Below are positions 1 through 64,000 of a stretch of 64,000 bases of DNA, one piece after another; within the stretch, counting starts at the first letter, position 1; the number at the start of each line of letters is the position of its first letter. Both the position numbers and the translations under genes were made by a program. The notes under the pieces are model-generated. The model saw only the letters and a list, made by a program, of their open reading frames with translations, searched no databases and was not told the DNA's origin. The stretch covers positions 3,038,001-3,102,000 of the forward strand of contig CP036201.1 in the NCBI GenBank assembly GCA_004299845.1, given 5' to 3'. The stretch is from Verrucomicrobia bacterium S94. GTDB lineage: Bacteria; Verrucomicrobiota; Kiritimatiellia; Kiritimatiellales; Pontiellaceae.

Positions 1-1
1 T

Positions 2-823
2 GCCCAGGCCACAATCGAAAAAGCACTCGAAACCGGAATCCGTTTTTTCGATACCGCCGAAAGTTACGGCGAAGGCCGCAGTGAGGAACGATACGGAAAA
101 TTTCTGATTCCGAAATATCGGGACCACATATTCCTGATGACCAAAACCGGCGCACGGGATGCTCAAACAGCCCGCGAACATCTCGAAGGTTCGCTGCGCC
201 GCCTGAAAACCGACCATATTGATCTCTGGCAGATGCATTCCCTTGATGACCCCGCTGATGCCGATGCCCGTCTCGAAGCCGGCGTTCTCGAGGTCGCAAT
301 GAAAGCCCGAGAAGAAGGTAAAATCCGGCACATCGGTTTCACCGGCCATGCATCGCCCTATGCCCATATCCGGATGACGGAGCACAAAGATGTTCTGGAA
401 AACTGCTCTACCTGTCAGTTCCCGATCAACCCGGTGGATGCTGCCTCCAGACACAGTTTTATTGAAAACACCCTGCCCGTCCTGCAGAAAAACCGTTTCG
501 GCGTGCTGGCCATGAAGACGCTGGCCGACGGCCGCTTTTTCGGCCGCAAAGTGATGAATGGAAAAACAATGTGGACCCTCGACAAACCGGTGGTTCCCGA
601 TGTGCTTTCCATCGAAGAATGCATTCATTTTGCCCTCTCGCTTCCCGTCAGTGTGCTGATTACCGGAGCGGAAAACCCGCAGCTGGTCGAAGAAAAAGCG
701 GCCATGGTCCGGAACTTTTCCCATCTTTCCGGAGAACAGCGCCTCGCTCTTTCAGACAAAGTCGCTGCATTTGCCGCAGCCGGCAAAGTCGAATACTATA
801 AAAACGACGACCTCCGCACCTGA
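2..823 (+). CDS. Aldo/keto reductase, 5' end outside the window
   Basis: NAD(P)H-dependent oxidoreductase of the aldo/keto reductase superfamily, cytosolic (family knowledge). The reading frame is open from base 2, well before the first ATG at 137, so the gene starts upstream of the window. The four catalytic residues of the family are visible: Asp in FFDTAE, Tyr in ESYGEG, Lys in LMTKTG and His in WQMHSLD. The C-terminal part carries SVLITGAENPQ, the NADP-binding stretch near the end of the barrel. The stop at 821-823 abuts the last codon of the convergent ilvA, so the two genes end tail to tail with no spacer. The substrate cannot be told from sequence. Confidence 0.88.
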   Translation, partial: AQATIEKALETGIRFFDTAESYGEGRSEERYGKFLIPKYRDHIFLMTKTGARDAQTAREHLEGSLRRLKTDHIDLWQMHSLDDPADADARLEAGVLEVAMKAREEGKIRHIGFTGHASPYAHIRMTEHKDVLENCSTCQFPINPVDAASRHSFIENTLPVLQKNRFGVLAMKTLADGRFFGRKVMNGKTMWTLDKPVVPDVLSIEECIHFALSLPVSVLITGAENPQLVEEKAAMVRNFSHLSGEQRLALSDKVAAFAAAGKVEYYKNDDLRT

Positions 824-2026
824 TCAGTAAACCCGGTTCACCGGATAACCGTGCGATTCAAGCGCACCGAGAATCCGGTCCACGTGGGCATGACCGTTCG
901 TTTCCACCGTAACTTCCAGCTGCACCTCTTTCAGACGGTCGAGCGATTTAAACTGGTTATGATCGAGTTTGATGATATTCGCATTTTCATCCGAAAGAAT
1001 TTTTGAAACCGCCAGCAGCTGACCCGGTTCATCAGGCAGATCCACCGAAAAACAGCAGATGCGGCCGCGTCGTACCAGACCGTTATCAATCATCGCCGAC
1101 ATCGTTACCACATCGATATTACCACCGCTCACCACCGGCACCACATTCCAGCCTTTGGCCCCCAGTGCATGCAGCGCCGCCAGCGCCAGCACCCCGGAAT
1201 TTTCCGCCACCAGTTTGTGGCGTTCCAGCAGCAGCAGAAAGGATTCCATCAGTCCGGAATCCGGAACCGTAATGATGTCATCCACCAGGTTCCGGATAAT
1301 TTCAAAAGTTTTCACCCCCGGATTTTTCACCGCCACGCCGTCGGCAATCGTATCCACCTTTTTCATGGGGACAATGCGTCCGGCTTCGAGCGATTTCTTC
1401 ATAGCACACGCCCCCTCCGGTTCCACGCCGATCACCTTGACCTCCGGCCGCAACGCCTTCACCGCTGTCACAATTCCGGCAATCAGTCCCCCGCCGCCGA
1501 TCGGCACAAGAATCGCATCCACATGTTCCAGATCCTGGAGAATTTCCAGTCCGATTGTCCCCTGACCGGCCATCACATCCTCATCATCAAACGGATGAAT
1601 GAAAACATGGCCTTTTTCTTTTTCCAGGCGCCGCGCTTCGGCATACGCCTCATCATAAAAATCGCCCGCCAGCACTACATCCGCCCCATACCGCCGCGTC
1701 GCCTCAACTTTAATCAGCGGTGTATTTTTCGGCATCACAATCGTGGCCTTCATCCCCAGCTTCTGCGCCGCCAGAGCCACCCCCTGCGCATGGTTGCCGG
1801 CCGATGAAGAAATCACACCGCACGCCTTTTCCGCATCGTTCAGATTCGCCATTTTAAAATAGGCCCCGCGCAATTTAAACGCCCCGGTCAACTGCAGATT
1901 TTCCGGTTTCAGATAAACCTGATTTCCCGACTCCTCGCTGAACACCGGACTGTGAATCAGCTCGGTGTGCAGCGCCACATTCTCCAGGGTGTTTGCCGCA
2001 TCTTTAATTCTATCGATGGTTAACAT
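824..2026 (-). CDS. ilvA: Threonine ammonia-lyase (threonine dehydratase) with C-terminal ACT domain
   Basis: PLP enzyme converting threonine to 2-oxobutanoate and ammonia, the entry step to isoleucine or threonine breakdown. The PLP lysine is about residue 51 in TGAFKLRGA; SSAGNHAQGVA and the phosphate-binding GGGGLIAG loop follow. The last 80 residues form a single ACT-like domain beginning near CFSVDLPDEPGQL. The 400-residue length fits the short one-ACT form rather than the 500-residue biosynthetic IlvA, so allosteric control may differ from the E. coli enzyme. ATG at 2026 is chosen over the upstream candidate at 2053 because GGAGAG lies 5 bases before it. Biosynthetic versus catabolic role is not decided by the sequence. 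Confidence 0.93.
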   Translation of the reverse strand: MLTIDRIKDAANTLENVALHTELIHSPVFSEESGNQVYLKPENLQLTGAFKLRGAYFKMANLNDAEKACGVISSSAGNHAQGVALAAQKLGMKATIVMPKNTPLIKVEATRRYGADVVLAGDFYDEAYAEARRLEKEKGHVFIHPFDDEDVMAGQGTIGLEILQDLEHVDAILVPIGGGGLIAGIVTAVKALRPEVKVIGVEPEGACAMKKSLEAGRIVPMKKVDTIADGVAVKNPGVKTFEIIRNLVDDIITVPDSGLMESFLLLLERHKLVAENSGVLALAALHALGAKGWNVVPVVSGGNIDVVTMSAMIDNGLVRRGRICCFSVDLPDEPGQLLAVSKILSDENANIIKLDHNQFKSLDRLKEVQLEVTVETNGHAHVDRILGALESHGYPVNRVY

Positions 2027-2148
2027 GCAATCTCTCCATAATCCGTGACGCATCGTTTGTCATTCAGATCATCCTGCCGGGATTCAGCATAAATTACAAA
2101 CCCCGCGCTCCCCTTCCCCGCACCTCATCCCGCCAGCAGGGCCACTGC

Positions 2149-2172
2149 CGACCGATTTTTTTCATTCGGTCG
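2149..2172. other. Hairpin in the ilvA-zinc ribbon intergenic region
   Basis: CGACCGA and TCGGTCG form a 7-bp perfect stem around a T-rich loop. It lies in the space upstream of both ilvA (leftward) and the zinc-ribbon gene (rightward). Base composition turns sharply AT-rich just after it. No T-run follows the stem, so a terminator is not supported. Its role is unknown. Confidence 0.3.
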
Positions 2173-2327
2173 AATTCTTAAAAAATATAAATTCTATATC
2201 GAAACAATTAATTTTATTCTTTATAAAAAATGGCTCGCAACCTGATCATATCGGAGATTACGGACCCTCATATAACACCCTGAATTACGGTCGTCCGTCT
2301 AGCACACTGTTGGGAAAGGAAATAAAA

Positions 2328-2813
2328 ATGGCACTAATCAAATGTCCCGAATGCAAAAGCAAAGTCAGCGACAAAGCTGATTCGTGCCCGACGTGTGGGT
2401 TCAATATTTCGTCCTACACTCCCCCAGTCAAACCAGAAAAAAGAGAGCTAACGCCTGAAGAACAAAAAAAAGCAAACAAAGGTTGTCTGATTGGCATTGT
2501 TGTTCTGCTCATTCTAGCGGCCATTGGTTCTTTGATTCCCGATGAAGATAAAAAATCCTCATCCTCAAGTCCCAACAACTCGGGACTTACACTTCAAGCA
2601 ATGAAAGTTGTACGACATCAACTGCAAGATTACGGCAATGCAAACTTCATAATGAGCTCGATACAGACCACAAAAGTAAGCGACAAATACTACGTCATAG
2701 GAGAATTTGATTCTAAAAATGCTTTTGGAGCAAAAGTTAGAAGCACATTTGCCGTTGAATTTATAAAGAATAGTGGATCTGGCTATAAAGCTACTCATGT
2801 TCAAATTAAATAG
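2328..2813 (+). CDS. Zinc-ribbon membrane protein of unknown function
   Basis: 161 residues. The N-terminus holds a double CxxC zinc ribbon (CPEC at 6-9, CPTC at 21-24). A Pro/Glu/Lys-rich linker follows, then one hydrophobic segment at about 48-65 (GCLIGIVVLLILAAIGSLI), a Ser-rich stretch and a C-terminal soluble domain of about 75 residues. The layout resembles bacterial single-pass proteins with a cytosolic zinc ribbon and an outside domain. ATG at 2328 is preferred to the TTG at 2310 because AAAGGA precedes it by 7 bases and the zinc ribbon begins right after it. The gene is AT-rich compared with its flanks and sits in an accessory islet. Function not recognised. Confidence 0.75.
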   Translation: MALIKCPECKSKVSDKADSCPTCGFNISSYTPPVKPEKRELTPEEQKKANKGCLIGIVVLLILAAIGSLIPDEDKKSSSSSPNNSGLTLQAMKVVRHQLQDYGNANFIMSSIQTTKVSDKYYVIGEFDSKNAFGAKVRSTFAVEFIKNSGSGYKATHVQIK

Positions 2814-2827
2814 CTTAGGGAGGAAAC

Positions 2828-3055
2828 ATGAACAAAAATGAATCCAAACGGGAAATACTGATCGAATGGGAAAAGTGGGCAGAAGACCCAAACTCTGATA
2901 ATTACGAACAAATGGATCGTTTTTACAGGTGGTTAAGTAAAGAAAGACCAGAGCTCTTTACATGGAAAACACCATCAGCAGATAATCCCATTCAAGAGTC
3001 TGATTTTCGGTGGCAGGACGTTCGTGGTTGGCTAAACATTCGAACAAAAAAATAA
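2828..3055 (+). CDS. Small hypothetical protein
   Basis: 75 residues, acidic and Trp-rich (WEKWAEDP, FRWQDVRGW), with no signal peptide or membrane segment. The start is well supported by GGGAGGAAAC directly before ATG. It begins 14 bases after the zinc-ribbon gene, so the two are probably co-transcribed; a terminator-like hairpin follows at 3119-3141. Family not recognised. Base composition is as AT-rich as the upstream gene. Confidence 0.6.
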   Translation: MNKNESKREILIEWEKWAEDPNSDNYEQMDRFYRWLSKERPELFTWKTPSADNPIQESDFRWQDVRGWLNIRTKK

Positions 3056-3118
3056 TGAAAATTCCCAACCAGAGCCTTGATCCTACTGTGAAAACGCCCG
3101 TTGATTAGGTCAAAGTTT

Positions 3119-3141
3119 ATGAGCGCCGGCGGCTCATTTTT
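3119..3141 (+). terminator. Rho-independent terminator after the two-gene islet operon
   Basis: ATGAGC and GCTCAT form a 6-bp stem around GCCGGCG, followed at once by five Ts. It lies 63 bases after the small hypothetical gene and 24 bases before the interrupted secreted-protein gene, separating the two units. Confidence 0.6.
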
Positions 3142-3212
3142 AACGCTCGAATTAAGGAAGCCAAATGAAAATTAAAATTGCACTTATAAGTCTACCCTTA
3201 CTTTTTCAATTA

Positions 3213-4043
3213 GGGCGTGTTAACACAACGGAAGCATGTCCACAGTCAGGGCGAAGTGGATGAACGCACAGAACATTACGTCGAGTTTCTCGAAGCGGGA
3301 GAAGATTCGACGGAATCCTTTTAAGCGGCGGAACAGGCGCTCCACTTCATTGCGCCGCTTGTACATTTCCTTGTCGTATTCCCAAGGTTCAAGTCGATTG
3401 GCCTTGGGCGGCACAACGGGAGTGAGGTCAAGATCGAAAACCAGCTGCCGGGTTTCATCTCCTTCGTAGGCCTTATCCATCAATACATTGCAAATGCCTT
3501 CAGGGCGATCCTCGCCCCAGCTGGCCAGTAGTTTACGACCTTCCGGACCATCACCGGCTTGTCCCGGGGAAAGGGAGAAATCCAGTGCGATCCGGGCGTT
3601 GGCGGCGATCAAATGGATCTTGGTAGTCCAGCCACCACGGGACTTTCCTATGGATTGTTTGCCGTTTTTTTTAATGCGCCGGTTCCGTCGGGATGCACCT
3701 TGATCGAGGTGCTGTCGATGGACACCGCTTCAAGGTTGATCTTCACGAGCTGCTGTTTCTGCAGTTCATCGAACACGTTTGCGAGAACGCCTTTTTTTGC
3801 CCAGCGGTTCATGCGGGTGTAAATGGTGTGCCAGTTTCCAAAGCGAGAGGGGAGTCCGCGCCACTTGCAGCCGTGCTCGGCCACATAGAGAAAGGCGTTT
3901 AAAACCTCGATATTGGAAAGAGTTACGTTGCCTCGCTGCACCGACAACACATGGGCGATTTTGTCGTACTGGGCTTCGGTTATTTTCATATAAAGATAGT
4001 ACCAGACTTGTTTTATATTGCAAGCATAAGTGTTAACAGGCCC
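3213..4043 (-). mobile_element. Complete IS5-family insertion sequence (IS427-like), 831 bp
   Basis: The ends are inverted repeats: GGGCGTGTTAACAC at 3213-3226 and GGGCCTGTTAACAC reading inwards from 4043, 14 bp with one mismatch. TA flanks both sides (3211-3212 and 4044-4045), the target duplication typical of the IS427 group. One transposase is encoded in two overlapping frames. Nothing within the element looks damaged, so it could be active. It interrupts the signal-peptide region of a secreted-protein gene in the opposite orientation. Confidence 0.9.
3220..3989 (-). CDS. IS5-family transposase made by -1 frameshifting from two frames
   Basis: The upstream frame (3989 to 3648) encodes 113 residues starting MKITEAQYDKIAHVL and contains the first catalytic Asp in SIDSTSIKVHPDG. 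The downstream frame (to 3220) carries the second Asp in MDKAYEGDE and the Glu in RRNEVERLFRRLK, completing DDE. The frames join at a run of eight As read TTA AAA AAA ACG. A -1 slip gives KKNGKQSIGKSRGGW, the conserved IS5 junction, while the zero frame ends ten codons later. The fused product is about 256 residues. Such slippage on an A-run is established for this IS group. ATG at 3989 is chosen because it begins the conserved domain. Confidence 0.85.
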
Positions 4044-4767
4044 TAGGAACAACAGCAGCACAGCTCACTCAGCTATGGGAATCTGACTTGAGTGATATAC
4101 CCACTAATGGATTGCCGTTTGATGGAGAAATCGTTGATATCGCTGAATTCCCTTCAGGGGAAACTGCACTAATCAGCCTACCAACGTATACAAATATTCA
4201 CATTATTGTCTTAGATGATAATGGAGATTATTTAGCGCAATCCGACATTGAAACCACGCAACGAATTTATGATGACATTGCAATCCGTTCGAATCACTCA
4301 ACAGATAAATTCTTAGTCATATACTCCTATTCAGAAGGGGGTAGCGATGTACTGCTCTGCTCAGTAAGTAACTCGACAATTATAAGCGAATCAATTGGTG
4401 TCGAAGCACCAGACTACTCCAAATATGATGCACCTTACAGAGGTGGTATTTTTAATGCTTACAGTGTGTTTGATAACATCGCTACGTTCTACGACTACTC
4501 GCATACAAACACCACACTTATAAAATACTCTCTAAATGCAGATTCACCCCAATTAGCCGGAGGAGAGGAGTTATATCGGGTCAGCAGCAATCGAATTTTG
4601 TAATTTCATGGGATTCTATAAGTGGCGAGCAGTATCAAATCCAATCTTCTTCTGATCTCAATACATGGATCGATGTTGGCCTCCCAATTAGCGGAAACGA
4701 CTCAAGGCTCAACTGGACGAATTCAATAGAGACCAACACTTATTTCTACCGTGTTATAATAAAGTGA

Positions 4768-5411
4768 TTCGAACCAGCTCATAGCATCTACTTGGCCAAC
4801 GCCAGTTGATTAAGTAAAAGCGGATCATGAGAAGAAAAGGTGTCAGTCCTGAATGGCACTAAGTTAAGAACATTTGAATAGGCTTTCCCTCTAAAAGTGC
4901 AGGCGAGCCACCTAAACGGCGGGGTACAGGTTTGTATCGCAGGCCGCCGGCCTGCCCTGTAAAGAGGATGATTTACATTTAACTTCGTGCCATTCGTGTC
5001 AGGCCTATTTTTCGCTTCTTTCTTTTTACGCTTTCCAGGGCCTTTCATATCCCTCAGCAGAAATCCGAAGGAGGCGTACCGGGTTGAACATTCTTCCTCA
5101 TCGCTGCGGCCGGGTGAGATCACAACCTCCGTCCGAAAGCCTCCCCCTTCCCCAGGCCCCATCCCGTCCAGTCATCAGACCTTATATAATGGATTTTTAA
5201 TATTTTTATCTATTGACATATTAATATATGTGAATATGTTTATCGCCAGAACGCCGGAAGTCCCGACCGGGTGCTGCGGAATAGTATCGGCGCACACGAT
5301 CAGTCCGGAGAGCTTTCGATAGAACTGCGGTTATAAAAATGAATTTATTAATTACGGATTGGTTTATACGGGTTTATAATCCTGATCCTGTCCGTTGCGA
5401 AGAGGTATGAA
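4768..5411. other. 644-bp intergenic region without a convincing gene
   Basis: No frame shows a start with a ribosome site and protein-like composition; the open frames here are low-complexity and lack recognisable motifs. A 7-bp perfect hairpin (GCAGGCC, loop GCC, GGCCTGC) lies at 4939-4955 without a T-run. The last 250 bases are AT-rich and contain the proposed promoter of the export operon. The sequence may include debris from the neighbouring islet. Confidence 0.5.
5213..5240 (+). promoter_or_regulatory. Candidate promoter with inverted repeat for the MMPL export operon
   Basis: TTGACA at 5213-5218 and TATGTT at 5235-5240 are spaced by 16 bases. Between them ACATAT and ATATGT form an inverted repeat around TAAT, the usual place for a repressor site. 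The leader to the MMPL start at 5412 is about 165 bases. Assigned by pattern only. Confidence 0.4.
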
Positions 5412-8345
5412 ATGAAACGTTTGAAAATAACATCCTTCAGTATCCGCTTTCCCTGGATCATCATGCTGATCGCCGTGGCGGTCACCCTTTTCTTCGGAGC
5501 CCAGTTTCCTAAAGTTTCGTTCGATAACGATCCGGAAAACATGCTGGCGGAGGATGAATATATCCGCGTGTTCCACAATCAGGTTAAAGCGCGTTATAAC
5601 CTCTACGACTTTGTGATTGTCGGTATCGTGAACGAGGAGCACGAGGATGGTATTTTTAATGTGGAAACGCTGGGCAAAATTGACGCCCTCACCCGCGAGC
5701 TGATCAGCCTGCATCGGAATGCCGACGGCAAACCGGAGGTTATTCGTGACGGCCGGCCCTATGCCCCGGCGCTTGAATCGGACAGTGCCTGGGAACGCGG
5801 TCTGGCCAAGGTGTTCGGCAATGATGTCAACCGCCTGTTCACTGCCGACGGCACATCGGCCATTATCGCGCCGGAAATCATCAGCCCGAGCGTGGTCGAC
5901 AATATCAAACAGGCCGACCGCGGACAGCTGGCGATTGAATACCTGATGGAAAAACCGCCGGCCTCCCGCGAAGAAGCGCTTGCGATCAAGCGTGATGCCA
6001 TGAACAACCCGCTTTATAAAGACACGCTGGTTTCCGCCGACGGCAAAGCCATTGCCCTCTACATTCCGATTCTGGAAAAAACCTATTCCTACAACGTTGC
6101 CAACCTGATCGAAAAACTGACCGCCGACTGGGATGATGCGGATCAGATTTACATTACCGGCCAGCCCGTGGCACAGGATACCTTCGGCGTGGAAATGCTG
6201 GTGCAGATGGCCACATCCGCGCCGATGGCCGGTTTGGCGATTTTCCTGCTGCTGCTGTTCTTTTTCCGTCGGATTTCCCTGATCATTGCTCCGATGATTG
6301 TTGCGGTGATCAGCGTCGTCGCCACCATGGGCCTGCTGATCGGACTGGGTTATGATGTGCACATCATGAGCTCCATGATTGCCATCTTTCTGATGCCGAT
6401 CGCCGTTGCCGACTCCGTGCATATTCTCAGTGAATTTTTTGATTCGTATCACAAATACCGCAACAAAGCCGAAACCATAAAATATGTGGTCGGGCACCTC
6501 TTTATGCCGATGCTTTATACCTCGCTCACCACCATCGCCGGGTTTGCCTCGCTGGGCACCACCCCGATTCCTCCGGTGCAGGTGTTCGGCCTCCACGTTG
6601 CTTTCGGCGTGGCGCTGGCCTGGGTGCTGACCATGACCTTTGTCCCGGCCTATATCATGATTTTTGTCCGGACCAAAACCCTCGACCAACTGAAACCGGC
6701 TGAAGCGGAAGATCATCACGGCGCGCTTGGAAAGGCACTGGGCGGACTCGGTTCCCTTTCCTATAGACGCTGGAAACTGATTCTTTCACTGACGATGATC
6801 ACCATCGTGGTTTCCGTCGTCGGAATCTCCCGCATTAAGGTCAATGACAATCCGGTGAAGTGGTTCACGCAGAATCATCGTATCCGGGTGGCCGACCGGG
6901 TGCTCAATGATCATTTCGGCGGAACCTATACCGCCTATCTTACGCTCAAACCGGCGCAGACGATGGCTTCAACCTGCGACGAACGCATCGCCGAAATGAA
7001 AACCGCCGCGGAAGTCCGTTTTTCCACGGCGCTTCCGGAAGCCTATGCTGAATTTGAAACCATCCTTTCCAACGCGGAATTCAAACAGGATGAAAACCGT
7101 TGTTTTGTCGCGCTGATTGAACAGGCCGGGAAACTGGACGAAAAAATTTCCGGAGCCTGGAATGACCTCGGCGATGAAATTAATTATCTCGACCCAGAAG
7201 GACTCACCTATGAAAAAATGACCGCCGCGATTTCCACCATCGGCAACGAAAAGATACGCAGCACATTCCTGAACCGCATAACGGATTTCAGAGCGCTGAA
7301 AGGTGCTGAACTGCAGAATAAGGCCCTTGATATTATTGATGAATACAGCGCGTTCTCCTTTACCGACTTTCTGTATGAACAACGTGCCAATGGCAATGCT
7401 CCGGCCTTTAAACGTCCGGCACTGCTCGCTTATGTGGAACGCCTGCAGGAACACATGAAAACCATTCCGGGCATTGGAAAATCCAGCTCGGCCGTCGATT
7501 CGCTGAAAAAGGCCCATTATGAGCTGAACTATACCGCCGAAGCTTCTGCGGAGCAGAATGATGCCTTCTATTCCATCCCCCCCAATCCCTCCGCTGTTTC
7601 GCAGGTCTTCATCCAGCTCGAAGGCATGAAGAAAAAAGACAGCCTGTTTCATCTGGTAACCAAAGACTATAATGAAGTGAATATCTGGATTCAGCTGAAA
7701 AGCGGCGACAACACCGACATGGTGGCCGTGGTGAAGGATATTGAAAACTGGATGGCGGAAAACCCCGCGCCGGTCGAACTGGAAACCGGCTGGGCGGGAC
7801 TGACCTATCTGAATGTCGTCTGGCAGGATAAAATGGTGGCCGGAATGATGAACGCATTGCTCAGCTCTTTCGTGGTGGTGCTCATCATGATGATGGTGCT
7901 GTTCCGTTCGCCGCTTTTCGGTCTGCTGGCCATGCTGCCGCTGACCGTGACCATTACCTTCATCTACGGGCTGATCGGCTGGGTCGGCAAGGATTACGAC
8001 ATGCCGGTCGCCGTACTATCATCGCTGACGCTGGGACTCAGTGTCGATTTTGCCATCCATTTTCTGGAACGCTCGCGCGAGCTTACCGCCCGCTACGGCA
8101 ACTGGAAAAATGCGGTTCAGCATATGTTCCTCGAACCGGCCATGGCCATCAGCCGCAACGCCATCATTATTTCCATCGGCTTCACGCCGCTGCTGTTTGC
8201 GCCGCTGGTGCCGTATAAAACCGTCGGCTTTTTCCTGGCCACCATCATGGCCGTCTCGTGGCTGGCCACCCTGTTTATACTGGCCGCCCTGATTACCGGG
8301 CTGCAGAAATGGATTTTTAAAGATCAGAAAACCATGGAGAGATAG
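5412..8345 (+). CDS. MMPL/RND-superfamily transporter
   Basis: 977 residues. Inner-membrane, proton-driven export protein of the MMPL branch of RND transporters, which usually moves lipids or hydrophobic molecules (family knowledge). It shows the duplicated plan: one N-terminal membrane helix (about 12-30), a large outside loop, a bundle of helices at about 270-430 (including LAIFLLLLFFFRR and IAIFLMPIAVADSVHIL), then a second copy with a helix near 460, a second outside loop and a final bundle at about 815-970. The second bundle carries LTLGLSVDFAIHFLERSRE, matching ADSVHILSEFF in the first. AGAGGT precedes the ATG. The LolA-like gene starts one base after its stop, so they form one operon. 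Confidence 0.88.
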   Translation: MKRLKITSFSIRFPWIIMLIAVAVTLFFGAQFPKVSFDNDPENMLAEDEYIRVFHNQVKARYNLYDFVIVGIVNEEHEDGIFNVETLGKIDALTRELISLHRNADGKPEVIRDGRPYAPALESDSAWERGLAKVFGNDVNRLFTADGTSAIIAPEIISPSVVDNIKQADRGQLAIEYLMEKPPASREEALAIKRDAMNNPLYKDTLVSADGKAIALYIPILEKTYSYNVANLIEKLTADWDDADQIYITGQPVAQDTFGVEMLVQMATSAPMAGLAIFLLLLFFFRRISLIIAPMIVAVISVVATMGLLIGLGYDVHIMSSMIAIFLMPIAVADSVHILSEFFDSYHKYRNKAETIKYVVGHLFMPMLYTSLTTIAGFASLGTTPIPPVQVFGLHVAFGVALAWVLTMTFVPAYIMIFVRTKTLDQLKPAEAEDHHGALGKALGGLGSLSYRRWKLILSLTMITIVVSVVGISRIKVNDNPVKWFTQNHRIRVADRVLNDHFGGTYTAYLTLKPAQTMASTCDERIAEMKTAAEVRFSTALPEAYAEFETILSNAEFKQDENRCFVALIEQAGKLDEKISGAWNDLGDEINYLDPEGLTYEKMTAAISTIGNEKIRSTFLNRITDFRALKGAELQNKALDIIDEYSAFSFTDFLYEQRANGNAPAFKRPALLAYVERLQEHMKTIPGIGKSSSAVDSLKKAHYELNYTAEASAEQNDAFYSIPPNPSAVSQVFIQLEGMKKKDSLFHLVTKDYNEVNIWIQLKSGDNTDMVAVVKDIENWMAENPAPVELETGWAGLTYLNVVWQDKMVAGMMNALLSSFVVVLIMMMVLFRSPLFGLLAMLPLTVTITFIYGLIGWVGKDYDMPVAVLSSLTLGLSVDFAIHFLERSRELTARYGNWKNAVQHMFLEPAMAISRNAIIISIGFTPLLFAPLVPYKTVGFFLATIMAVSWLATLFILAALITGLQKWIFKDQKTMER

Positions 8346-8346
8346 A

Positions 8347-9129
8347 ATGAAAACTGTACTCACAGCAATAACGGCCCTTGCACTGACGCTCGGCGCATAC
8401 GCCGGAATGACCGTTGATGAAATTGTCAATAAAGCCAACGAAGCCTCCTACTATGCCGGACAGGACGGCAAAGCCGATGTCGAAATGAAAATCATCGACA
8501 AATCCGGCGCCGAACGCATCCGTGAATTCACGCTGCTGCGCATGAACGTGAAGGACGGCAACCAGAAGTTTTATGTGTATTTCAAAAAACCGGCCGATCT
8601 CTACAAACAGGTGTTCCTCGTCTGGAAAGAAACCGGTGAAGGCAAAAATGACTCCCGCTGGATGTGGCTGCCCGCCCTCAATCTGAAACGGGAAATTGCA
8701 CCGGGCGATAAACGGACCTCGTTTGTCGGGTCCGACTTTGTCTATGAAGATGTCTCCGGCCGGAACCTGAGCGAAGATCATCATGAACTGATCGAAACCA
8801 CTGACACGCAATACATCATTAAAAACACCCCGAAGGATCCGGACAGCGTGGAGTTTTCCTATTACACCATGAAGATCGACAAGAACACCTTTCTTCCGCG
8901 GCGGGCGGAATACTACGATAAAAACGGCAAGCTTTACCGCACCGTCGAAGCCACAAAAGTGGACGTGATCCAGGGCTATCCGACCGTCACGGAATCGGTG
9001 GTCTCAGACCTCAACACCGGCGGCAAAACCATAAACACCTTCTCCAATATCCGGTATAATATCGGCCTGAAGGAAAACATTTTCACCGAGCGTTTTCTGA
9101 GAAGACCGCCGCGGGAAGTCACGCGGTAG
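8347..9129 (+). CDS. LolA-like outer membrane lipoprotein-sorting protein
   Basis: 260 residues with a signal peptide (cleavage likely after ALTLGAYA). The mature part matches the family annotated as outer membrane lipoprotein-sorting protein (LolA-like fold, Pfam 17131 type) with the typical stretches FTLLRMNVKDGNQKFYVYF, SRWMWLPALNLKREI and SFVGSDFVYEDV. These proteins sit in the periplasm and are commonly encoded beside MMPL pumps, where they are thought to carry a hydrophobic cargo. It directly follows the MMPL stop and precedes an outer-membrane barrel by 40 bases. The context suggests a three-part lipid export route; this is inference. Confidence 0.85.
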   Translation: MKTVLTAITALALTLGAYAGMTVDEIVNKANEASYYAGQDGKADVEMKIIDKSGAERIREFTLLRMNVKDGNQKFYVYFKKPADLYKQVFLVWKETGEGKNDSRWMWLPALNLKREIAPGDKRTSFVGSDFVYEDVSGRNLSEDHHELIETTDTQYIIKNTPKDPDSVEFSYYTMKIDKNTFLPRRAEYYDKNGKLYRTVEATKVDVIQGYPTVTESVVSDLNTGGKTINTFSNIRYNIGLKENIFTERFLRRPPREVTR

Positions 9130-9169
9130 CAGAAACTCCGCAGGCGCGAAAAAAAACGAAGGGCACGTC

Positions 9170-10426
9170 ATGAAAAATAAAATAAGCCGGATCGGACTGA
9201 TCAGTCTCATAAGTCTCATTCAGAGCGCGAATGCCCTGGACACCGATCTCCACGGCTTTGCCGAAACGCGCGCCGGAGCCCGGACTCAGAATGATCCGAC
9301 GCAGGATCAGATGAGTCTGGGGGAAGTGCGGCTGCAGCTTGATTCGCTGACCTATTTCGACGCGGCGGAGCTGCAGGCCCGGGCGGATTTTGTGTATGAT
9401 GCGCTGGAGCATGACCCGGAGGACATTGATCTGGACCGGGGTACCGGGTTCATCGATCTGCGCGAGTTGAATCTGCTGTTTTCTCCGGTCGATTCGGCCG
9501 ACGTAAAAATCGGCCGCCAGATCCTGACCTGGGGAACCGGCGATCTGCTTTTCATCAACGACCTCTTCCCCAAAGACTGGAACTCCTTCCTGCTCGGCCG
9601 CGACGAAGAATATCTGAAAGCCCCATCGGACGCCGTATTCGCCAGCTGGTTTCCGGCCATGGGAAGTTTTGACGTTGCCTTTATGCCGAAAGCGGATTCC
9701 GACCGGTACATCGACGGCACCCGCCTCTCCTACTGGAACGGGTCGAAAATATCCGGGAAAAACTTTACCGCCGAGGAACGCGACCAGTGGTTGAAAAATT
9801 ATGAATTTTCTGCGCGCTATTACCGCCCCGTACTCAACTGGGAAGGCGCGCTCTATTTCTATAACGGATTCTGGAAAAGTCCGGTCGGATACGATCTGAC
9901 CGAAATGGAATACTATTTCCCCCGGCTGAATGCCTATGGGGCCAGCGCCAAAGGATCGATCGGAAATGCTCTGGCGAATGTGGAAATCGGCTATTACGAC
10001 TCGCGCGACAGTTCTGACGCCACACACGTTGTTCCCGAGGATGAGTTCCGGTTTCTCGCCGGTTATGAACGGGAAATCGGCAAAGAACTGACCGCCGGAT
10101 TTCAGTATTATGCCGAGTGGATGATGGATTACAGCGACTATGAAGCCACCGCCGATCCGGATGCGAAACGGGATGAAATCCGCCATGTGCTGACGCTGCG
10201 CCTGACGAAAATGCTGATGAATCAGAATCTGACCCTCAGCCTTTTCACCTTCTGGTCCCCCTCCGATCAGGATGCCTATTTCCGCCCGAATGCCGGCTAT
10301 AAAATTTCGGATCACTGGACCGTGACCGCCAACGCCAACCTCTTTGTCGGAAAAGATGACCACACCTTTTTCGGACAGCTTGAAGATAACAGCAACATCA
10401 ACCTGGCCCTCCGTTACAGCTTTTAA
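9170..10426 (+). CDS. Outer-membrane beta-barrel protein (porin-like)
   Basis: 418 residues. N-terminal signal peptide ending about SLIQSANA. The mature protein shows repeated alternating strands with aromatic girdles (for example FTAEERDQWLKNYEFSARYYRP) and ends LALRYSF; a terminal Phe is the recognition signal for the Bam machine. The stretch DVKIGRQILTWGTGD is similar to porins of the DUF1302/alginate-export kind (from memory). As third gene of the operon with an MMPL pump and a LolA-like periplasmic protein, it is a natural candidate for the outer-membrane exit or acceptor. No DNA-level oddities. Its exact family is less sure than the fold. Confidence 0.72.
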   Translation: MKNKISRIGLISLISLIQSANALDTDLHGFAETRAGARTQNDPTQDQMSLGEVRLQLDSLTYFDAAELQARADFVYDALEHDPEDIDLDRGTGFIDLRELNLLFSPVDSADVKIGRQILTWGTGDLLFINDLFPKDWNSFLLGRDEEYLKAPSDAVFASWFPAMGSFDVAFMPKADSDRYIDGTRLSYWNGSKISGKNFTAEERDQWLKNYEFSARYYRPVLNWEGALYFYNGFWKSPVGYDLTEMEYYFPRLNAYGASAKGSIGNALANVEIGYYDSRDSSDATHVVPEDEFRFLAGYEREIGKELTAGFQYYAEWMMDYSDYEATADPDAKRDEIRHVLTLRLTKMLMNQNLTLSLFTFWSPSDQDAYFRPNAGYKISDHWTVTANANLFVGKDDHTFFGQLEDNSNINLALRYSF

Positions 10427-10583
10427 CCGCTTGCATCCCTATCCGCGGGCTGGGATAGTCGGCACAGTACGGAAGGGGCCGATTGTCTTTCCGGAACGGC
10501 TCAATGCTGAACCCGTTGCAATCGGCCGTCATAACAGCGAACTGCTGGATGGGGAAAGCGTCAGAAAAAATGATTCTTTTTTT

Positions 10584-12080
10584 CTACAGCAGCGGAAGCC
10601 GCACCCGCGCCGAATATCCGTTCAGTTTGCGAGAGAGAGCATCCTTCAGCAGAGGTACACCGCCTTTACTGAATCGGGCGGAATAAACCTTCACCTCCTG
10701 CTGCATCACTGCAGCCTCCTCCACCTTCGCATCGACCAGCAGCATTTCGAGAGCGGAATACAGTTCCGGCCGGACATTTCCGGTGGCCGAAACAAAGCCT
10801 GCAGCCCCCTGCTGAACCGGTTCAAAAATATGGGTACTCGACCCCACAAAATACCGTGGTGTATGCTCCATAAGCTCAAAATTCCGCGCAGAATCCTTGA
10901 GTCCGTAGTGCGACACTTCACGAAGTATTTTCGGGGTAATTCCGTTCCCCGTATGTTTCGGGAAATTATAAAGCAGAAACGGAACATCCGCCTCAGCTTC
11001 CAAGGCCTGGAAATACTGAATGATACCGGCTTCCGGCAATCCCGATGGATAGATCGGCGGCAGAACCGCCACCGCATCCGCCCCGAAATCGTTCGCCCAG
11101 CGGATTTCGGTTTTATTCTGTTCCAGTCCGGTTCCGCCGGCATGCAGAATGATTATTCCCGGAAAATACCGCCGCGCCAGTTTCAGCAGCTGTTTCCGTT
11201 CCTCCGGCAGCAGCGAGAAAAATTCCGCCGTCGTTCCATTCACCATAATCCGGTGCACCCCATGCTGCGCCAGAAATTCCAGATGCCGGATAAACGCGTG
11301 CTCATCTATTTTCCAATCTTCGGAAAACGGCGTCAGCACCGGAACAATCAACCCCTGCAGCCCCACCTCGGTGTAGCCGGACTCGAAAAGATCGTTGTAT
11401 TTCCGAAAGAGCCCGGCCGAAACCGACTCAATTTCCAGATGATAATCCTCATCGCAATAAAGATGCAGATCCGCCCACTTTTTACTTTCCGCACCATATT
11501 CAGAAAACTCGCGCAGATTACTCTGCAGAAACGTGGCAATCGCTTTCTCCCGATCATACCCCCGCCTTTCAATATCGCGGTCAATCCGCGTGGCCAGCTG
11601 CGTCTTCCAATCGGAATCAATAAAGATCGAAAAATCAACCTGCTCGCGAAATACAGGATAGGTTGAAACCTCACCATCCAGCAGATTAAACTTTCCCGGA
11701 ACAAAGGCCTCAGTCTGCCCGGCTTCTCCTGTAGACGAATCATATACCGGTTTCTGAAACGTCCGACCGGCTTTAATTTCAGCAAAATGCTCCTGCATCA
11801 GCTCCAGCTTATTCGCTTCCGGGTGCGGACCGTAGATCTCCTTCTCTGCCCGGAATGCTCTTGAGGTTTTATAGTCATCCAGCCGCAGTGTCACCGCATT
11901 CGGCAGACACGCCTTCAGTGCCCGGGCAAAGGTCGATTTCCCCGTACCGCCGGGACCTCCGATGGCCACCAGAACGGAGCCGGCCTCTGCAAACTCCTGT
12001 TTCAGCAGTTCCGCAACAACCTGTTCCGGAGCACGGTGTTTTCCGTTTTTTACAGCAATGTGGGTTTTGAATTTATGCAT
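10584..12080 (-). CDS. Fusion of a uridine-kinase-like P-loop kinase and a DapA-family aldolase
   Basis: About 498 residues. The first 225 form a P-loop kinase: Walker A GGPGGTGKSTFA near residue 31, LRLDDYKTS and IDRDIERRGYDRE, as in uridine kinase/phosphoribulokinase relatives. From about 245 onward it is a dihydrodipicolinate synthase/N-acetylneuraminate lyase barrel: GTTAE loop (NGTTAEFFSL), the Tyr in FLLYNFPKHTG and the Schiff-base Lys in YGLKDSARN are all present, so both halves look active. The aldolase class cleaves or joins pyruvate with an aldehyde; the kinase could phosphorylate the sugar partner. The substrate is unknown. ATG at 12080 is preferred to GTG at 12122, which lies inside paired dyads and lacks a ribosome site. 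Confidence 0.82.
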   Translation of the reverse strand: MHKFKTHIAVKNGKHRAPEQVVAELLKQEFAEAGSVLVAIGGPGGTGKSTFARALKACLPNAVTLRLDDYKTSRAFRAEKEIYGPHPEANKLELMQEHFAEIKAGRTFQKPVYDSSTGEAGQTEAFVPGKFNLLDGEVSTYPVFREQVDFSIFIDSDWKTQLATRIDRDIERRGYDREKAIATFLQSNLREFSEYGAESKKWADLHLYCDEDYHLEIESVSAGLFRKYNDLFESGYTEVGLQGLIVPVLTPFSEDWKIDEHAFIRHLEFLAQHGVHRIMVNGTTAEFFSLLPEERKQLLKLARRYFPGIIILHAGGTGLEQNKTEIRWANDFGADAVAVLPPIYPSGLPEAGIIQYFQALEAEADVPFLLYNFPKHTGNGITPKILREVSHYGLKDSARNFELMEHTPRYFVGSSTHIFEPVQQGAAGFVSATGNVRPELYSALEMLLVDAKVEEAAVMQQEVKVYSARFSKGGVPLLKDALSRKLNGYSARVRLPLL

Positions 12081-12096
12081 GGCGAGGGAATGTACC

Positions 12097-12139
12097 GGTT
12101 TTTCAATGATTGGAAAACCCACTTTCCAAGCTTTGGAAA
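12097..12139. promoter_or_regulatory. Two tandem TTCCAA/TTGGAA dyads between divergent genes
   Basis: GGTTTTTCAAT and ATTGGAAAACC face each other around a single G (12097-12119, 10 of 11 bases paired). TTTCCAA and TTGGAAA follow around GCT (12123-12139). Centres are 23 bases apart. They lie between the kinase-aldolase fusion (leftward) and the 94-residue gene (rightward), and a related dyad stands before rsgA at 35522-35540. They may be operator sites or a dispersed palindromic repeat. Confidence 0.45.
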
Positions 12140-12175
12140 TAACGCTACCCTGAAGTTATTCAACGGAGGTTCATT

Positions 12176-12460
12176 ATGCGAGGCCACATTATTATAGAAG
12201 ATCGATTTATGCATCAGGGGATCGATCATCATCTGTTCGTCACCAAAGCCGACGGCGCGGAACATGAATACCGCTTCGAAGTCCGCCGCACCGCCCCCGG
12301 TGCCGATCAGCCGGAAACCATTTATGAAAAAATCGAAGATCTCGCCGCCCGGATCGAGCAGGATCCGAATGCCGAAATCGGCCATCTCCTCTGCAGCAAA
12401 CTCAGCATCATCAAAAAAGACGTCTTCACCGAAGAAGACCTCCGCGCCAACGACCCGTAA
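12176..12460 (+). CDS. Small hypothetical protein, divergent from the kinase-aldolase gene
   Basis: 94 residues, soluble, no signal peptide. CAACGGAGGTTCATT before the ATG gives a strong ribosome site. The sequence (RGHIIIEDRFMHQGIDHH, then EVRRTAPGADQPETIYEKI) is charged and looks like a compact alpha/beta domain. Family not recognised. It shares a 95-bp divergent promoter region holding two palindromic sites with the kinase-aldolase fusion, so the two may be co-regulated. Confidence 0.6.
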   Translation: MRGHIIIEDRFMHQGIDHHLFVTKADGAEHEYRFEVRRTAPGADQPETIYEKIEDLAARIEQDPNAEIGHLLCSKLSIIKKDVFTEEDLRANDP

Positions 12461-12654
12461 CACCACTTCTTCATTCCAGTAAAATACGCAGAGGTCCCGG
12501 CCATAGTCTGCAACTCAGAAACAGCTTCCCCCAATTTAACACACGCAAGCCGGTAAAATGCCGGGAAACACACCGACAACGTCCCGCCTCACACTTTTTT
12601 AAGTTTAACCTTTTATAGATTTCTCTTTTCTTCTTATATTTTCTATATTTAAGC

Positions 12655-15600
12655 ATGGGAAAGTTTATGAAGAAAAGGGAATGGAAGCTGTCGGGTGTTC
12701 TGGCGGCGTTTTGTTTTCTGAGCATGCCGGAATCCATGTTCGCTCAGGAGTTCCGGATCAGCGAATACGATGGAGATTCGATTACGGTTGAATATCCTCC
12801 GTGTTTTGACGGGGCCTACCTTTTTGTCGAGCAGGGGACCAATCTTGTCGATCAGAACTGGGAAACCGTGGATTATACGCAGGTCAGCCTGGCGGAGGAG
12901 GATGCGGTATCCTTTGCCGTGTCTTCGACCGGCCGGACAGCAGCTGCCACGGGAGCGATTTCAGCCGCCGAATTGCCGGAGACCGGCGGAGAGCATGAAA
13001 GCGGATTTGTCCGGATCAGTGCCGTTTCTTTCGTGGATTCCGACGGGGACGGTCTCGACAATGTCACGGAATATGCACTGAACCTGAACCCGTATGAAAA
13101 GGATGCCCCGCAGGTTTCACTGCCCGAAGATGACGGCGATCCCCGGCCGGTGCCGGGATCTGTCGACAGTGCTCCGGGCGACTGGAATACGCCGCCGTCT
13201 GCAGTGTACCGGAATGCAGGATCTGCCTATGAGCTGATCAATCATCTGATTCTGGCGCTGGAAGGAACCAACGGAACGTTCACGGCTCAGACATCTGCTG
13301 CAGCGCTGGGCGGCTGGATCGAACAGCAGTGCGGGAGCTGGTATCCGCCGCTGGAGAATGATCGGTTTCCGATTGTGTACGGCGGCCGTTTTTTCAGGAT
13401 GGAGACCAATGGATTTGAATGGGTCGGAAAGGAGCATATTTATCCGTTGGCTTTTTATGATTATGCGGCATCCGGCTATGCGGATGCCGTGCCTCAGTTT
13501 ATCAATCATCTGGTCCGTTCGTCCGAAACAGACCGGCCGGGACTGGCGCTACTGCCGGACGGTTCCTCCGTTCTGGTCAATGCGGAAAATCCGTGGACTC
13601 CGGAAAAGGTGAATGCCTGTCTGCAGCAGTTCAGAACGGTGGTCTGCCGGCTGCAGTCGGTAGATGAAAATGGCGGTTTTGCGGCATCAGACAGCAACGC
13701 CATGGCCAGAGCAACGTGGAATTACTGGGGCACCTATAATGCCGCAACGGAATATTATCATCAGCCGCAGCAGCTGATCCGCTCTGAGTGGAAATATAAT
13801 GCTGAACAGGGGGAGTGGGAGCAGGTCCCGAATGAAGACGGCGCCATTGTCACCATTTTCGCTCAGAATCAGCAGTTTGAATTTACGGGAAATCTGCGCC
13901 GGTATGGCTTCGGCAGAACGGTCCACCGCGGTTATATGAAACTGATGGATGAGGTGGAATGGCAGATTGGATATCCCGATGAAACCAGTGCATATAAACG
14001 CAGGTATGACCATCTCCCGGAAGGATTCCGGACCAACGGAATTTTCCGGACATTCACCGCCTCGGATCATGAAACCGCCTGGCTGGCCGCCGCGGCAACA
14101 AACTACAGCGCCGAAGCGTTCTGGGACTGGACGGCGCCGGATCTGACGGGCGGTACAGCGTGGACCGACCGGACGCTGGTTTATGACCGGGGCGGTTATA
14201 TTGCGGACGGCTATGTGTATTCCGGATACTATCCCTCCTATGTCTCTCCCGATGACTATACCGTTCTTTCAACCCTGTCGCCCCCGGTCTTTACCGAACA
14301 GTCGCTCATTATGGATATGGACCGCAACGGCGCCATTGATGCCGACGACTTCTATCGTGTGGACGCATCCCATCCCTACCGCTTCTGGATGAATGAAGAC
14401 GGTAACGATGCGGCCTATCCTGAAGCCGATATGGAGGATTTCTTTCCTGCCATGTTCAAAGGAACCGGTTCAGCCCAGACCTTTAAACTGTCAGCGAATA
14501 TCGACATGGATTATATTCAAACCACCATGTTAACCAACAACACCCAGGCGTATTTACATGATATTGATCTGGCGCAGTCGCTGGCCGGTCAGATCCGGTC
14601 CCTGGATGCCGGCGATCAGAGCCCGGCTGTTTTTTCAGAAAACGAGATCGTTCTGCTGGCGGCATCTGAAGTAAACACTAATGCACAGATCTATGTCCAC
14701 ACGCTTGAAAACGGGGTGGAGATCTCAATTTCCACCAACTATTTCTCCTTCAGCTCCGTCACCAACATGTACCGCATCAAAAACCTGCGGGCCGGCGGTG
14801 TCAGCTTCCTCGATCCACCTTCCAACTGGCCCGACGAACTCACCAACGACAGGGACTTCGTTTTTGTGCATGGGTATAACGTGACGGAATCAGCCGGACA
14901 CGAATGGAACAAAACCATCTTCAAACGCCTCTGGCACTCCGGCTCCAACGCCAGATACCATGCTCTGCTCTGGGATGGATCGCCGCCCGCAAGCGGAGAT
15001 AAAAAGCATTATCATAATGCGGTGGTTAATGCTTTTGCCACAGCACCGGATTTTGCCGATTATCTTAATTCATTGAATGATCCTGTAGTTGCCGCACATA
15101 GTTTGGGAAATATGGTGACCAGTTCAGCAATCTGTGACCACGGTGCAAATGTTTATCAATACTACATGCTTAATGCCGCTGTTGCCAAAGAGGCTTACGG
15201 GGATTCTGCCCCAAACGAAAACATGATTCCGGATGGAAGCCTCATATATAACCAGAACGAAGGGATTTTTTCGGTGCTTGGTTATAGCTGGCACAAATAT
15301 CCATTCGAAACCTACGCTTCCGAATGGTATCGATTGTTTGATACGTCCGACGCCCGGTCAGAACTGACGTGGCGGCACCGCTTTGCTGATATTCAAACAA
15401 AGACCGACGCCTTTAACTTTTACTCCTCAACCGAAGATATTCTGCGGGTGGACACGGGATATACCACCATTGTCAGCGGTCTGCTTCATGGCGATCTCGG
15501 CCTATATGCCTTTCAGCTACAGGAACTTTTCAAGGGGAAGGATGACCCCATCGCAAACGCCGGTGGCGGCTCTGATCCCTATACCGGCTGGGGATTTACG

Positions 15601-16152
15601 ACGAATAGTGATACACACATTTTCAGTATGGGCATTCCGCGCACAGATATTGGTCTAAACCTCTGGCCCAGATGGCCGCACTATCATCATGAACAACTCG
15701 AGACTAATGCCGCAAACACCGCTGTTCGTAATGCTTTCCGCGAAACACTTAAAACAGACCCACTCTTTCGTCCAAATCCTCCCGTTTTGTTTGAACCGGG
15801 AGCTGAAGCCTTTGCAGGCTCGACCATCGGCCTATGCGGATATACGTTTAACTACGACCTTCCAAGCGCCACTATAGATATTGCGGATGTCCCCGTTCGC
15901 GACTACCTGCTCGCAAAATCCTTCCCCGCCCGCACCGGGGCCTTGGGTTCGAGGGCAATAAGCGAGCAGGTTTCTACTGAATGGCAAAAAGCTACTTTTG
16001 ACATGTTTAATTTATATAGAACAGATGAAGATGCATGGCCTAGTCGAGAAGGTATAAATAATATAAGGGTGTGGAAACATAGCGATTTTCGGAATGTTCC
16101 TTATGTGCATGTGTACCAACTGTATGAAAAAATAACGGGGAAGGAGAACTAG
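12655..16152 (+). CDS. Large secreted protein with calcium-binding loops and a lipase-like alpha/beta-hydrolase domain
   Basis: 1165 residues. Signal peptide ends about SMPESMFA. A TSP3-like loop follows (DSDGDGLDN, about 127-135), then a long unassigned region, then an EF-hand/dockerin-type loop at 554-565 (DMDRNGAIDADD). The C-terminal third is an alpha/beta hydrolase: FVFVHGYN is the oxyanion strand and AHSLGNM places the likely nucleophile Ser at about 816 (AHSLG in place of GHSLG). Acid and His partners are not assigned. After the core comes a 120-residue tail with LKTDPLFRPNPP and YVHVYQLYEKITGKE. A lipoprotein gene starts one base after its stop. Start is either ATG 12655, 7 bases from TATATT and possibly leaderless, or ATG 12667 with GGGA 6 bases upstream. 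Substrate unknown. Confidence 0.75.
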   Translation: MGKFMKKREWKLSGVLAAFCFLSMPESMFAQEFRISEYDGDSITVEYPPCFDGAYLFVEQGTNLVDQNWETVDYTQVSLAEEDAVSFAVSSTGRTAAATGAISAAELPETGGEHESGFVRISAVSFVDSDGDGLDNVTEYALNLNPYEKDAPQVSLPEDDGDPRPVPGSVDSAPGDWNTPPSAVYRNAGSAYELINHLILALEGTNGTFTAQTSAAALGGWIEQQCGSWYPPLENDRFPIVYGGRFFRMETNGFEWVGKEHIYPLAFYDYAASGYADAVPQFINHLVRSSETDRPGLALLPDGSSVLVNAENPWTPEKVNACLQQFRTVVCRLQSVDENGGFAASDSNAMARATWNYWGTYNAATEYYHQPQQLIRSEWKYNAEQGEWEQVPNEDGAIVTIFAQNQQFEFTGNLRRYGFGRTVHRGYMKLMDEVEWQIGYPDETSAYKRRYDHLPEGFRTNGIFRTFTASDHETAWLAAAATNYSAEAFWDWTAPDLTGGTAWTDRTLVYDRGGYIADGYVYSGYYPSYVSPDDYTVLSTLSPPVFTEQSLIMDMDRNGAIDADDFYRVDASHPYRFWMNEDGNDAAYPEADMEDFFPAMFKGTGSAQTFKLSANIDMDYIQTTMLTNNTQAYLHDIDLAQSLAGQIRSLDAGDQSPAVFSENEIVLLAASEVNTNAQIYVHTLENGVEISISTNYFSFSSVTNMYRIKNLRAGGVSFLDPPSNWPDELTNDRDFVFVHGYNVTESAGHEWNKTIFKRLWHSGSNARYHALLWDGSPPASGDKKHYHNAVVNAFATAPDFADYLNSLNDPVVAAHSLGNMVTSSAICDHGANVYQYYMLNAAVAKEAYGDSAPNENMIPDGSLIYNQNEGIFSVLGYSWHKYPFETYASEWYRLFDTSDARSELTWRHRFADIQTKTDAFNFYSSTEDILRVDTGYTTIVSGLLHGDLGLYAFQLQELFKGKDDPIANAGGGSDPYTGWGFTTNSDTHIFSMGIPRTDIGLNLWPRWPHYHHEQLETNAANTAVRNAFRETLKTDPLFRPNPPVLFEPGAEAFAGSTIGLCGYTFNYDLPSATIDIADVPVRDYLLAKSFPARTGALGSRAISEQVSTEWQKATFDMFNLYRTDEDAWPSREGINNIRVWKHSDFRNVPYVHVYQLYEKITGKEN

Positions 16153-16153
16153 G

Positions 16154-17089
16154 ATGAAGTTGTTCGTTAGTTTATTAATATTAGTAATGAGTTCCGGTTG
16201 TGCCATCGGCAAACCTGCGAACGTAAAATGTACGGTTAAAGTTTTGGATGCAGAAACCGGTCTACCGATCACTAATGCAGTTGTTCAGAATTATTTCACG
16301 GAAAAATACGATCCATGGGGAAATGAGAAAAATATTGTTAAAGAGCAGAAAATTCCCGTTGATGAAAATGGACAAGCTATTTTTGAAGGGAAAGACCTTT
16401 ATGGCGGAGCTGGAGGTACCGCTTATGCTGAAGGATATTATACTGGCAGTGCGGGAATAAAATCCCGGAGAAAAAACATTATCCTCAACCGCTGGGAGCC
16501 GTGGAACCCGACGATTGAGGTGAAGATGCGGAAAATAAAAAATCCAGTGTCGATGGTGCATAAGCAAATAGAGTGGAAGCTTAAGACCCCCAAATATAAC
16601 ACACCGATTGGGTTTGATTTGGAACAGGGCGACTGGATTCAGCCTTATGGGACTGGCATTATTAGCGACATGCTGATTGAAATCATTCCCCTGAATCCGG
16701 CGGAAAAAGGATCACAATGCCGCATCACCTTTCCGAATGAACGGGACGGAATTCAGGAACATAAATTCCAATGGCCGTCATCAGAATTCAAGTGGCCGTA
16801 TCTGGCTCCGACAAACGGATACAGCAATATGCTGGAAAGGAATTATGTTCTCAATCTCCCGAAAGTTGCGGGCGCGCCGAAACATACGCTTAAAAAAGAG
16901 GTGAACTATATTATTCGAACGCGAACGAAGGTTGATGATGAGGGCCAAATTATTTCAGCCTGTTACGGATGTTTTGAGGGTGAAATCATGTTTCTACCCA
17001 AAGGAGAATTCAAATTTTCCTATCATTTCAATCCGGTTCCGAACGAGCGGTCGCTGGAATGGAACGGTTTGAATCTGCTGAAAAATTGA
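16154..17089 (+). CDS. Putative lipoprotein paired with the lipase-like protein (first copy)
   Basis: 311 residues. A short signal peptide ends in MSSGC, a lipobox-like site, so the protein is likely anchored to a membrane through Cys16. The mature part opens with a carboxypeptidase-regulatory or Ig-like domain (VKVLDAETGLPITNAVVQN) and continues with an unassigned domain containing LNRWEPWNPT, FPNERDGIQE and FNPVPNERSLEWNG. It is a clear paralogue of the gene at 18463-19395: those motifs occur in the same order. It starts one base after the lipase-like gene, so the pair is translated together. Partner, inhibitor or chaperone of the hydrolase are all possible; none is shown. Confidence 0.72.
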   Translation: MKLFVSLLILVMSSGCAIGKPANVKCTVKVLDAETGLPITNAVVQNYFTEKYDPWGNEKNIVKEQKIPVDENGQAIFEGKDLYGGAGGTAYAEGYYTGSAGIKSRRKNIILNRWEPWNPTIEVKMRKIKNPVSMVHKQIEWKLKTPKYNTPIGFDLEQGDWIQPYGTGIISDMLIEIIPLNPAEKGSQCRITFPNERDGIQEHKFQWPSSEFKWPYLAPTNGYSNMLERNYVLNLPKVAGAPKHTLKKEVNYIIRTRTKVDDEGQIISACYGCFEGEIMFLPKGEFKFSYHFNPVPNERSLEWNGLNLLKN

Positions 17090-17099
17090 TCTTTGACAA

Positions 17100-18461
17100 T
17101 TGAAAACCGACCCGCGCTTCCGCCCCGAACCCGAAGAGCTGTTCAGCGGGAAGGCCGCCGCTTTTGCCGCTGGAACCATCGGTACGCACGGCGGAAATCT
17201 CGAATATCACGGCATAATCCGGGACGGTATTGGAGAAGGTTCCTTACTGACGCATTACCAGAATTCAGTGGTGAACGCTTTCGCGACTGCTCCGAGGGTT
17301 GCTGACTATATTCAATCCCTCTCATCCACGGAAACCATTGTATTGGCGCATAGCCTGGGCAATATGGTGGTCAGTTCTGCTATCTGCGAATACAATGCCC
17401 CGGTCCGGCAGTATTATGCCTTAAATGCCGCTGTGGCACTCGAAGCCTACGGAGATGTAACGAGCAATGAAGCCTTAATTCCGGATGTCTTTTTTTGCTG
17501 GGAACGGGAAGGGTTTCTGGATTATGAACGGCGGGGCTGGCGGGACTATCCGCATGAAACCTGGGCTTCGGAATGGTATCGTCTGTTTCCGGAAAACGAT
17601 CCGCGGGCAGAGCTGACCTGGCGGCACAAGTTTGCGGATATTCAGAAAAAAACAGCTGTATTCAACTTTTATTCCAGCACCGAGGATGTGCTTCGTGTGC
17701 TCGACGATGTAAATTCCATTATCAAATTGATCGACTGGAGTTCCGTCCGTCCCGAATTACGGTTTCATGTTTTTCCCCTGACTTTTACCTCTGACAAAAA
17801 ATGTGCATGGCAGTTACAGGAAATGTACAAAGGATTAAATGACTGGGTAGCAACGTATTTCGGAGGAGGATCAAGTAAGCAGGCGGGATGGGGATTTACG
17901 AAGGAGGATGGAATGCATGTAAAAACTGTACGGAAAAAAACACCGGGCAGCCATCCCCCAAGCTACAGCTACAGAAAGTACACGGAAACTCCTGCCGCAG
18001 CCACCAATGCACTGAGTACTTTGCCGGGTAATGAAACCCGGCGGGCAGACTATCTTGAAAAACTGAAAACCGATCCGCTCTTCCGGAAAGAACCGGCGAT
18101 CCTCTTCGATGAAAACCATGCGGCGGATTTTGTGTCCGGTACCGTCAGTGACTATGCCGGCCATCTTGATTATACCAATGATGACACCGAACTTGATATT
18201 TCTAATGTTATTGTCAGGGATTGGCTTCTCGCAAAAGCATTCCCATCAAGGACCGGGCCGATGGGAAGTGCAGAGAATAAAGAGTGGGATGCATTAATCG
18301 GAAATTACGACATGTCAGCGTTGTACATGACCGATCCGGGGAAATGGTTTCATGATAAAACCTATCAAGAAAGGCCGACCTGGAGGCATAGTGATTTCAG
18401 AGACGCACCATATGTTCATGTTTATAAGTTGTATAAAAAAATCACTGGCAAGGAGGATTAA
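17100..18461 (+). CDS. Truncated mosaic copy of the lipase-like protein
   Basis: 453 residues, no signal peptide, starting on a TTG without a ribosome site and with an in-frame TGA six bases upstream. Residues 1-45 (KTDPRFRPEPEELF, AAGTIG) match the tail of the 1165-residue protein (KTDPLFRPNPPVLF, AGSTIG). Directly after that comes the hydrolase core (QNSVVNAFATAP against HNAVVNAFATAP) with AHSLGNM, Ser at about 85, followed by a second full tail (LKTDPLFRKEPAILF, YVHVYKLYKKITGKE). The order tail-core-tail shows that one copy's tail was joined to another copy's core with loss of everything between. Without signal peptide and the HGY strand it is probably non-functional, though the frame is still open. 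Confidence 0.6.
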   Translation: MKTDPRFRPEPEELFSGKAAAFAAGTIGTHGGNLEYHGIIRDGIGEGSLLTHYQNSVVNAFATAPRVADYIQSLSSTETIVLAHSLGNMVVSSAICEYNAPVRQYYALNAAVALEAYGDVTSNEALIPDVFFCWEREGFLDYERRGWRDYPHETWASEWYRLFPENDPRAELTWRHKFADIQKKTAVFNFYSSTEDVLRVLDDVNSIIKLIDWSSVRPELRFHVFPLTFTSDKKCAWQLQEMYKGLNDWVATYFGGGSSKQAGWGFTKEDGMHVKTVRKKTPGSHPPSYSYRKYTETPAAATNALSTLPGNETRRADYLEKLKTDPLFRKEPAILFDENHAADFVSGTVSDYAGHLDYTNDDTELDISNVIVRDWLLAKAFPSRTGPMGSAENKEWDALIGNYDMSALYMTDPGKWFHDKTYQERPTWRHSDFRDAPYVHVYKLYKKITGKED

Positions 18462-18462
18462 G

Positions 18463-19395
18463 ATGAAATGGTTTCTTCTGCTCATATGTATGCTCAATTC
18501 GAGTTGCACGTTGGCTTCATTACCAAAAGCGAAATATACAGTGCATGCAACCGATGCCGAAACTGGTTTGCCCATTACGAATGCTCTGGTTCGCACAGGG
18601 TTTGAACATCAATACGACCCGTGGGGCAACAGGCCCAATATAGTAGATCGGAGAAAAGAAGCTTTGGATGAAAATGGTTTTGTTACGTTCTCTGGAAAAA
18701 CATTGGGGAACGAATGGGGAGGTAATGTGCATGCCGAGGGTTATTACAGCCACGGGTTCGGCATGAAATACAAACATAACGTTGTTCTCAACCGCTGGGA
18801 GCCCTGGAACCCGACTTTTGAAGTGAAGATGCGCCCGAAGAAGAATCCGGTGCCGATGTATCATAGAGAAGGTCATTGGAGTGCATTTAAAGTGCCCGAG
18901 TACGAAAAGCTTTTAGGGTATGATTTGGAAAAGCAGGATTTTGTTTCTCCCCATGGAAAAGGCTCAAAAGCAGATCTGTTTTTTGAATTTAAACGGGATT
19001 TCAAAAACTCTCAGAATTACGATGTTTCATGCAGGCTGACATTCCCTAATGAGCATGACGGCATTCAGGAATATTATTTTGATGAAACAATACGAAGCAG
19101 TTTCAAGTGGCCATATCTTGCTCCGACCAATAGTTACCGACCGACTGTCGAATGGCATTCAACTCGAAGTAATGCCGGGGCTATAAGCAATAATTTCAAA
19201 GAAAACGTGAATTATATTTTTCGGGTTCGAACACAGGTTGATGATGAAGGAAATATTACATCCGCCTGCTATGGGAAAATATCCGGTCCCTTCGGACTCG
19301 GATGGGCCGATTGGGCAAACTGGGTGTATTGGTTTAATCCTGTTCCGAACGAGCGGTCGCTGGAATACAACGGTGTAAATCTGCTGAAGAAATGA
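18463..19395 (+). CDS. Putative lipoprotein, second copy
   Basis: 310 residues. Signal peptide ending in LNSSC gives a lipobox-like Cys15. Same plan as the 16154 gene: ATDAETGLPITNALVR, LNRWEPWNPT, FPNEHDGIQEYYF, FNPVPNERSLEYNG. AAGGAGG before ATG at 18463 makes this start far better than the upstream frame opening at 18352, which overlaps the preceding gene. Its stop overlaps an ATG (ATGA), and a small barrel-like gene follows. The gene is intact although its lipase-like partner is truncated. Confidence 0.72.
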   Translation: MKWFLLLICMLNSSCTLASLPKAKYTVHATDAETGLPITNALVRTGFEHQYDPWGNRPNIVDRRKEALDENGFVTFSGKTLGNEWGGNVHAEGYYSHGFGMKYKHNVVLNRWEPWNPTFEVKMRPKKNPVPMYHREGHWSAFKVPEYEKLLGYDLEKQDFVSPHGKGSKADLFFEFKRDFKNSQNYDVSCRLTFPNEHDGIQEYYFDETIRSSFKWPYLAPTNSYRPTVEWHSTRSNAGAISNNFKENVNYIFRVRTQVDDEGNITSACYGKISGPFGLGWADWANWVYWFNPVPNERSLEYNGVNLLKK

Positions 19396-19406
19396 AGGGA
19401 TATTAC

Positions 19407-19862
19407 ATGAAGATCAAACTCCTTATGACGTTGATGATGTTTGCATTGGCCGGCGTTTCTACAGCTGGCGTTCCCGGGATACCGATTTTGAATATCAAGG
19501 CAGGATATCCGCAGAAACTGTCTGGAGAAGTAGGGTGGATTTTAGGACCTTCTCGTGACGGAGGCAGTTGGAACACCGAGTCGATGGGAGCATACGTATC
19601 CATAAGTCCGGGGATTGCGGGAACCAAACTTTCTGTCGGATATGCTGCACTTGACGTTAATATGATAGGTTGGGCAGGAGCTCGCTTATCGGCAAGCTAT
19701 CTGTACATCTATGATGATGTAGGCAAGTATGATGCGGAATCCCAATATCTGGGGCCTGAATATAATTTGAGCATTTTGTTGTTTACGGCCAATCTCGGAG
19801 TCTTATGGCCTGTAAATGGCGGTGATCCAAGGATCATTGCCGGAATTGGGGTCGGGTGGTAA
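19407..19862 (+). CDS. Small secreted beta-barrel-like protein
   Basis: 151 residues. Signal peptide about 1-20 (LMMFALAGVSTAG). The mature chain is rich in Gly and aromatic residues in alternating strands (LSGEVGWILGPS, GAYVSISPG, LSVGYAALDV, RLSASYLYIY), compatible with a small outer-membrane barrel; it ends IIAGIGVGW. ATG at 19407 has GAAGGGA six bases before it and is preferred to the ATG at 19392 that overlaps the previous stop. It closes the lipase/lipoprotein group on this strand. Function unknown. Confidence 0.6.
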   Translation: MKIKLLMTLMMFALAGVSTAGVPGIPILNIKAGYPQKLSGEVGWILGPSRDGGSWNTESMGAYVSISPGIAGTKLSVGYAALDVNMIGWAGARLSASYLYIYDDVGKYDAESQYLGPEYNLSILLFTANLGVLWPVNGGDPRIIAGIGVGW

Positions 19863-20021
19863 ATCCTGAGGACAATCCGGTTTTTAGAAGATGACTTCAG
19901 TTTTGCCTGTTATTTGTACTGCCGCAGTCTGGAGTCTGACAAGAAGCCGTATTGGTTTTGAATACTGACCCGCTTTTCTCCGCATAGGGAGTGGTCTTAT
20001 TGCCGGAATATTGTCCGATGA

Positions 20022-22616
20022 CTATGGACGAGTCATATGGCAGTTCACTTTTTGATGCAGTGCGTCGGCGATAATCCGAATGCCGCCGTTGCTGGGTGCC
20101 ACGTCGGCGGCGTCGATGACGCGGACGGTGTCTTCCCATTTTCCGGCATCGGGTACGAGTTCCAGCAATTTACTGGGTGCCGCTTCGAAAAAGGCGGTGT
20201 TGAGGAAGTTTTCTCCTTTGTCGGGGAAGAGTGCAAGATAGAGCATATTCATTTCGACCAGCTCATTCAGAAAATGGGTTCCGAGTGAAACATCTGGAAT
20301 GAGATTTTCATGCATAGCGACAATTTCACAGAGAATGGAGACCGTGTTGATGTCGCTGAACGAAACCGGAATGCCGAGCGATGGAGAGCTGGTTCCCCAA
20401 CGGCCGGGACCGATGATCATGGTGTTCGGAGCGTCTTTTTTACCGGCCCGGTTAATATCGCCGATAAGCCGGGCAATTTCGTGCCGGGTATGGACGGGCA
20501 GCTGCCCGTAGCGCGAGGGAACGACATAAATAAAACGTTCGATGGATTCAACCCGGCTCTGACCGACTACTGCACCGTGCGCTTCAACAATGCGGTCTTC
20601 ATCGGTCACATTGATTTCGGGGAGATCAATGGCTTCAGATCCCCGGGCCTGCAATGGGCGGCACTGCAATAGATTAATCCGATAGCTTCCGTCTTCCATA
20701 AAGTTGGCGGTGAACTCAATATCGACCGGATAATTATACGCTTTTTCCAGGGTATCGAGAAGGTCACGCATATCGGCCACGAAGTCGGTTTTATTCAGCA
20801 ACGTGTCGAAGGTCAGGATACGATAAGGCTTCGTTCCGCGCGGCTGACCGGGATCGATAGAGGAAAACATTTCGACGGGCAGGTTGTCGGCATCGCTGAT
20901 CAGGTCCATGAAATAACCGGAAACCTCCTGATTGGCTTCAAGATCGAGATAGTCGACGCGGCGCTGGGCATATTGCGCCACTTCATCAAAATTGGCTTCG
21001 GGACGTTTGTCCGGAGCGTTGAGGGCGACGATTCGGGTGTAGTCGTCATCCGCCCGGTCCACGGCGCGGGTGCCCAGACCGAAAACCAGACGAATGACAC
21101 CGGCCTGCGGATCAATGCTTTCATGCCAGGCGTAGGGATTGAACGAGAAACCGACTCCGGCCACCTCGGGATAGAAGCAGCGATTGTGCATGGTTCCGGA
21201 AACACGCATAACCAGCAGTGCCATCTGCTCATCGTTGTCCAGCATGCCGCGACGCGCGCGGTAGCGGAGTGCCTGCTCGCTCATTGAACTGGCATAGATG
21301 CGTTTAACCGCCGCAACAAAATCCTCCATCCGGCGCTCGCGCGGACCCTGGTTCACGCAGAAAACACTTTCATATTTACCGGCAAAGGAGTTGCCGAAGT
21401 TATCTTCAAGCAGCGAACTCGAACGTACGATGAAGGGAGACTGGCCGAAGTAATCGAGCATTTCATCGAACTGTTTCATAATATGTGCCGGGAAATCGCC
21501 GGTAATAATCCGGCGGCGGGCCTGTTCGGCTCCCTCCAGAAACTTATCCGGATCGCGCTGGTTCTGTCGCACCCACCAGATCCCGTTACGCACAAGAAAT
21601 GAGAAAAAGGCATCCGATCCGATAAAGAAAGAGTCCTGTGCTTCAAACAGATCGACAAAATGCGGACGGCTCTTTTTGACGATGGCCTGTGCCAACAGCA
21701 TACCGACGGCCTTACCGCCGATAAGCCCGGTTCCGATCATCCGCTTCCGGATATCCAGAATATCCTGCAGCGTGAAGTAGCGGGATATAAGCTTCTGCAT
21801 ACTTTCATCACGCGAAATCACCATCCGCACCAGCTGCTCATAAAGGGCTTTTCCTTTTTCCGGTAGATCCGGACGGTATTCCCCCGATTTAAGCAGTTCA
21901 CGCGCCTGAAGAAAGGAGGATTCCCAGAAACCGAGGCTGCTGTCGGAATGAAGTCCCGACCATTTGGCCGAGGTAAGAATTTCCGAAATAACGGCGCTGG
22001 AAGTGACCGGAAGAAACGCTTCGTTATGGCGCACATGCAGCATATTCATGGTGGGGGAATACCGGTGCTGCGCTTTGATCGGCCGTACATAGAGCTCGCC
22101 TTTATGGCGATAAACATCGAGAAAAAGCTGCGTGGTTTCCTGAATCGGACTGATCGCCAGCGAAGTATGGTAATTCCGGAAAATCACAAAGTAGGCGACC
22201 GCTTCCACGTCAAACAGATACGGGCAGGTAAGCATGAAAAAGTTGCCCAGCATCTCATCGGAATACCAGTCGATCGCCAGCCGGGAAAGACAGTCGAACA
22301 CATAAAAAGCACCCGATCCGTTTTTTTCGATAACACCGTGAATGGACGCAATAAAGCTCTCGAACCCCTCACCCGGATCAAACTCGTAAACCTCGGCCCC
22401 CTGCTCCGCCGTCACGAGTGCTTCATGGCGGGCAAAGCGGAAATAGATCAGCTTCCGGCCGTTTTTAACAGCGGCTTCGCAATACGGCGCAACCAGTTCC
22501 CGATACTCTTCAACCGAATCCACCTGCCAGACAATATTATCGCCGGCCAGCACCCCTTTCAGGACCCGGTCAAGCCCCGGCAAACCGGTGGTTAATCCTG
22601 CATCCATTGTACTCAT
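20022..22616 (-). CDS. KaiC-like domain fused to a PEP-synthase/PPDK-type ATP-grasp domain
   Basis: 864 residues. Residues 1-210 look like a KaiC/RecA-family domain (TTGLPGLDRVLKGVLAGDN) in which the phosphate-binding loop has lost the GKT (GDNIVWQVDS), so ATP hydrolysis there is unlikely. From about 290 onward it is a pyruvate phosphate dikinase/PEP synthase N-terminal domain: GLIGGKAVGMLLA, PFIVRSSSLLEDNFGNSFAGKYESVF, and LLQCRPLQ near residue 680. The phospho-His swivel and the PEP barrel of true PPDK are missing, so it is not a complete PEP synthase. It probably phosphorylates something using ATP, with a regulatory front domain. Convergent with the barrel gene; separate from nrpR upstream by 45 bases. 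Confidence 0.75.
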   Translation of the reverse strand: MSTMDAGLTTGLPGLDRVLKGVLAGDNIVWQVDSVEEYRELVAPYCEAAVKNGRKLIYFRFARHEALVTAEQGAEVYEFDPGEGFESFIASIHGVIEKNGSGAFYVFDCLSRLAIDWYSDEMLGNFFMLTCPYLFDVEAVAYFVIFRNYHTSLAISPIQETTQLFLDVYRHKGELYVRPIKAQHRYSPTMNMLHVRHNEAFLPVTSSAVISEILTSAKWSGLHSDSSLGFWESSFLQARELLKSGEYRPDLPEKGKALYEQLVRMVISRDESMQKLISRYFTLQDILDIRKRMIGTGLIGGKAVGMLLAQAIVKKSRPHFVDLFEAQDSFFIGSDAFFSFLVRNGIWWVRQNQRDPDKFLEGAEQARRRIITGDFPAHIMKQFDEMLDYFGQSPFIVRSSSLLEDNFGNSFAGKYESVFCVNQGPRERRMEDFVAAVKRIYASSMSEQALRYRARRGMLDNDEQMALLVMRVSGTMHNRCFYPEVAGVGFSFNPYAWHESIDPQAGVIRLVFGLGTRAVDRADDDYTRIVALNAPDKRPEANFDEVAQYAQRRVDYLDLEANQEVSGYFMDLISDADNLPVEMFSSIDPGQPRGTKPYRILTFDTLLNKTDFVADMRDLLDTLEKAYNYPVDIEFTANFMEDGSYRINLLQCRPLQARGSEAIDLPEINVTDEDRIVEAHGAVVGQSRVESIERFIYVVPSRYGQLPVHTRHEIARLIGDINRAGKKDAPNTMIIGPGRWGTSSPSLGIPVSFSDINTVSILCEIVAMHENLIPDVSLGTHFLNELVEMNMLYLALFPDKGENFLNTAFFEAAPSKLLELVPDAGKWEDTVRVIDAADVAPSNGGIRIIADALHQKVNCHMTRP

Positions 22617-22661
22617 CGTTCCTGCCTCTCTCCAGCCCGCACAACCGTATTCCGGCGCACG

Positions 22662-23669
22662 TCACTGCAGTGCAGCCAACCGGTTCTTCAGTTCAGTGTA
22701 ATGAAACAGATTGTTGAAATCGACCAGTCCGGACAACGCGCTGGAACGAATCCGCAGGCCGGTTTCCTCAAAAATCGACATCGGATTCAATCCGCCGATA
22801 ATCACCGCCCCAACCCGCTGAGGCCCCACCGGCACACCGTACAGACTCTGCCCGGGAGCCCCCAGGCAAAGCAGACTGCCAAGCCCCAGCGCCTCAAGCT
22901 GTTTTGAAATACTGTGCACCGCCTCGGCACTGTCGGCAGGAAATTCGCGGAAGCTGGCCCCGATCTGCCCGTTGCCCGTTGTAATTGCACCAAGATAATC
23001 GGCCATACCGCTACGGATGAAAACCACCAGCGGGTCAATACTCGTCCCGTCATAATGGATAATATCGGAAAAACGCACCGGCACCCCGTTATGCAGCTCG
23101 ATCAGACCGCCGAAACGCGATTTTGTCGGCACACCCCGGCGCAGTAAAACGCCATTCAGCGTGATTGAACAGACCGTACCAATGCCGACATGTCCCTCCG
23201 GAATGGTAAAACTGCCGCAACTCTCGCCAGGAGCAAAAAGAGCCAGCAGTGTTCCCATCGAATACCCTTTGGAAAAGACTTTCTCGATCAGTTCCCGACG
23301 TTCGCGGGTGAAGCCTTCCAGTGGAATGGCAGACACATTCACCACCACTGTACCGCGGCGTAAGGCCGGATCAAAATCCATCCGATACGCCATCGCATCA
23401 ATTTTTCCGGAAAGCAGTCCAACCCCCTCCAGCACCCGCGTGGCATCGGCTTCATGCTTACCTTTTTCCGTGATAATTCTTCCACGCCGTCCCATGTTTT
23501 CGGTAAAACCTTCCTCATCCAGTTCGCACAGATAAAGCCGTACCGAACGCTCGCTGATATCGATGCCCTGACTGACGAGCAACTCGGTAATCCGCGTGCT
23601 GCTGAGCACCTGACCGCTCCGGTTGAGCACATCCAGAATGGCCAGCCTTTTCTTCTCTCGTTTATCCAT
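22662..23669 (-). CDS. nrpR: NrpR-like nitrogen regulator
   Basis: 335 residues. Residues 1-65 form a winged helix (KRLAILDVLNRSGQVLSSTRITELL, SERSVRLYLCELDEEGF). The rest is the NrpR regulatory domain (DUF128): SAIPLEGFTRERRELIEKVF, IGTVCSITLNGVLLRRGVPTKSRFGG and IIHYDGTSIDPLVVFIRSGM. In methanogens NrpR represses nitrogen genes and is released by 2-oxoglutarate (established for archaea). GGAGGTGGCTTA precedes ATG 23669, so the longer frame from 23720 is rejected. It is divergent from gdhA, and the shared region has repeated TTATCGGC sites, suggesting it controls gdhA and itself. Archaeal proteins often have two regulatory domains; here there is one. Confidence 0.85.
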   Translation of the reverse strand: MDKREKKRLAILDVLNRSGQVLSSTRITELLVSQGIDISERSVRLYLCELDEEGFTENMGRRGRIITEKGKHEADATRVLEGVGLLSGKIDAMAYRMDFDPALRRGTVVVNVSAIPLEGFTRERRELIEKVFSKGYSMGTLLALFAPGESCGSFTIPEGHVGIGTVCSITLNGVLLRRGVPTKSRFGGLIELHNGVPVRFSDIIHYDGTSIDPLVVFIRSGMADYLGAITTGNGQIGASFREFPADSAEAVHSISKQLEALGLGSLLCLGAPGQSLYGVPVGPQRVGAVIIGGLNPMSIFEETGLRIRSSALSGLVDFNNLFHYTELKNRLAALQ

Positions 23670-23683
23670 TAAGCCACCTCCAA

Positions 23684-23706
23684 ATAACGGCAAATTTGCC
23701 GATAAC
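23684..23706. promoter_or_regulatory. Palindromic operator 1 in front of nrpR
   Basis: CGGCAAATTTGCCG at 23688-23701 is a perfect 14-base palindrome, extended on the right to GTTATCGGCAAA on the minus strand. Its plan CGGC-N6-GCCG resembles the GGAA-N6-TTCC operators of archaeal NrpR in length. A possible nrpR -10 (TTATAT on the minus strand, 23711-23717) would place the start of transcription on this site, which would fit self-repression. Confidence 0.6.
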
Positions 23707-23738
23707 TTTTCATATAACAAGGTTTTTTGAATTTTTTT

Positions 23739-23767
23739 TTGAGGTTATCGGCCGATTTAGCTATATA
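23739..23767 (+). promoter_or_regulatory. gdhA promoter with operator 2 in the spacer
   Basis: TTGAGG at 23739-23744 and TATATA at 23762-23767 have a 17-base spacer. That spacer is almost filled by TTATCGGCCGAT, a second copy of the NrpR-site core. A bound repressor would cover both promoter boxes. Assigned by pattern and by the repetition of the site. Confidence 0.6.
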
Positions 23768-23796
23768 TCTACCCTTTTCCGGCATATTCACGCTGG

Positions 23797-23807
23797 ATTA
23801 TCGGCAA
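23797..23807 (+). promoter_or_regulatory. Operator 3 downstream of the gdhA promoter
   Basis: ATTATCGGCAA repeats the site core in the same direction as copy 2 and 53 bases after it, close to five turns of the helix. It lies between the proposed transcription start and the gdhA ATG. Confidence 0.5.
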
Positions 23808-23827
23808 CCAATTGCAGTTAAAACTGA

Positions 23828-25186
<1,359 letters not shown>

Positions 25187-25234
25187 CGATACAACAGTCC
25201 GGCGGATTTCTCCGGAAAACCGCCGGAACATAAC

Positions 25235-25269
25235 TTCCTTTCCCGGCTTACGGGAAAGGAAATTTTTTT
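25235..25269 (+). terminator. Strong terminator after gdhA
   Basis: TTCCTTTCCCG and CGGGAAAGGAA form an 11-bp perfect stem with loop GCTTA, followed by A and seven Ts. A second hairpin with 8-bp arms (TCCGGCGG/CCGCCGGA) lies just upstream, after the gdhA stop. Confidence 0.85.
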
Positions 25270-25296
25270 ATTCAGTATGTTTACAGGGGTGTGATC

Positions 25297-26130
25297 ATGA
25301 ACCGGATAGTAGAAAAGAAACAACTTTCAGAAACCGTGTATTCCATGCGGATCGAGGCACCGGATATTGCCCGGGAACGCCGGGCCGGTCAGTTTATTAT
25401 TCTTCAACTGTGCGAGGATTTTGGTGAACGTATCCCGCTCACCATTGCCGATGCCGATGCTGAAGCCGGCACGATCACGCTGATTTTCCAGACCGTCGGA
25501 AAAACGACCCGGGCACTTTCCCAACTGAATGCCGGCGATAAAATCGCCGCACTCGTCGGTCCGCTGGGCACCCCGACGCATATCGAACATTTCGGCACTG
25601 TTGTTTGTATTGGCGGCGGTATCGGTGTTGCCCCGCTCCATCCTATTGCCCAGGCGATGAAAGCCGCCGGCAACAAAGTCATCATCATCATGGGCGCCCG
25701 CAGCAAAGAACTGCTTATTCTCGAAGACGAAATGCGCAGCATCGCCGATGAACTGATCATCTGTACAGACGATGGATCCGCCGGCCGCAAAGCCCTCGTA
25801 ACCGAACCGCTGAAAACCTTTTGCGAACATGGTCCTAAACCGGATCTGGCCGTAGCCATCGGTCCGCCCATCATGATGAAATTCTGTGCGGAAACCACCC
25901 GCCCCTACCAGATCCCCACCCAGGTTTCACTCAACACCATCATGGTCGACGGAACCGGCATGTGCGGCGGATGCCGCGTCACCGTCGGAAACGAAACTAA
26001 ATTCGTTTGTGTAGACGGGCCCGAATTCGATGGTCACCTTGTTGACTTTGACAATCTGATCAACCGGCTTGGCTCATACAAAAAACAGGAAGAAGAACAT
26101 AACTGCAGAATCGGACTCAGAGGCGAATAA
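25297..26130 (+). CDS. sudB: FAD/[2Fe-2S] subunit of an Nfn/Sud-type NADPH:ferredoxin oxidoreductase
   Basis: 277 residues. Ferredoxin-NADP reductase fold: flavin-binding AGQFIILQL, then the NAD(P) site VCIGGGIGVAPLHPIAQA, and near the end the cysteines MCGGCR and FVCVDG that hold a [2Fe-2S] cluster. The same chain is called NfnA, SudB or, loosely, a dihydroorotate-dehydrogenase electron-transfer subunit. With the next gene it forms the two-chain enzyme that links NADH, NADPH and ferredoxin by electron bifurcation, or reduces sulfur (established for the family). ATG 25297 is taken over GTG 25291 because AGGGGT is at a better distance. It ends two bases before sudA. Confidence 0.88.
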   Translation: MNRIVEKKQLSETVYSMRIEAPDIARERRAGQFIILQLCEDFGERIPLTIADADAEAGTITLIFQTVGKTTRALSQLNAGDKIAALVGPLGTPTHIEHFGTVVCIGGGIGVAPLHPIAQAMKAAGNKVIIIMGARSKELLILEDEMRSIADELIICTDDGSAGRKALVTEPLKTFCEHGPKPDLAVAIGPPIMMKFCAETTRPYQIPTQVSLNTIMVDGTGMCGGCRVTVGNETKFVCVDGPEFDGHLVDFDNLINRLGSYKKQEEEHNCRIGLRGE

Positions 26131-26132
26131 TC

Positions 26133-27617
26133 ATGACACATATTCCTCCGGAACAACTGGCAAAGACCGCCCTTTACTCACTGAAAAACATCCAGCAGCC
26201 CCTTTCACCCAAAGACCGCCTGGCTATTCCGGCGCAGGAAATGCCGACACAGGATCCTGTGCTGCGGCGGAATAATATGGAAGAGGTTGCACTCGGCTAC
26301 AGTCCCGAACAGGCAAAAGCGGAAGCAATGCGCTGCCTCCAGTGCAAAAATGCCCCCTGCATTTCCGGCTGCCCTGTACACCTCAACATTCCCGGTTTCA
26401 TTCAGGCCATTGCCGACGGCGACAATAAAAAAGCCATCAGTATCATAAAAGAAGACAGCCTTCTGCCTGCCGTCTGCGGCCGTGTCTGCCCGCAGGAGGC
26501 CCAGTGTCAGGCTCCCTGCACCGTAGGCAAAGCCCTTAAGTCTGTCGATAAAGCGGTCAACATCGGCCGGCTCGAGCGCTATGTAGCCGACTGGGAACGG
26601 AATAACTATTTAATTGAAACCCCGGAAATCAAACCCGACACCGGGAAAAAAGTCGGCATTATCGGCACCGGCCCCGCCGGCCTTACAGTTGCCGCCGATA
26701 TCCGGCGCGAAGGCCATGCTGTAACGCTTTTTGAAGCCTTTCATAAACCCGGCGGCGTAATGATTTACGGCATTCCGGAATTCCGGCTGCCGAAAGAAAT
26801 CGTACAGCAGGAAATTGACACCCTCACCGCCATGGGCTGTGAATTAAAAACCAACTTTGTCATCGGCCGTACCCGCCGAATTACCGACCTGCTGGAAAAA
26901 GACGGTTTCGATGCCCTTTTCATCGGCACCGGGGCCGGACTTCCACGCTTTATGAATATTGAAGGCGAAAATCTGGTGGGCGTCTATTCCGCCAATGAAT
27001 ACCTGACCCGTTCCAATCTCATGCGTGCATATGATAAAGCGCATGCCGACACCCCGATTTTCGAATCCGAAAAAGTTGCTGTACTCGGCGGCGGCAATGT
27101 TGCCATGGATGCCGCACGAACAGCTGTCCGGCTCGGAGCCAAAGAGGTCCATCTCATCTATCGCCGGACCGAAGCGGAAATGCCTGCCCGCGCAGAGGAA
27201 ATACATCACGCGAAAGAAGAAGGGGTTATTTTCCATATGCTGCAGAACCCCAAACGGATTCTCTCCGATGAAAAAGGCTGGGTCAGCGGCATCGAATGTC
27301 TGCGCTATGAACTGGGTGAACCCGATGATTCCGGACGACGCCGTCCTATTGCGATTGAAGGCAGTGAATTTGAGATCGAACTCGACACGGTTATCGTGGC
27401 GATCGGCAACGATTCCAATCCACTGATCCGACAGACCACCCCCGGCCTCGAAACCAATAAACGGGGCAATATTATCGTCGATGAAAACGGCAAATCCTCT
27501 ATCGACCGGATCTATGCCGGCGGTGATATCGTGCTCGGTGCCGCAACGGTCATTCTTGCCATGGGCGAAGGCCGCAAAGCCGCAGCGGCCATGAATAAAA
27601 TGCTGTCCGAATCATAA
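26133..27617 (+). CDS. sudA: Large subunit of an Nfn/Sud-type oxidoreductase (GltD-like, homotetrameric glutamate synthase family)
   Basis: 494 residues. N-terminal cysteine clusters (CLQCKNAPCISGCPV, then CGRVCPQEAQCQAPC) carry two [4Fe-4S] centres. The flavin fold is IIGTGPAGLTVAADI near 175 and the NADP fold VLGGGNVAMDAARTA near 315. Automatic pipelines often call this family NADPH-dependent glutamate synthase, but there is no glutaminase or FMN part. The directly preceding sudB gene points to NfnB/SudA. In this nitrogen block it could supply NADPH for gdhA or gltBD; that link is inference. Ends at a two-way terminator facing gltD. Confidence 0.88.
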   Translation: MTHIPPEQLAKTALYSLKNIQQPLSPKDRLAIPAQEMPTQDPVLRRNNMEEVALGYSPEQAKAEAMRCLQCKNAPCISGCPVHLNIPGFIQAIADGDNKKAISIIKEDSLLPAVCGRVCPQEAQCQAPCTVGKALKSVDKAVNIGRLERYVADWERNNYLIETPEIKPDTGKKVGIIGTGPAGLTVAADIRREGHAVTLFEAFHKPGGVMIYGIPEFRLPKEIVQQEIDTLTAMGCELKTNFVIGRTRRITDLLEKDGFDALFIGTGAGLPRFMNIEGENLVGVYSANEYLTRSNLMRAYDKAHADTPIFESEKVAVLGGGNVAMDAARTAVRLGAKEVHLIYRRTEAEMPARAEEIHHAKEEGVIFHMLQNPKRILSDEKGWVSGIECLRYELGEPDDSGRRRPIAIEGSEFEIELDTVIVAIGNDSNPLIRQTTPGLETNKRGNIIVDENGKSSIDRIYAGGDIVLGAATVILAMGEGRKAAAAMNKMLSES

Positions 27618-27640
27618 CCGGATTTCCAACCGGACAAAAG

Positions 27641-27683
27641 AAAACCCGGAGATTCCAGAATCTGGAACGCTCCGGGTTTTTAA
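27641..27683. terminator. Bidirectional terminator between sudA and gltD
   Basis: AAACCCGGAG and CTCCGGGTTT enclose an inner stem TTCCAG/CTGGAA with loop AAT. Five Ts follow on the plus strand and TTTTCTTTT on the minus strand, so it can serve both convergent operons. Confidence 0.85.
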
Positions 27684-27704
27684 ACCGCCCCATCCTACGG
27701 GGAG

Positions 27705-29192
27705 TTATGGGAGAACGGTATCCCCCATCAGATATTTATCCACTTCCCGGGCACAGCCGCGCCCTTCATTAATGGCCCAGACCACCAATGACTGACCGCG
27801 ACGGGCATCTCCGGCAGCAAAAACACCTTTAACATTGGTGGTATAAACTTCGTGCTCCGCTTTATAATTGGATCGCGGATCGCGCTCCACACCGAGCTGT
27901 TCAGCAACCGGATCCTCCGGTCCGAGAAAACCCATAGCAAGCAGGACCAGATCCGCTTCAGTACGCTTTTCAGTTCCTTCAATGGCTTTCGGCATTCTGC
28001 CTCCGTTACCATTGTCCACCCATTCCACTTCCACCGTGTGGATGGCAACCAGCTCGCCGGCATCGTTGCCTTCAAATTTTGTGGTCATAATGGAAAACGT
28101 CCGCGGGTCCGTACCCTGCAGAGCAATCGCCTCCTGCTGTCCGTAGTCGGTCTTAAGGTTGGCCGGCCACTGCGGCCATGGGTTGGAAACGCGGTTCCGC
28201 TCAACTTCCGGTTTCGGCATGATTTCGAGCTGCGATACCCGCTCGCAACCATGACGCAATGCCGTTCCCACACAGTCCGTACCGGTGTCACCGCCGCCTA
28301 TGACAATGACCTTTTTATCCTTGGCCGAAATGTAATTGCCGTCTTCGAGGTTGCTGTCGAGCAGCGATTTCGTATTCGCATGAAGAAACTCCATCGCAAA
28401 ATGGACCCCCTTCAGATTGCGTCCTTCCACCGGAAGGTCCCGCGGCTTCGTGGCACCGGTTGCAAGCACCACCGCATCAAAATTCCGTTTAAGTTCGGCG
28501 GCTCTGATATCTTTACCGACTTCGGTGTTTGTTTTGTAAACCACGCCTTCCTGTTCGATGATGTCGATGCGGCGCTGCATTACTTTTTTATCCAGCTTCA
28601 TGTTGGGAATCCCGTACATCATCAGGCCGCCGATCCGGTCAGCACGCTCAAACAGCGTGACATTATGACCGGCCCGGTTGAGCTGTTGGGCACACGCCAG
28701 CCCGGCGGGTCCCGACCCCACAATGGCCACCTTTTTATCGGTTCGAACTTCCGGCGGCTCGGGAACAACCCAGCCGTTTTCAAAACCTTTATCGATAATG
28801 GTGCGTTCGTTGTCGTGGATCGTCACCGCCGGTTCGTTGATCCCAAGGACGCATCCGGCTTCGCACGGTGCCGGACATACACGACCCGTAACTTCCGGAA
28901 AGTTATTGGTGTAGTGCAGACGATCGAGCGCTTCGCGCCAGCGGTTGCGGTAAATCAAATCATTCCATTCCGGAATGAGGTTGTTAATCGGGCATCCGCT
29001 GGCCCCGCCCTGCATCATTTCACCCCGATGACAGAACGGAACACCGCAGTCCATACAGCGGGCACCCTGCTCCCGGCAGGTCTGCTCATCGCGCAACACA
29101 TATACTTCATCCCAGTCCTTAACGCGCTCCTTTTCAGGACGCATAGGGTTGGTCTGACGAACGTACTCTAAAAATCCAGTTGGTTTTCCCAT
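27705..29192 (-). CDS. gltD: Glutamate synthase small subunit
   Basis: 495 residues. Passes electrons from NADPH through FAD and Fe-S centres to GltB. N-terminal cysteines [24 protein letters not shown] and [12 protein letters not shown] are those of the two [4Fe-4S] clusters. FAD site [15 protein letters not shown] and NADPH site [15 protein letters not shown] are both complete, and [12 protein letters not shown] near the C-terminus is typical. AAGGAG lies 8 bases before ATG 29192; a GTG one codon upstream is also possible. It follows gltB by 19 bases. Confidence 0.96.
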
Positions 29193-29211
29193 CACTAAAT
29201 CTCCTTACAAA

Positions 29212-32200
29212 TTAACCGTTGAGCGCCGCGATGTGCATATCGAATGCAGCATCAATGATCTCTTCTTCGGTTTCGTATTCCCCCTTCTCACGGGCCTGCT
29301 CAATATAGCTGAGCATGCGCTTGTAGTCGGTCGGAATAACTTTAACGAATTTCGCAAGCGCTGCATCCCAGTCGGCCAGGATGGCCGCCGCAACCGTTGA
29401 ACCGGTTTTCTGTTGATGAGCAGTGATCATAGCCTTGAGTTCTTCAACCTCTTTGACGGCATGAACCTTTTCAAACTCGATCATCTCCATATTGCACTTA
29501 TCCGCAAAATCGCCATCGATGTCATAAACATAGGCAATGCCGCCCGACATCCCCGCTCCGAAGTTGCGGCCGGTGCGGCCGAGCACAACGACTTTACCGC
29601 CGGTCATGTATTCGCAGCCGTGATCGCCGATACCCTCAACCACCACTTCAGCACCGGAATTCCGCACGCAGAAACGTTCGCCCGCCACCCCGCGGACATA
29701 CGCTCTGCCCGCCGTCGCTCCGTAGAAGCAGACGTTGCCGACCAGAATATTCTCTTCAGGCACAAACTGTGCTCCCTTGCTCGGATAGATGATGAGATGA
29801 CCGCCGGACAGACCTTTGCCCACATAGTCGTTGGCATCTCCTTCCAGTTCCAGCTCGATGCCCTTCGTCATGAAAGCACCCATGGACTGACCGATGGAAC
29901 CATTCAGCTTGATATGAATCGTGCCGTCCGGAAGCCCTTTGTCTTCATAGATTTTGGTTACTTCATGCGAAAGAATGGTTCCGACAGAACGGTCCGTATT
30001 AATCACATCAAATTCAGCATGGACCTTTTCACCGTTTTCGAGGGCGTCCTTCGCGGCTTCAACCAGTTTCCAGTCCAGCACATTTTCCAGCATGTGGTTC
30101 TGACTTTTACAGTGATAGGTTCCGCCTTCATCCGCTCCGATCGTTTCTTTATAGAGAATCGGAGAAAGGTCCAGATTTCTGTATTTCCAGTGATCTACAT
30201 CATCACGGAACTTAAGCACCTGGGACTGGCCGACCATTTCATCAATGGTTCTGAATCCAAGCTCGGCCATGATTTCGCGCAGACCGGCCACGAGAAACTT
30301 AAAGTAGTTTACCACGTGGTCGGGATCCCCGGTAAATTTGGCCCGCAGTTCTCCGCGCTGTGTGGCAATACCCACCGGACAGGTGTTACTATGGCATTTC
30401 CGCATCATGATGCAGCCCTGTACAACAAGCGCCGCCGTGGCCACACCCCATTCCTCCGCACCGAGCAGCGTGGCAATGGCGAGGTCGCGCGAGGTCTTCA
30501 TCTGTCCGTCGGCCTGAACCACAATACGGTTCCGCAGGCGGTTACGGACCAGGGTCTGGTGCGTTTCGGAAAGGCCCAGTTCCCACGGCAGACCGGCATG
30601 TTTGATGGAGCTCAGCGGCGAAGCACCTGTGCCGCCATCATAACCCGCAATCAGAACCGCATCGGCTTTGGCCTTGCATACACCGGCGGCAATCGTTCCA
30701 ACCCCGGCTTCCGATACGAGTTTTACGTTGATGCGGGCATCGCGGTTGGCGTTTTTGAGGTCGTAAATCAGCTGCGCCAGGTCTTCAATGGAATAAATAT
30801 CGTGGTGCGGCGGCGGAGAAATCAATCCCACACCCGGTGTTGCACCACGGGTACGTCCGATCCAGCCGTTCACTTTGTGACCCGGCAGATGTCCGCCCTC
30901 GCCCGGTTTCGCGCCCTGCGCCATCTTAATCTGCAGCTCGGACGCTTTGGAGAGGTAATAACTGTTCACTCCGAAACGCCCGGATGCAATCTGCTTGGTG
31001 GCCGAACACATGTCGTCACCGTTCGGCAGTTTGGTATACCGTTTCGGATCCTCACCGCCTTCGCCGGAGTTGGAACGGGAGCCGATACGGTTCATCGCAA
31101 TAGCCAGCGTGGTATGCGCTTCCCAGGAGATGGAACCGAACGACATGGCTCCGGTAGCAAAACGCTTCAGAATATTTTCTGCCGGTTCAACCTCATCAAG
31201 AGGAATCGACGGTCGGTCGGAATCGAACTCCATCAGACCGCGCAGCGTAAATGCCGCTCTGCTCTGATCGTCCACGGTTTTGGAATATTCCTTATACTTC
31301 GCGTAATCGTTTTCGCGCGTGCATTCCTGCAGCAGGCGGATCGTTGTCGGATTGAACAGATGCCGCTCACCGCCTTTGCGCCAGTGGTAGTCACCTCCGG
31401 GCTCCAGCACCTTACTTGAGCCACCCCGGGTTGGATAACCTTTGCGGTGTTTCAGCAGGGCTTCCTGCGCAATATCATCCAAACTCAGCCCTTCAATACG
31501 GCTCACTGTTCCGGAAAAATAGCTATTCACCACATCGGAATTAAGGCCGACAATTTCAAAAATCTGCGCACCCTGATAGGACGCCAATGTTGAAATGCCC
31601 ATCTTCGAAAAGATCTTCAACAGACCGGAGTTCACCGCCTTAATATAATTCTGAATGGCCTTTTCCGCAGAAATGCCATTAAGCAGATCGTTCTGTTCCA
31701 TACTGCAGATGGTGTCGAGCGCCATATAGGGGTTCACTGCAGACGCTCCGTAACCGAGAAGCGTCGCGAAATGATGCACTTCGCGCACATCACCGACTTC
31801 CATCACAAGATCCGCTTTTCCGCGCTTGCCGGAACGGATGAGATGATGATGAACCGCTCCCGCCGCCAGCACGGACGGAATCGCCGCATGACCCGGATTT
31901 GAATTGAGGTCCGACAGAATGATGATGGAATACCCCTCGTCAATCGCATCCTCCGCATAACGGCAGATACGGTCGAGCGTTTTTTCGAGTACGCCCGGCG
32001 CACCCGTGGCCGGGAACAGAATTTCCAGCCGCTTCGCCTGGAAGCGCTGGTGATTAAGCCCGACAAGCTTGGAGAGATCCTCATTGGTCAACACCGGCTG
32101 ATCAATCGCAATCCGGCGGCAATGCTCCGGCGATTCGGTCAGAATATTGGTGAATCCACCGACATATGTGCGCAAATCCATAACCACCCGTTCACGGATG

Positions 32201-33849
32201 GGGTCAATCGGCGGATTGGTGACCTGCGCAAAGAGCTGCTTGAAATAGTGTGAAAGCTGCTGCGGGCGATCCGAGAGTACCGCCAGCGGATTATCCGCTC
32301 CCATAGAGCCAAGCGGCTCTTTTCCGCCAGTGGCCATCGGCACCAGGATTTCATTGATGTCCTCGTAGGTGTAACCGAATATTTTCTGTCGGCAGAAAAG
32401 CGTATTGTCCGCAGCCGGCTTCGCATCATAGTCCGGGGAAGTCGGCAGGTCCTTCAAATGAACCATGGTCTGGTTTACCCATTCCTGATACGGCTTGCGC
32501 GAACAGAGATCCGCCTTCACTTCTTCATCGGAAATAATGCGGCCCTGATTTAAGTCGGCCACAAACATCTTACCGGGCTGCAAACGCCCCCGAATCTTAA
32601 CTTTATCGTGATCGACATCAATCACCCCGGATTCGGATGCCATAATCAGCATATCGTCATCGGTCACGCAGTAGCGCGAAGGACGCAGGCCGTTGCGGTC
32701 CAGAGTCGCCCCCACCAGAACACCATCCGTAAAGCAGACCGATGCCGGACCGTCCCACGGTTCCATCATTGCAGAATGGAACTCATAAAATGCGCGCTTA
32801 GCCGGATCCATATCCGGATCATTCTGCCACGCCTCAGGAATCAGCATCATCAGTACATGCGGAAGCGAGCGGCCGGAAAGCACCAGCATCTCAATCACCA
32901 TATCCAGATTCGCCGAGTCGGAGGCGCTGATATCGCAGATCGGGAAAATCATCTCCAGCTCTTCTCTGGAAAACGCGGCGCATTCCAACAGAATTTCGCG
33001 GGCACGCATCCAGTTGACATTTCCCTTGTTGGTGTTGATTTCACCGTTGTGCGCAATATAACGGAACGGCTGAGCCAGCTTCCAGGAAGGGAATGTATTG
33101 GTGGAGAAGCGGGAATGAACCAGCGCGATGGCTGACACAGTGGCTTCGTTCTGCAGATCGAGAAAATATTTCGGAACCTGCTCGGTAACCAGCTGCCCCT
33201 TATAGTTGATCGTTTTGTAGGAACACGAAATAATATTCAGTCCGTCCGGACCGATCCCCGCAACAGTTTCATTGGCGATGCGTTCCGTATATTTGCGGAA
33301 AACAAACAGCTTGCGATCAAACTCTTCCGCCGACATCCCGTTGGGTTTTCCGATGAAAATCTGCTGTACACTCGGCTCGGTTTCGGAGGAATCGCGGCCC
33401 AGATCGGAATTATCGACCGGTACGATTCGATAGCCCAGCAACGGAAGTTTTAACCGGCGCAGGTTTCGCTCAATAATTTCACGGCATTCGGCCTGCAGAG
33501 TTTCATCCTTCGGGAAGAAGGTCATCCCAACTCCGTATTCTCCGAACTTCGGCAGTTTGATGCCCTGCTTCGGACACTCTTCCAGGAAAAGTTCATGCGG
33601 CATCTGCAACAGAATGCCGGCTCCGTCGCCGGACTTGATATCAAAACCTGTTCCGCCGCGGTGCTCCATCCGTTCTAGCATATCGAGCGCGTCTGTGATC
33701 ACGGCATGTTTTTTTCGGCCTTTCAGATTGGCGACAAAACCAATCCCGCAACTGGTGTGCTCAAAATCAGCACGATACAATCCCCGGCCCTCCGGCATAC
33801 CGTACATATTCAGTTCGTCATTCTTACAAACTACCTGCTTCTTACTCAT
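29212..33849 (-). CDS. gltB: Glutamate synthase large subunit
   Basis: 1545 residues. Transfers the amide of glutamine to 2-oxoglutarate. The nucleophile Cys34 (HTSCGIGFVANLKG) must be freed by removal of a 33-residue leader, as in known GltB. Domains in order: class II glutamine amidotransferase (34 to about 430), linking central domain, FMN/2-oxoglutarate barrel with LPGHKVNGWIGRTRGATPG and the [3Fe-4S] cysteines in CIMMRKCHSNTCPVG, and the C-terminal beta-helix with repeated GG motifs. Length fits the bacterial alpha subunit. Together with gltD it forms NADPH-GOGAT. A TTGTAA/TTACAA dyad lies 115 bases upstream. Confidence 0.97.
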   Translation of the reverse strand: MSKKQVVCKNDELNMYGMPEGRGLYRADFEHTSCGIGFVANLKGRKKHAVITDALDMLERMEHRGGTGFDIKSGDGAGILLQMPHELFLEECPKQGIKLPKFGEYGVGMTFFPKDETLQAECREIIERNLRRLKLPLLGYRIVPVDNSDLGRDSSETEPSVQQIFIGKPNGMSAEEFDRKLFVFRKYTERIANETVAGIGPDGLNIISCSYKTINYKGQLVTEQVPKYFLDLQNEATVSAIALVHSRFSTNTFPSWKLAQPFRYIAHNGEINTNKGNVNWMRAREILLECAAFSREELEMIFPICDISASDSANLDMVIEMLVLSGRSLPHVLMMLIPEAWQNDPDMDPAKRAFYEFHSAMMEPWDGPASVCFTDGVLVGATLDRNGLRPSRYCVTDDDMLIMASESGVIDVDHDKVKIRGRLQPGKMFVADLNQGRIISDEEVKADLCSRKPYQEWVNQTMVHLKDLPTSPDYDAKPAADNTLFCRQKIFGYTYEDINEILVPMATGGKEPLGSMGADNPLAVLSDRPQQLSHYFKQLFAQVTNPPIDPIRERVVMDLRTYVGGFTNILTESPEHCRRIAIDQPVLTNEDLSKLVGLNHQRFQAKRLEILFPATGAPGVLEKTLDRICRYAEDAIDEGYSIIILSDLNSNPGHAAIPSVLAAGAVHHHLIRSGKRGKADLVMEVGDVREVHHFATLLGYGASAVNPYMALDTICSMEQNDLLNGISAEKAIQNYIKAVNSGLLKIFSKMGISTLASYQGAQIFEIVGLNSDVVNSYFSGTVSRIEGLSLDDIAQEALLKHRKGYPTRGGSSKVLEPGGDYHWRKGGERHLFNPTTIRLLQECTRENDYAKYKEYSKTVDDQSRAAFTLRGLMEFDSDRPSIPLDEVEPAENILKRFATGAMSFGSISWEAHTTLAIAMNRIGSRSNSGEGGEDPKRYTKLPNGDDMCSATKQIASGRFGVNSYYLSKASELQIKMAQGAKPGEGGHLPGHKVNGWIGRTRGATPGVGLISPPPHHDIYSIEDLAQLIYDLKNANRDARINVKLVSEAGVGTIAAGVCKAKADAVLIAGYDGGTGASPLSSIKHAGLPWELGLSETHQTLVRNRLRNRIVVQADGQMKTSRDLAIATLLGAEEWGVATAALVVQGCIMMRKCHSNTCPVGIATQRGELRAKFTGDPDHVVNYFKFLVAGLREIMAELGFRTIDEMVGQSQVLKFRDDVDHWKYRNLDLSPILYKETIGADEGGTYHCKSQNHMLENVLDWKLVEAAKDALENGEKVHAEFDVINTDRSVGTILSHEVTKIYEDKGLPDGTIHIKLNGSIGQSMGAFMTKGIELELEGDANDYVGKGLSGGHLIIYPSKGAQFVPEENILVGNVCFYGATAGRAYVRGVAGERFCVRNSGAEVVVEGIGDHGCEYMTGGKVVVLGRTGRNFGAGMSGGIAYVYDIDGDFADKCNMEMIEFEKVHAVKEVEELKAMITAHQQKTGSTVAAAILADWDAALAKFVKVIPTDYKRMLSYIEQAREKGEYETEEEIIDAAFDMHIAALNG

Positions 33850-33961
33850 GTTTAAACCTCACGTGGCTCAGTCAAAATAGCGGGCTAATTTGTTCAAAAC
33901 TCCAGCGTGCGTCAATTCATTTACGAGCTTAAATAAGATCAATACAACGGTTTTGACCAAA

Positions 33962-33980
33962 TTGTAACAATTTATTACAA
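33962..33980. promoter_or_regulatory. Inverted repeat upstream of gltB
   Basis: TTGTAA and TTACAA are separated by seven bases in an AT-rich gap between the thioesterase gene and gltB, both read leftward. It differs from the TTATCGGC sites at gdhA, so gltBD may answer to another regulator. No matched promoter boxes could be fixed. Confidence 0.35.
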
Positions 33981-34014
33981 AATTGTATATTTCGAGCCGC
34001 CGGCAGGATCCCTG

Positions 34015-34425
34015 CTAAAACTCCCAGCCCCTGGAAGCAAATACGTCATCAAAAATATCGGGCTGAATCGGACGCCCTTTACGAGTCAGAACACCGGTAA
34101 CCGCCCCTTCAAGAATCAGCTTCTCATCCTTTTTCCGATAAATCGCCTGATCAAACACAAACCGGACCCGCCCCTGCTTGTGCATACCCAGTTTCACAAT
34201 AAAAACATCGCGCGGCATTAACGGAAATTTATAATTCAGATCAACTTTGATCACAACGGCATCAATTCCATCGCGACAGAGCTGTGCAAAATCAATGCCG
34301 ACATCGTGCAGGAATTCATGCCGGCAGTGTTCGAGATAGTTCTGATACACCGCATTGTTCACAATACCCTGCAGATCGCATTCATAATCGCGAACCATCA
34401 TCTCCGTTTCGAACACATACTCCAT
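34015..34425 (-). CDS. Acyl-CoA thioesterase of the hotdog (4HBT/YbgC-FadM) family
   Basis: 136 residues, cytosolic hotdog fold. RDYECDLQGIVNNAVYQNYLEHCRHEF is cut here to its key parts: the catalytic Asp in CDLQG, followed by the Asn/Tyr helix NNAVYQNYLE. The shape is that of YbgC/FadM thioesterases that hydrolyse short or medium acyl-CoA. Its ATG overlaps the rsgA stop (both at 34425), so the two are translated as a pair. True substrate unknown. Confidence 0.88.
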   Translation of the reverse strand: MEYVFETEMMVRDYECDLQGIVNNAVYQNYLEHCRHEFLHDVGIDFAQLCRDGIDAVVIKVDLNYKFPLMPRDVFIVKLGMHKQGRVRFVFDQAIYRKKDEKLILEGAVTGVLTRKGRPIQPDIFDDVFASRGWEF

Positions 34426-35507
34426 CAGACATCACCTTTCATTTTTCGATTCCGGCTCAGGGTTGAGCGGTAAAACCGACTCAGCTTCCGGTCCCTGTCC
34501 CGTTTTTCCAGAGCGGATTGCTCATGAAATGCCGCCTCTTTCATGAGACGGACATAATTTTGATACCGTGCTTCGGGCAGTGTACCCGCCTCAACTGCGG
34601 CAATGACCGCACAGCCTTTCGTATTTACATGCGAACAGTCGTTGAATCTGCACTGAGCGGACAGTTCGATGATATCTTCGAATGTTTCGCCAATCCCTTC
34701 ATTGACGTCCATATTGCCCAGTTCACGCATGCCGGGGGTATCAATCACATGCGCACCGTTATCCAGTGTAATCAGCTCCCGCCAGGTGGTCGAATGTACG
34801 CCTTTTCCATCCGATTCCCGGACAGGAAGTGTAAAAAGATAATCCTCTTCTCCCAGCAGGTTGTTCAGCAGGGTTGTTTTGCCTACACCCGATGTTCCGA
34901 TAATACAATACGTTTTTTCCGGCTCAAAGAGTTCGGCAACCTCCGCCAGGCCATCCTTGCTGTGGTTACTGAAAGAAAAAATCCGGATACCCGGCATACG
35001 TTCGTTAATTTCCTGCATCCGGGCTGACAGCTCTTCGGGACGGAGCAGATCGGTTTTGCTCATAAGAATCATCGGTTCAATACCGCTTTCATTCACCATC
35101 ACCAGATAGCGCTCCAGCCGTTTCAGATTAAACCCCGGACCGAGCGTCTGCATGATAAAGGCCGTATCAATATTTGCCGCAATCAATTGATAGCGTGTCG
35201 TGCGGCCGGCAGATTTCCGTTTCAATTCCGATTTCCGCTTCAATACGCGTGTAATGCGGCCGATGCACTCTTCATCGTCAAAATCCTTCACCAGCACCCA
35301 GTCACCGACCGTTGGATAATCCAGTTTGGATTTCGCATGATGCCGCAGCCTTCCGGTCATTTTTGCCGAATGGGTGTCCTCGCCGTCCGACACCTCGCAC
35401 TCGCCCTTATGAATGGCTGTAACCCGGGCAACCGTTAGCCCTTCCTCCATTTCGGAGTTGACCTGATCTGCAAACCAATCGCTGTAACCGAACTCTTCAA
35501 GCGTCAT
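34425..35507 (-). CDS. rsgA: Ribosome small-subunit-dependent GTPase A
   Basis: 360 residues. Late 30S assembly GTPase with circularly permuted G motifs: SKTDLL (G4) comes before IIGTSGVGKTTLLNNL (G1) and DTPGMREL (G3). An OB-fold precedes the GTPase (residues about 20-95), and a zinc knuckle follows, with CRFNDCSHVNTKGC. ATG 35507 (MTLEEFGYSDWF) is chosen because AAGGGATGG stands before it; the longer frame to 35570 adds no family sequence. Overlaps the thioesterase gene by one base. Confidence 0.94.
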   Translation of the reverse strand: MTLEEFGYSDWFADQVNSEMEEGLTVARVTAIHKGECEVSDGEDTHSAKMTGRLRHHAKSKLDYPTVGDWVLVKDFDDEECIGRITRVLKRKSELKRKSAGRTTRYQLIAANIDTAFIMQTLGPGFNLKRLERYLVMVNESGIEPMILMSKTDLLRPEELSARMQEINERMPGIRIFSFSNHSKDGLAEVAELFEPEKTYCIIGTSGVGKTTLLNNLLGEEDYLFTLPVRESDGKGVHSTTWRELITLDNGAHVIDTPGMRELGNMDVNEGIGETFEDIIELSAQCRFNDCSHVNTKGCAVIAAVEAGTLPEARYQNYVRLMKEAAFHEQSALEKRDRDRKLSRFYRSTLSRNRKMKGDV

Positions 35508-35521
35508 GAATTTTCCATCCC

Positions 35522-35540
35522 TTTTCCAATTGATTGAAAA
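35522..35540. repeat. TTTTCCAAT/ATTGAAAA dyad before rsgA
   Basis: TTTTCCAAT at 35522-35530 and ATTGAAAA at 35533-35540 pair with one mismatch around TG. It closely resembles the dyads at 12097-12139 and sits in the same place, just upstream of a gene start. Operator or dispersed palindromic repeat. Confidence 0.4.
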
Positions 35541-35582
35541 TCGGCCCGGATAGTGCGCCGTTTCGGGCACGGTGAAAAGAGT

Positions 35583-35615
35583 AAAAAAAGTCCTCAGACA
35601 GCCCGGCGGCTGTCT
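35583..35615 (-). terminator. Terminator of the small gene at 35644-35871
   Basis: AGACAGC and GCTGTCT form a 7-bp stem around CCGGCG; on the minus strand, six bases later, seven Ts follow. It lies 29 bases after the small gene's stop. Confidence 0.5.
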
Positions 35616-35643
35616 TTATTCATGAACATGCTGTCGACCACAT

Positions 35644-35871
35644 TCAATGATGCACGGCAATTTCAACCACTACATCATCGCCATAAAAGGCCTTCGCTTT
35701 CGCAGCCAGACGGGAGAGTACTTCGTCGACCGTATCGCCGGCCTCGGGCTCAATACCAGGCAGACACCCACGAAAACGGGCCTGTCCGACCTCCCGAATG
35801 TATCCTTCCGAAAGCTGCATGCCGGCCACTGGATGAACGACCACTTCTTCATCTATGACACATTTCCGCAT
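35644..35871 (-). CDS. Small hypothetical protein
   Basis: 75 residues, acidic, no signal peptide (MRKCVIDEEVVVHPVAG, then AAKAKAFYGDDVVVEIAV). GGAAGGAAGCAGG before the ATG and a terminator-like hairpin after the stop support a real gene. An overlapping plus-strand frame (35647-35928) has no ribosome site and an unlikely composition. Family not recognised. Confidence 0.5.
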   Translation of the reverse strand: MRKCVIDEEVVVHPVAGMQLSEGYIREVGQARFRGCLPGIEPEAGDTVDEVLSRLAAKAKAFYGDDVVVEIAVHH

Positions 35872-36129
35872 AACCTGCTTCCTTCCAGTGCGCTATATAA
35901 TATATACCGCCGGAAAAATCAAGTATGAACACGCGAAAGACAGCATTCCCTTAAAAGGCTTGTTTTTCAATCCCGAAGCCCCCTAATGTCCATACTTTCG
36001 CAAATTTTCCGCAGCAGGGGAAAACGGAATTCACAGTACCGATTACATCATTCGCATAACCCGGCCGAAAAGCATGAGTCGCCATTGATTTCCTGCGGCC
36101 GAAACACCCTCAACCCTGAAAGGTTTATC

Positions 36130-36648
36130 ATGAAAAAGATCAGCGACGGCATCCGTACCATCACCGACTTTCCCAAACCCGGCATAGAATTCAAAGATAT
36201 CACCACTCTGCTGAGCGACGGAGAACTGTTCAGAATGACCATCGACGCCTTTGCAGAACGTTACCGGAATGAACGTATCGATATGGTAGTCGGCGTCGAA
36301 GCCCGCGGATTCATCTTTGCATCTGCGCTGGCATATGTACTGGGCGCCGGAACCTGTCTGGTCCGCAAACCGGGAAAACTGCCCCACACGGTTCATCGTG
36401 AATCCTATGAACTTGAATACGGAACCGATTCCGTTGAAATTCATCAGGACGCCTTTGAACCCGGCCAGCGCATCATTGTGATCGACGACATCCTGGCCAC
36501 CGGCGGAACCGTCGGTGCCACCGCCAAACTGATTGACAAAAATTTCGATGCGGAAATCGTTGAACTGGCTTTCCTGCTGGAACTCGGTTTTCTGAACGGG
36601 CGTGAAAAACTCGGAAATCACAAGGTATTTTCGCTCATCAAATCATAG
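36130..36648 (+). CDS. apt: Adenine phosphoribosyltransferase
   Basis: 172 residues. Salvages adenine to AMP with PRPP. The PRPP-binding motif IIVIDDILATGGTVG is complete, GVEARGFIFASALAY is the conserved APRT loop, and DFPKPGIEFKDIT is the family N-terminus. AAAGG precedes ATG 36130; the frame opening at 35986 adds a non-family stretch. Convergent with the peroxiredoxin gene. Confidence 0.95.
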   Translation: MKKISDGIRTITDFPKPGIEFKDITTLLSDGELFRMTIDAFAERYRNERIDMVVGVEARGFIFASALAYVLGAGTCLVRKPGKLPHTVHRESYELEYGTDSVEIHQDAFEPGQRIIVIDDILATGGTVGATAKLIDKNFDAEIVELAFLLELGFLNGREKLGNHKVFSLIKS

Positions 36649-36665
36649 ACGTCCCGCTATGAAAT

Positions 36666-37211
36666 TTAATTTTTTAGCGCAGTCAGCACATGCTGAAGAT
36701 CTTCAGTCGGTTTTACCTTGTCGGATTTGTAAATGATTTTTCCATCAGGACCGACCACGAAGGTCCAGCGCATGGTCGTCGCCGAACGCGTCAGTTCAAT
36801 TTCCCTGCCGTTGACGGTCCGTCTGATTGTCTGCGCTCCCGCTTTCACTTCAACACCGAAAGATTGAGCAATCGCGCCCCCGGGATCGGACAGCAGAGGG
36901 AAATTGAGTTTTTCCGCAGTCTGGAATGCTTTCAGCCCCGCAGGGTTATCAGCACTGATGCCGACCACACTGAACGTCGGATCACCGCCGGTAATATAAT
37001 CGCGGTATATGCAGGCCTGTTTGGTACAGCCCCCGGTCATAGCGGCCGGATAAAAATAAACCACAACCGGCTTACCACCGAGCTGCTCTTCCAGGCTCCA
37101 TGACCGCCCGTCCTGGTCCTGTGCAGTAAACAACGGTGCGGCATCTCCGACTTCCAATGCCCGGACAGCCGCACTGACAAACAGAACAGCAAGTATTATT
37201 TGAATTTTCAT
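36666..37211 (-). CDS. Exported peroxiredoxin (AhpC/TSA, BCP-like)
   Basis: 181 residues. Signal peptide about 1-18 (IILAVLFVSAAVRA), so it acts in the periplasm. The active site is VVVYFYPAAMTGGCTKQACIYRD: the peroxidatic Cys follows Pro and Thr as in the BCP group, with a second Cys five residues on as resolving partner. Removes peroxides using a thiol donor. AAGGAG lies 7 bases before ATG 37211; the frame to 37271 is rejected because it would bury the signal peptide. Confidence 0.88.
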   Translation of the reverse strand: MKIQIILAVLFVSAAVRALEVGDAAPLFTAQDQDGRSWSLEEQLGGKPVVVYFYPAAMTGGCTKQACIYRDYITGGDPTFSVVGISADNPAGLKAFQTAEKLNFPLLSDPGGAIAQSFGVEVKAGAQTIRRTVNGREIELTRSATTMRWTFVVGPDGKIIYKSDKVKPTEDLQHVLTALKN

Positions 37212-37251
37212 TTCCAGTCTCCTTCGAATGACTGTAACGCGGGGCAGACAT

Positions 37252-37279
37252 AAAAAAAGCCCGGAATGCACCGGGCTTT
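37252..37279 (-). terminator. Terminator of the coiled-coil lipoprotein gene
   Basis: AAAGCCCGG and CCGGGCTTT form a 9-bp stem around six bases; on the minus strand it runs into seven Ts. It lies 20 bases after the stop at 37299. Confidence 0.85.
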
Positions 37280-37298
37280 CGTCAAAAGAACAAACCGT

Positions 37299-37892
37299 TT
37301 AGAGCGTTCCCATCTGTTCCAGCAGACTGGAGGCTTTCTCAGCATCCGTTTTCGGAGCAGCCGGGGCCGGAGCCGAAGCCGGTGCGGCTTCAACAACCGG
37401 AGCAGCCTCAACTGCAACCGGAGCACTTGCCGGAGCCGTGGAAATACTGGACATATTCTTCTTGAACATTTCGAAGCGGCGCTTCAGTTCCTGATGTTCA
37501 ACATCCAGTGTGTTCAACGCAGTTTCAGCTTCTGTTGCACGCTCTTCAGCAGCAGTTAACTTGGCTTTGGTGATTTTCAGCTCGGATTCAAGCTTGGAAA
37601 CTTTGGATTTTTCAGCCGCGAGTTCTTTAGATGTCTGAGCAGATTTCTGCTGCAGGTCCTGAATCCGTTCGGTTGCATCATCCAGTTCAATACGTCCCTG
37701 ACGCACTTTCTTCTTTTCGTTGGAAACCAGCTCTTTCTGTTCTTCGATCTCGCCTTTCAGCTTATCCACCTCTTCCTGGTGCTGAGTTTTGAGATCCTCT
37801 ATAATCATGTTATGCTCTTCCTCCGGAATACCACAACCACTGAGCATTCCAATAGTTCCAGCCGTTACCAACAACATTGCGATCTTCTTCAT
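37299..37892 (-). CDS. Coiled-coil lipoprotein
   Basis: 197 residues. Lipobox MLSGC gives acylated Cys20. Residues about 30-150 are one long heptad coiled coil (EEVDKLKGEIEEQKELVSN, then ELAAEKSKVSKLESELKIT). A Pro/Ala/Val-rich segment and a short acidic tail end the chain. The layout resembles envelope spacer or scaffold lipoproteins; no specific family is recognised. GGAAGGA precedes ATG 37892. It has its own terminator. Confidence 0.75.
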   Translation of the reverse strand: MKKIAMLLVTAGTIGMLSGCGIPEEEHNMIIEDLKTQHQEEVDKLKGEIEEQKELVSNEKKKVRQGRIELDDATERIQDLQQKSAQTSKELAAEKSKVSKLESELKITKAKLTAAEERATEAETALNTLDVEHQELKRRFEMFKKNMSSISTAPASAPVAVEAAPVVEAAPASAPAPAAPKTDAEKASSLLEQMGTL

Positions 37893-38011
37893 GAGTATCC
37901 TTCCTCTGTTAAGGTTCAATATCGCTTTCCCCATAAATATAGCCAGTATATGGCGGGTTTTTATAAATTCAACCCCTCTGACCGACTTTATTCCATTAGA
38001 TTAATATCTTT

Positions 38012-38590
38012 TCAAACCAGGTCGCACGCCTCCGGCGGCATCCATTTCCGGTCTTTTCCTTCCCATTTCACATTACAACCGATCGGATTGGTTACCGGCA
38101 CACTCACCGGTTTGCCCGCCAGCAGTTCCTCCAGCGCATCCTCCAGCTCATGGGTCGTTGCCTGCGTATGATCCCGCGGCGTATCAATCGCACGCCCTAC
38201 ATATGCCAGTTTCCGTTCTTCATCAAAGACATAGAAATGCGGCGTGCGCAGCGCGCCATAAGCCTCCGCGACCTCCTGACCGGCATCGTGCAGATAAAGC
38301 CATGGAAATTTATATTTCTCCATCCGCTCAACCATATGCTCCCAACTGTCCTCTTCATACGTATTCGGACTGTTCGAATTAATGGCCACAAAACGCACAT
38401 CCGATCCTTGGAATTTTTCCGCAATTTTCCGGGTATTTTCATCCGAACCGATCACATACGGACAATGGTTGCAGGTAAAAAAGATGACCAGAAACTTTTC
38501 GTTGAAATCGTCCAGCGCATAGGTTTTCCCATCCGTGGCCGGCAGGCTGAACGCCGGTGCCCGCTCCCCGATTTCCAATGTAAATGCCAT
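38012..38590 (-). CDS. Thioredoxin-fold protein (AhpC/TSA-like, CxxC)
   Basis: 192 residues, no signal peptide. The active site CNHCPYV sits after FLVIFFT at about residue 40, typical of the cytosolic thioredoxin-family proteins with a CxHC motif. The cis-Pro loop is [10 protein letters not shown] second part with [23 protein letters not shown] is common to this family. GGAGG lies before the ATG. The reaction is probably thiol-disulfide exchange; partner unknown. Confidence 0.83.
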
Positions 38591-38717
38591 AAATAACCTC
38601 CGTTAAATCAACCCTTATTCTCCCCTCACCCCTCCGAAAATCAATGCCAAACCCTCAAAAACAGGACTCCCCATTCCCCTTTCCAGCGGCTGAAAAAACC
38701 GATAGCTTAAATACCTT

Positions 38718-39887
38718 ATGAAGGTAATTCTGATTGTACTCGATTCCGTAGGCATCGGCGCAGCTCCCGATGCAGCCGACTACGGCGACGCCGGAAGCGC
38801 AACGCTTCAGCACATCGGCAAGGCAGTCGGCGGACTCAACCTGCCCACCCTCGGAAAACTCGGTCTCGGGAATATCCGGCCAGATTTTCCCATCCCCGGA
38901 ATTTCAGCCGTCAGACATCCAGTCGCCTCGTTCGGAATGATGGAAGAACAGTCAGTCGGAAAAGACACCATTACCGGTCACTGGGAAATCTGCGGACTGG
39001 AGATCAATCCCGGCTTCCACAATTTTCCCATGAATTTCCCGTCATTTCCGGTCGAACTGCTTAAAACCTTTGAAAAGGAAACGGGACGCCCAATCCTGGG
39101 AAACAAAGCCGCAAGCGGTATCGCGATTATCGAAGAGCTCGGAAAAGCACATATGAAAACCGGCGCCTGGATCGCCTATACCAGCGCGGATTCCGTGATG
39201 CAGCTGGCCGCCCATAACGATATTATTCCGCTCGACGAACTCTACCACGGCTGTGAAATTGCCCGTCGTTTGTGTGACCCGCTCAAAGTCGGCCGCGTCA
39301 TTGCCCGGCCGTTCATCGGCAAACCCGGCGCCTTCCAGCGCACTGAAGACCGGCGCGACTATGCCTACACGCCCGAAGAACCGCTCATCACCGAACGCCT
39401 CACCGAAGCCGGCATTCCCGTTTACGCCGTCGGGAAAATTGAAGACATCGTCGCCCACCGCGGCATCACCGAAAGCATTCACTCCGGAAACACCGAAGAA
39501 TCGCAGCAGGTGGTGGAACAATTTATGCAAAAACCGGGTGATGGACTGATCTTCGCCAATTTTATTGATTTCGACATGCTCTATGGCCATCGCCGTGATC
39601 CGCAAGGATATGCCGACGCCCTGAAACAGACTGATGAATGGCTCTCCGGTTTTCTTCCAACACTTGCAGACGACGATGTACTGATCATCACGGCCGATCA
39701 TGGCAATGATCCAACCTTCAAAGGCACCGACCATACCCGCGAATATGTTCCCCTGCTTTCCCATTGCCGCGAACGCCCCGCCCGGAACCTCGGACACCGC
39801 AAAGGGTTTTATGACATTGCACAGACCCTCGCTTCACTCTTCAGCATCCCCGCCCTGCCCCGCGGAGCCGGCTTTTACCGCCACTGA
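38718..39887 (+). CDS. deoB: Phosphopentomutase
   Basis: 389 residues. Interconverts ribose-1- and ribose-5-phosphate (also deoxy forms) in nucleoside salvage. Alkaline-phosphatase-fold metal sites: VLDSVGIGAAPDA (first Asp), the phosphothreonine loop KDTITGHWEICGL, NFIDFDMLYGHRRD and ITADHGNDPTFKGTDHTRE. All metal ligands are present. No ribosome site precedes ATG 38718, and TAAATA lies five bases before it, so translation may be leaderless. Confidence 0.95.
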   Translation: MKVILIVLDSVGIGAAPDAADYGDAGSATLQHIGKAVGGLNLPTLGKLGLGNIRPDFPIPGISAVRHPVASFGMMEEQSVGKDTITGHWEICGLEINPGFHNFPMNFPSFPVELLKTFEKETGRPILGNKAASGIAIIEELGKAHMKTGAWIAYTSADSVMQLAAHNDIIPLDELYHGCEIARRLCDPLKVGRVIARPFIGKPGAFQRTEDRRDYAYTPEEPLITERLTEAGIPVYAVGKIEDIVAHRGITESIHSGNTEESQQVVEQFMQKPGDGLIFANFIDFDMLYGHRRDPQGYADALKQTDEWLSGFLPTLADDDVLIITADHGNDPTFKGTDHTREYVPLLSHCRERPARNLGHRKGFYDIAQTLASLFSIPALPRGAGFYRH

Positions 39888-40099
39888 ACGCTCCTGAACA
39901 AATTCGCCGCAATTTCAATACACCCGTACAGAGCAAGGGTGCTCGAAGCCAGCATACGACGGGATGAGAAAACCGGTGCATTTCTCCGCCTCCTTCGAAT
40001 CAGAAAAAAAATCCTATGCGTCCGGCAATGGGGAATTGCCCTTGCGTTGATCCACCGTCTGTGGTCCGATATTGATTTTACATTAACCAGGAAAAATCT

Positions 40100-40687
40100 A
40101 TGAAACTGATCACACTTGTTCTCGCCGCACTGCTGCCGGTTGCTATCCTCGCCCAGACATCTTCCAACGCCGTTGAAACCATCTCCCAGCAGGAAGTCGT
40201 CGAGGCCGCCCTCTACGGAAAAATCGACACCATCAAAACCGCCCTGAAACAGGGCTTCGATGTCAACTCAACCGACCCGGACAACCGTACCCCGCTCATG
40301 TTTGCCGCCTTTAACGGCCACACTGAAATTGTGAAACTGCTGATTGCTTCCGGAGCCACGGTCGACGCCCAGGATACCACCGGCACCACCCCGCTCATGT
40401 TCGCAGCCAGTGCCCCCAACGGTAAAGACGCCGTAATGCTGTTGCTTAATGCCGGCGCGGAAATCAACAAGGTCGACAACAACGAACACTTCACCGCCCT
40501 CATGTGGGCCGCCGCAGAAGGTCAGCTTGAAAATGTTGAACTGCTCCTCGAAAAAGGGGCCGACTACGCGCTCGTCGATGTGGATGGCGATACCGCCGAA
40601 TCATTCGCAGCAAAAGCGGGACACTATGCCGTCGCACGTCGCCTCAAACAGGTTGCAAAAAAAGACAAAGCCGCAGAAACAGAATAG
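40100..40687 (+). CDS. Secreted ankyrin-repeat protein
   Basis: 195 residues. Signal peptide about 1-18 (LVLAALLPVAILA). Four ankyrin repeats follow, with typical starts: DNRTPLMFAAFNGHTEIVKLLI, TGTTPLMFAASAPNGKDAVMLLL, HFTALMWAAAEGQLENVELLL and DGDTAESFAAKAGHYAVARRL. It probably acts in the periplasm as a binding scaffold; partner unknown. CAGGAAAA precedes the ATG. Confidence 0.83.
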   Translation: MKLITLVLAALLPVAILAQTSSNAVETISQQEVVEAALYGKIDTIKTALKQGFDVNSTDPDNRTPLMFAAFNGHTEIVKLLIASGATVDAQDTTGTTPLMFAASAPNGKDAVMLLLNAGAEINKVDNNEHFTALMWAAAEGQLENVELLLEKGADYALVDVDGDTAESFAAKAGHYAVARRLKQVAKKDKAAETE

Positions 40688-40725
40688 ATTCCGGGCCTGA
40701 AAATACTGCACCGATAAGTCCCGTA

Positions 40726-41658
40726 TTAATCGGCGCAGAAGAAATGCACTTCGCCGTCATAGCGGCGCTCATGCAGCGATCCGATCGAAACCAGCTGCTT
40801 GAGGGTTTTAAACATTTTATCTTCGGCCAGATTAAGTTCTTCAGCCAGCTGGCTGCAGGTGGCCGGGTGGCGTTTAAGCAGGCTCACCAGAGCCGCTTCG
40901 CTGATATCCAGTGACTCAAAACCCTGTTTTTTGAATGACGCCGTCACCGAAGCAGTCGGGCCGAAAATTTCGGCAACCGCCTGCAGATGCTCTGCGGCAG
41001 AGGGTTTAACTGATGGATCAGCCGGCGGGCGAACCGCCGTATTGATATCGATCCGGTCCGGAGAAAGCGACCGCACCACTTCAGCAATTTTTTTTACATG
41101 GTCAAACTGCGAATTAACACCGTCGATAATGAAAACCTCCACCGACAGCTCACCGAGATATTCATGCCGAAAGGCCCGCTCCCCTTCCACAAGCAGTTCA
41201 AAATTAATCCCTTTTGCCGGACGGTGAATCTGCTGAAAACTCTCTTCATCCCAGGCACTCAACGTCACCTTCACCCGGTCAGCCAGCACCGCCTGTTCCC
41301 GCACATCGGGATCATGAAACTGCGTCCCGTTCGTCAGAAGAACGGACTGAATCTTCGTTTCCTCCTTCGTCCAGCAGAACACATCCCCGAAATGCGAATG
41401 CAATGTCGGCTCTCCGGAACCGGCCAACGTGATGTGATCCGCCCGCCCATCTTTCCGCTTCCATTGACCGAGCTCCCCAATCACATCCTGCATCGGCACG
41501 TAATTCCCCCGCTCGCTCACCGTACAGGGCGTTTCGCCCAGCTGACAGAAAGTGCAATCCATCGTACACGTTTTGAACGGAATAAGATCCACCCCCAGCG
41601 AACGGCCCAGACGGCGCGAAGGAACCGGCCCGAAAAGGTATTTAAAGTTTTTAGCCAT
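40726..41658 (-). CDS. Radical SAM protein with C-terminal winged helix
   Basis: 310 residues. The [4Fe-4S]/SAM motif is CTMDCTFC at about 31-38, in the form CxxxCxxC. GPVPSRRLGRSLGVDL at the start and ITLAGSGEPTLH are typical of the COG0731-like radical SAM family. The last 70 residues read as a winged helix (EAALVSLLKRHPATCSQLAEEL). The reaction is unknown for this group. AAGAGAGC precedes ATG 41658; a TTG one codon before is less likely. Confidence 0.85.
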   Translation of the reverse strand: MAKNFKYLFGPVPSRRLGRSLGVDLIPFKTCTMDCTFCQLGETPCTVSERGNYVPMQDVIGELGQWKRKDGRADHITLAGSGEPTLHSHFGDVFCWTKEETKIQSVLLTNGTQFHDPDVREQAVLADRVKVTLSAWDEESFQQIHRPAKGINFELLVEGERAFRHEYLGELSVEVFIIDGVNSQFDHVKKIAEVVRSLSPDRIDINTAVRPPADPSVKPSAAEHLQAVAEIFGPTASVTASFKKQGFESLDISEAALVSLLKRHPATCSQLAEELNLAEDKMFKTLKQLVSIGSLHERRYDGEVHFFCAD

Positions 41659-41791
41659 CAAAAGCTCTCTTTAACATTTACTTCGCAACCGTTATAACAG
41701 CAGGATGTGTCACTATAGATGCATTCGTTCACTTTCGCGATGAAAAACCCGCCAGCAACGTGCCGGCATCGGCACCGCCGCATTTTTCCCA

Positions 41792-41827
41792 TTGCCACCC
41801 GCCCCGCTTCCGGTTCATACTCCGATT
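41792..41827 (+). promoter_or_regulatory. Candidate promoter giving a leaderless sugar-dehydrogenase mRNA
   Basis: TTGCCA at 41792-41797 and CATACT at 41816-41821 are 18 bases apart. The ATG at 41828 is six bases after the -10, about where transcription would begin, and no ribosome site is present. Confidence 0.35.
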
Positions 41828-43225
41828 ATGAAACGATCGTTATTCATCAGTCTCCTTCTCTTCGTTGCGGCTGCATTCGGTGCCACAACCGAACAGCTGT
41901 ATCAGAAACACTGCTCACACTGCCACGGTGCCCGCTTCCAGGGCGGAAGCGCTCAGAGTCTGGTCGACGGCATCTGGCAGTTCGGTGATGCCGACGGCGC
42001 CATCCAGCGCAACATCAAATTCGGTATCACTCACCTCGGCATGCCGGCCTACGAAAACACGCTGTCCGATAAAGAAATCAAGAATCTCGTCGCTTTTTTA
42101 CGGAAAGCGGAATCCGCCGCCGAACCCGCCGCCCTGCCCCTTCCCACCTATCTCCAGACCCTGGACTATGAAATTGACGTAGCGGTTTTTGCCGAAGGAC
42201 TCGACACGCCGTGGGACATCGCTTTTCTGAATAAAGATACCGCCCTGATCACCGAACGCTCGGGAAACCTTCGCGTATATGCAGACGGTCACCTTTTTTC
42301 CAAACCGGTGGAAGGCACCCCCGAAGTCGTTGCCGAAGGCCAGGGCGGGCTGCTCGCCGTCGCTTTCGATCCCGACTATACAGACGAAGACAACCAATGG
42401 GTCTATCTGGCCTACAGCCATGGTCTCGAAATCGGCCCCAACGGACGTAAGGCACCGGCCATGACCAAACTTATACGCGGCCGCATCAACGGCAACCTCT
42501 GGAAAGACGAGGAAGTTATTTTTGAAGCCCCGCACGAAACCTATCGTACCACCCGCCACCACTACGGCACCCGCATTGTTTTCGACCGGAATAAAGACCT
42601 CTACTTTTCCATCGGTGACCGCGGCACCGGCATGCATGCCCAGGACCCGGCGCGGCCCAATGGGAAAATACACCGTATTCACCGCGACGGAAAAATCCCG
42701 CGCGACAACCCCTTCCGCCGCACCAAAGGCGCCATAAAGTCGGTCTACAGCCTCGGCAACCGAAACCCGCAGGGGCTCGCTTTTCATCCCGAAACCGGCG
42801 AACTCTGGGCTTCCGAACACGGGCCGCTCGGCGGCGATGAAATCAACGTCATCGAATCCGGAAAAAACTACGGCTGGCCCGTCATTACTTACGGAAAAAA
42901 CTACAACGGCACCATCATCACCGAACTCACACACCAGGAAGGCATGGAACAACCGATCTGGTACTGGAACCCCTCCACCGCCGTCTGCGGTATCGATTTC
43001 TATTCCGGCGATCTATTCCCGAAATGGAACAACAAACTGATCGTCGGATCGCTCAAATATGAAGATGTCCGTATCCTCAGCATTGAGGATCATCGGGTGA
43101 TTCATGAAGAGGTAATTCTTAAAAACGCCGGCCGCGTCCGCGATGTCTGCTGCGGCCCCGACGGCGCAATCTACGTCGTTCTCAACGATCCGGGAACCAT
43201 CCTCAAACTCACCCCGAAAAAATAA
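41828..43225 (+). CDS. Exported cytochrome c / PQQ-type sugar dehydrogenase fusion
   Basis: 465 residues. Signal peptide about 1-18 (SLLLFVAAAFGA). A small cytochrome c domain comes first: heme site CSHCHG, and the axial Met probably in LGMPAYENTL. From about residue 115 it is a six-bladed PQQ-dependent glucose/sorbosone dehydrogenase: DTPWDIAFL, ERSGNLRVY, GQGGLLAVAFDPDY, the His in RTTRHHYGTRIVFD, and ASEHGPLGGDEINVI. It oxidises sugars in the periplasm and hands electrons to its own heme (family knowledge). The start at 41828 is preferred to 41792, which lies inside the promoter and before the signal peptide. Confidence 0.9.
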   Translation: MKRSLFISLLLFVAAAFGATTEQLYQKHCSHCHGARFQGGSAQSLVDGIWQFGDADGAIQRNIKFGITHLGMPAYENTLSDKEIKNLVAFLRKAESAAEPAALPLPTYLQTLDYEIDVAVFAEGLDTPWDIAFLNKDTALITERSGNLRVYADGHLFSKPVEGTPEVVAEGQGGLLAVAFDPDYTDEDNQWVYLAYSHGLEIGPNGRKAPAMTKLIRGRINGNLWKDEEVIFEAPHETYRTTRHHYGTRIVFDRNKDLYFSIGDRGTGMHAQDPARPNGKIHRIHRDGKIPRDNPFRRTKGAIKSVYSLGNRNPQGLAFHPETGELWASEHGPLGGDEINVIESGKNYGWPVITYGKNYNGTIITELTHQEGMEQPIWYWNPSTAVCGIDFYSGDLFPKWNNKLIVGSLKYEDVRILSIEDHRVIHEEVILKNAGRVRDVCCGPDGAIYVVLNDPGTILKLTPKK

Positions 43226-43257
43226 ACCCGCTCCAAATCTGCAGCATGGCGCGGGTT
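43214..43257 (-). terminator. Terminator between the sugar dehydrogenase and alaS
   Basis: AACCCGC and GCGGGTT pair across a 19-base loop. On the minus strand the stem is followed by TATTTTTTC, so it best serves alaS, which ends 19 bases before it. The arm overlaps the last codons of the plus-strand gene. Confidence 0.5.
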
Positions 43258-43275
43258 CCGGAATCCGGCCGGTCT

Positions 43276-45933
43276 TTAACCAGCCATTTCATCGACCACT
43301 TTGGAGACCGCCTGAATCGCTTCGCCGATTTTGGAGGCATCTTTACCGCCGGCCTGAGCTTTATCGGGCTTGCCGCCGCCCCCGCCGCCGCAGATTTTCG
43401 CAACCTGTCCGATCAGCTTGCCGGCGTGAATACCTTTCGCCACAAGGTCCTCGGAAACACTGGCCGCCAGACAGGCTTTCCCTCCATTGGAGGAACCGAT
43501 CACAATGACGGCACTGTCGATTTTCTGACGCAATCCATCGAGCACCTGGCGCAACGCATCCATCGGCATTTCACCGAGCTCGGCCGCCAGAACCTTCACC
43601 CCGCCGCTTTCCTTCACTTTACCCACCAGACCGTCCACATTGGCAACTGCCGCTTTGGTCTGCAGTTCCTTCAGTTGCTTTTCAACCGCTTTAATCTGCT
43701 CGGTCATCGCTTTAATACGCTCCGGCAGCTCCTGCGGTTTTACACTCAGACTCTGACTCAGGGTAGAAACCAGTTCATGTTCATTGGCCGACCAGTTCAG
43801 CGCGTCGAGACCGGTCACCGCTTCAATACGGCGGATGCCCGATGCCACGGACGATTCCGAAACAATACGGAACTGCCCGATATCACCGGTCATCTGAACA
43901 TGTGTACCTCCGCAAAGCTCTTTACTGGTTTCACCAATGGAAACCACGCGGACCACATCCCCGTATTTATCGTCGAACACCGCCTGGATATCCGGTGCAT
44001 TCTGGACATCGGCCAGTTTCATTTCAACCGTCTGCAGTTCCGTGTTTTTCATGATTTCATGATTCACCATCTGCTCGATCTGGCGGATCTGCTGCGGATT
44101 GAGTGCTTCAAAATGATTAAAATCGAACCGCAGATGGTTGTTGGCCACCAGCGAACCCGCCTGACGGATGTTCGGATCAACAATCCGGCGAAGAGCAGCA
44201 TTAAGTAGATGCGTGGCGGTATGGTTCCGGCGCATCTGCCCACGACGGAAGCGGTCAACCGAAGCCATCACCGGAACACCTTTCATCGGCGCGCCGTATA
44301 CCAGCTCACCCTTGTGCACAATAATCCCTTCCGGAGTTTTCTGCGTATCGGTCACCTTGAAGCCGAATTCATTCCCTTTAATTTCACCGTGATCGCCCTG
44401 CTGACCGCCGGATTCCGGATAGAACGGGGTTTCTTTCAGAATCAGAGTATGGTTGTCGAGCACCTCCGCCACAACCGTCTGGATCTGCGTAGTTTCGTAC
44501 CCCAGAAACGGCGTTTCATCCACATCCAGCGTTTTATCTGAAGCCATCACCACCGATTTTTTCGCAGCATGATCGGCACGGGCGCGCTCACGCTGTTCAT
44601 TCATCAGCTTTTCAAACCCTTCGCTGTCAATGCTCAGACCGGCCTCCCGGCCGAGCAGTTCCGTCAGATCGAGCGGAAAACCGTAGGTATCATAAAGCCG
44701 GAAAGCATCCTCTCCGGAAATACGGCCGCTCGATTTGTCAAGGGATTCAAAAACTTCCAGCCCTTTATCGAGCGTGCGGTTAAAGGAATCCTCCTCGGCT
44801 TTCAGTGTACGGCTCACACGGTCGCGGTTACTAACCAGTTCCGGGAATGCACCGCCGAAATGTTCAACAACAGTATCCGCCAGTTTATAAAAAAAGGGTT
44901 CCGTGAATCCGAGCGAACGGCCGTAGCGTACGGCGCGGCGCAGAATGCGGCGCAGCACATAACCCCGGCCTTCGTTCGAAGGAAGGATGCCGTCGGCAAT
45001 TGAAAATGACAGACAGCGGATGTGATCGGCAATCACGCGGAACGCCACATCAACGGCTTCCTGTTCGGTCTGTTTCGCCGGATCTTTCGGAAGCGTACTC
45101 GTGTAGGATTTCCCGCTCATTTTTTCCAGCGTCTTGAAAATCGGTGTAAAGACGTCGGTTTCATAGTTGGAGATCACACCCGAAAAATCGGTGAAATTTT
45201 TCGTGCACTGGATAATCGAGCAGGCACGCTCAAACCCCATACCGGTATCCACATGCTGCGCCGGAAGCGGCGTGAACGTGCCGTCCGGATTGGCATTGAA
45301 CTGAATAAAAACGAGGTTCCAGATTTCGATGCAGTCTGCACGATCGGCATTCACCATCTCCGCGCCGCAGTCCCCGTTCGGCGTGAGATCAACGTGCAGT
45401 TCGGAACATGGGCCGCATGGACCCGTGTCGCCCATCATCCAGAAATTGTCTTTGCGGTTACCCGGCACCACACGCTCCGGCGGAAGCAGTTTCAGCCACA
45501 TTTCCTTTGCTTCCAGATCGGCTTCCGATATTTCATCCCCGCCGAAATAAGTGGCATACAGACGTTCCTGCGGAAAACCCCAGACTTTGGTAATCAGTTC
45601 AAACGACCAGTCGATGGCCTCCTGCTTAAAATAATCACCGAACGACCAGTTACCCAGCATCTCGAAAAATGTGTGGTGGTAGGTATCCAGACCGACATCG
45701 TCGAGATCGTTATGCTTCCCTCCGGCGCGAATGCATTTCTGAGTATCCGCCGCACGGCCCGGCGTATACGGACACTTCTGCTGGCCGAGGAAAATCGGAA
45801 CAAACTGATTCATCCCGGCATTGGTGAACAGCAGATTCGGCGCATCCGGCAGCAGGCTGGCGGACTTTACGATCGTGTGCTGCTTCGATTCAAAAAAATC
45901 AAAAAACGACTGACGGATTTCATTGGATGTCAT
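43276..45933 (-). CDS. alaS: Alanine--tRNA ligase
   Basis: 885 residues. Class II catalytic core (LFTNAGMNQFVPIFLG, THHTFFEMLGNWSFGDYFK), editing domain with the zinc ligands HTATH and CGGTH, and the C-Ala domain with a Gly-rich loop (CGGGGGGKPDKAQAGGKD). All parts of the family are present. ATG 45933 begins MTSNEIRQSFFDFF, the normal N-terminus; the frame to 46029 adds 32 foreign residues. The ribosome site is weak (CAGGT). Confidence 0.97.
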   Translation of the reverse strand: MTSNEIRQSFFDFFESKQHTIVKSASLLPDAPNLLFTNAGMNQFVPIFLGQQKCPYTPGRAADTQKCIRAGGKHNDLDDVGLDTYHHTFFEMLGNWSFGDYFKQEAIDWSFELITKVWGFPQERLYATYFGGDEISEADLEAKEMWLKLLPPERVVPGNRKDNFWMMGDTGPCGPCSELHVDLTPNGDCGAEMVNADRADCIEIWNLVFIQFNANPDGTFTPLPAQHVDTGMGFERACSIIQCTKNFTDFSGVISNYETDVFTPIFKTLEKMSGKSYTSTLPKDPAKQTEQEAVDVAFRVIADHIRCLSFSIADGILPSNEGRGYVLRRILRRAVRYGRSLGFTEPFFYKLADTVVEHFGGAFPELVSNRDRVSRTLKAEEDSFNRTLDKGLEVFESLDKSSGRISGEDAFRLYDTYGFPLDLTELLGREAGLSIDSEGFEKLMNEQRERARADHAAKKSVVMASDKTLDVDETPFLGYETTQIQTVVAEVLDNHTLILKETPFYPESGGQQGDHGEIKGNEFGFKVTDTQKTPEGIIVHKGELVYGAPMKGVPVMASVDRFRRGQMRRNHTATHLLNAALRRIVDPNIRQAGSLVANNHLRFDFNHFEALNPQQIRQIEQMVNHEIMKNTELQTVEMKLADVQNAPDIQAVFDDKYGDVVRVVSIGETSKELCGGTHVQMTGDIGQFRIVSESSVASGIRRIEAVTGLDALNWSANEHELVSTLSQSLSVKPQELPERIKAMTEQIKAVEKQLKELQTKAAVANVDGLVGKVKESGGVKVLAAELGEMPMDALRQVLDGLRQKIDSAVIVIGSSNGGKACLAASVSEDLVAKGIHAGKLIGQVAKICGGGGGGKPDKAQAGGKDASKIGEAIQAVSKVVDEMAG

Positions 45934-46069
45934 GGCATTACCTGCTTTCAAAATGAATACACCGAAATTTATCCGGCGGAAAAAGCGCACTTTATACTGA
46001 TTGCATGCCGGATATGCAAGTAATGCCATGCCGGGAAAGGTCTAACGGAAAATTGAGTGTCGACCTGAC

Positions 46070-46106
46070 TTGAATATCTATTGCCGGGTCGGCTATAGAT
46101 AGCGGT
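46070..46106 (+). promoter_or_regulatory. Candidate promoter of a leaderless Sel1-repeat lipoprotein gene
   Basis: TTGAAT at 46070-46075 and TATAGA at 46094-46099 are spaced by 18 bases. The ATG at 46107 starts seven bases after the -10, so transcription would begin on it; there is no ribosome site. Confidence 0.45.
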
Positions 46107-47069
46107 ATGAATGGAAAATTAATTTTACGGAATCTGCTCGGCACTGCGGGCCTGATCCTGCTTCTCTCCGGCTGTGACGGCGGAGCGCAGGACCCTGAAA
46201 GCATCTATACCAAGGGCCTGGCCCTCCTCGAAACCGATCAGGCACAGGCTGTGAAACTGCTGACTGCCGCCGCTGAAAGCGGTCATGCCGGAGCCATGAT
46301 GGAGCTCAGCACCTGCTACACCTACGGGACCGGCGTTGAGCGGGATGAAGAAGTCGGATTCAGCTGGATCAAACGCGCGGCCGACGCCGGCTCATCAAAA
46401 GCTAAAGCCTATATCTCCATTTTCTATCTGCAGGGCATCGGCACTGTGCCGTCACCCGATACTGCGATCCAGCTGCTGGATGCAGAAGTTGAAGCTGGAA
46501 ATATTGATGCCATGTCGATTATGGCCGGACTGCTCGAAATCGGAGCCGGCGTGGAAAAAAATCCGGTACGGGCTCTGCAGCTTCACCTGAAGCTCGCGGA
46601 AAACGGCAATGCTGATTCTATGTATTATGTGGGCCGTTGTTATGCAAAAGGCGAAGGCGGACTGGAAAAGAATGAAAAACTCGGTGCGGAATGGTATCAG
46701 AAGGCATCGGCAGCCGGCTCCATTGCAGGAACCGGTAAACTGGGTGCCTGTTATATGATGGGCAAAGGGGTTGCTCAGGATCTGGTCGCCGGCATCAGCC
46801 TCATTAAAAAAGCAGTCGAAGGCGGCGATCCGGATTCCATGCACAATCTCGGTGTCTGTTATGAACGGGGGCTGGGCGTACGGCAGGATATGGCCAAAGC
46901 CGTGGAATACTACCGGATGGGTGCAAATGCCGGATGTCCGGAAGCAATGTACAATCTTTCCATTTGCCTTTCTACGGGGAACGGCATTGCAAAAAATCCG
47001 GAAGAGGCCGCGATCTGGAAAACAAAATCCACCGAAAGCGGAACGCCGTTGCGCGGCCGCGAGAGCTGA
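46107..47069 (+). CDS. Sel1-repeat lipoprotein
   Basis: 320 residues. Signal peptide with lipobox LLSGC (Cys23). The rest is about eight Sel1-like repeats of 36 residues: AMMELSTCYTYGTGVERDEE, SMYYVGRCYAKGEGGLEKN, GTGKLGACYMMGKGVAQD, SMHNLGVCYERGLGVRQD and AMYNLSICLSTGNGIAKN. Such proteins are binding scaffolds. Cys recurs at the same place in each repeat. It has its own promoter and stands convergent with a small membrane-protein gene. Confidence 0.85.
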   Translation: MNGKLILRNLLGTAGLILLLSGCDGGAQDPESIYTKGLALLETDQAQAVKLLTAAAESGHAGAMMELSTCYTYGTGVERDEEVGFSWIKRAADAGSSKAKAYISIFYLQGIGTVPSPDTAIQLLDAEVEAGNIDAMSIMAGLLEIGAGVEKNPVRALQLHLKLAENGNADSMYYVGRCYAKGEGGLEKNEKLGAEWYQKASAAGSIAGTGKLGACYMMGKGVAQDLVAGISLIKKAVEGGDPDSMHNLGVCYERGLGVRQDMAKAVEYYRMGANAGCPEAMYNLSICLSTGNGIAKNPEEAAIWKTKSTESGTPLRGRES

Positions 47070-47110
47070 GCCTTCTACTGTCTCTGTACAATCCTTTTAC
47101 GAACGCTGCT

Positions 47111-47146
47111 CTGCGCCGTGTAGCGCTGTTATGATCCACGGCGCAG
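47111..47146. terminator. Terminator-like hairpin between convergent genes
   Basis: CTGCGCCGTG and CACGGCGCAG form a 10-bp perfect stem with a 16-base loop, 42 bases after the Sel1 gene and 46 bases from the stop of the small membrane gene. No T-run follows, so it may be a Rho-independent terminator of weak type or a different RNA element. Confidence 0.45.
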
Positions 47147-47191
47147 AACACCGTTTATCGGTGCAGTATATGTCCAGTCCCCGACATCCCA

Positions 47192-47413
47192 TTAACCGAA
47201 CAGGTTCCAGCTACCGACGGATGCGGTAGTGATCTCAATATTTGAGAGGGTAACGCCGAGAACTGCAATCAGCAGTCCGGTAACAAGAATCGCAACAAGA
47301 ATCGGATGCCCCGGAAGTTCGCGCTCCGGTGTCTGGATATTGCGGGCAGTCACTTCAGGGCTGCCGGATGGATCAATAGGCTGAATGACTCTTTTCTGTC
47401 TACGGTTTTTCAT
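47192..47413 (-). CDS. Small single-pass membrane protein
   Basis: 73 residues. A basic, polar front half (KNRRQKRVIQP) precedes one membrane helix (ILVAILVTGLLIAVLGVTL). ACAGGAGATTAG lies before the ATG, which supports a real gene. Family not recognised. Confidence 0.6.
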   Translation of the reverse strand: MKNRRQKRVIQPIDPSGSPEVTARNIQTPERELPGHPILVAILVTGLLIAVLGVTLSNIEITTASVGSWNLFG

Positions 47414-47535
47414 TTTCTAATCTCCTGTTTCATTACAGTTTCTTTAACTGCATGAATAACGGGAGACCTGAAAAATTATTGTGCATCAAAATGCCGGATT
47501 ATTTTCCGGACAGCCGGAATCGGCACCGCAGCCGG

Positions 47536-49368
47536 CTAAAATTCCACGTCTTTATGAAGACGGGCTTCAAGCATGGGCCGGGCTTCGCTCCACCCTTTGG
47601 AAAGGGCATGGAGATCGTGTTTGATGCGGGTGGTTTCTTTAAAGCGCTCTTCGTTGGTCATATCGGTACGACGCGCCAGCACCTGCTGTTCGCGCTCCAG
47701 TGCGCGTTTCCAGAACAGCAATACATATCGCTGTGCCAGCTCCACCGGCAGAGTTTCCTCATCAATTTTCCGCGATTCCTCCACCTGCACCTGACAGATA
47801 ATTTTCTGCTCAGTCTCCGAAAATTCATGGAAGGCTTCGGTCAGTGTTTCCGGTGGATCAAGCATGAGCACTTCCACCAGTTTTCGGCAGGTCGGATCAG
47901 TAAGATGCTCCGGCGGCAGAAAATCGTGCACCAGCGGATGAACTTCCCGATAGTGATGCACCAGCAGCTCCAACAGCGCGGTCTCCTGACGCGGATAGGT
48001 TTTCTGCGGACGCGGAGGCGCCGCCGGCTCGTCCTCTGCCACTTTTCTCACCAGCTTTTTTTTCTGAGAATTCGCTCTGCGCAGCTCACTTGCAGCTACT
48101 TTAAAGTTCAACCCCAATGCTGTTAAGTCCTGCATCATTTTGTTTTTCCGAGCAGCACTGGGACTGCTGCCAATCAGTCCAATCGCCGCTTTCATAATTC
48201 TCATCTTCCCCGCTTCAGTGCCCATATTCTCAATTTCCATCAATCTCGAAATAAGAAATTTGGAAGCTTCAGGAGCATTTGAAACAAGATCCCGTATCAC
48301 CTGAACGCCTTCTTTTCGGATCAGTGAATCGGGGTCTTCTTTTTCCGGCAGGGTAACTACGCGGACGCTCAGCTCATTGGCGATAAAAATTTCGGAAGAA
48401 GCCAGTGCGGCCTTCACGCCGGCTGCATCGGCATCCAGCACCAGCACCACTTCATCGGCATAACGCTTAATCATTTTGGCGTGATTGTCAGTGAGCGCGG
48501 TACCCTGCGAAGCCACCACATTATTCAGCCCCGCCTGGTGGCAGCGGATGGCATCAATCTGCCCTTCCACCACAATGGCCTGGCGGGATTCGACGATGGG
48601 TTTCCGCGCTTTATCAAAGCCGAACAGCACCCGGTTTTTTTTGAAAAGCAGAGTTTCGGGACTGTTTACATATTTCGCACTTTTTTCAGCCTTGTTCATA
48701 ATGCGTCCGGAAAACCCGATTACCCGCCCCATCTGATCGCAGATAGGAAACATGACGCGGTTGCGGAAGCGATCATAAAAACTTTTTTTCCCGTTGCGGT
48801 CGGAAGCCACCACAAGACCGGCCGCTTCAAGCTGCTCATCGGCATAGCCCTTTTTCCTTGCCCGTGCACGCAGTTCCTCCCAGCCCTGCGGCGCATAACC
48901 GATCTGCCATTCCCGAATAATCTCCATCGGCAGATCACGCTCTTCCATGTAGCGCCGGGCCTCTGCGCCATCCGGACTGTCGGTCAGCATACGGTGATAA
49001 AATGCGGCGGCATCGGCATGCAGTTTGAACAGCACATCTTTATTACCGCTTTTATCGGGTTGTCCTCCCTCATACACAATTTCCACGCCGACCCGTTCGG
49101 CCAGAATATTCACCGCCGTCACAAAATCGACCTTTTCGTAGTCCATCACAAACTTAAAGACATCACCGCCCGTGCCGCAACCGAAGCAGTGAAAAATCTG
49201 ACGGGCGTCGTTGACCGTGAACGACGGTGTTTTTTCCTTATGAAACGGGCAGCAGCATTTATAGGTCGAACCGCGGCGGCGCAGTTCGGGCAGATAGGCC
49301 CCCACCACCTCCACGATATTACACCGTGCACGGATTTCCTCGATCTGCTCTTTGGGAATCATGGCCAT
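47536..49368 (-). CDS. dnaG: DNA primase
   Basis: 610 residues. Zinc finger CCPFHKEKTPSF then IFHCFGCGTGG at about 40-65 (CHC2 type). The TOPRIM core has VVEGQIDAIRCHQ with the catalytic Glu, and VLDADAAGVKA with the acidic pair. The C-terminal 150 residues, about 450-600, form the helicase-binding domain. Makes the RNA primers for replication. The ATG stands three bases after the stop of the DUF4349 gene, so the two are coupled; the ribosome site is weak. Confidence 0.95.
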   Translation of the reverse strand: MAMIPKEQIEEIRARCNIVEVVGAYLPELRRRGSTYKCCCPFHKEKTPSFTVNDARQIFHCFGCGTGGDVFKFVMDYEKVDFVTAVNILAERVGVEIVYEGGQPDKSGNKDVLFKLHADAAAFYHRMLTDSPDGAEARRYMEERDLPMEIIREWQIGYAPQGWEELRARARKKGYADEQLEAAGLVVASDRNGKKSFYDRFRNRVMFPICDQMGRVIGFSGRIMNKAEKSAKYVNSPETLLFKKNRVLFGFDKARKPIVESRQAIVVEGQIDAIRCHQAGLNNVVASQGTALTDNHAKMIKRYADEVVLVLDADAAGVKAALASSEIFIANELSVRVVTLPEKEDPDSLIRKEGVQVIRDLVSNAPEASKFLISRLMEIENMGTEAGKMRIMKAAIGLIGSSPSAARKNKMMQDLTALGLNFKVAASELRRANSQKKKLVRKVAEDEPAAPPRPQKTYPRQETALLELLVHHYREVHPLVHDFLPPEHLTDPTCRKLVEVLMLDPPETLTEAFHEFSETEQKIICQVQVEESRKIDEETLPVELAQRYVLLFWKRALEREQQVLARRTDMTNEERFKETTRIKHDLHALSKGWSEARPMLEARLHKDVEF

Positions 49369-49371
49369 AAT

Positions 49372-50094
49372 TTATTGCTGCTCGTAGGTCTCGTCCTTCC
49401 AGACAAACAATTTGGTGACACACCATTCGGCCCCCTTCCATACATAACCGAGCGGTCCGAGCACTTTTTCATGTTTCAGGGCCTTCAACTGAATGGTCAG
49501 TGATGCATAATCGACTTTTCCCTTCATTGCTTCAAGGCGCGCAGCCATCGAATCAATATCCGCCTGCAGACGCGTCAGTTCCTTTTCAATCGCCAGTACA
49601 TCTTTCACTTCATCCGCACGATCCAGCAGTTTCTGCAGCCGGTCCCGCAGCTTTTTCTTGGTTTCGAGACGGGCCTGCATATCGATATACTGTTCGGTCA
49701 CATCCTGCGAAGAAAGGCTTTTCTCTGTGACATCGCCGAAACTGTCCATTGAGTCCAGCAGCGTTTCGAGCCGGTCAGCAGGAATACGCACCACCATCGT
49801 AGCAGTCGGGCGATTGCTGTAATCATAACGGCTCGACGATTCAACATAACCGCCGACGGCTTTGATCTGCGCCGTAATCTGCGCGGCCGCATTGGTGATG
49901 CTCACCACATCCATGGAAATGGAGCCGGTCCAGATCAGCATCTGTTCCGGCAGATCTGCCCCACCGGTTTCCGGAAGAAATCCTGCGCGTGATTTTTCCG
50001 CGGAAAAACCGCCCCCGTACTCTGCTGAACGATAACTATGGCATCCCGTTAAAAGGGTTGCGGAAATAAAAAGAAACAAGGTGTGCTTGAGCAT
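49372..50094 (-). CDS. DUF4349-type lipoprotein
   Basis: 240 residues. Lipobox LLTGC (Cys17). The mature part fits the DUF4349 family: MLIWTGSISMDVVSITNAA, IKAVGGYVESSSRYDY, and VVRIPADRLETLLDSMDSFGDV, followed by a coiled coil of about 70 residues (KKKLRDRLQKLLDRADEVKD). Members usually have a C-terminal membrane helix; here the end is only moderately hydrophobic. GGAGAA precedes ATG 50094. Runs directly into dnaG. Function of the family is unknown. Confidence 0.82.
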   Translation of the reverse strand: MLKHTLFLFISATLLTGCHSYRSAEYGGGFSAEKSRAGFLPETGGADLPEQMLIWTGSISMDVVSITNAAAQITAQIKAVGGYVESSSRYDYSNRPTATMVVRIPADRLETLLDSMDSFGDVTEKSLSSQDVTEQYIDMQARLETKKKLRDRLQKLLDRADEVKDVLAIEKELTRLQADIDSMAARLEAMKGKVDYASLTIQLKALKHEKVLGPLGYVWKGAEWCVTKLFVWKDETYEQQ

Positions 50095-50237
50095 GACAGT
50101 TCTCCGGAATGAAAGCTGACTATAGACATACCGGAACCTTTTATCCCCCTCAATCCCGCACACCGGAATTCTGCATCCGATAAATGACTGGCATGAAAAT
50201 CGCTATTTATTCTACCCTTTCTAACTAAGGGGAACGC

Positions 50238-50546
50238 ATGCATTTACCAAAACCGGGAAAACCAGACAACGAACGCTTCATCCACGAAGCGTTTGACGGG
50301 CAGATGCGTGCCCGCTGGAAAAAAGGCATCACTATCCGGCGCAATGTCTATCTGGGCCTGTTTATTGTCGGAATGTTCTGCATGCTTTTCACGGCATTTA
50401 CAGCACGCACCACCCTCTGTATTCTTTCACTTGCCCTGGCCATCATCTCTCTGGTGGTTATGACCAAATACGACACCCAGCTCCATTTCCTGAAAATCCT
50501 GCAGATGCGGGAAACGCAGAAAGACAAAGAACCGGATTACTCCTGA
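50238..50546 (+). CDS. Small membrane protein with two helices
   Basis: 102 residues. A charged front half (RFIHEAFDGQMRARWKK) is followed by two close membrane helices (VYLGLFIVGMFCMLFTAF and LCILSLALAIISLVVM) and a charged tail. AAGGGGA lies before the ATG. It is flanked by the leftward DUF4349 gene and the leftward cvpA gene. Family not recognised. Confidence 0.62.
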   Translation: MHLPKPGKPDNERFIHEAFDGQMRARWKKGITIRRNVYLGLFIVGMFCMLFTAFTARTTLCILSLALAIISLVVMTKYDTQLHFLKILQMRETQKDKEPDYS

Positions 50547-50569
50547 ATCCGGCCGGTTCCGGCAGCATA

Positions 50570-51142
50570 TTACATCTCCACTTCACTTCCCGCCTCTTCC
50601 CGACGGAGCAGTTCCGCTTTCCACTCCCGGATTTTATTTTCATAAAGCGCAGTTAAGCGGGGCTGAACACGCGGAACCAGTTTGTAGCAGACGGTTTTTC
50701 CGACATATGACTTTATCCGCAGTTTGTCATACGCCGCCCCCGTACGGTCAATCATCACCAGAACAATCAACGCAATCAGCCCGAACATCGCTCCGTGGAC
50801 CAGCCCCAGCACGGCTCCCCAGGCGGCATCGGCCGTCTCGGATGCATTCGCTTTCAGCACCGCTGCCAGAATTTTACTCAGCAGCACAAAAATTCCGACC
50901 GCCGCCAGCAACAGCAGACACAGCAGAATCCACATCAGATATGTTTCCTCCAGATTCCGGAAAATCCGACCGAAATATGCAAAGCAGTACGGATAGGCAA
51001 AAAAGAGCAGTGCGCCCACAGCAATAAACGTGATGACATGAGCCACCTGTGCGGAAAAGCCCTTCTGCAGTCCATTCCACGCAAACAGACCCACAATCAG
51101 CACATAGGCTGCATCAATTAAACTTAACCAGTCGGGCAACAT
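50570..51142 (-). CDS. CvpA-family membrane protein
   Basis: 190 residues with four membrane helices in the first 140 (DAAYVLIVGLFAWNGLQKGF, VITFIAVGALLFFAY, WILLCLLLLAAVGIFVLL, GAMFGLIALIVLVMI). The N-terminal helix and FAWNGLQKGF loop match the CvpA (colicin V production) family, whose real role is unknown but often linked to the envelope. The charged C-terminal tail is longer than the helical core. GAGGAGG precedes ATG 51142. Confidence 0.78.
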   Translation of the reverse strand: MLPDWLSLIDAAYVLIVGLFAWNGLQKGFSAQVAHVITFIAVGALLFFAYPYCFAYFGRIFRNLEETYLMWILLCLLLLAAVGIFVLLSKILAAVLKANASETADAAWGAVLGLVHGAMFGLIALIVLVMIDRTGAAYDKLRIKSYVGKTVCYKLVPRVQPRLTALYENKIREWKAELLRREEAGSEVEM

Positions 51143-51270
51143 AAAGCCTCCTCGCTTCAAATAAAAACAGAAATGTTTAACCCCGTTATACTAGCAAGTT
51201 CAGAGCCAGTCCAATACCCAAAATCAAAAACACCTGTTTTTATTGGGCATTTAGCTTTTTTATGATTTAA

Positions 51271-51340
51271 CCACAATATGTGGTATAGCCTACTTGACAG
51301 GTATACATACTATTGCGTAATTTACAGATTCGAAATTACG
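51271..51340 (+). promoter_or_regulatory. nrdD promoter region with NrdR-like box and an 8-bp inverted repeat
   Basis: TTGACA (51294-51299) and TAATTT (51318-51323) are 18 bases apart. CCACAATATGTGG at 51271-51283 is palindromic and resembles the NrdR box (12 of 16 positions when extended), just upstream of the -35. CGTAATTT and AAATTACG (51316-51323 and 51333-51340) form an inverted repeat with a 9-base centre covering the -10 and the start of transcription. A second NrdR box at the usual distance is not clear. Confidence 0.45.
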
Positions 51341-51395
51341 TAGAAACTGATCCATCAGTGCATTAACACACACAACATCCAGGGGGTATAAAATC

Positions 51396-54110
51396 ATGTC
51401 GGGGGAAAGACCGAATATCATTTTTGACGGTTTCCAGAAACGTTCAGGGCTCATTGTTCCATTCAGCGGGCAGAAAATCGAGCGGGCCATAGACCGCGCC
51501 GTTGAAGACGTAGCAAGAAAACAGGGAATTCCGAAAAACGAGGGACTGGCTTCCAAAGTCACCGGCCAGGTACTGCAGCAGCTGGCTAATTCCGCCAGTG
51601 AATTTTATGTTCATCCCGACGAAAACGGCAAACGCATTCCGAAAATTGAAGATGTGCAGGATCTGGTTGAAATCGTACTGGCGGAACAGGGCGAAACCCT
51701 CGTTGTCGCAGCCTACAAGCGCTATCGCAAACAGCGCGAAATTGCACGGCGCAACATCCGGGTTCGCGGAACCGATACCGGCAACGTGGATGTCACCGAC
51801 GCCGCCCTCCTTCTCGTCGAATCCTCTTCAAAAAACGTCAATCTGCCCTGGGACCGCAAACGTATCGTAAAGCAGATTCTCGACAAAACCGATCTCTCGG
51901 TTGAAATTGCCATCAGCGTCGCCAAAGCCGTTGAAAACCGCATCATCGGCGGCGATATGACTATTATTTCCACCGCGCTCATCCGCGAACTGGTCAACAA
52001 CGAACTGACGGAACGCGGCTATGCCCACCAGCTGCGCGATCTCTCACTTTACCGCGTATCCAAAGATTATCTTGAAAGTCTGATGTTCACCAAATCCACG
52101 GAAAACTCGAACATTGTGAACAACAACCCGGAAGCCGTGAATCTGGGCATTGCCGAACTCGTACTGAAACAGTGGGCGCTCGACACCATCTTCAGCCCGG
52201 AAGTGAAGCGGGCCCACGACACCGGTGCCATTCACGTACACGACCTCGGCTATCCGACACGGGTCTACTGCTCGTCCCACTCCATCGAATACGTCAAGAA
52301 ATACGGCCTCAATGGACTGATCAACCTCAACACCTCGTCCAACCCCGCACGCTCGGCCTCCGTACTGACCGGCCACCTCAACACCTTCCTCGCCTCCATG
52401 CAGGCCAACTATGCCGGTGCCCTAGGCATCGCCTACATTAACATTTTCTATGCCCCGTTCCTTGTCGGTATGGACGAAAAACAGCTCAAGCAGGTTGCGC
52501 AGGAACTGATTTTCAACGGCTCTCAGAATGCCTTCTCCCGCGGCGGACAAACCCTGTTCCTCGATTTCAACATCCATTCCGGAGTTCCGTCCTACCTGAA
52601 AACCGTCCCGGCCATCGGCCCCGGCGGTCACTACCAGCTCCGCCTCAAAGACGGCTCCATTGCCGAACTCACCGAAGAGCTGCGCGATGAAACCGACGCC
52701 GGCGGCAACCGGCTGATGGATCTGTATTATGACGATCCGGAACTGGGAAAACGCCTGGTGCTGCGCGAAATATCCGATGAAAAAGAAGGCACCGTCTATG
52801 ACCCCGACGTCGCAGCCATGCTCGCCGAAAACGGCGAAGCCATCGTAACCTACGGCGACTACACCCGGGAAGCACAGGAATTCTGCCGCGCCCTGCTGCA
52901 GGTTTTCGGCGAAGGCGACGCCCACGGCCGGATCTTTGAATTCCCCAAATGCGATTTCCACGTATCCAGCGAAACCTTCGAAGATCCCGCACAGTTCGAG
53001 ATTTTCAAGGAAGCCTGTGAACTCGCCTCGAAAAACGGCTCCACCTATTTCATTTTCGATCGCGATGAAGTCACCCTGTCCGCCTGCTGCCGGCTGCGCA
53101 CCACCATCGACGACAACCGCATGCTCAAGCATCCCGAAAGTATGCGCTTCTGCGGCTTCCAGAACGTGACCATCAATATTCCGCAGGCCTCCTACCGCGC
53201 GGCCCGCTCCGGCGGTGATATTGTGCAGAATTTCTACACCGAGCTCGACCGCACCATGGAACTTGCCGTTGAAGCCCATCTGCAGAAAAAACGCAAAGCC
53301 GCCGAAATGCTTTCGGGTCCCGGCCATCCGCTCTGGCAGATTGGAAAAACCGCCAACGACGGAAAACCCTATGTGGACCTCGAAAACTGCACCTACATCC
53401 TCGGCCTGATCGGTGTAAACGACGCCGTCCGATTCCTGATCGGCCAGGAACTCCATGAAAGCCGCGAAGCCCAGCGCTTCGGGCTCAAAATCGTAGCGCA
53501 TATGTACCACAAAGCGAAAAAACTCGCGGCGAAACACAACCTTAAATTCACGCTGGAGGAATCCCCCGCCGAATCCGCCGCACGCCGTCTGGCCAAATCC
53601 GACCTGGTTTATTTCTCCGAGGAAGCAAAAGAGATCGTCAAAGGCCCGGAGGACGCGGAATACTACACCAACTCCATCCATCTCGCTGCGGAAGCCGATG
53701 TCTCGCTGGTCGACCGCATCACCGAACAGGCCAAATACCACAGCATGATCGAATCCGGTGCCATTACCCACTGCTTCATCGGCGAGGAACGGCCGGACGC
53801 CGAATCCATCGCCCACCTCATGAGCGAAGTATTCCACCGCACCCAGTCCGCACAGGTCTGCATCTCGCCGGAATTCACCTTCTGCGATAACTGCCAGCAC
53901 CAGACCCGCGGACTGCTCGAACAGTGCCCGGAATGCGGTTCCACCGACGTCGTCGGCGAAACCCGCGTGGTCGGATACTTCAGCAAAGTGCAGAACTGGA
54001 ACAAATCCAAACGCTACGGCGAGCTGCTCGCCCGCCACGCCGGCAAATACAACATCATTGAGGCTGATGCCGAAAATAAGACACTTGTAACACCAGAACA
54101 GGGGAAATAA
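51396..54110 (+). CDS. nrdD: Anaerobic (class III) ribonucleoside-triphosphate reductase
   Basis: 904 residues. Makes deoxynucleotides in the absence of oxygen with a glycyl radical. The N-terminus holds two ATP-cone domains (about 12-105 and 120-215), giving dNTP feedback control. The barrel follows (INLNTSSNPARSASVLTGH, AFSRGGQTLFLDFN). A zinc site with C830-x2-C833 and C844-x2-C847 precedes the radical loop RVVGYFSKVQNW, with Gly860 as the likely radical site. The next two genes are a redoxin and nrdG, so the electron donor is probably the redoxin rather than formate; that is inference. AGGGGGT is before the ATG. Confidence 0.95.
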   Translation: MSGERPNIIFDGFQKRSGLIVPFSGQKIERAIDRAVEDVARKQGIPKNEGLASKVTGQVLQQLANSASEFYVHPDENGKRIPKIEDVQDLVEIVLAEQGETLVVAAYKRYRKQREIARRNIRVRGTDTGNVDVTDAALLLVESSSKNVNLPWDRKRIVKQILDKTDLSVEIAISVAKAVENRIIGGDMTIISTALIRELVNNELTERGYAHQLRDLSLYRVSKDYLESLMFTKSTENSNIVNNNPEAVNLGIAELVLKQWALDTIFSPEVKRAHDTGAIHVHDLGYPTRVYCSSHSIEYVKKYGLNGLINLNTSSNPARSASVLTGHLNTFLASMQANYAGALGIAYINIFYAPFLVGMDEKQLKQVAQELIFNGSQNAFSRGGQTLFLDFNIHSGVPSYLKTVPAIGPGGHYQLRLKDGSIAELTEELRDETDAGGNRLMDLYYDDPELGKRLVLREISDEKEGTVYDPDVAAMLAENGEAIVTYGDYTREAQEFCRALLQVFGEGDAHGRIFEFPKCDFHVSSETFEDPAQFEIFKEACELASKNGSTYFIFDRDEVTLSACCRLRTTIDDNRMLKHPESMRFCGFQNVTINIPQASYRAARSGGDIVQNFYTELDRTMELAVEAHLQKKRKAAEMLSGPGHPLWQIGKTANDGKPYVDLENCTYILGLIGVNDAVRFLIGQELHESREAQRFGLKIVAHMYHKAKKLAAKHNLKFTLEESPAESAARRLAKSDLVYFSEEAKEIVKGPEDAEYYTNSIHLAAEADVSLVDRITEQAKYHSMIESGAITHCFIGEERPDAESIAHLMSEVFHRTQSAQVCISPEFTFCDNCQHQTRGLLEQCPECGSTDVVGETRVVGYFSKVQNWNKSKRYGELLARHAGKYNIIEADAENKTLVTPEQGK

Positions 54111-54113
54111 GTC

Positions 54114-54509
54114 ATGGCTGCAAACTATCAGATCCGTGTATTCGGAAAAGAGGGCTGCGATAAATGCCACACGCTCAACCAGCGCCTCGATAAACTGCTC
54201 AGCAAAAAAGATTATGCCGACTTCGAAAAGTGCTACTTCGACGTCGAGACCATCGACGGCCTCGTTGCCTTTTCCGAAGCCGAATGCATCAATCCCTCCC
54301 GCATCCCGGCAATGCTCATTACCCGCTGGAACGAAGAAGAAAACGATTATGTTCCGGTCGAAACCGCCAATCCCGGCGCAGTCGACCCCGTCTGCAGAAA
54401 AGCCCGGCTCTACCAGTATGTCGGCCTGCAGACCGATTACTCAGAGCAGGGGAAAGGCATTCTTTCGCCCAAAATGATCCAGGCGGTTTTAGCCGAGGTA
54501 CAACCCTGA
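54114..54509 (+). CDS. Thioredoxin/glutaredoxin-like redoxin of the nrdD operon
   Basis: 131 residues. Starts IRVFGKEGCDKCHTLNQRL: a CxxC active site in the place seen in glutaredoxin-like proteins. The cis-Pro loop is SRIPAMLI. Longer than the 80-residue NrdH, with an acidic C-terminal half. It lies 3 bases after nrdD, so it is likely the reductant of the class III enzyme, as described for redoxin-dependent NrdD groups. Its exact partner specificity is inference. Confidence 0.8.
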   Translation: MAANYQIRVFGKEGCDKCHTLNQRLDKLLSKKDYADFEKCYFDVETIDGLVAFSEAECINPSRIPAMLITRWNEEENDYVPVETANPGAVDPVCRKARLYQYVGLQTDYSEQGKGILSPKMIQAVLAEVQP

Positions 54510-54525
54510 ACCGTTCTTTCACCCG

Positions 54526-54578
54526 GCCCGCCGGACGTATCGACTACCTTCCCTCAGATCGTCCGGCGGGCCTTTTCA
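54526..54578 (+). terminator. Long hairpin between the redoxin gene and nrdG
   Basis: GGCCCGCCGGACG and CGTCCGGCGGGCC form a 13-bp perfect stem around a 22-base loop, followed by four Ts. It separates nrdG from nrdD and the redoxin gene, and could lower nrdG transcription or stabilise the upstream mRNA. Confidence 0.7.
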
Positions 54579-54615
54579 GCAATGTAAAATGCCTTCAAAT
54601 CACAGGTTTTAACAC

Positions 54616-55323
54616 ATGCACCCATCATCGATATATGCCTATCTCGAGAAGCCGTCCATGGTCGACTTCCCCGGAAAATTCGCCGCCGTCTTTTTCACCA
54701 GCGGATGCAACTTTATGTGCGGCTTCTGCCACAACGCCTCGCTCATGGGCCGGAAACGTCCCGGCATCAACTGGGAAGCCATGGAACTCGCCTGCAGAAA
54801 ATTCAAAACACACTGGGTCAACGGCGCTGTGATCACCGGCGGCGAACCCACCCTTGCAGACGATCTGCCCGAACTGATCGAACTCATGAAAAGACACGGC
54901 TTTTCCGTAAAACTCGACACCAACGGCTCCAACCCCGGAAAACTGCGTGAAGTGCTTCCCCTGGTCGACTACGTGGCCATGGACGTCAAAACCGGCCTCT
55001 CAGACTATGACCGCCTGGTACAATTCCCGAATCTTTCCAACATCAGCGAATCCATCGAACTCATCAAAGCCCAAGCCAAAGACTACGAATTCCGCACCAC
55101 CGTCATCGAAACCTGGCATACCGATGAACTGATGGACGAAGTGGCGGAAATCATCGACGGATCCAAACGCTTTGCCCTCCAGGCCTTCATCCCGCGCGAC
55201 AACCTGCCCGACAAAAAATTCACCCTCCTCCCCCGGACCCCGCCTCCCGCCTCAACGAACTCAAGGACCGGATGGCCGGCTGCGCCGACGAAATCCTCCT
55301 GCGCGGGGCGTAAGGCCGGGTGA
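54616..55323 (+). CDS. nrdG: Anaerobic RNR-activating radical SAM protein with a frameshifted C-terminus
   Basis: 235 residues as read. Creates the glycyl radical on NrdD. [4Fe-4S]/SAM motif CNFMCGFC at about 31-38, then ITGGEPTLADD and LDTNGSNP. At residue 208 the frame leaves the family: LLPRT is followed by PPPASTNSRTG. Adding one C to the four-C run at 55238-55241 gives PASRLNELKDRMAGCADE to a TAA at 55311-55313, a natural end. So either one C was lost (in the cell or in sequencing) or the last 20 residues are replaced. Catalytic part intact. The TGA at 55321 touches the type III mod remnant. Confidence 0.85.
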   Translation: MHPSSIYAYLEKPSMVDFPGKFAAVFFTSGCNFMCGFCHNASLMGRKRPGINWEAMELACRKFKTHWVNGAVITGGEPTLADDLPELIELMKRHGFSVKLDTNGSNPGKLREVLPLVDYVAMDVKTGLSDYDRLVQFPNLSNISESIELIKAQAKDYEFRTTVIETWHTDELMDEVAEIIDGSKRFALQAFIPRDNLPDKKFTLLPRTPPPASTNSRTGWPAAPTKSSCAGRKAG

Positions 55324-55768
55324 GACCGCCGAACTGACCCAGGCGCGCCCGGCGGTCGCGCCCTGCCGCACGGCGACGGAACCGATGGAAACCTGATTGT
55401 GCAGGGCGACAATCTGCACTCCCTCAAAGCCCTGTTGCCGAAATATGCCGGACGCGTTAAATGCATCTATATCGACCCGCCCTACAACACCGGCAACGAA
55501 GGCTGGATCTATAACGACAAAGTCAATTCCCCCGAAATCAACCGCTGGCTCGGCCAGACTGTCGGCAAAGAGGCCGAAGACCTCTCCCGCCACGACAAAT
55601 GGCTCTGCATGATGTATTCCCGCCTCGTCCTCCTCAAACAGTTCCTCTCCGACGACGGCGCCATCTTCGTCTCTATCGACGATAACGAAGTTGCTTCGTT
55701 ACGGTTTTTGATGGATGAGATTTTTGGGCAACGAAATTTCGTGGAAACTATCATTTGGCAGAAAAACT

Positions 55769-57095
55769 GGTTCTTCTCGGAAGAGCGTCTTTTAGGGGCT
55801 TCGCCTTGTCGATAGATTTGGCAGATCGTAGATCTTCAGATGAAGGTAGCGTTCGTCGCGGTAGCCGTAGGCCTGCCGTGTCAGCCATCCGATCTTGTTG
55901 TTGAAGCCTTCCTGGCTGGCGCTGGTGAGGCAGCCGTGGTTCCAGTAGGCCGGCAGGCCGTTCATTCGTTGCCGGATTGTTTTGGCCATGGTTTTCAGGC
56001 AGGCAATGCCGGATTCTTCGGCCATGGCGCACCATTTCTCAAATGCCAACTTTGCGATGCTTGCCCCCGGAGCCATCCGATAAATATTGCGCAGGTATTC
56101 TTTCATGGCGGAGGCGGTACCGAGTTCTTCAAAGCGTTCGCGCAGTTCACCAAGTTCCTCTTTAGCCTCTGGTGAAAGGGATTCCTCGTTGCGCAGCAAC
56201 AGGAAACGCTTGCCTTTGAGTTCCTTTTTCTGATCGTCCTCCAGCCGGTTCATGGTGCTGCGGAGAAGGGTGTTAAGCTTGTCGTTCATTAATTTGATGA
56301 CATGGAAGCGGTCGTAGACAATGTCGGCGTCGGGCAGCACCTCGGCGACCCACGCGCTGTAGGAGTTGGCCATATCGATGGCAACGGCCTTGATCTGCTT
56401 CGCCTTGCGTTTGATCCGCTTGCGGAACTTCTTGAGCGCATCGCCGCCTTTGCCCTTTCCGATGAAGAGCACCGAGCCCGAGTCGAGGTCTCGCACAACA
56501 GTAATGTAGCCGAGCCGTTTGCCGAGATAGACTTCATCGATACCCAGATAGGCGACCTCATTGAGGCGCACCCTCTTATATTTCTTTTCCAACCAGGCTT
56601 TTTCGATGTTCTTGATCGTCTCCCAGTGCAGGCCGGTGAACTGTGAAACCGCCGAAATCGACATTTCCGCCCGGAGAGCCAAGACAAACCGCGCCGCCCA
56701 TTTGGTGTAACGCACGTACGGATCGGGACAGAACGCGACCGGCTCACGGCTCGATGTACCGCATGTCCGGCACTTGACGCGGCGGATGGCAATGCGCATC
56801 AGCGTTTTTTAAACCGATACAAAGACCCCGGATGTCGCGGGTCTTTCCGGTCTCCGCCAGCGAAGTGTCCCAGGACCGGCATTGCGGGCATGGTTGTTGT
56901 CTGGCGGAGGAGCGAAGGTAGTAGATCTCGGTGTCGGCGGTGCGTTCAGTCTTTTCATAGTTGAACCCAACGATGCCTTGGGTATGGTACAGCGAGCTGG
57001 TTGTCATTCGTTTTCCTTTCTTTTGTGTAGGAGCTTTAGAAGGAAACGACAACCAGCTGTTTATTTCAACTCAAGACGCTCTTCCGTGAAGAGGC
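55769..57095 (-). mobile_element. ISL3-family insertion sequence, 1327 bp, inside mod
   Basis: The ends are inverted repeats of 23 bp with 20 matches, sharing the inner GGAAGAGCGTCTT (55779-55791 and 57073-57085). An 8-bp target repeat flanks it: GAAAAACT at 55761-55768 and AAAAAACT at 57096-57103, one mismatch. Eight bp is the usual value for this family. The transposase is on the minus strand and has a frameshift, so the element is probably not self-mobile. Confidence 0.88.
55792..57007 (-). pseudogene. ISL3-family transposase, single-base frameshift
   Basis: ATG 57007 after AAAGGA starts MTTSSLYHTQGIVGFNY; the zinc-finger motif CPQCRSW follows. At 56805-56810 a run of six As (minus strand) breaks the frame after GLCIGL. 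With five As the reading continues KTLMRIAIRRVKCRTCG into the 335-residue catalytic part, about 404 residues in all. That part has AYLGIDEVYLGKRLGYI and IDMANSYSAW (catalytic acidic residues) and VYDRFHVIKLMNDKL. A -1 slip at AAAAAAC would hit a stop at once, so programmed frameshifting is unlikely. Confidence 0.82.
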
Positions 57096-57744
57096 AAAAA
57101 ACTACGCACCCAAAGCTTCCGCGAAGTACTTCTCAGAAGCACACGATTACATTGCCGTTTACAAAAGTACAAACGAATGGAACAGGAACCTTATTCCTCG
57201 ATCTGAAAAACAGAACAAAAATTATACGAATCGCGACAACGATCCCCGAGGGCCATGGCGCCCAAATAATTTAGCGGCAAGAAACTATTACAGTAAAGGA
57301 ACATACTCGATCACCTGTCCTTCGGGGAGAGTAATTGAAGGTCCTCCTTCTGGCTCATATTGGCGTGTTTCAGAAGACAAATTCTGGGAACTTGATCGCG
57401 ACGGAAGAATTTGGTGGGGGAAAGATGGAAACAACGTGCCCGCACCTAAAATTTTTCTGAGCGAAGTCAAAGATGGTGTTGTCCCAATGAGTTTATGGTC
57501 ATACGAGGAGGTTGGTCATACACAAGAAGCAAAAAAGAATCTGCTGGATATCATGGATTTCGAATCCTCCGAGGATGTTTTCATCACCCCCAAACCGACG
57601 CGCTTAATCGAACGCATTCTACAGATTGCTTCCGACAAGGATTCCATCATCCTCGACAGTTTTGCGGGGAGCGGCACGACGGGACACGCGGTGCTGAAAC
57701 AGAATGCGGCGGACGGCGGAAACCGTAAATTTATTCTGATGTAG

Positions 57745-59157
57745 ATGGAGGAGCAGATTGCGGCTGAAATTACGGCGGAACGGGTGCGGCGCGTGGCGCA
57801 GGGCTTTACAGATGCCAAAGGCCGGAAAGTTCCCGGCCTCGGCGGCGGCTTTCAGTTCTGCCGCCTGAGCGATGAGCCGCTGTTCAGCGATCTGACCGAA
57901 GAACAGAAAAATGAGCTGCTCAAGGATGCGGATGGCACCCTCCCCTTTTCGCTGGCCAATGCACTGCGGTTGCGGCGGCCGTTTGTGATTGTGGACGAAG
58001 CGCATAACAGCCGCACGGAACTGGCCTTTGATACGCTGGCCAAATTTAAACCGGCGGGCATTATGGAACTGACCGCCACACCGGACACACAGAAAACACC
58101 CAGCAATGTGCTGCACGCCGTTTCGGCAGTGGAGCTGAAACGCGAACAGATGATCAAACTCCCGATTGAGCTGGAGGTGGAACCCGACGAACAGCGCTGC
58201 CTGGCCCTGGCCATTGATCAGCGCGAACAGTTGAATCAGGCGGCGATTCAGGAGCAGCGCAAAGGCCGGTCCTATATCCGCCCGCTGGTACTGATTCAGT
58301 CGGAGCCGAAGTCAAGAAACAGAGAAACCCGACATGCGGAATGGGTGAAAAATGAGCTGATGACCAATCAGAATATTCCCGAAGAGGAAATTGTGATTGC
58401 CACCGGAAGCGAGCGCGGACTTGAAGCGCTGGAAGAAAAATATGCCGGCGGCATTTTTTCTGAAAAATGTCCGGTAAAATTTGTGATTACCCAGAAGGCG
58501 CTGGCTGAGGGCTGGGACTGCGCATTTGCCTATGTGCTGGTCAGTATGGCCGGCATTCGCAGTGCTACGGCGGAGGAACAGCTGCTGGGACGTATTCTTC
58601 GGCAGCCCCGGGCGGAACACCGAACCACCGAAGCGCTCAACCGTTCGTATGCGTTTGTGGTTTCGCACGATTTCGGAGAAACCGCCGCCGCCCTGCGCGA
58701 CAGCCTCGTGAAGACCGCCGGCTTCAACCGGCACGATGCCGCGGAATTTGTCGCCGCCCTTAAACCCGAACAGGCCCGCCTTGACCTTTCCCGGGGACGC
58801 ATCCGCTTTACGCCGGTGGAGGTTAAAGTTTCTGAAGAACTGAACCTTTCCGCCATCTCCCGGCCGACCCGTCGGAAACTGAACTGGAATAAAAAGAGTA
58901 AAACGCTGATGTTTACGGCTCCGCTGAGCGAAGCCTCCTTTTTCCTGCAGACGGCCACCAGAAAATTTTATCCCGATTTTGTCTGTAAACTGAAGGATGG
59001 CCGCATTCTCATCGTGGAATACAAAGGAGCTGATCGCTGGAAAAATGCAGAACCCGACCGGCTGGTCGGCCAGCTCTGGGAAGAGCTGAGCGACGGCAGC
59101 GGCCTTTTCGTGATGATAACGGAAAAACGCTGGGGGGATATTCGTGCGAAATTCTGA
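57745..59157 (+). pseudogene. res: Chimeric remnant: mod C-terminus joined to the rear part of the type III restriction subunit (res)
   Basis: 470-residue open frame directly after the amber codon of mod. Residues 1-45 are the end of mod (EITAERVRRVAQGFTD, GLGGGFQFCRLS). From about 48 it is the type III restriction helicase: FVIVDEAHNSRTELAFDTL (DEAH box), IMELTATPD, ALAEGWDCAFAYVLVS and LLGRILRQPRAEHR (helicase motifs IV-VI). It ends with the endonuclease YPDFVCKLKDGRILIVEYKG, matching the PD-(D/E)xK signature. The ATP-binding Walker A part of Res and the normal mod-res border are missing, so a deletion fused the genes. Not expected to cut DNA. Confidence 0.8.
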
Positions 59158-59178
59158 ACAATCCGTTTTAGACAGACA

Positions 59179-59940
59179 TCAGGGATAATCCTGGCGGGTC
59201 GGACGGACGACGATGTCGCTGATGTTGATATGCGGCGGCAGTGAAATGATATGATGAATCGCATCGGCGATATCACCGCAGTTCGGCAAAGGCCCGAATT
59301 TTTCGTGAAAACTGTCGACCAGTTCGTCGCTGTAGTTTGCGACCGCCTGAAATCCGCTGATCACAATACCGGGCTGCACCAGGGAAACGCGGACGCCCTG
59401 AGGGCCGACATCGCGGCGCAGGGCCTCGGCCAGCGCATGAACCGCAAATTTTGTTGCCCCGTAGACTGCACTGAAGGGCGAAATATGGCGGCCGACCACT
59501 GAACCGATAATGACAATATCGGCGGCTGATTCCGGAAACGCGGCTTTCTGATTCTCAACCATACGTTGCGCCGCTTTCTGAATCAGATAGGTCGTGCCGG
59601 TGATATTAATATCGATCAGATTCTTCAACTGCGTGAGATCAGCCTCTCTGACGGCACCGCTCAGCCCGCGGCCTGCGTTGGCCACCACGATATCCGCTTC
59701 GCGGCCGAAGGTGTCGAAGGCGGCGGCAAACAACCTGTCGATGACATCAGGTTTCGATGCATCGCCGTTCACCCCGTGGAATCCGGCACCGAATTCCTGT
59801 TCCAGCGTTTCCAGTTTTTCAGCGGTTCGTCCACAGCCCACCACCTGCATGTCGTCTGCAATAAATTTGCGCACAGTTGCTTCGCCGATGCCGGATGTGA
59901 CTCCGGTTACAATCGCTATACGTTTTCTGTTTTCCGTCAT
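59179..59940 (-). CDS. Short-chain dehydrogenase/reductase
   Basis: 253 residues. NAD(P)-binding TGVTSGIGEATV at the start, NAGRG, and the catalytic Ser (IIGSVVGR), Tyr and Lys (YGATK) are all present. Of the classical SDR group, near to serine/3-hydroxy acid dehydrogenases in layout. AAGGAG stands six bases before ATG 59940; longer frames to 60009 would overlap the PLD gene. Substrate unknown. Last gene of a leftward group. Confidence 0.88.
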   Translation of the reverse strand: MTENRKRIAIVTGVTSGIGEATVRKFIADDMQVVGCGRTAEKLETLEQEFGAGFHGVNGDASKPDVIDRLFAAAFDTFGREADIVVANAGRGLSGAVREADLTQLKNLIDINITGTTYLIQKAAQRMVENQKAAFPESAADIVIIGSVVGRHISPFSAVYGATKFAVHALAEALRRDVGPQGVRVSLVQPGIVISGFQAVANYSDELVDSFHEKFGPLPNCGDIADAIHHIISLPPHINISDIVVRPTRQDYP

Positions 59941-59960
59941 GTCCGTCTCCTTATGTTTAT

Positions 59961-60476
59961 TCATACAATCGGATCTGCGCAGTAGTCGCGCCGCTGGCAG
60001 GCATCGCACATCGCCCCCATCCAGATTCCGTCGAACTGATTCATGATACCTTCAAGTAACTGCGGTTCTTCGGTAACAATGCCGGATTCAAAGTTCCGGC
60101 GTTCGGAACTTTTTGCGCCCATGCCGGCCCCGGTGAGATTGGCGGAACCAAGGTAGGCCGTGCGACCATCAACGACAATGGTTTTGAGATGTACACGCGG
60201 GCAGATGTTGCGCTCCAGTCCCTGAATGAGATTCGGATAGTTGTCGAAATCGCGCCGGAAATTTTCTCCCGGTTCTTTGGCATGCAGCAGACGTATGCTA
60301 ACTCCATGGTTTACCAGATCGGAAAGAAGACCGAGAAACGGTCGAAAGTTTCCGCCGTCGGAAACATGCATATCTTTGATGTCGGCGGTAGCGATCCAGA
60401 TGTATCTTTCCGCCCCGGGAATGAGCCCCTGAATGACTTCTTCATAAATTTCCCGATCGTGGAGTAAACGTGTCAT
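59961..60476 (-). CDS. Single-domain phospholipase-D-like protein with Cys-rich tail
   Basis: 171 residues. One HKD site: HLKTIVVDGRTAYLGSANLTGAGMG (His, Lys, Asp and the GSANLT loop). A full PLD has two; a single one suggests a homodimer, as in Nuc-type nucleases. No signal peptide is seen. The C-terminus carries CDACQRRDYCAD, three cysteines in 10 residues, perhaps a metal site. It lies between a PP2C gene (24 bases upstream with the corrected frame) and the SDR gene. Nuclease or lipase activity is not decided. Confidence 0.75.
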   Translation of the reverse strand: MTRLLHDREIYEEVIQGLIPGAERYIWIATADIKDMHVSDGGNFRPFLGLLSDLVNHGVSIRLLHAKEPGENFRRDFDNYPNLIQGLERNICPRVHLKTIVVDGRTAYLGSANLTGAGMGAKSSERRNFESGIVTEEPQLLEGIMNQFDGIWMGAMCDACQRRDYCADPIV

Positions 60477-60531
60477 ACAGGAAACCGCCGTGGTGGACGT
60501 CAGTCCATCAGGTGTTTAAGTTTGAAACCGA

Positions 60532-61707
60532 TCAGACAGACATCGTCGGAATATTTTCCGGTACCGGCAAAAGCATGGACATCCCCTCGAGCCCGTCGAA
60601 AACGTCTTCGAGCGGTTCACCCGCCCAGCTGTGCGCAGAATCGAGCAGGCGCTTGAGACCATATTCATCGTCCATACGGTTTTTCACCGTATAGAGTCCA
60701 TCCGTAAAAGCAATCACGGTATCACCGGGTTCAATGCGGCGTTCAACGACGGCATATTCAACATCCGGTTCAAGCGCCAGCGGTTTTCCGATAATTCCGG
60801 TTTCTTCGGAGAACCAGGACGCAGAATACTCCTGCTGAAAATGAATGGGCATCGGATGCCCGGCATTGGCCAGTCGGACGATTCCGCTTTTGAGGTCGAC
60901 GGCCATATAGCAGGCGGTGGCCCCCAGAGAAAACTCCTCAACAGTGAGCAGCGGACGGAGCAGATGGTTCATTCGCCGGAGAAATTTTCCGGGGTCATCG
61001 GCACAGGTGCTGAGCTCCTGAATCAGGCCTCGGATGAGCGCGGTTCCGAGTGCTGCGCGAATGCCGGATCCATTGATGTCGCAGATAAAGATTCCGGCCT
61101 GTGTATCGGAAATCCGGAAAAAAGCGCAGTAGTCACCGGTAATCTGCCGGTTGAGAATAAAGCGGTGCAGGAACTCGATACAGTTTCCGCCGGGGGTGGT
61201 GAAAATGGGATAGCCACCGGTGAAAAAACTTTTCTGAAGCTGACCGGCCATGCGGACATCCTCCTCCAGTTCACCGGTCATGTTTTTCAGATCTTCGGCA
61301 TACTGGCGGACCCTCAGTTCGGCCTCTTTTCGCTGCGTGATATCGCGCGAAACACCGAAGGTGCCGATTATATTCCCCTTGTCATCGCGCAATGGCATTT
61401 TGGTGGAGGATGCCCAGGTCACACGGCCGTCGGGCCAGATTTCACGCTCTTCTAAAGAGCGCAGCGGCTCTCCGGTACGGATAATGCGCTGTTCGTCCTC
61501 AAAAGCCTGGCGGGCATGCTCTTCCGACCACAGGTCGAAATCGGTTTTGCCGATCACTTCATCGGCCGAATTAAACCCGTGTTTGTGCGCACAGGCTTCA
61601 TTGATCTTTATGAATCGGGACTGCAGATCCTTGAAATAGATCACGTCCGTATTGTTCACCATCAGGTTTTCAAGCAGATACCCGTATTCTTCTTCTTTTA
61701 GCGGCAT
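60532..61707 (-). CDS. PAS-PP2C (SpoIIE-like) phosphatase, second copy, frameshifted at the end
   Basis: 391 residues as read. PAS domain about 10-125 (DVIYFKDLQSRFIKINEA, IIGTFGVSRDITQRK), a short coiled coil, then a SpoIIE-type PP2C domain with ITGDYCAFF, ICDINGSGIRAAL, LANAGHPMPIHF and AFTDGLYTVK. The GHG of the family is GSG here. Near residue 375 the frame is lost after DGLEG; one extra G in the four-G run about 60582 would give DVHAFAGTGKYSDDVCLIG and end at 60500, the expected C-terminus. Whether the loss is real or a sequencing error is open. Paralogue of the next gene. ATG 61707 follows the upstream stop by 9 bases. Confidence 0.8.
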   Translation of the reverse strand: MPLKEEEYGYLLENLMVNNTDVIYFKDLQSRFIKINEACAHKHGFNSADEVIGKTDFDLWSEEHARQAFEDEQRIIRTGEPLRSLEEREIWPDGRVTWASSTKMPLRDDKGNIIGTFGVSRDITQRKEAELRVRQYAEDLKNMTGELEEDVRMAGQLQKSFFTGGYPIFTTPGGNCIEFLHRFILNRQITGDYCAFFRISDTQAGIFICDINGSGIRAALGTALIRGLIQELSTCADDPGKFLRRMNHLLRPLLTVEEFSLGATACYMAVDLKSGIVRLANAGHPMPIHFQQEYSASWFSEETGIIGKPLALEPDVEYAVVERRIEPGDTVIAFTDGLYTVKNRMDDEYGLKRLLDSAHSWAGEPLEDVFDGLEGMSMLLPVPENIPTMSV

Positions 61708-61715
61708 GGGGAAAC

Positions 61716-62927
61716 CTATAGGGCCCGTCGGCAAAAGCCGGCAAGGCAGATATCATCATCAAAGCGGCCGTCGGCAGCAAAGCGGCGGATCTCTTCGAGC
61801 AGTCCGGCAAACAGATCGGGAAGATTTTTTCCGGACAGTTTGGAAGCAGCGGCCAGCAGGCGCTCTTCGCCCAGCTCTTCGCCATCGGCCCCGACAACTT
61901 CATAAAGACCATCGGTGTACATTACGACCACATCCTGTTCGGCCACCTGTCGTTCCAGCGTCTGGAACACCATGCCTTCGGCAATGGCCAGGGCCGGACC
62001 CCGCTGACCGGGATCCTCCATCAGCCATACGGCCCGGTTATCTGCAGCCTGGAAATGGAGAGGGACCGGATGGCCGGCATTGGCAAACTGCAACCTGCCC
62101 GTCTCCATATCCAGCACCATATAGCAGGCGGTGGCATAAAGGAAAATATCCTCCTGCCGAAGAATCGGCAGCAGCAGACTGTTCATCCGGCCAAGGAAGC
62201 GACCGGGATCCTGTTCAACCGGTGCAGTCTCCTCGACCAGCGCACAGATCAGCGCCGTCACCAGTGCTGCCCGGACGCCGTGTCCCATCACATCGCACAG
62301 AAAAATACCGACTGTTGATTCGGTCAGTTGCTGAATCGTACAGAAATCGCCGCTGACGCCGCCGCTGGCGTTGTAGTGATGCAGAAACTCAAATTTACGG
62401 CGTCCGGGTTCCGCACCGGGCGGATAAACCGGATAAGAGCGCGGAAAGAAGGTTTTCTGCAGCTCGGCCGCCATGCGGACATCCTCCTCCATCTCCTCCT
62501 TAATGCGGCGAATCTGTTCGGCATAGTATGCCGCCCGGAGTTCGGCCTCTTTGTGCTCGGTAATATCCCGCGAAACACCGAACGTGCCGATAATTTCACC
62601 TTCCGCGTTTTTCAACGGCATCTTCGTGGTGGAAACCCAGGTGATGCGTCCGTCTTCCCATGTCTCTTTCTCCTCGATGCCGATGATCGGTTCGCCGGTG
62701 GCAATGATGCGCTGCTCGTCGTCGTAAGCCTGCTGCGCATGCGCCGAGGCGAAGAGGTCGAAATCTGTTTTTCCGATGACCGCCTCGCGGGAGAGCCCGG
62801 TCCAGTCGCAGAAGGACTTGTTCACCATGATGAAACGGGAATCGCGATCTTTAAAATAGATATTGTCCGTCATGTTTTCCATGAGGTTCTGCAACAAGAA
62901 TCCTGTATCCTGCAACTGTCCGGACAT
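61716..62927 (-). CDS. PAS-PP2C (SpoIIE-like) phosphatase, first copy
   Basis: 403 residues. A PAS sensor (NIYFKDRDSRFIMVNKSF, IIGTFGVSRDITEHK), then a coiled coil and the SpoIIE/RsbU-type PP2C phosphatase with complete metal motifs GVSGDFCTI, LCDVMGHGVRAAL, FANAGHPVPLHF, YTDGLYEVV and DDDICLAGF. These proteins remove phosphate from a Ser/Thr of an anti-sigma-factor antagonist in partner-switching; no such partner is nearby. ATG 62927 is taken over GTG 62951. It is 9 bases upstream of the second copy, a tandem duplication. Confidence 0.88.
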   Translation of the reverse strand: MSGQLQDTGFLLQNLMENMTDNIYFKDRDSRFIMVNKSFCDWTGLSREAVIGKTDFDLFASAHAQQAYDDEQRIIATGEPIIGIEEKETWEDGRITWVSTTKMPLKNAEGEIIGTFGVSRDITEHKEAELRAAYYAEQIRRIKEEMEEDVRMAAELQKTFFPRSYPVYPPGAEPGRRKFEFLHHYNASGGVSGDFCTIQQLTESTVGIFLCDVMGHGVRAALVTALICALVEETAPVEQDPGRFLGRMNSLLLPILRQEDIFLYATACYMVLDMETGRLQFANAGHPVPLHFQAADNRAVWLMEDPGQRGPALAIAEGMVFQTLERQVAEQDVVVMYTDGLYEVVGADGEELGEERLLAAASKLSGKNLPDLFAGLLEEIRRFAADGRFDDDICLAGFCRRAL

Positions 62928-63038
62928 ATCAATCAATCTCCCCGATTGCACCTATTGTTAACAAAGCATTCCGCAGCTTCAACGTAAAAGGCGATTAATC
63001 AACTCCCCATGCAGCGTAAATCTGCTAGGCTTCAAATC

Positions 63039-63236
63039 ATGGAAGAACGAATTATCCAACTTGAATCACTGGTCGCGATGCAGGACAAAACCATTGAAAG
63101 CCTGAACGAAGAAATCTACCGGCAGCAGCAGGATATCCTCCATCTGCGCAAACGGTTGGAGCGGCTGGAGGAAAAGATCCTGCAACTGCAGCATCCGGAT
63201 GAAATCGCAGAGAATGAACGCCCTCCTCATTATTAA
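63039..63236 (+). CDS. slyX: SlyX-family protein
   Basis: 65 residues from ATG 63039 (75 from the ATG at 63009). One helix with heptad repeats (ERIIQLESLVAMQDKTIESLN, LRKRLERLEEKIL) and the C-terminal PPHY signature of SlyX. Function unknown in general. No strong ribosome site. Start is uncertain between the two ATGs, with the shorter fitting the usual family length. Confidence 0.8.
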   Translation: MEERIIQLESLVAMQDKTIESLNEEIYRQQQDILHLRKRLERLEEKILQLQHPDEIAENERPPHY

Positions 63237-63307
63237 AATATGAAATAGGGCTAGCCTCGCCGAATCAATCTGCTAAAAACCTGCGCTTGCAACCATATCG
63301 AGGTGCT

Positions 63308-64000
63308 ATGTTAAAAAAACAGACAAAAATTATCTGCACAATTGCCGGAAACCGCTGCGAAGAGGAGTTTATTCGCAAACTGTATAAAGCGGGCATGAAC
63401 GTTGCCCGTCTCAACACCGCCCATATTTCAACGGTTGAAGCCGACCTGATGGTACAACGTATCCGTTCTGTTGCTGACGATATCGGAATTCTGATTGATA
63501 CCAAAGGCCCTGAAGTCCGCACCTCGGGAATGGGCAGCGAAATTCTTGAACTGAATACCGGCGACCTCGTTGAAATCGGGGATAAAAAGCAGCCGGAAAA
63601 CGGATTCACCGTAAACTACGAGGATTTCGTGAATGACGTTCCGGTCGGCAGCGATATTCTCATTGATGACGGTGAGATCCGGCTGACCGTACTCGAGAAA
63701 AAAACCGATCTGCTGGTCTGCCGTGCCGAAAACAACGGCACCATTAAAAATAATAAGAGCGTTAATATTCCGAACGTCGAGCTGGGCCTTCCGGCACTGA
63801 CTGAAAAAGATGCTGAATTCATCGACTGGGCCACCCGGTCGGACATCGAATTTATCGCACACTCCTTTGTGCGGAACCGCGACGATGTAATGGCCATCCA
63901 AAGCATCCTCGACATGCGGAAAAGCCCCATCAAAATTATCGCGAAAATTGAAAACCGCGAAGGGGTTGAAAACCTCGACTCTATTCTCGATGTAGCCCAC
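63308..64000 (+). CDS. pyk: Pyruvate kinase, 3' end outside the window
   Basis: 231 codons open to the window edge. KIICTIAGNRCEEEFIRKL and NVARLNTAHIS are the N-terminal barrel, with NTAH where most enzymes have NFSH. LIDTKGPEVRT is the conserved DTKGPE, a B-domain follows (about 75-170), then LTEKDAEFIDWA, IEFIAHSFVRNRDDV and KIIAKIENREGV with the substrate Lys. Converts PEP and ADP to pyruvate and ATP. Several minus-strand frames overlapping it are shadows. ATG 63308 has no clear ribosome site. Confidence 0.92.
   Translation, partial: MLKKQTKIICTIAGNRCEEEFIRKLYKAGMNVARLNTAHISTVEADLMVQRIRSVADDIGILIDTKGPEVRTSGMGSEILELNTGDLVEIGDKKQPENGFTVNYEDFVNDVPVGSDILIDDGEIRLTVLEKKTDLLVCRAENNGTIKNNKSVNIPNVELGLPALTEKDAEFIDWATRSDIEFIAHSFVRNRDDVMAIQSILDMRKSPIKIIAKIENREGVENLDSILDVAH

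What the first reader, a model, noticed from the sequence alone, without database searches (positions are those of the whole stretch)
12655..19395. Tandem pairs of a lipase-like secreted protein and a lipoprotein
A large hydrolase (AHSLG) is followed by a lipoprotein one base later; then a truncated hydrolase copy is followed by a second intact lipoprotein. The alternating effector-like/lipoprotein order with duplicated lipoproteins is like toxic lipase and immunity-lipoprotein sets, or an enzyme with its foldase. The intact second lipoprotein beside a dead hydrolase would make sense for an orphan immunity or inhibitor gene. The families are not recognised, so this may be an undescribed pair.
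Basis: inference. Interest (0 to 1): 0.65.

Follow-up and report, generated by a model that had tools for sequence, protein, structure and literature searches.

The report
Lipase toxin-immunity pairs with swapped tails
A marine Verrucomicrobiota bacterium carries three near-identical genes for a large exported lipase-like protein, each with a different tail and a matching secreted partner gene plus leftover tail-partner copies behind it, which is how bacteria usually store interchangeable weapons and their antidotes; this pair is not in the family databases searched.

Summary
The window carries a 1165-aa exported alpha/beta-hydrolase, a lipoprotein one base downstream, a 5'-truncated hydrolase tail and a second intact lipoprotein. 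The same genome has two more such loci and one divergent pair. The three full hydrolase genes are mostly 96-100% identical in DNA up to about codon 740, then fall to about 50-70% through the hydrolase domain and the lipoprotein. Six truncated tail+lipoprotein cassettes lie behind them, and pieces of these are shared almost identically between loci. In an independent set (80 loci, several phyla), 72 of 72 full hydrolase domains with room downstream have the partner within 500 nt; 22 of 80 loci carry extra tails or partners. N-terminal parts are modular. The hydrolase models as a lipase-like alpha/beta fold with conserved Ser, acid and His; the partner as a transthyretin-like domain plus a second beta domain. 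No Pfam immunity family matches it. Best reading: a polymorphic toxin-immunity system with an exported lipase-like toxin and a secreted immunity protein. Toxicity, neutralisation and binding were not testable here. A foldase reading explains the linkage but not the orphan arrays.

The parts
12655..16152 (+). Full-length exported hydrolase (copy A1, 1165 aa): signal peptide, constant N-terminal region, variable C-terminal alpha/beta-hydrolase domain
   Evidence: ORF; Pfam Abhydrolase_6 E 5e-5 for the whole protein, 26.8 bits, above the 26.3 cut-off, for the domain alone
12761..14860 (+). Constant part: 96-100% DNA identity with the two other full-length copies in nearly all 150-nt bins (copy C 89% in the last bin)
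   Evidence: sliding identity
14861..16152 (+). Variable part: hydrolase domain; DNA identity to the other full copies drops to about 42-72% (copy C still 93% in the first bin)
14869..14874 (+). HG of the HGYN oxyanion-hole motif (domain residues 44-45)
   Evidence: G45 invariant, H44 at least 90% in 76 sequences
15100..15102 (+). Predicted catalytic Ser in AHSLGN (domain residue 121)
   Evidence: invariant; role inferred from alpha/beta-hydrolase fold
15433..15438 (+). Predicted catalytic acid: conserved acidic pair E232/D233 after strand 223-228
   Evidence: alignment, strand in model; inference
16078..16080 (+). Predicted catalytic His in WKHSD (domain residue 447), inside the hypervariable tip
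   Evidence: invariant
15947..16152 (+). Hypervariable tip of the hydrolase (last 40-70 codons), downstream of the shared-core breakpoints
   Evidence: breakpoints at -124 to -208 nt from the hydrolase stop in the cassette comparisons; position transferred to A1
16154..17089 (+). Partner lipoprotein 1 (311 aa): signal peptide, lipobox SSGC (Cys at 16199-16201); proposed immunity protein
16217..16537 (+). Partner N-domain (residues 22-128), transthyretin/carboxypeptidase-regulatory-like fold; fastest-evolving part
16550..17059 (+). Partner C-domain (residues 133-302), second beta domain, best match 8b6a Z 9.8
17097..17210 (+). Scar: about 38 codons homologous to a hydrolase tail (domain positions 312-349), fossil of an earlier displacement
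17100..18461 (+). Orphan hydrolase C-terminal half (copy A2): no signal peptide, no HGYN strand, keeps AHSLGN and WRHSD
   Evidence: core 98.5-99.7% identical to orphans B2 and C4 at other loci
18463..19395 (+). Partner lipoprotein 2 (intact, lipobox NSSC), proposed orphan immunity gene
   Evidence: C-half 94-95% identical to partners B2 and C3
19392..19862 (+). Small protein with a hydrophobic N-terminus (156 aa), overlapping the end of lipoprotein 2; also ends the array at locus B (94%)
   Evidence: role in the system unknown

Best explanation
This is a polymorphic toxin-immunity system. The big protein is exported by Sec (signal peptide seen) and then out of the cell, perhaps by a type II-like route (inferred). 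Its constant N-terminal 740 residues serve delivery or presentation, and its C-terminal lipase-like alpha/beta-hydrolase domain attacks a neighbouring bacterium's envelope lipids (inferred from fold and triad). The gene directly behind encodes a secreted, here lipid-anchored, immunity protein that sits in the periplasm and blocks the cognate tail (inferred). New tail+immunity cassettes replaced older ones, pushing displaced tails with intact immunity genes downstream; the second lipoprotein in the window is such a displaced immunity gene. Shown: constant/variable split, strict linkage, cassette arrays, cassette exchange between loci, modular N-termini, folds. Inferred: export beyond Sec, toxicity, neutralisation.
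For: Three full copies mostly 96-100% identical in DNA up to about codon 740, then about 50-70%. Six truncated tail+partner cassettes behind them: in all six the hydrolase is truncated and in five the partner ORF is intact. Near-identical blocks shared between loci: B1/C2 hydrolase core 99.8% over 1189 nt, A2/B2/C4 core 98.5-99.7%, C2/C4 partner C-half 99.3%, A2/B2/C3 partner C-half 94-96%. Partner within 500 nt downstream of 72 of 72 full hydrolase domains and 10 of 11 C-terminal fragments; extra tails or partners at 22 of 80 loci. Patchy spread over many phyla and 7 of 28 same-genus genomes or fewer on the hydrolase profile (one search lists 6 including the own genome; one search lists 7 with a match of any part). 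Different N-terminal modules: beta helix, TSP3, transglutaminase, CARDB, Ig-like. Lipase-like fold: Bacillus subtilis lipase A Z 12.9 over 155 residues, conserved Ser and His. The partner N-domain is the most variable part (24% mean identity) and tracks the hydrolase beyond permutations. Matching published organisation: toxin-immunity cassettes (PMC3482391), orphan CdiA-CT/CdiI arrays (PMC3150448), effector displacement leaving immunity arrays (PMC5361080), lipase immunity proteins carrying lipoprotein or Sec signals (PMC13133936).
Against: No toxicity, binding or delivery data. Locus C's full hydrolase has a partner frameshifted near a run of six Gs: a sequencing error, a slippage site or a real loss, and a real loss would be awkward for a lethal toxin. 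The toxin fold stays the same across the cassettes and loci compared, whereas classic polymorphic toxins swap unrelated folds. The export route is not identified; no TssF was found (control rang) and the two-partner transporter search was uninformative. A hydrophobic N-terminal stretch was found in only 34 of 52 complete hydrolase ORFs by a crude test.
Confidence: 0.76

Rival explanations
1. Enzyme with its dedicated foldase or secretion chaperone: the lipoprotein helps the exported lipase fold or cross the periplasm, as lipase-specific foldases do. The pair would be nutritional.
For: Strict downstream linkage; partner secreted and sometimes anchored; lipase-like fold; polysaccharide-degrading lifestyle of the genus is known (PMC7356697, abstract).
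Against: Does not explain partner genes kept in arrays without an intact hydrolase, partner genes in 31 genomes without a detected hydrolase, hydrolase tails carried as orphan cassettes, or three copies with constant N-terminus and diverging tail.
Confidence: 0.1
2. Antigenic or receptor variation of a surface protein: silent cassettes are copied into an expressed gene to change an exposed tail, as in variable surface antigen systems, with no killing.
For: Silent cassettes and shared blocks between loci; constant N-terminus.
Against: The varying part keeps an invariant Ser and His and other invariant core residues and the variation always includes a second, separately secreted gene; orphan partner arrays keep the partner and lose the hydrolase.
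Confidence: 0.07
3. A host- or prey-directed secreted lipase (effector-like) whose lipoprotein only protects the producer's own envelope; not used between kin.
For: Sec-exported lipase-like domain and envelope partner.
Against: Fast diversification, cassette exchange and spare partner genes fit conflict between relatives better.
Confidence: 0.07

Closest known systems
Polymorphic toxin systems with alpha/beta-hydrolase toxins (Tox-ABhydrolase-1/2/3, Zhang et al. 2012, PMC3482391)
   Same: C-terminal alpha/beta hydrolase on modular N-termini, toxin-then-immunity order, spare cassettes; Verrucomicrobia listed for ABhydrolase-1 and -2.
   Different: No match to the DUF2235 model of Tox-ABhydrolase-1 nor to any Pfam immunity family; the partner is a secreted two-domain beta protein; that table lists no immunity family for ABhydrolase-1, Imm-SUKH for -2 and Imm66/Imm69 for -3.
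CDI orphan modules (CdiA-CT/CdiI arrays, PMC3150448)
   Same: Full-length gene followed by 5'-truncated tails, each with an intact immunity gene; exchange between full and orphan copies.
   Different: CdiB-type transporter not found (search uninformative); tails share one fold instead of unrelated toxins; a VENN-type junction was not looked for.
Type VI lipase effectors and their immunity proteins (Tle/Tli; Tle1-Tli1a PMC13133936, Tle3-Tli3 structure 8boz)
   Same: Lipase-like alpha/beta hydrolase plus partner with lipoprotein or Sec signal, acting in the periplasm; duplicated immunity genes. Tle3 is among the fold matches (Z 10.8).
   Different: Own signal peptide and long N-terminal region; no TssF in the genome; no DUF2235 or DUF3304 match.
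Vibrio cholerae T6SS immunity arrays (PMC5361080)
   Same: Displaced immunity genes, remnants of effector 3' ends, mosaic recombination.
   Different: Not T6SS; here breakpoints also fall inside the hydrolase tail and inside the partner gene.

Membership tests
Polymorphic toxin-immunity systems | Constant 5' part with abrupt switch to a variable 3' part between copies | tested here: met
   mostly 96-100% to about 50-70% DNA identity near codon 740
Polymorphic toxin-immunity systems | Immunity-candidate gene directly downstream of the toxin tail | tested here: met
   72 of 72 full domains with room downstream; one base apart in the window
Polymorphic toxin-immunity systems | Stand-alone or orphan tail+immunity cassettes | tested here: met
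Polymorphic toxin-immunity systems | Same toxin domain on different N-terminal modules | tested here: met
Classical polymorphic toxins (CDI/Rhs style) | C-terminal domains of unrelated folds swapped on one N-terminus | tested here: not met
   all tails compared in own genome and relatives are the same alpha/beta hydrolase; so it is called a variant, not a classical member
Polymorphic toxin-immunity systems | Tail is toxic and partner neutralises it | not testable with these tools
   needs experiment
T6SS lipase effectors (Tle/Tli) | T6SS present in the genome | tested here: not met
   TssF absent, control (E. coli) rang
T6SS lipase effectors (Tle/Tli) | Membership of the Tle1 sequence family (DUF2235) | tested here: not met
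   no DUF2235 match; other Tle families were looked at by fold only
CDI (CdiBAI) | CdiB/TpsB outer-membrane transporter | tested here: inconclusive
   no match, but no control genome rang
Known Pfam immunity families | Partner matches a Pfam immunity family | tested here: not met
   80 members scanned; only Ig/CarboxypepD_reg-like and other non-immunity hits
Lipase-foldase pairs | Partner is needed for folding or secretion of the active enzyme | not testable with these tools
   needs experiment
Alpha/beta-hydrolase fold | Fold with nucleophile elbow and Ser/acid/His | tested here: met
   model pLDDT 87, pTM 0.91; lipase A Z 12.9; invariant S121 and H447

The most novel reading that the evidence does not exclude
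A widespread, undescribed class of exported lipase-like polymorphic toxins in which specificity is exchanged by recombination inside genes: the last 40-70 codons of the hydrolase and the N-terminal domain of the immunity protein form one hypervariable block, while hydrolase core and immunity C-domain are reused almost unchanged in different combinations.
Probability: 0.4. Interest if true: 0.75.

Novelty: new variant of a known kind. Interest (0 to 1): 0.64.

Why it matters
Almost nothing is recorded about contact or kin competition in Kiritimatiellota: the one paper found for the phylum name with 'toxin' and 'immunity' is a gut survey. If right, this gives a widely distributed toxin-immunity family there and in several other phyla, with an immunity fold not listed as such, and natural mosaics that point to where toxin and immunity protein recognise each other. 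It would also give a role to many unexplained 'alpha/beta hydrolase' and 'hypothetical lipoprotein' neighbours.

Tried and rejected
PADLOC: no match. NCBIfam: nothing above cut-off. Plasmids: no match to the hydrolase domain. Whole-model Foldseek matches of the partner are only local (TM-score for query 0.09-0.27); VIA-align splits it into two domains. The best C-domain match, 8b6a 'BfrB', could not be given a function from the library (one search returned unrelated ferritin papers). 'Breakpoints avoid the gene boundary' was considered as evidence of co-selected tip and partner N-domain: about 10 breakpoints, none between -124 and +172 nt, but with uniform placement this happens about 1 time in 4 (hand estimate), so it is not used as proof. 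Partial correlation of hydrolase tip with partner N-domain (0.21) is no larger than that of hydrolase core with it (0.25), so the tip alone is not singled out among distant pairs. dN/dS between orphan partners is low where measurable (0.10-0.49) but the divergence may predate orphaning. Promoter and terminator scans were at chance level. A fused prediction of the two proteins was not attempted because it would need a changed sequence.

Full report
WHAT IS THERE. The window is bases 3038001-3102000 of a closed 4.1-Mb genome. A relative in the same genus is recorded as 'Pontiella sp.' (G003 is the 3423-base contig listed), so the host is very probably a Pontiella-group Kiritimatiellota; this is an inference. 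The stop of the 1165-aa hydrolase and the ATG of the 311-aa lipoprotein are one base apart. The second hydrolase reading frame lacks signal peptide, the long N-terminal region and the HGYN strand, and starts with a short scar of another hydrolase tail. The second lipoprotein (18463-19395) is intact.

THE SAME GENOME. DNA and protein searches found two further loci of the same make (C1:1041436-1051092 and C1:3854915-3866790) and one divergent pair (1853-aa ORF plus 302-aa partner at 3457485-3463952). I call them B, C and D, and the window A. The three full-length genes are mostly 96-100% identical in DNA, bin by bin, up to about window position 14860. Then identity drops to about 50-70% and stays there to the end of the partner gene. 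That is the constant-head/variable-tail pattern of polymorphic toxins. Behind each full pair come truncated tails with their own partner: one in A, one plus fragments in B, four in C. Of these six, none has an intact full hydrolase and five have an intact partner frame.

MOSAIC. Comparing the nine cassettes: hydrolase core shared at 99.8% between full copy B1 and orphan C2 over 1189 nt, and at 98.5-99.7% between orphans A2, B2 and C4. Partner C-half shared at 99.3% between C2 and C4, at 94-96% between A2, B2 and C3, and at 93% between A1 and C5. In between, the last 40-70 codons of the hydrolase plus roughly the first 100 codons of the partner differ in nearly all pairs, except C4/C5, which share it (95% over 323 nt spanning the gene boundary). 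So cassettes move between loci, and breakpoints also fall inside both genes. The B1/C2 match is the clearest sign that a full gene and an orphan have exchanged tails.

RELATIVES. In a sample of 288 genomes of the class, 88 have the hydrolase and 112 the partner, 81 both (Fisher odds ratio 63; relatedness not corrected). In 80 loci fetched from genome contigs, recorded as Kiritimatiellota, other Verrucomicrobiota, Lentisphaerae, Desulfobacterota and Nitrospirae, with single MAG contigs from other phyla (MAG binning may misplace some), 72 of 72 full hydrolase domains with at least 600 nt downstream have the partner within 500 nt, and so do 10 of 11 C-terminal fragments; 22 loci carry additional tails or partners, or a split gene. 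The N-terminal regions differ: beta helix, TSP3, transglutaminase core, CARDB, Ig-like domains.

FOLDS. The hydrolase domain (model pLDDT 87, pTM 0.91) is an alpha/beta hydrolase closest to small bacterial lipases (B. subtilis lipase A, Z 12.9, 2.5 A over 155 residues; Tle3 in 8boz at Z 10.8). Sequence profiles give weak pancreatic-lipase-like hits and Abhydrolase_6 or DUF900. Ser121 and His447 are invariant in 76 sequences; an acidic pair follows the strand at 223-228. The partner (pLDDT 93) has a transthyretin/carboxypeptidase-regulatory-like N-domain and a second beta domain matching 8b6a (Z 9.8). No Pfam immunity family matches any of 80 members. A crude motif count finds a lipobox in 12 of 85 partners, and a hydrophobic signal without one in 67. 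The published Tli proteins also come with either a lipoprotein or a Sec signal (PMC13133936).

HOW IT PROBABLY WORKS. Shown: signal peptide, constant head, variable tail, adjacent secreted partner, spare cassettes, exchange. Inferred: the head carries the lipase-like tail out of the cell and to a neighbour; the tail damages envelope lipids; the partner blocks the cognate tail in the periplasm; new cassettes displace old ones, and old partner genes are retained as protection against relatives still using the old tail, as proposed for CDI arrays (PMC3150448) and V. cholerae effectors (PMC5361080). The export route beyond Sec is open: TssF is absent with a positive control, five secretin genes exist, and the two-partner transporter search was uninformative.

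WHAT SPEAKS AGAINST. No experiment. The partner of full copy C1 is frameshifted near a run of six Gs. All tails compared share one fold. The partner N-domain is the most variable part and tracks the hydrolase more than the C-domain does, but not the tip more than the core, so the idea that tip and N-domain form the recognition module is a hypothesis drawn mainly from the own-genome mosaics.

COMPARISON. It works like CDI/Rhs-type polymorphic toxins and like Tle/Tli pairs, but it is neither Tle/T6SS (no TssF, no DUF2235) nor shown to be CDI. Zhang et al. 2012 (PMC3482391) list three alpha/beta-hydrolase toxin groups, two of them present in Verrucomicrobia; their alignments were not available here, so whether this domain belongs to one of them is open. 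The two-domain secreted partner is not among the immunity families in Pfam. I therefore call it a new variant of a known kind.

Noticed in passing
window 10584-12122 (-): 512-aa protein fusing a uridine kinase/phosphoribulokinase-like domain (PF00485) to a dihydrodipicolinate synthase-family domain (PF00701), both above cut-off.
   Followed up: partly
window 19392-19862 (+); C1:1048228-1048695: 156-aa protein with a hydrophobic N-terminus overlapping the end of lipoprotein 2; a 94% identical copy ends the main array at locus B, none was found elsewhere in the genome. No Pfam, NCBIfam or PADLOC match.
   Followed up: partly
L010:8322-9370 (C1:3858321-3859369): Partner gene behind the full hydrolase of locus C is frameshifted near GGGCGGGGGG; could be slippage, phase variation or sequencing error.
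   Followed up: partly
L028:4486-10953 (C1:3457485-3463952): Divergent fourth pair: 1853-aa ORF with a weak nidogen-like match (PF06119, below cut-off) and a 302-aa partner, without orphan cassettes found next to it.
   Followed up: partly
L103, L137, L142, L159; G250:C43; G100:C1:276892-287254: Long arrays: L103 alternates hydrolase (full or tail) and partner four times; the others are runs of three or more partner genes with few or no hydrolases.
   Followed up: no
L104, L134, L143: Long hydrolases in Deltaproteobacteria/Geobacteraceae MAG contigs carry an N-terminal transglutaminase-like domain; relatives there may be easier to culture.
   Followed up: no
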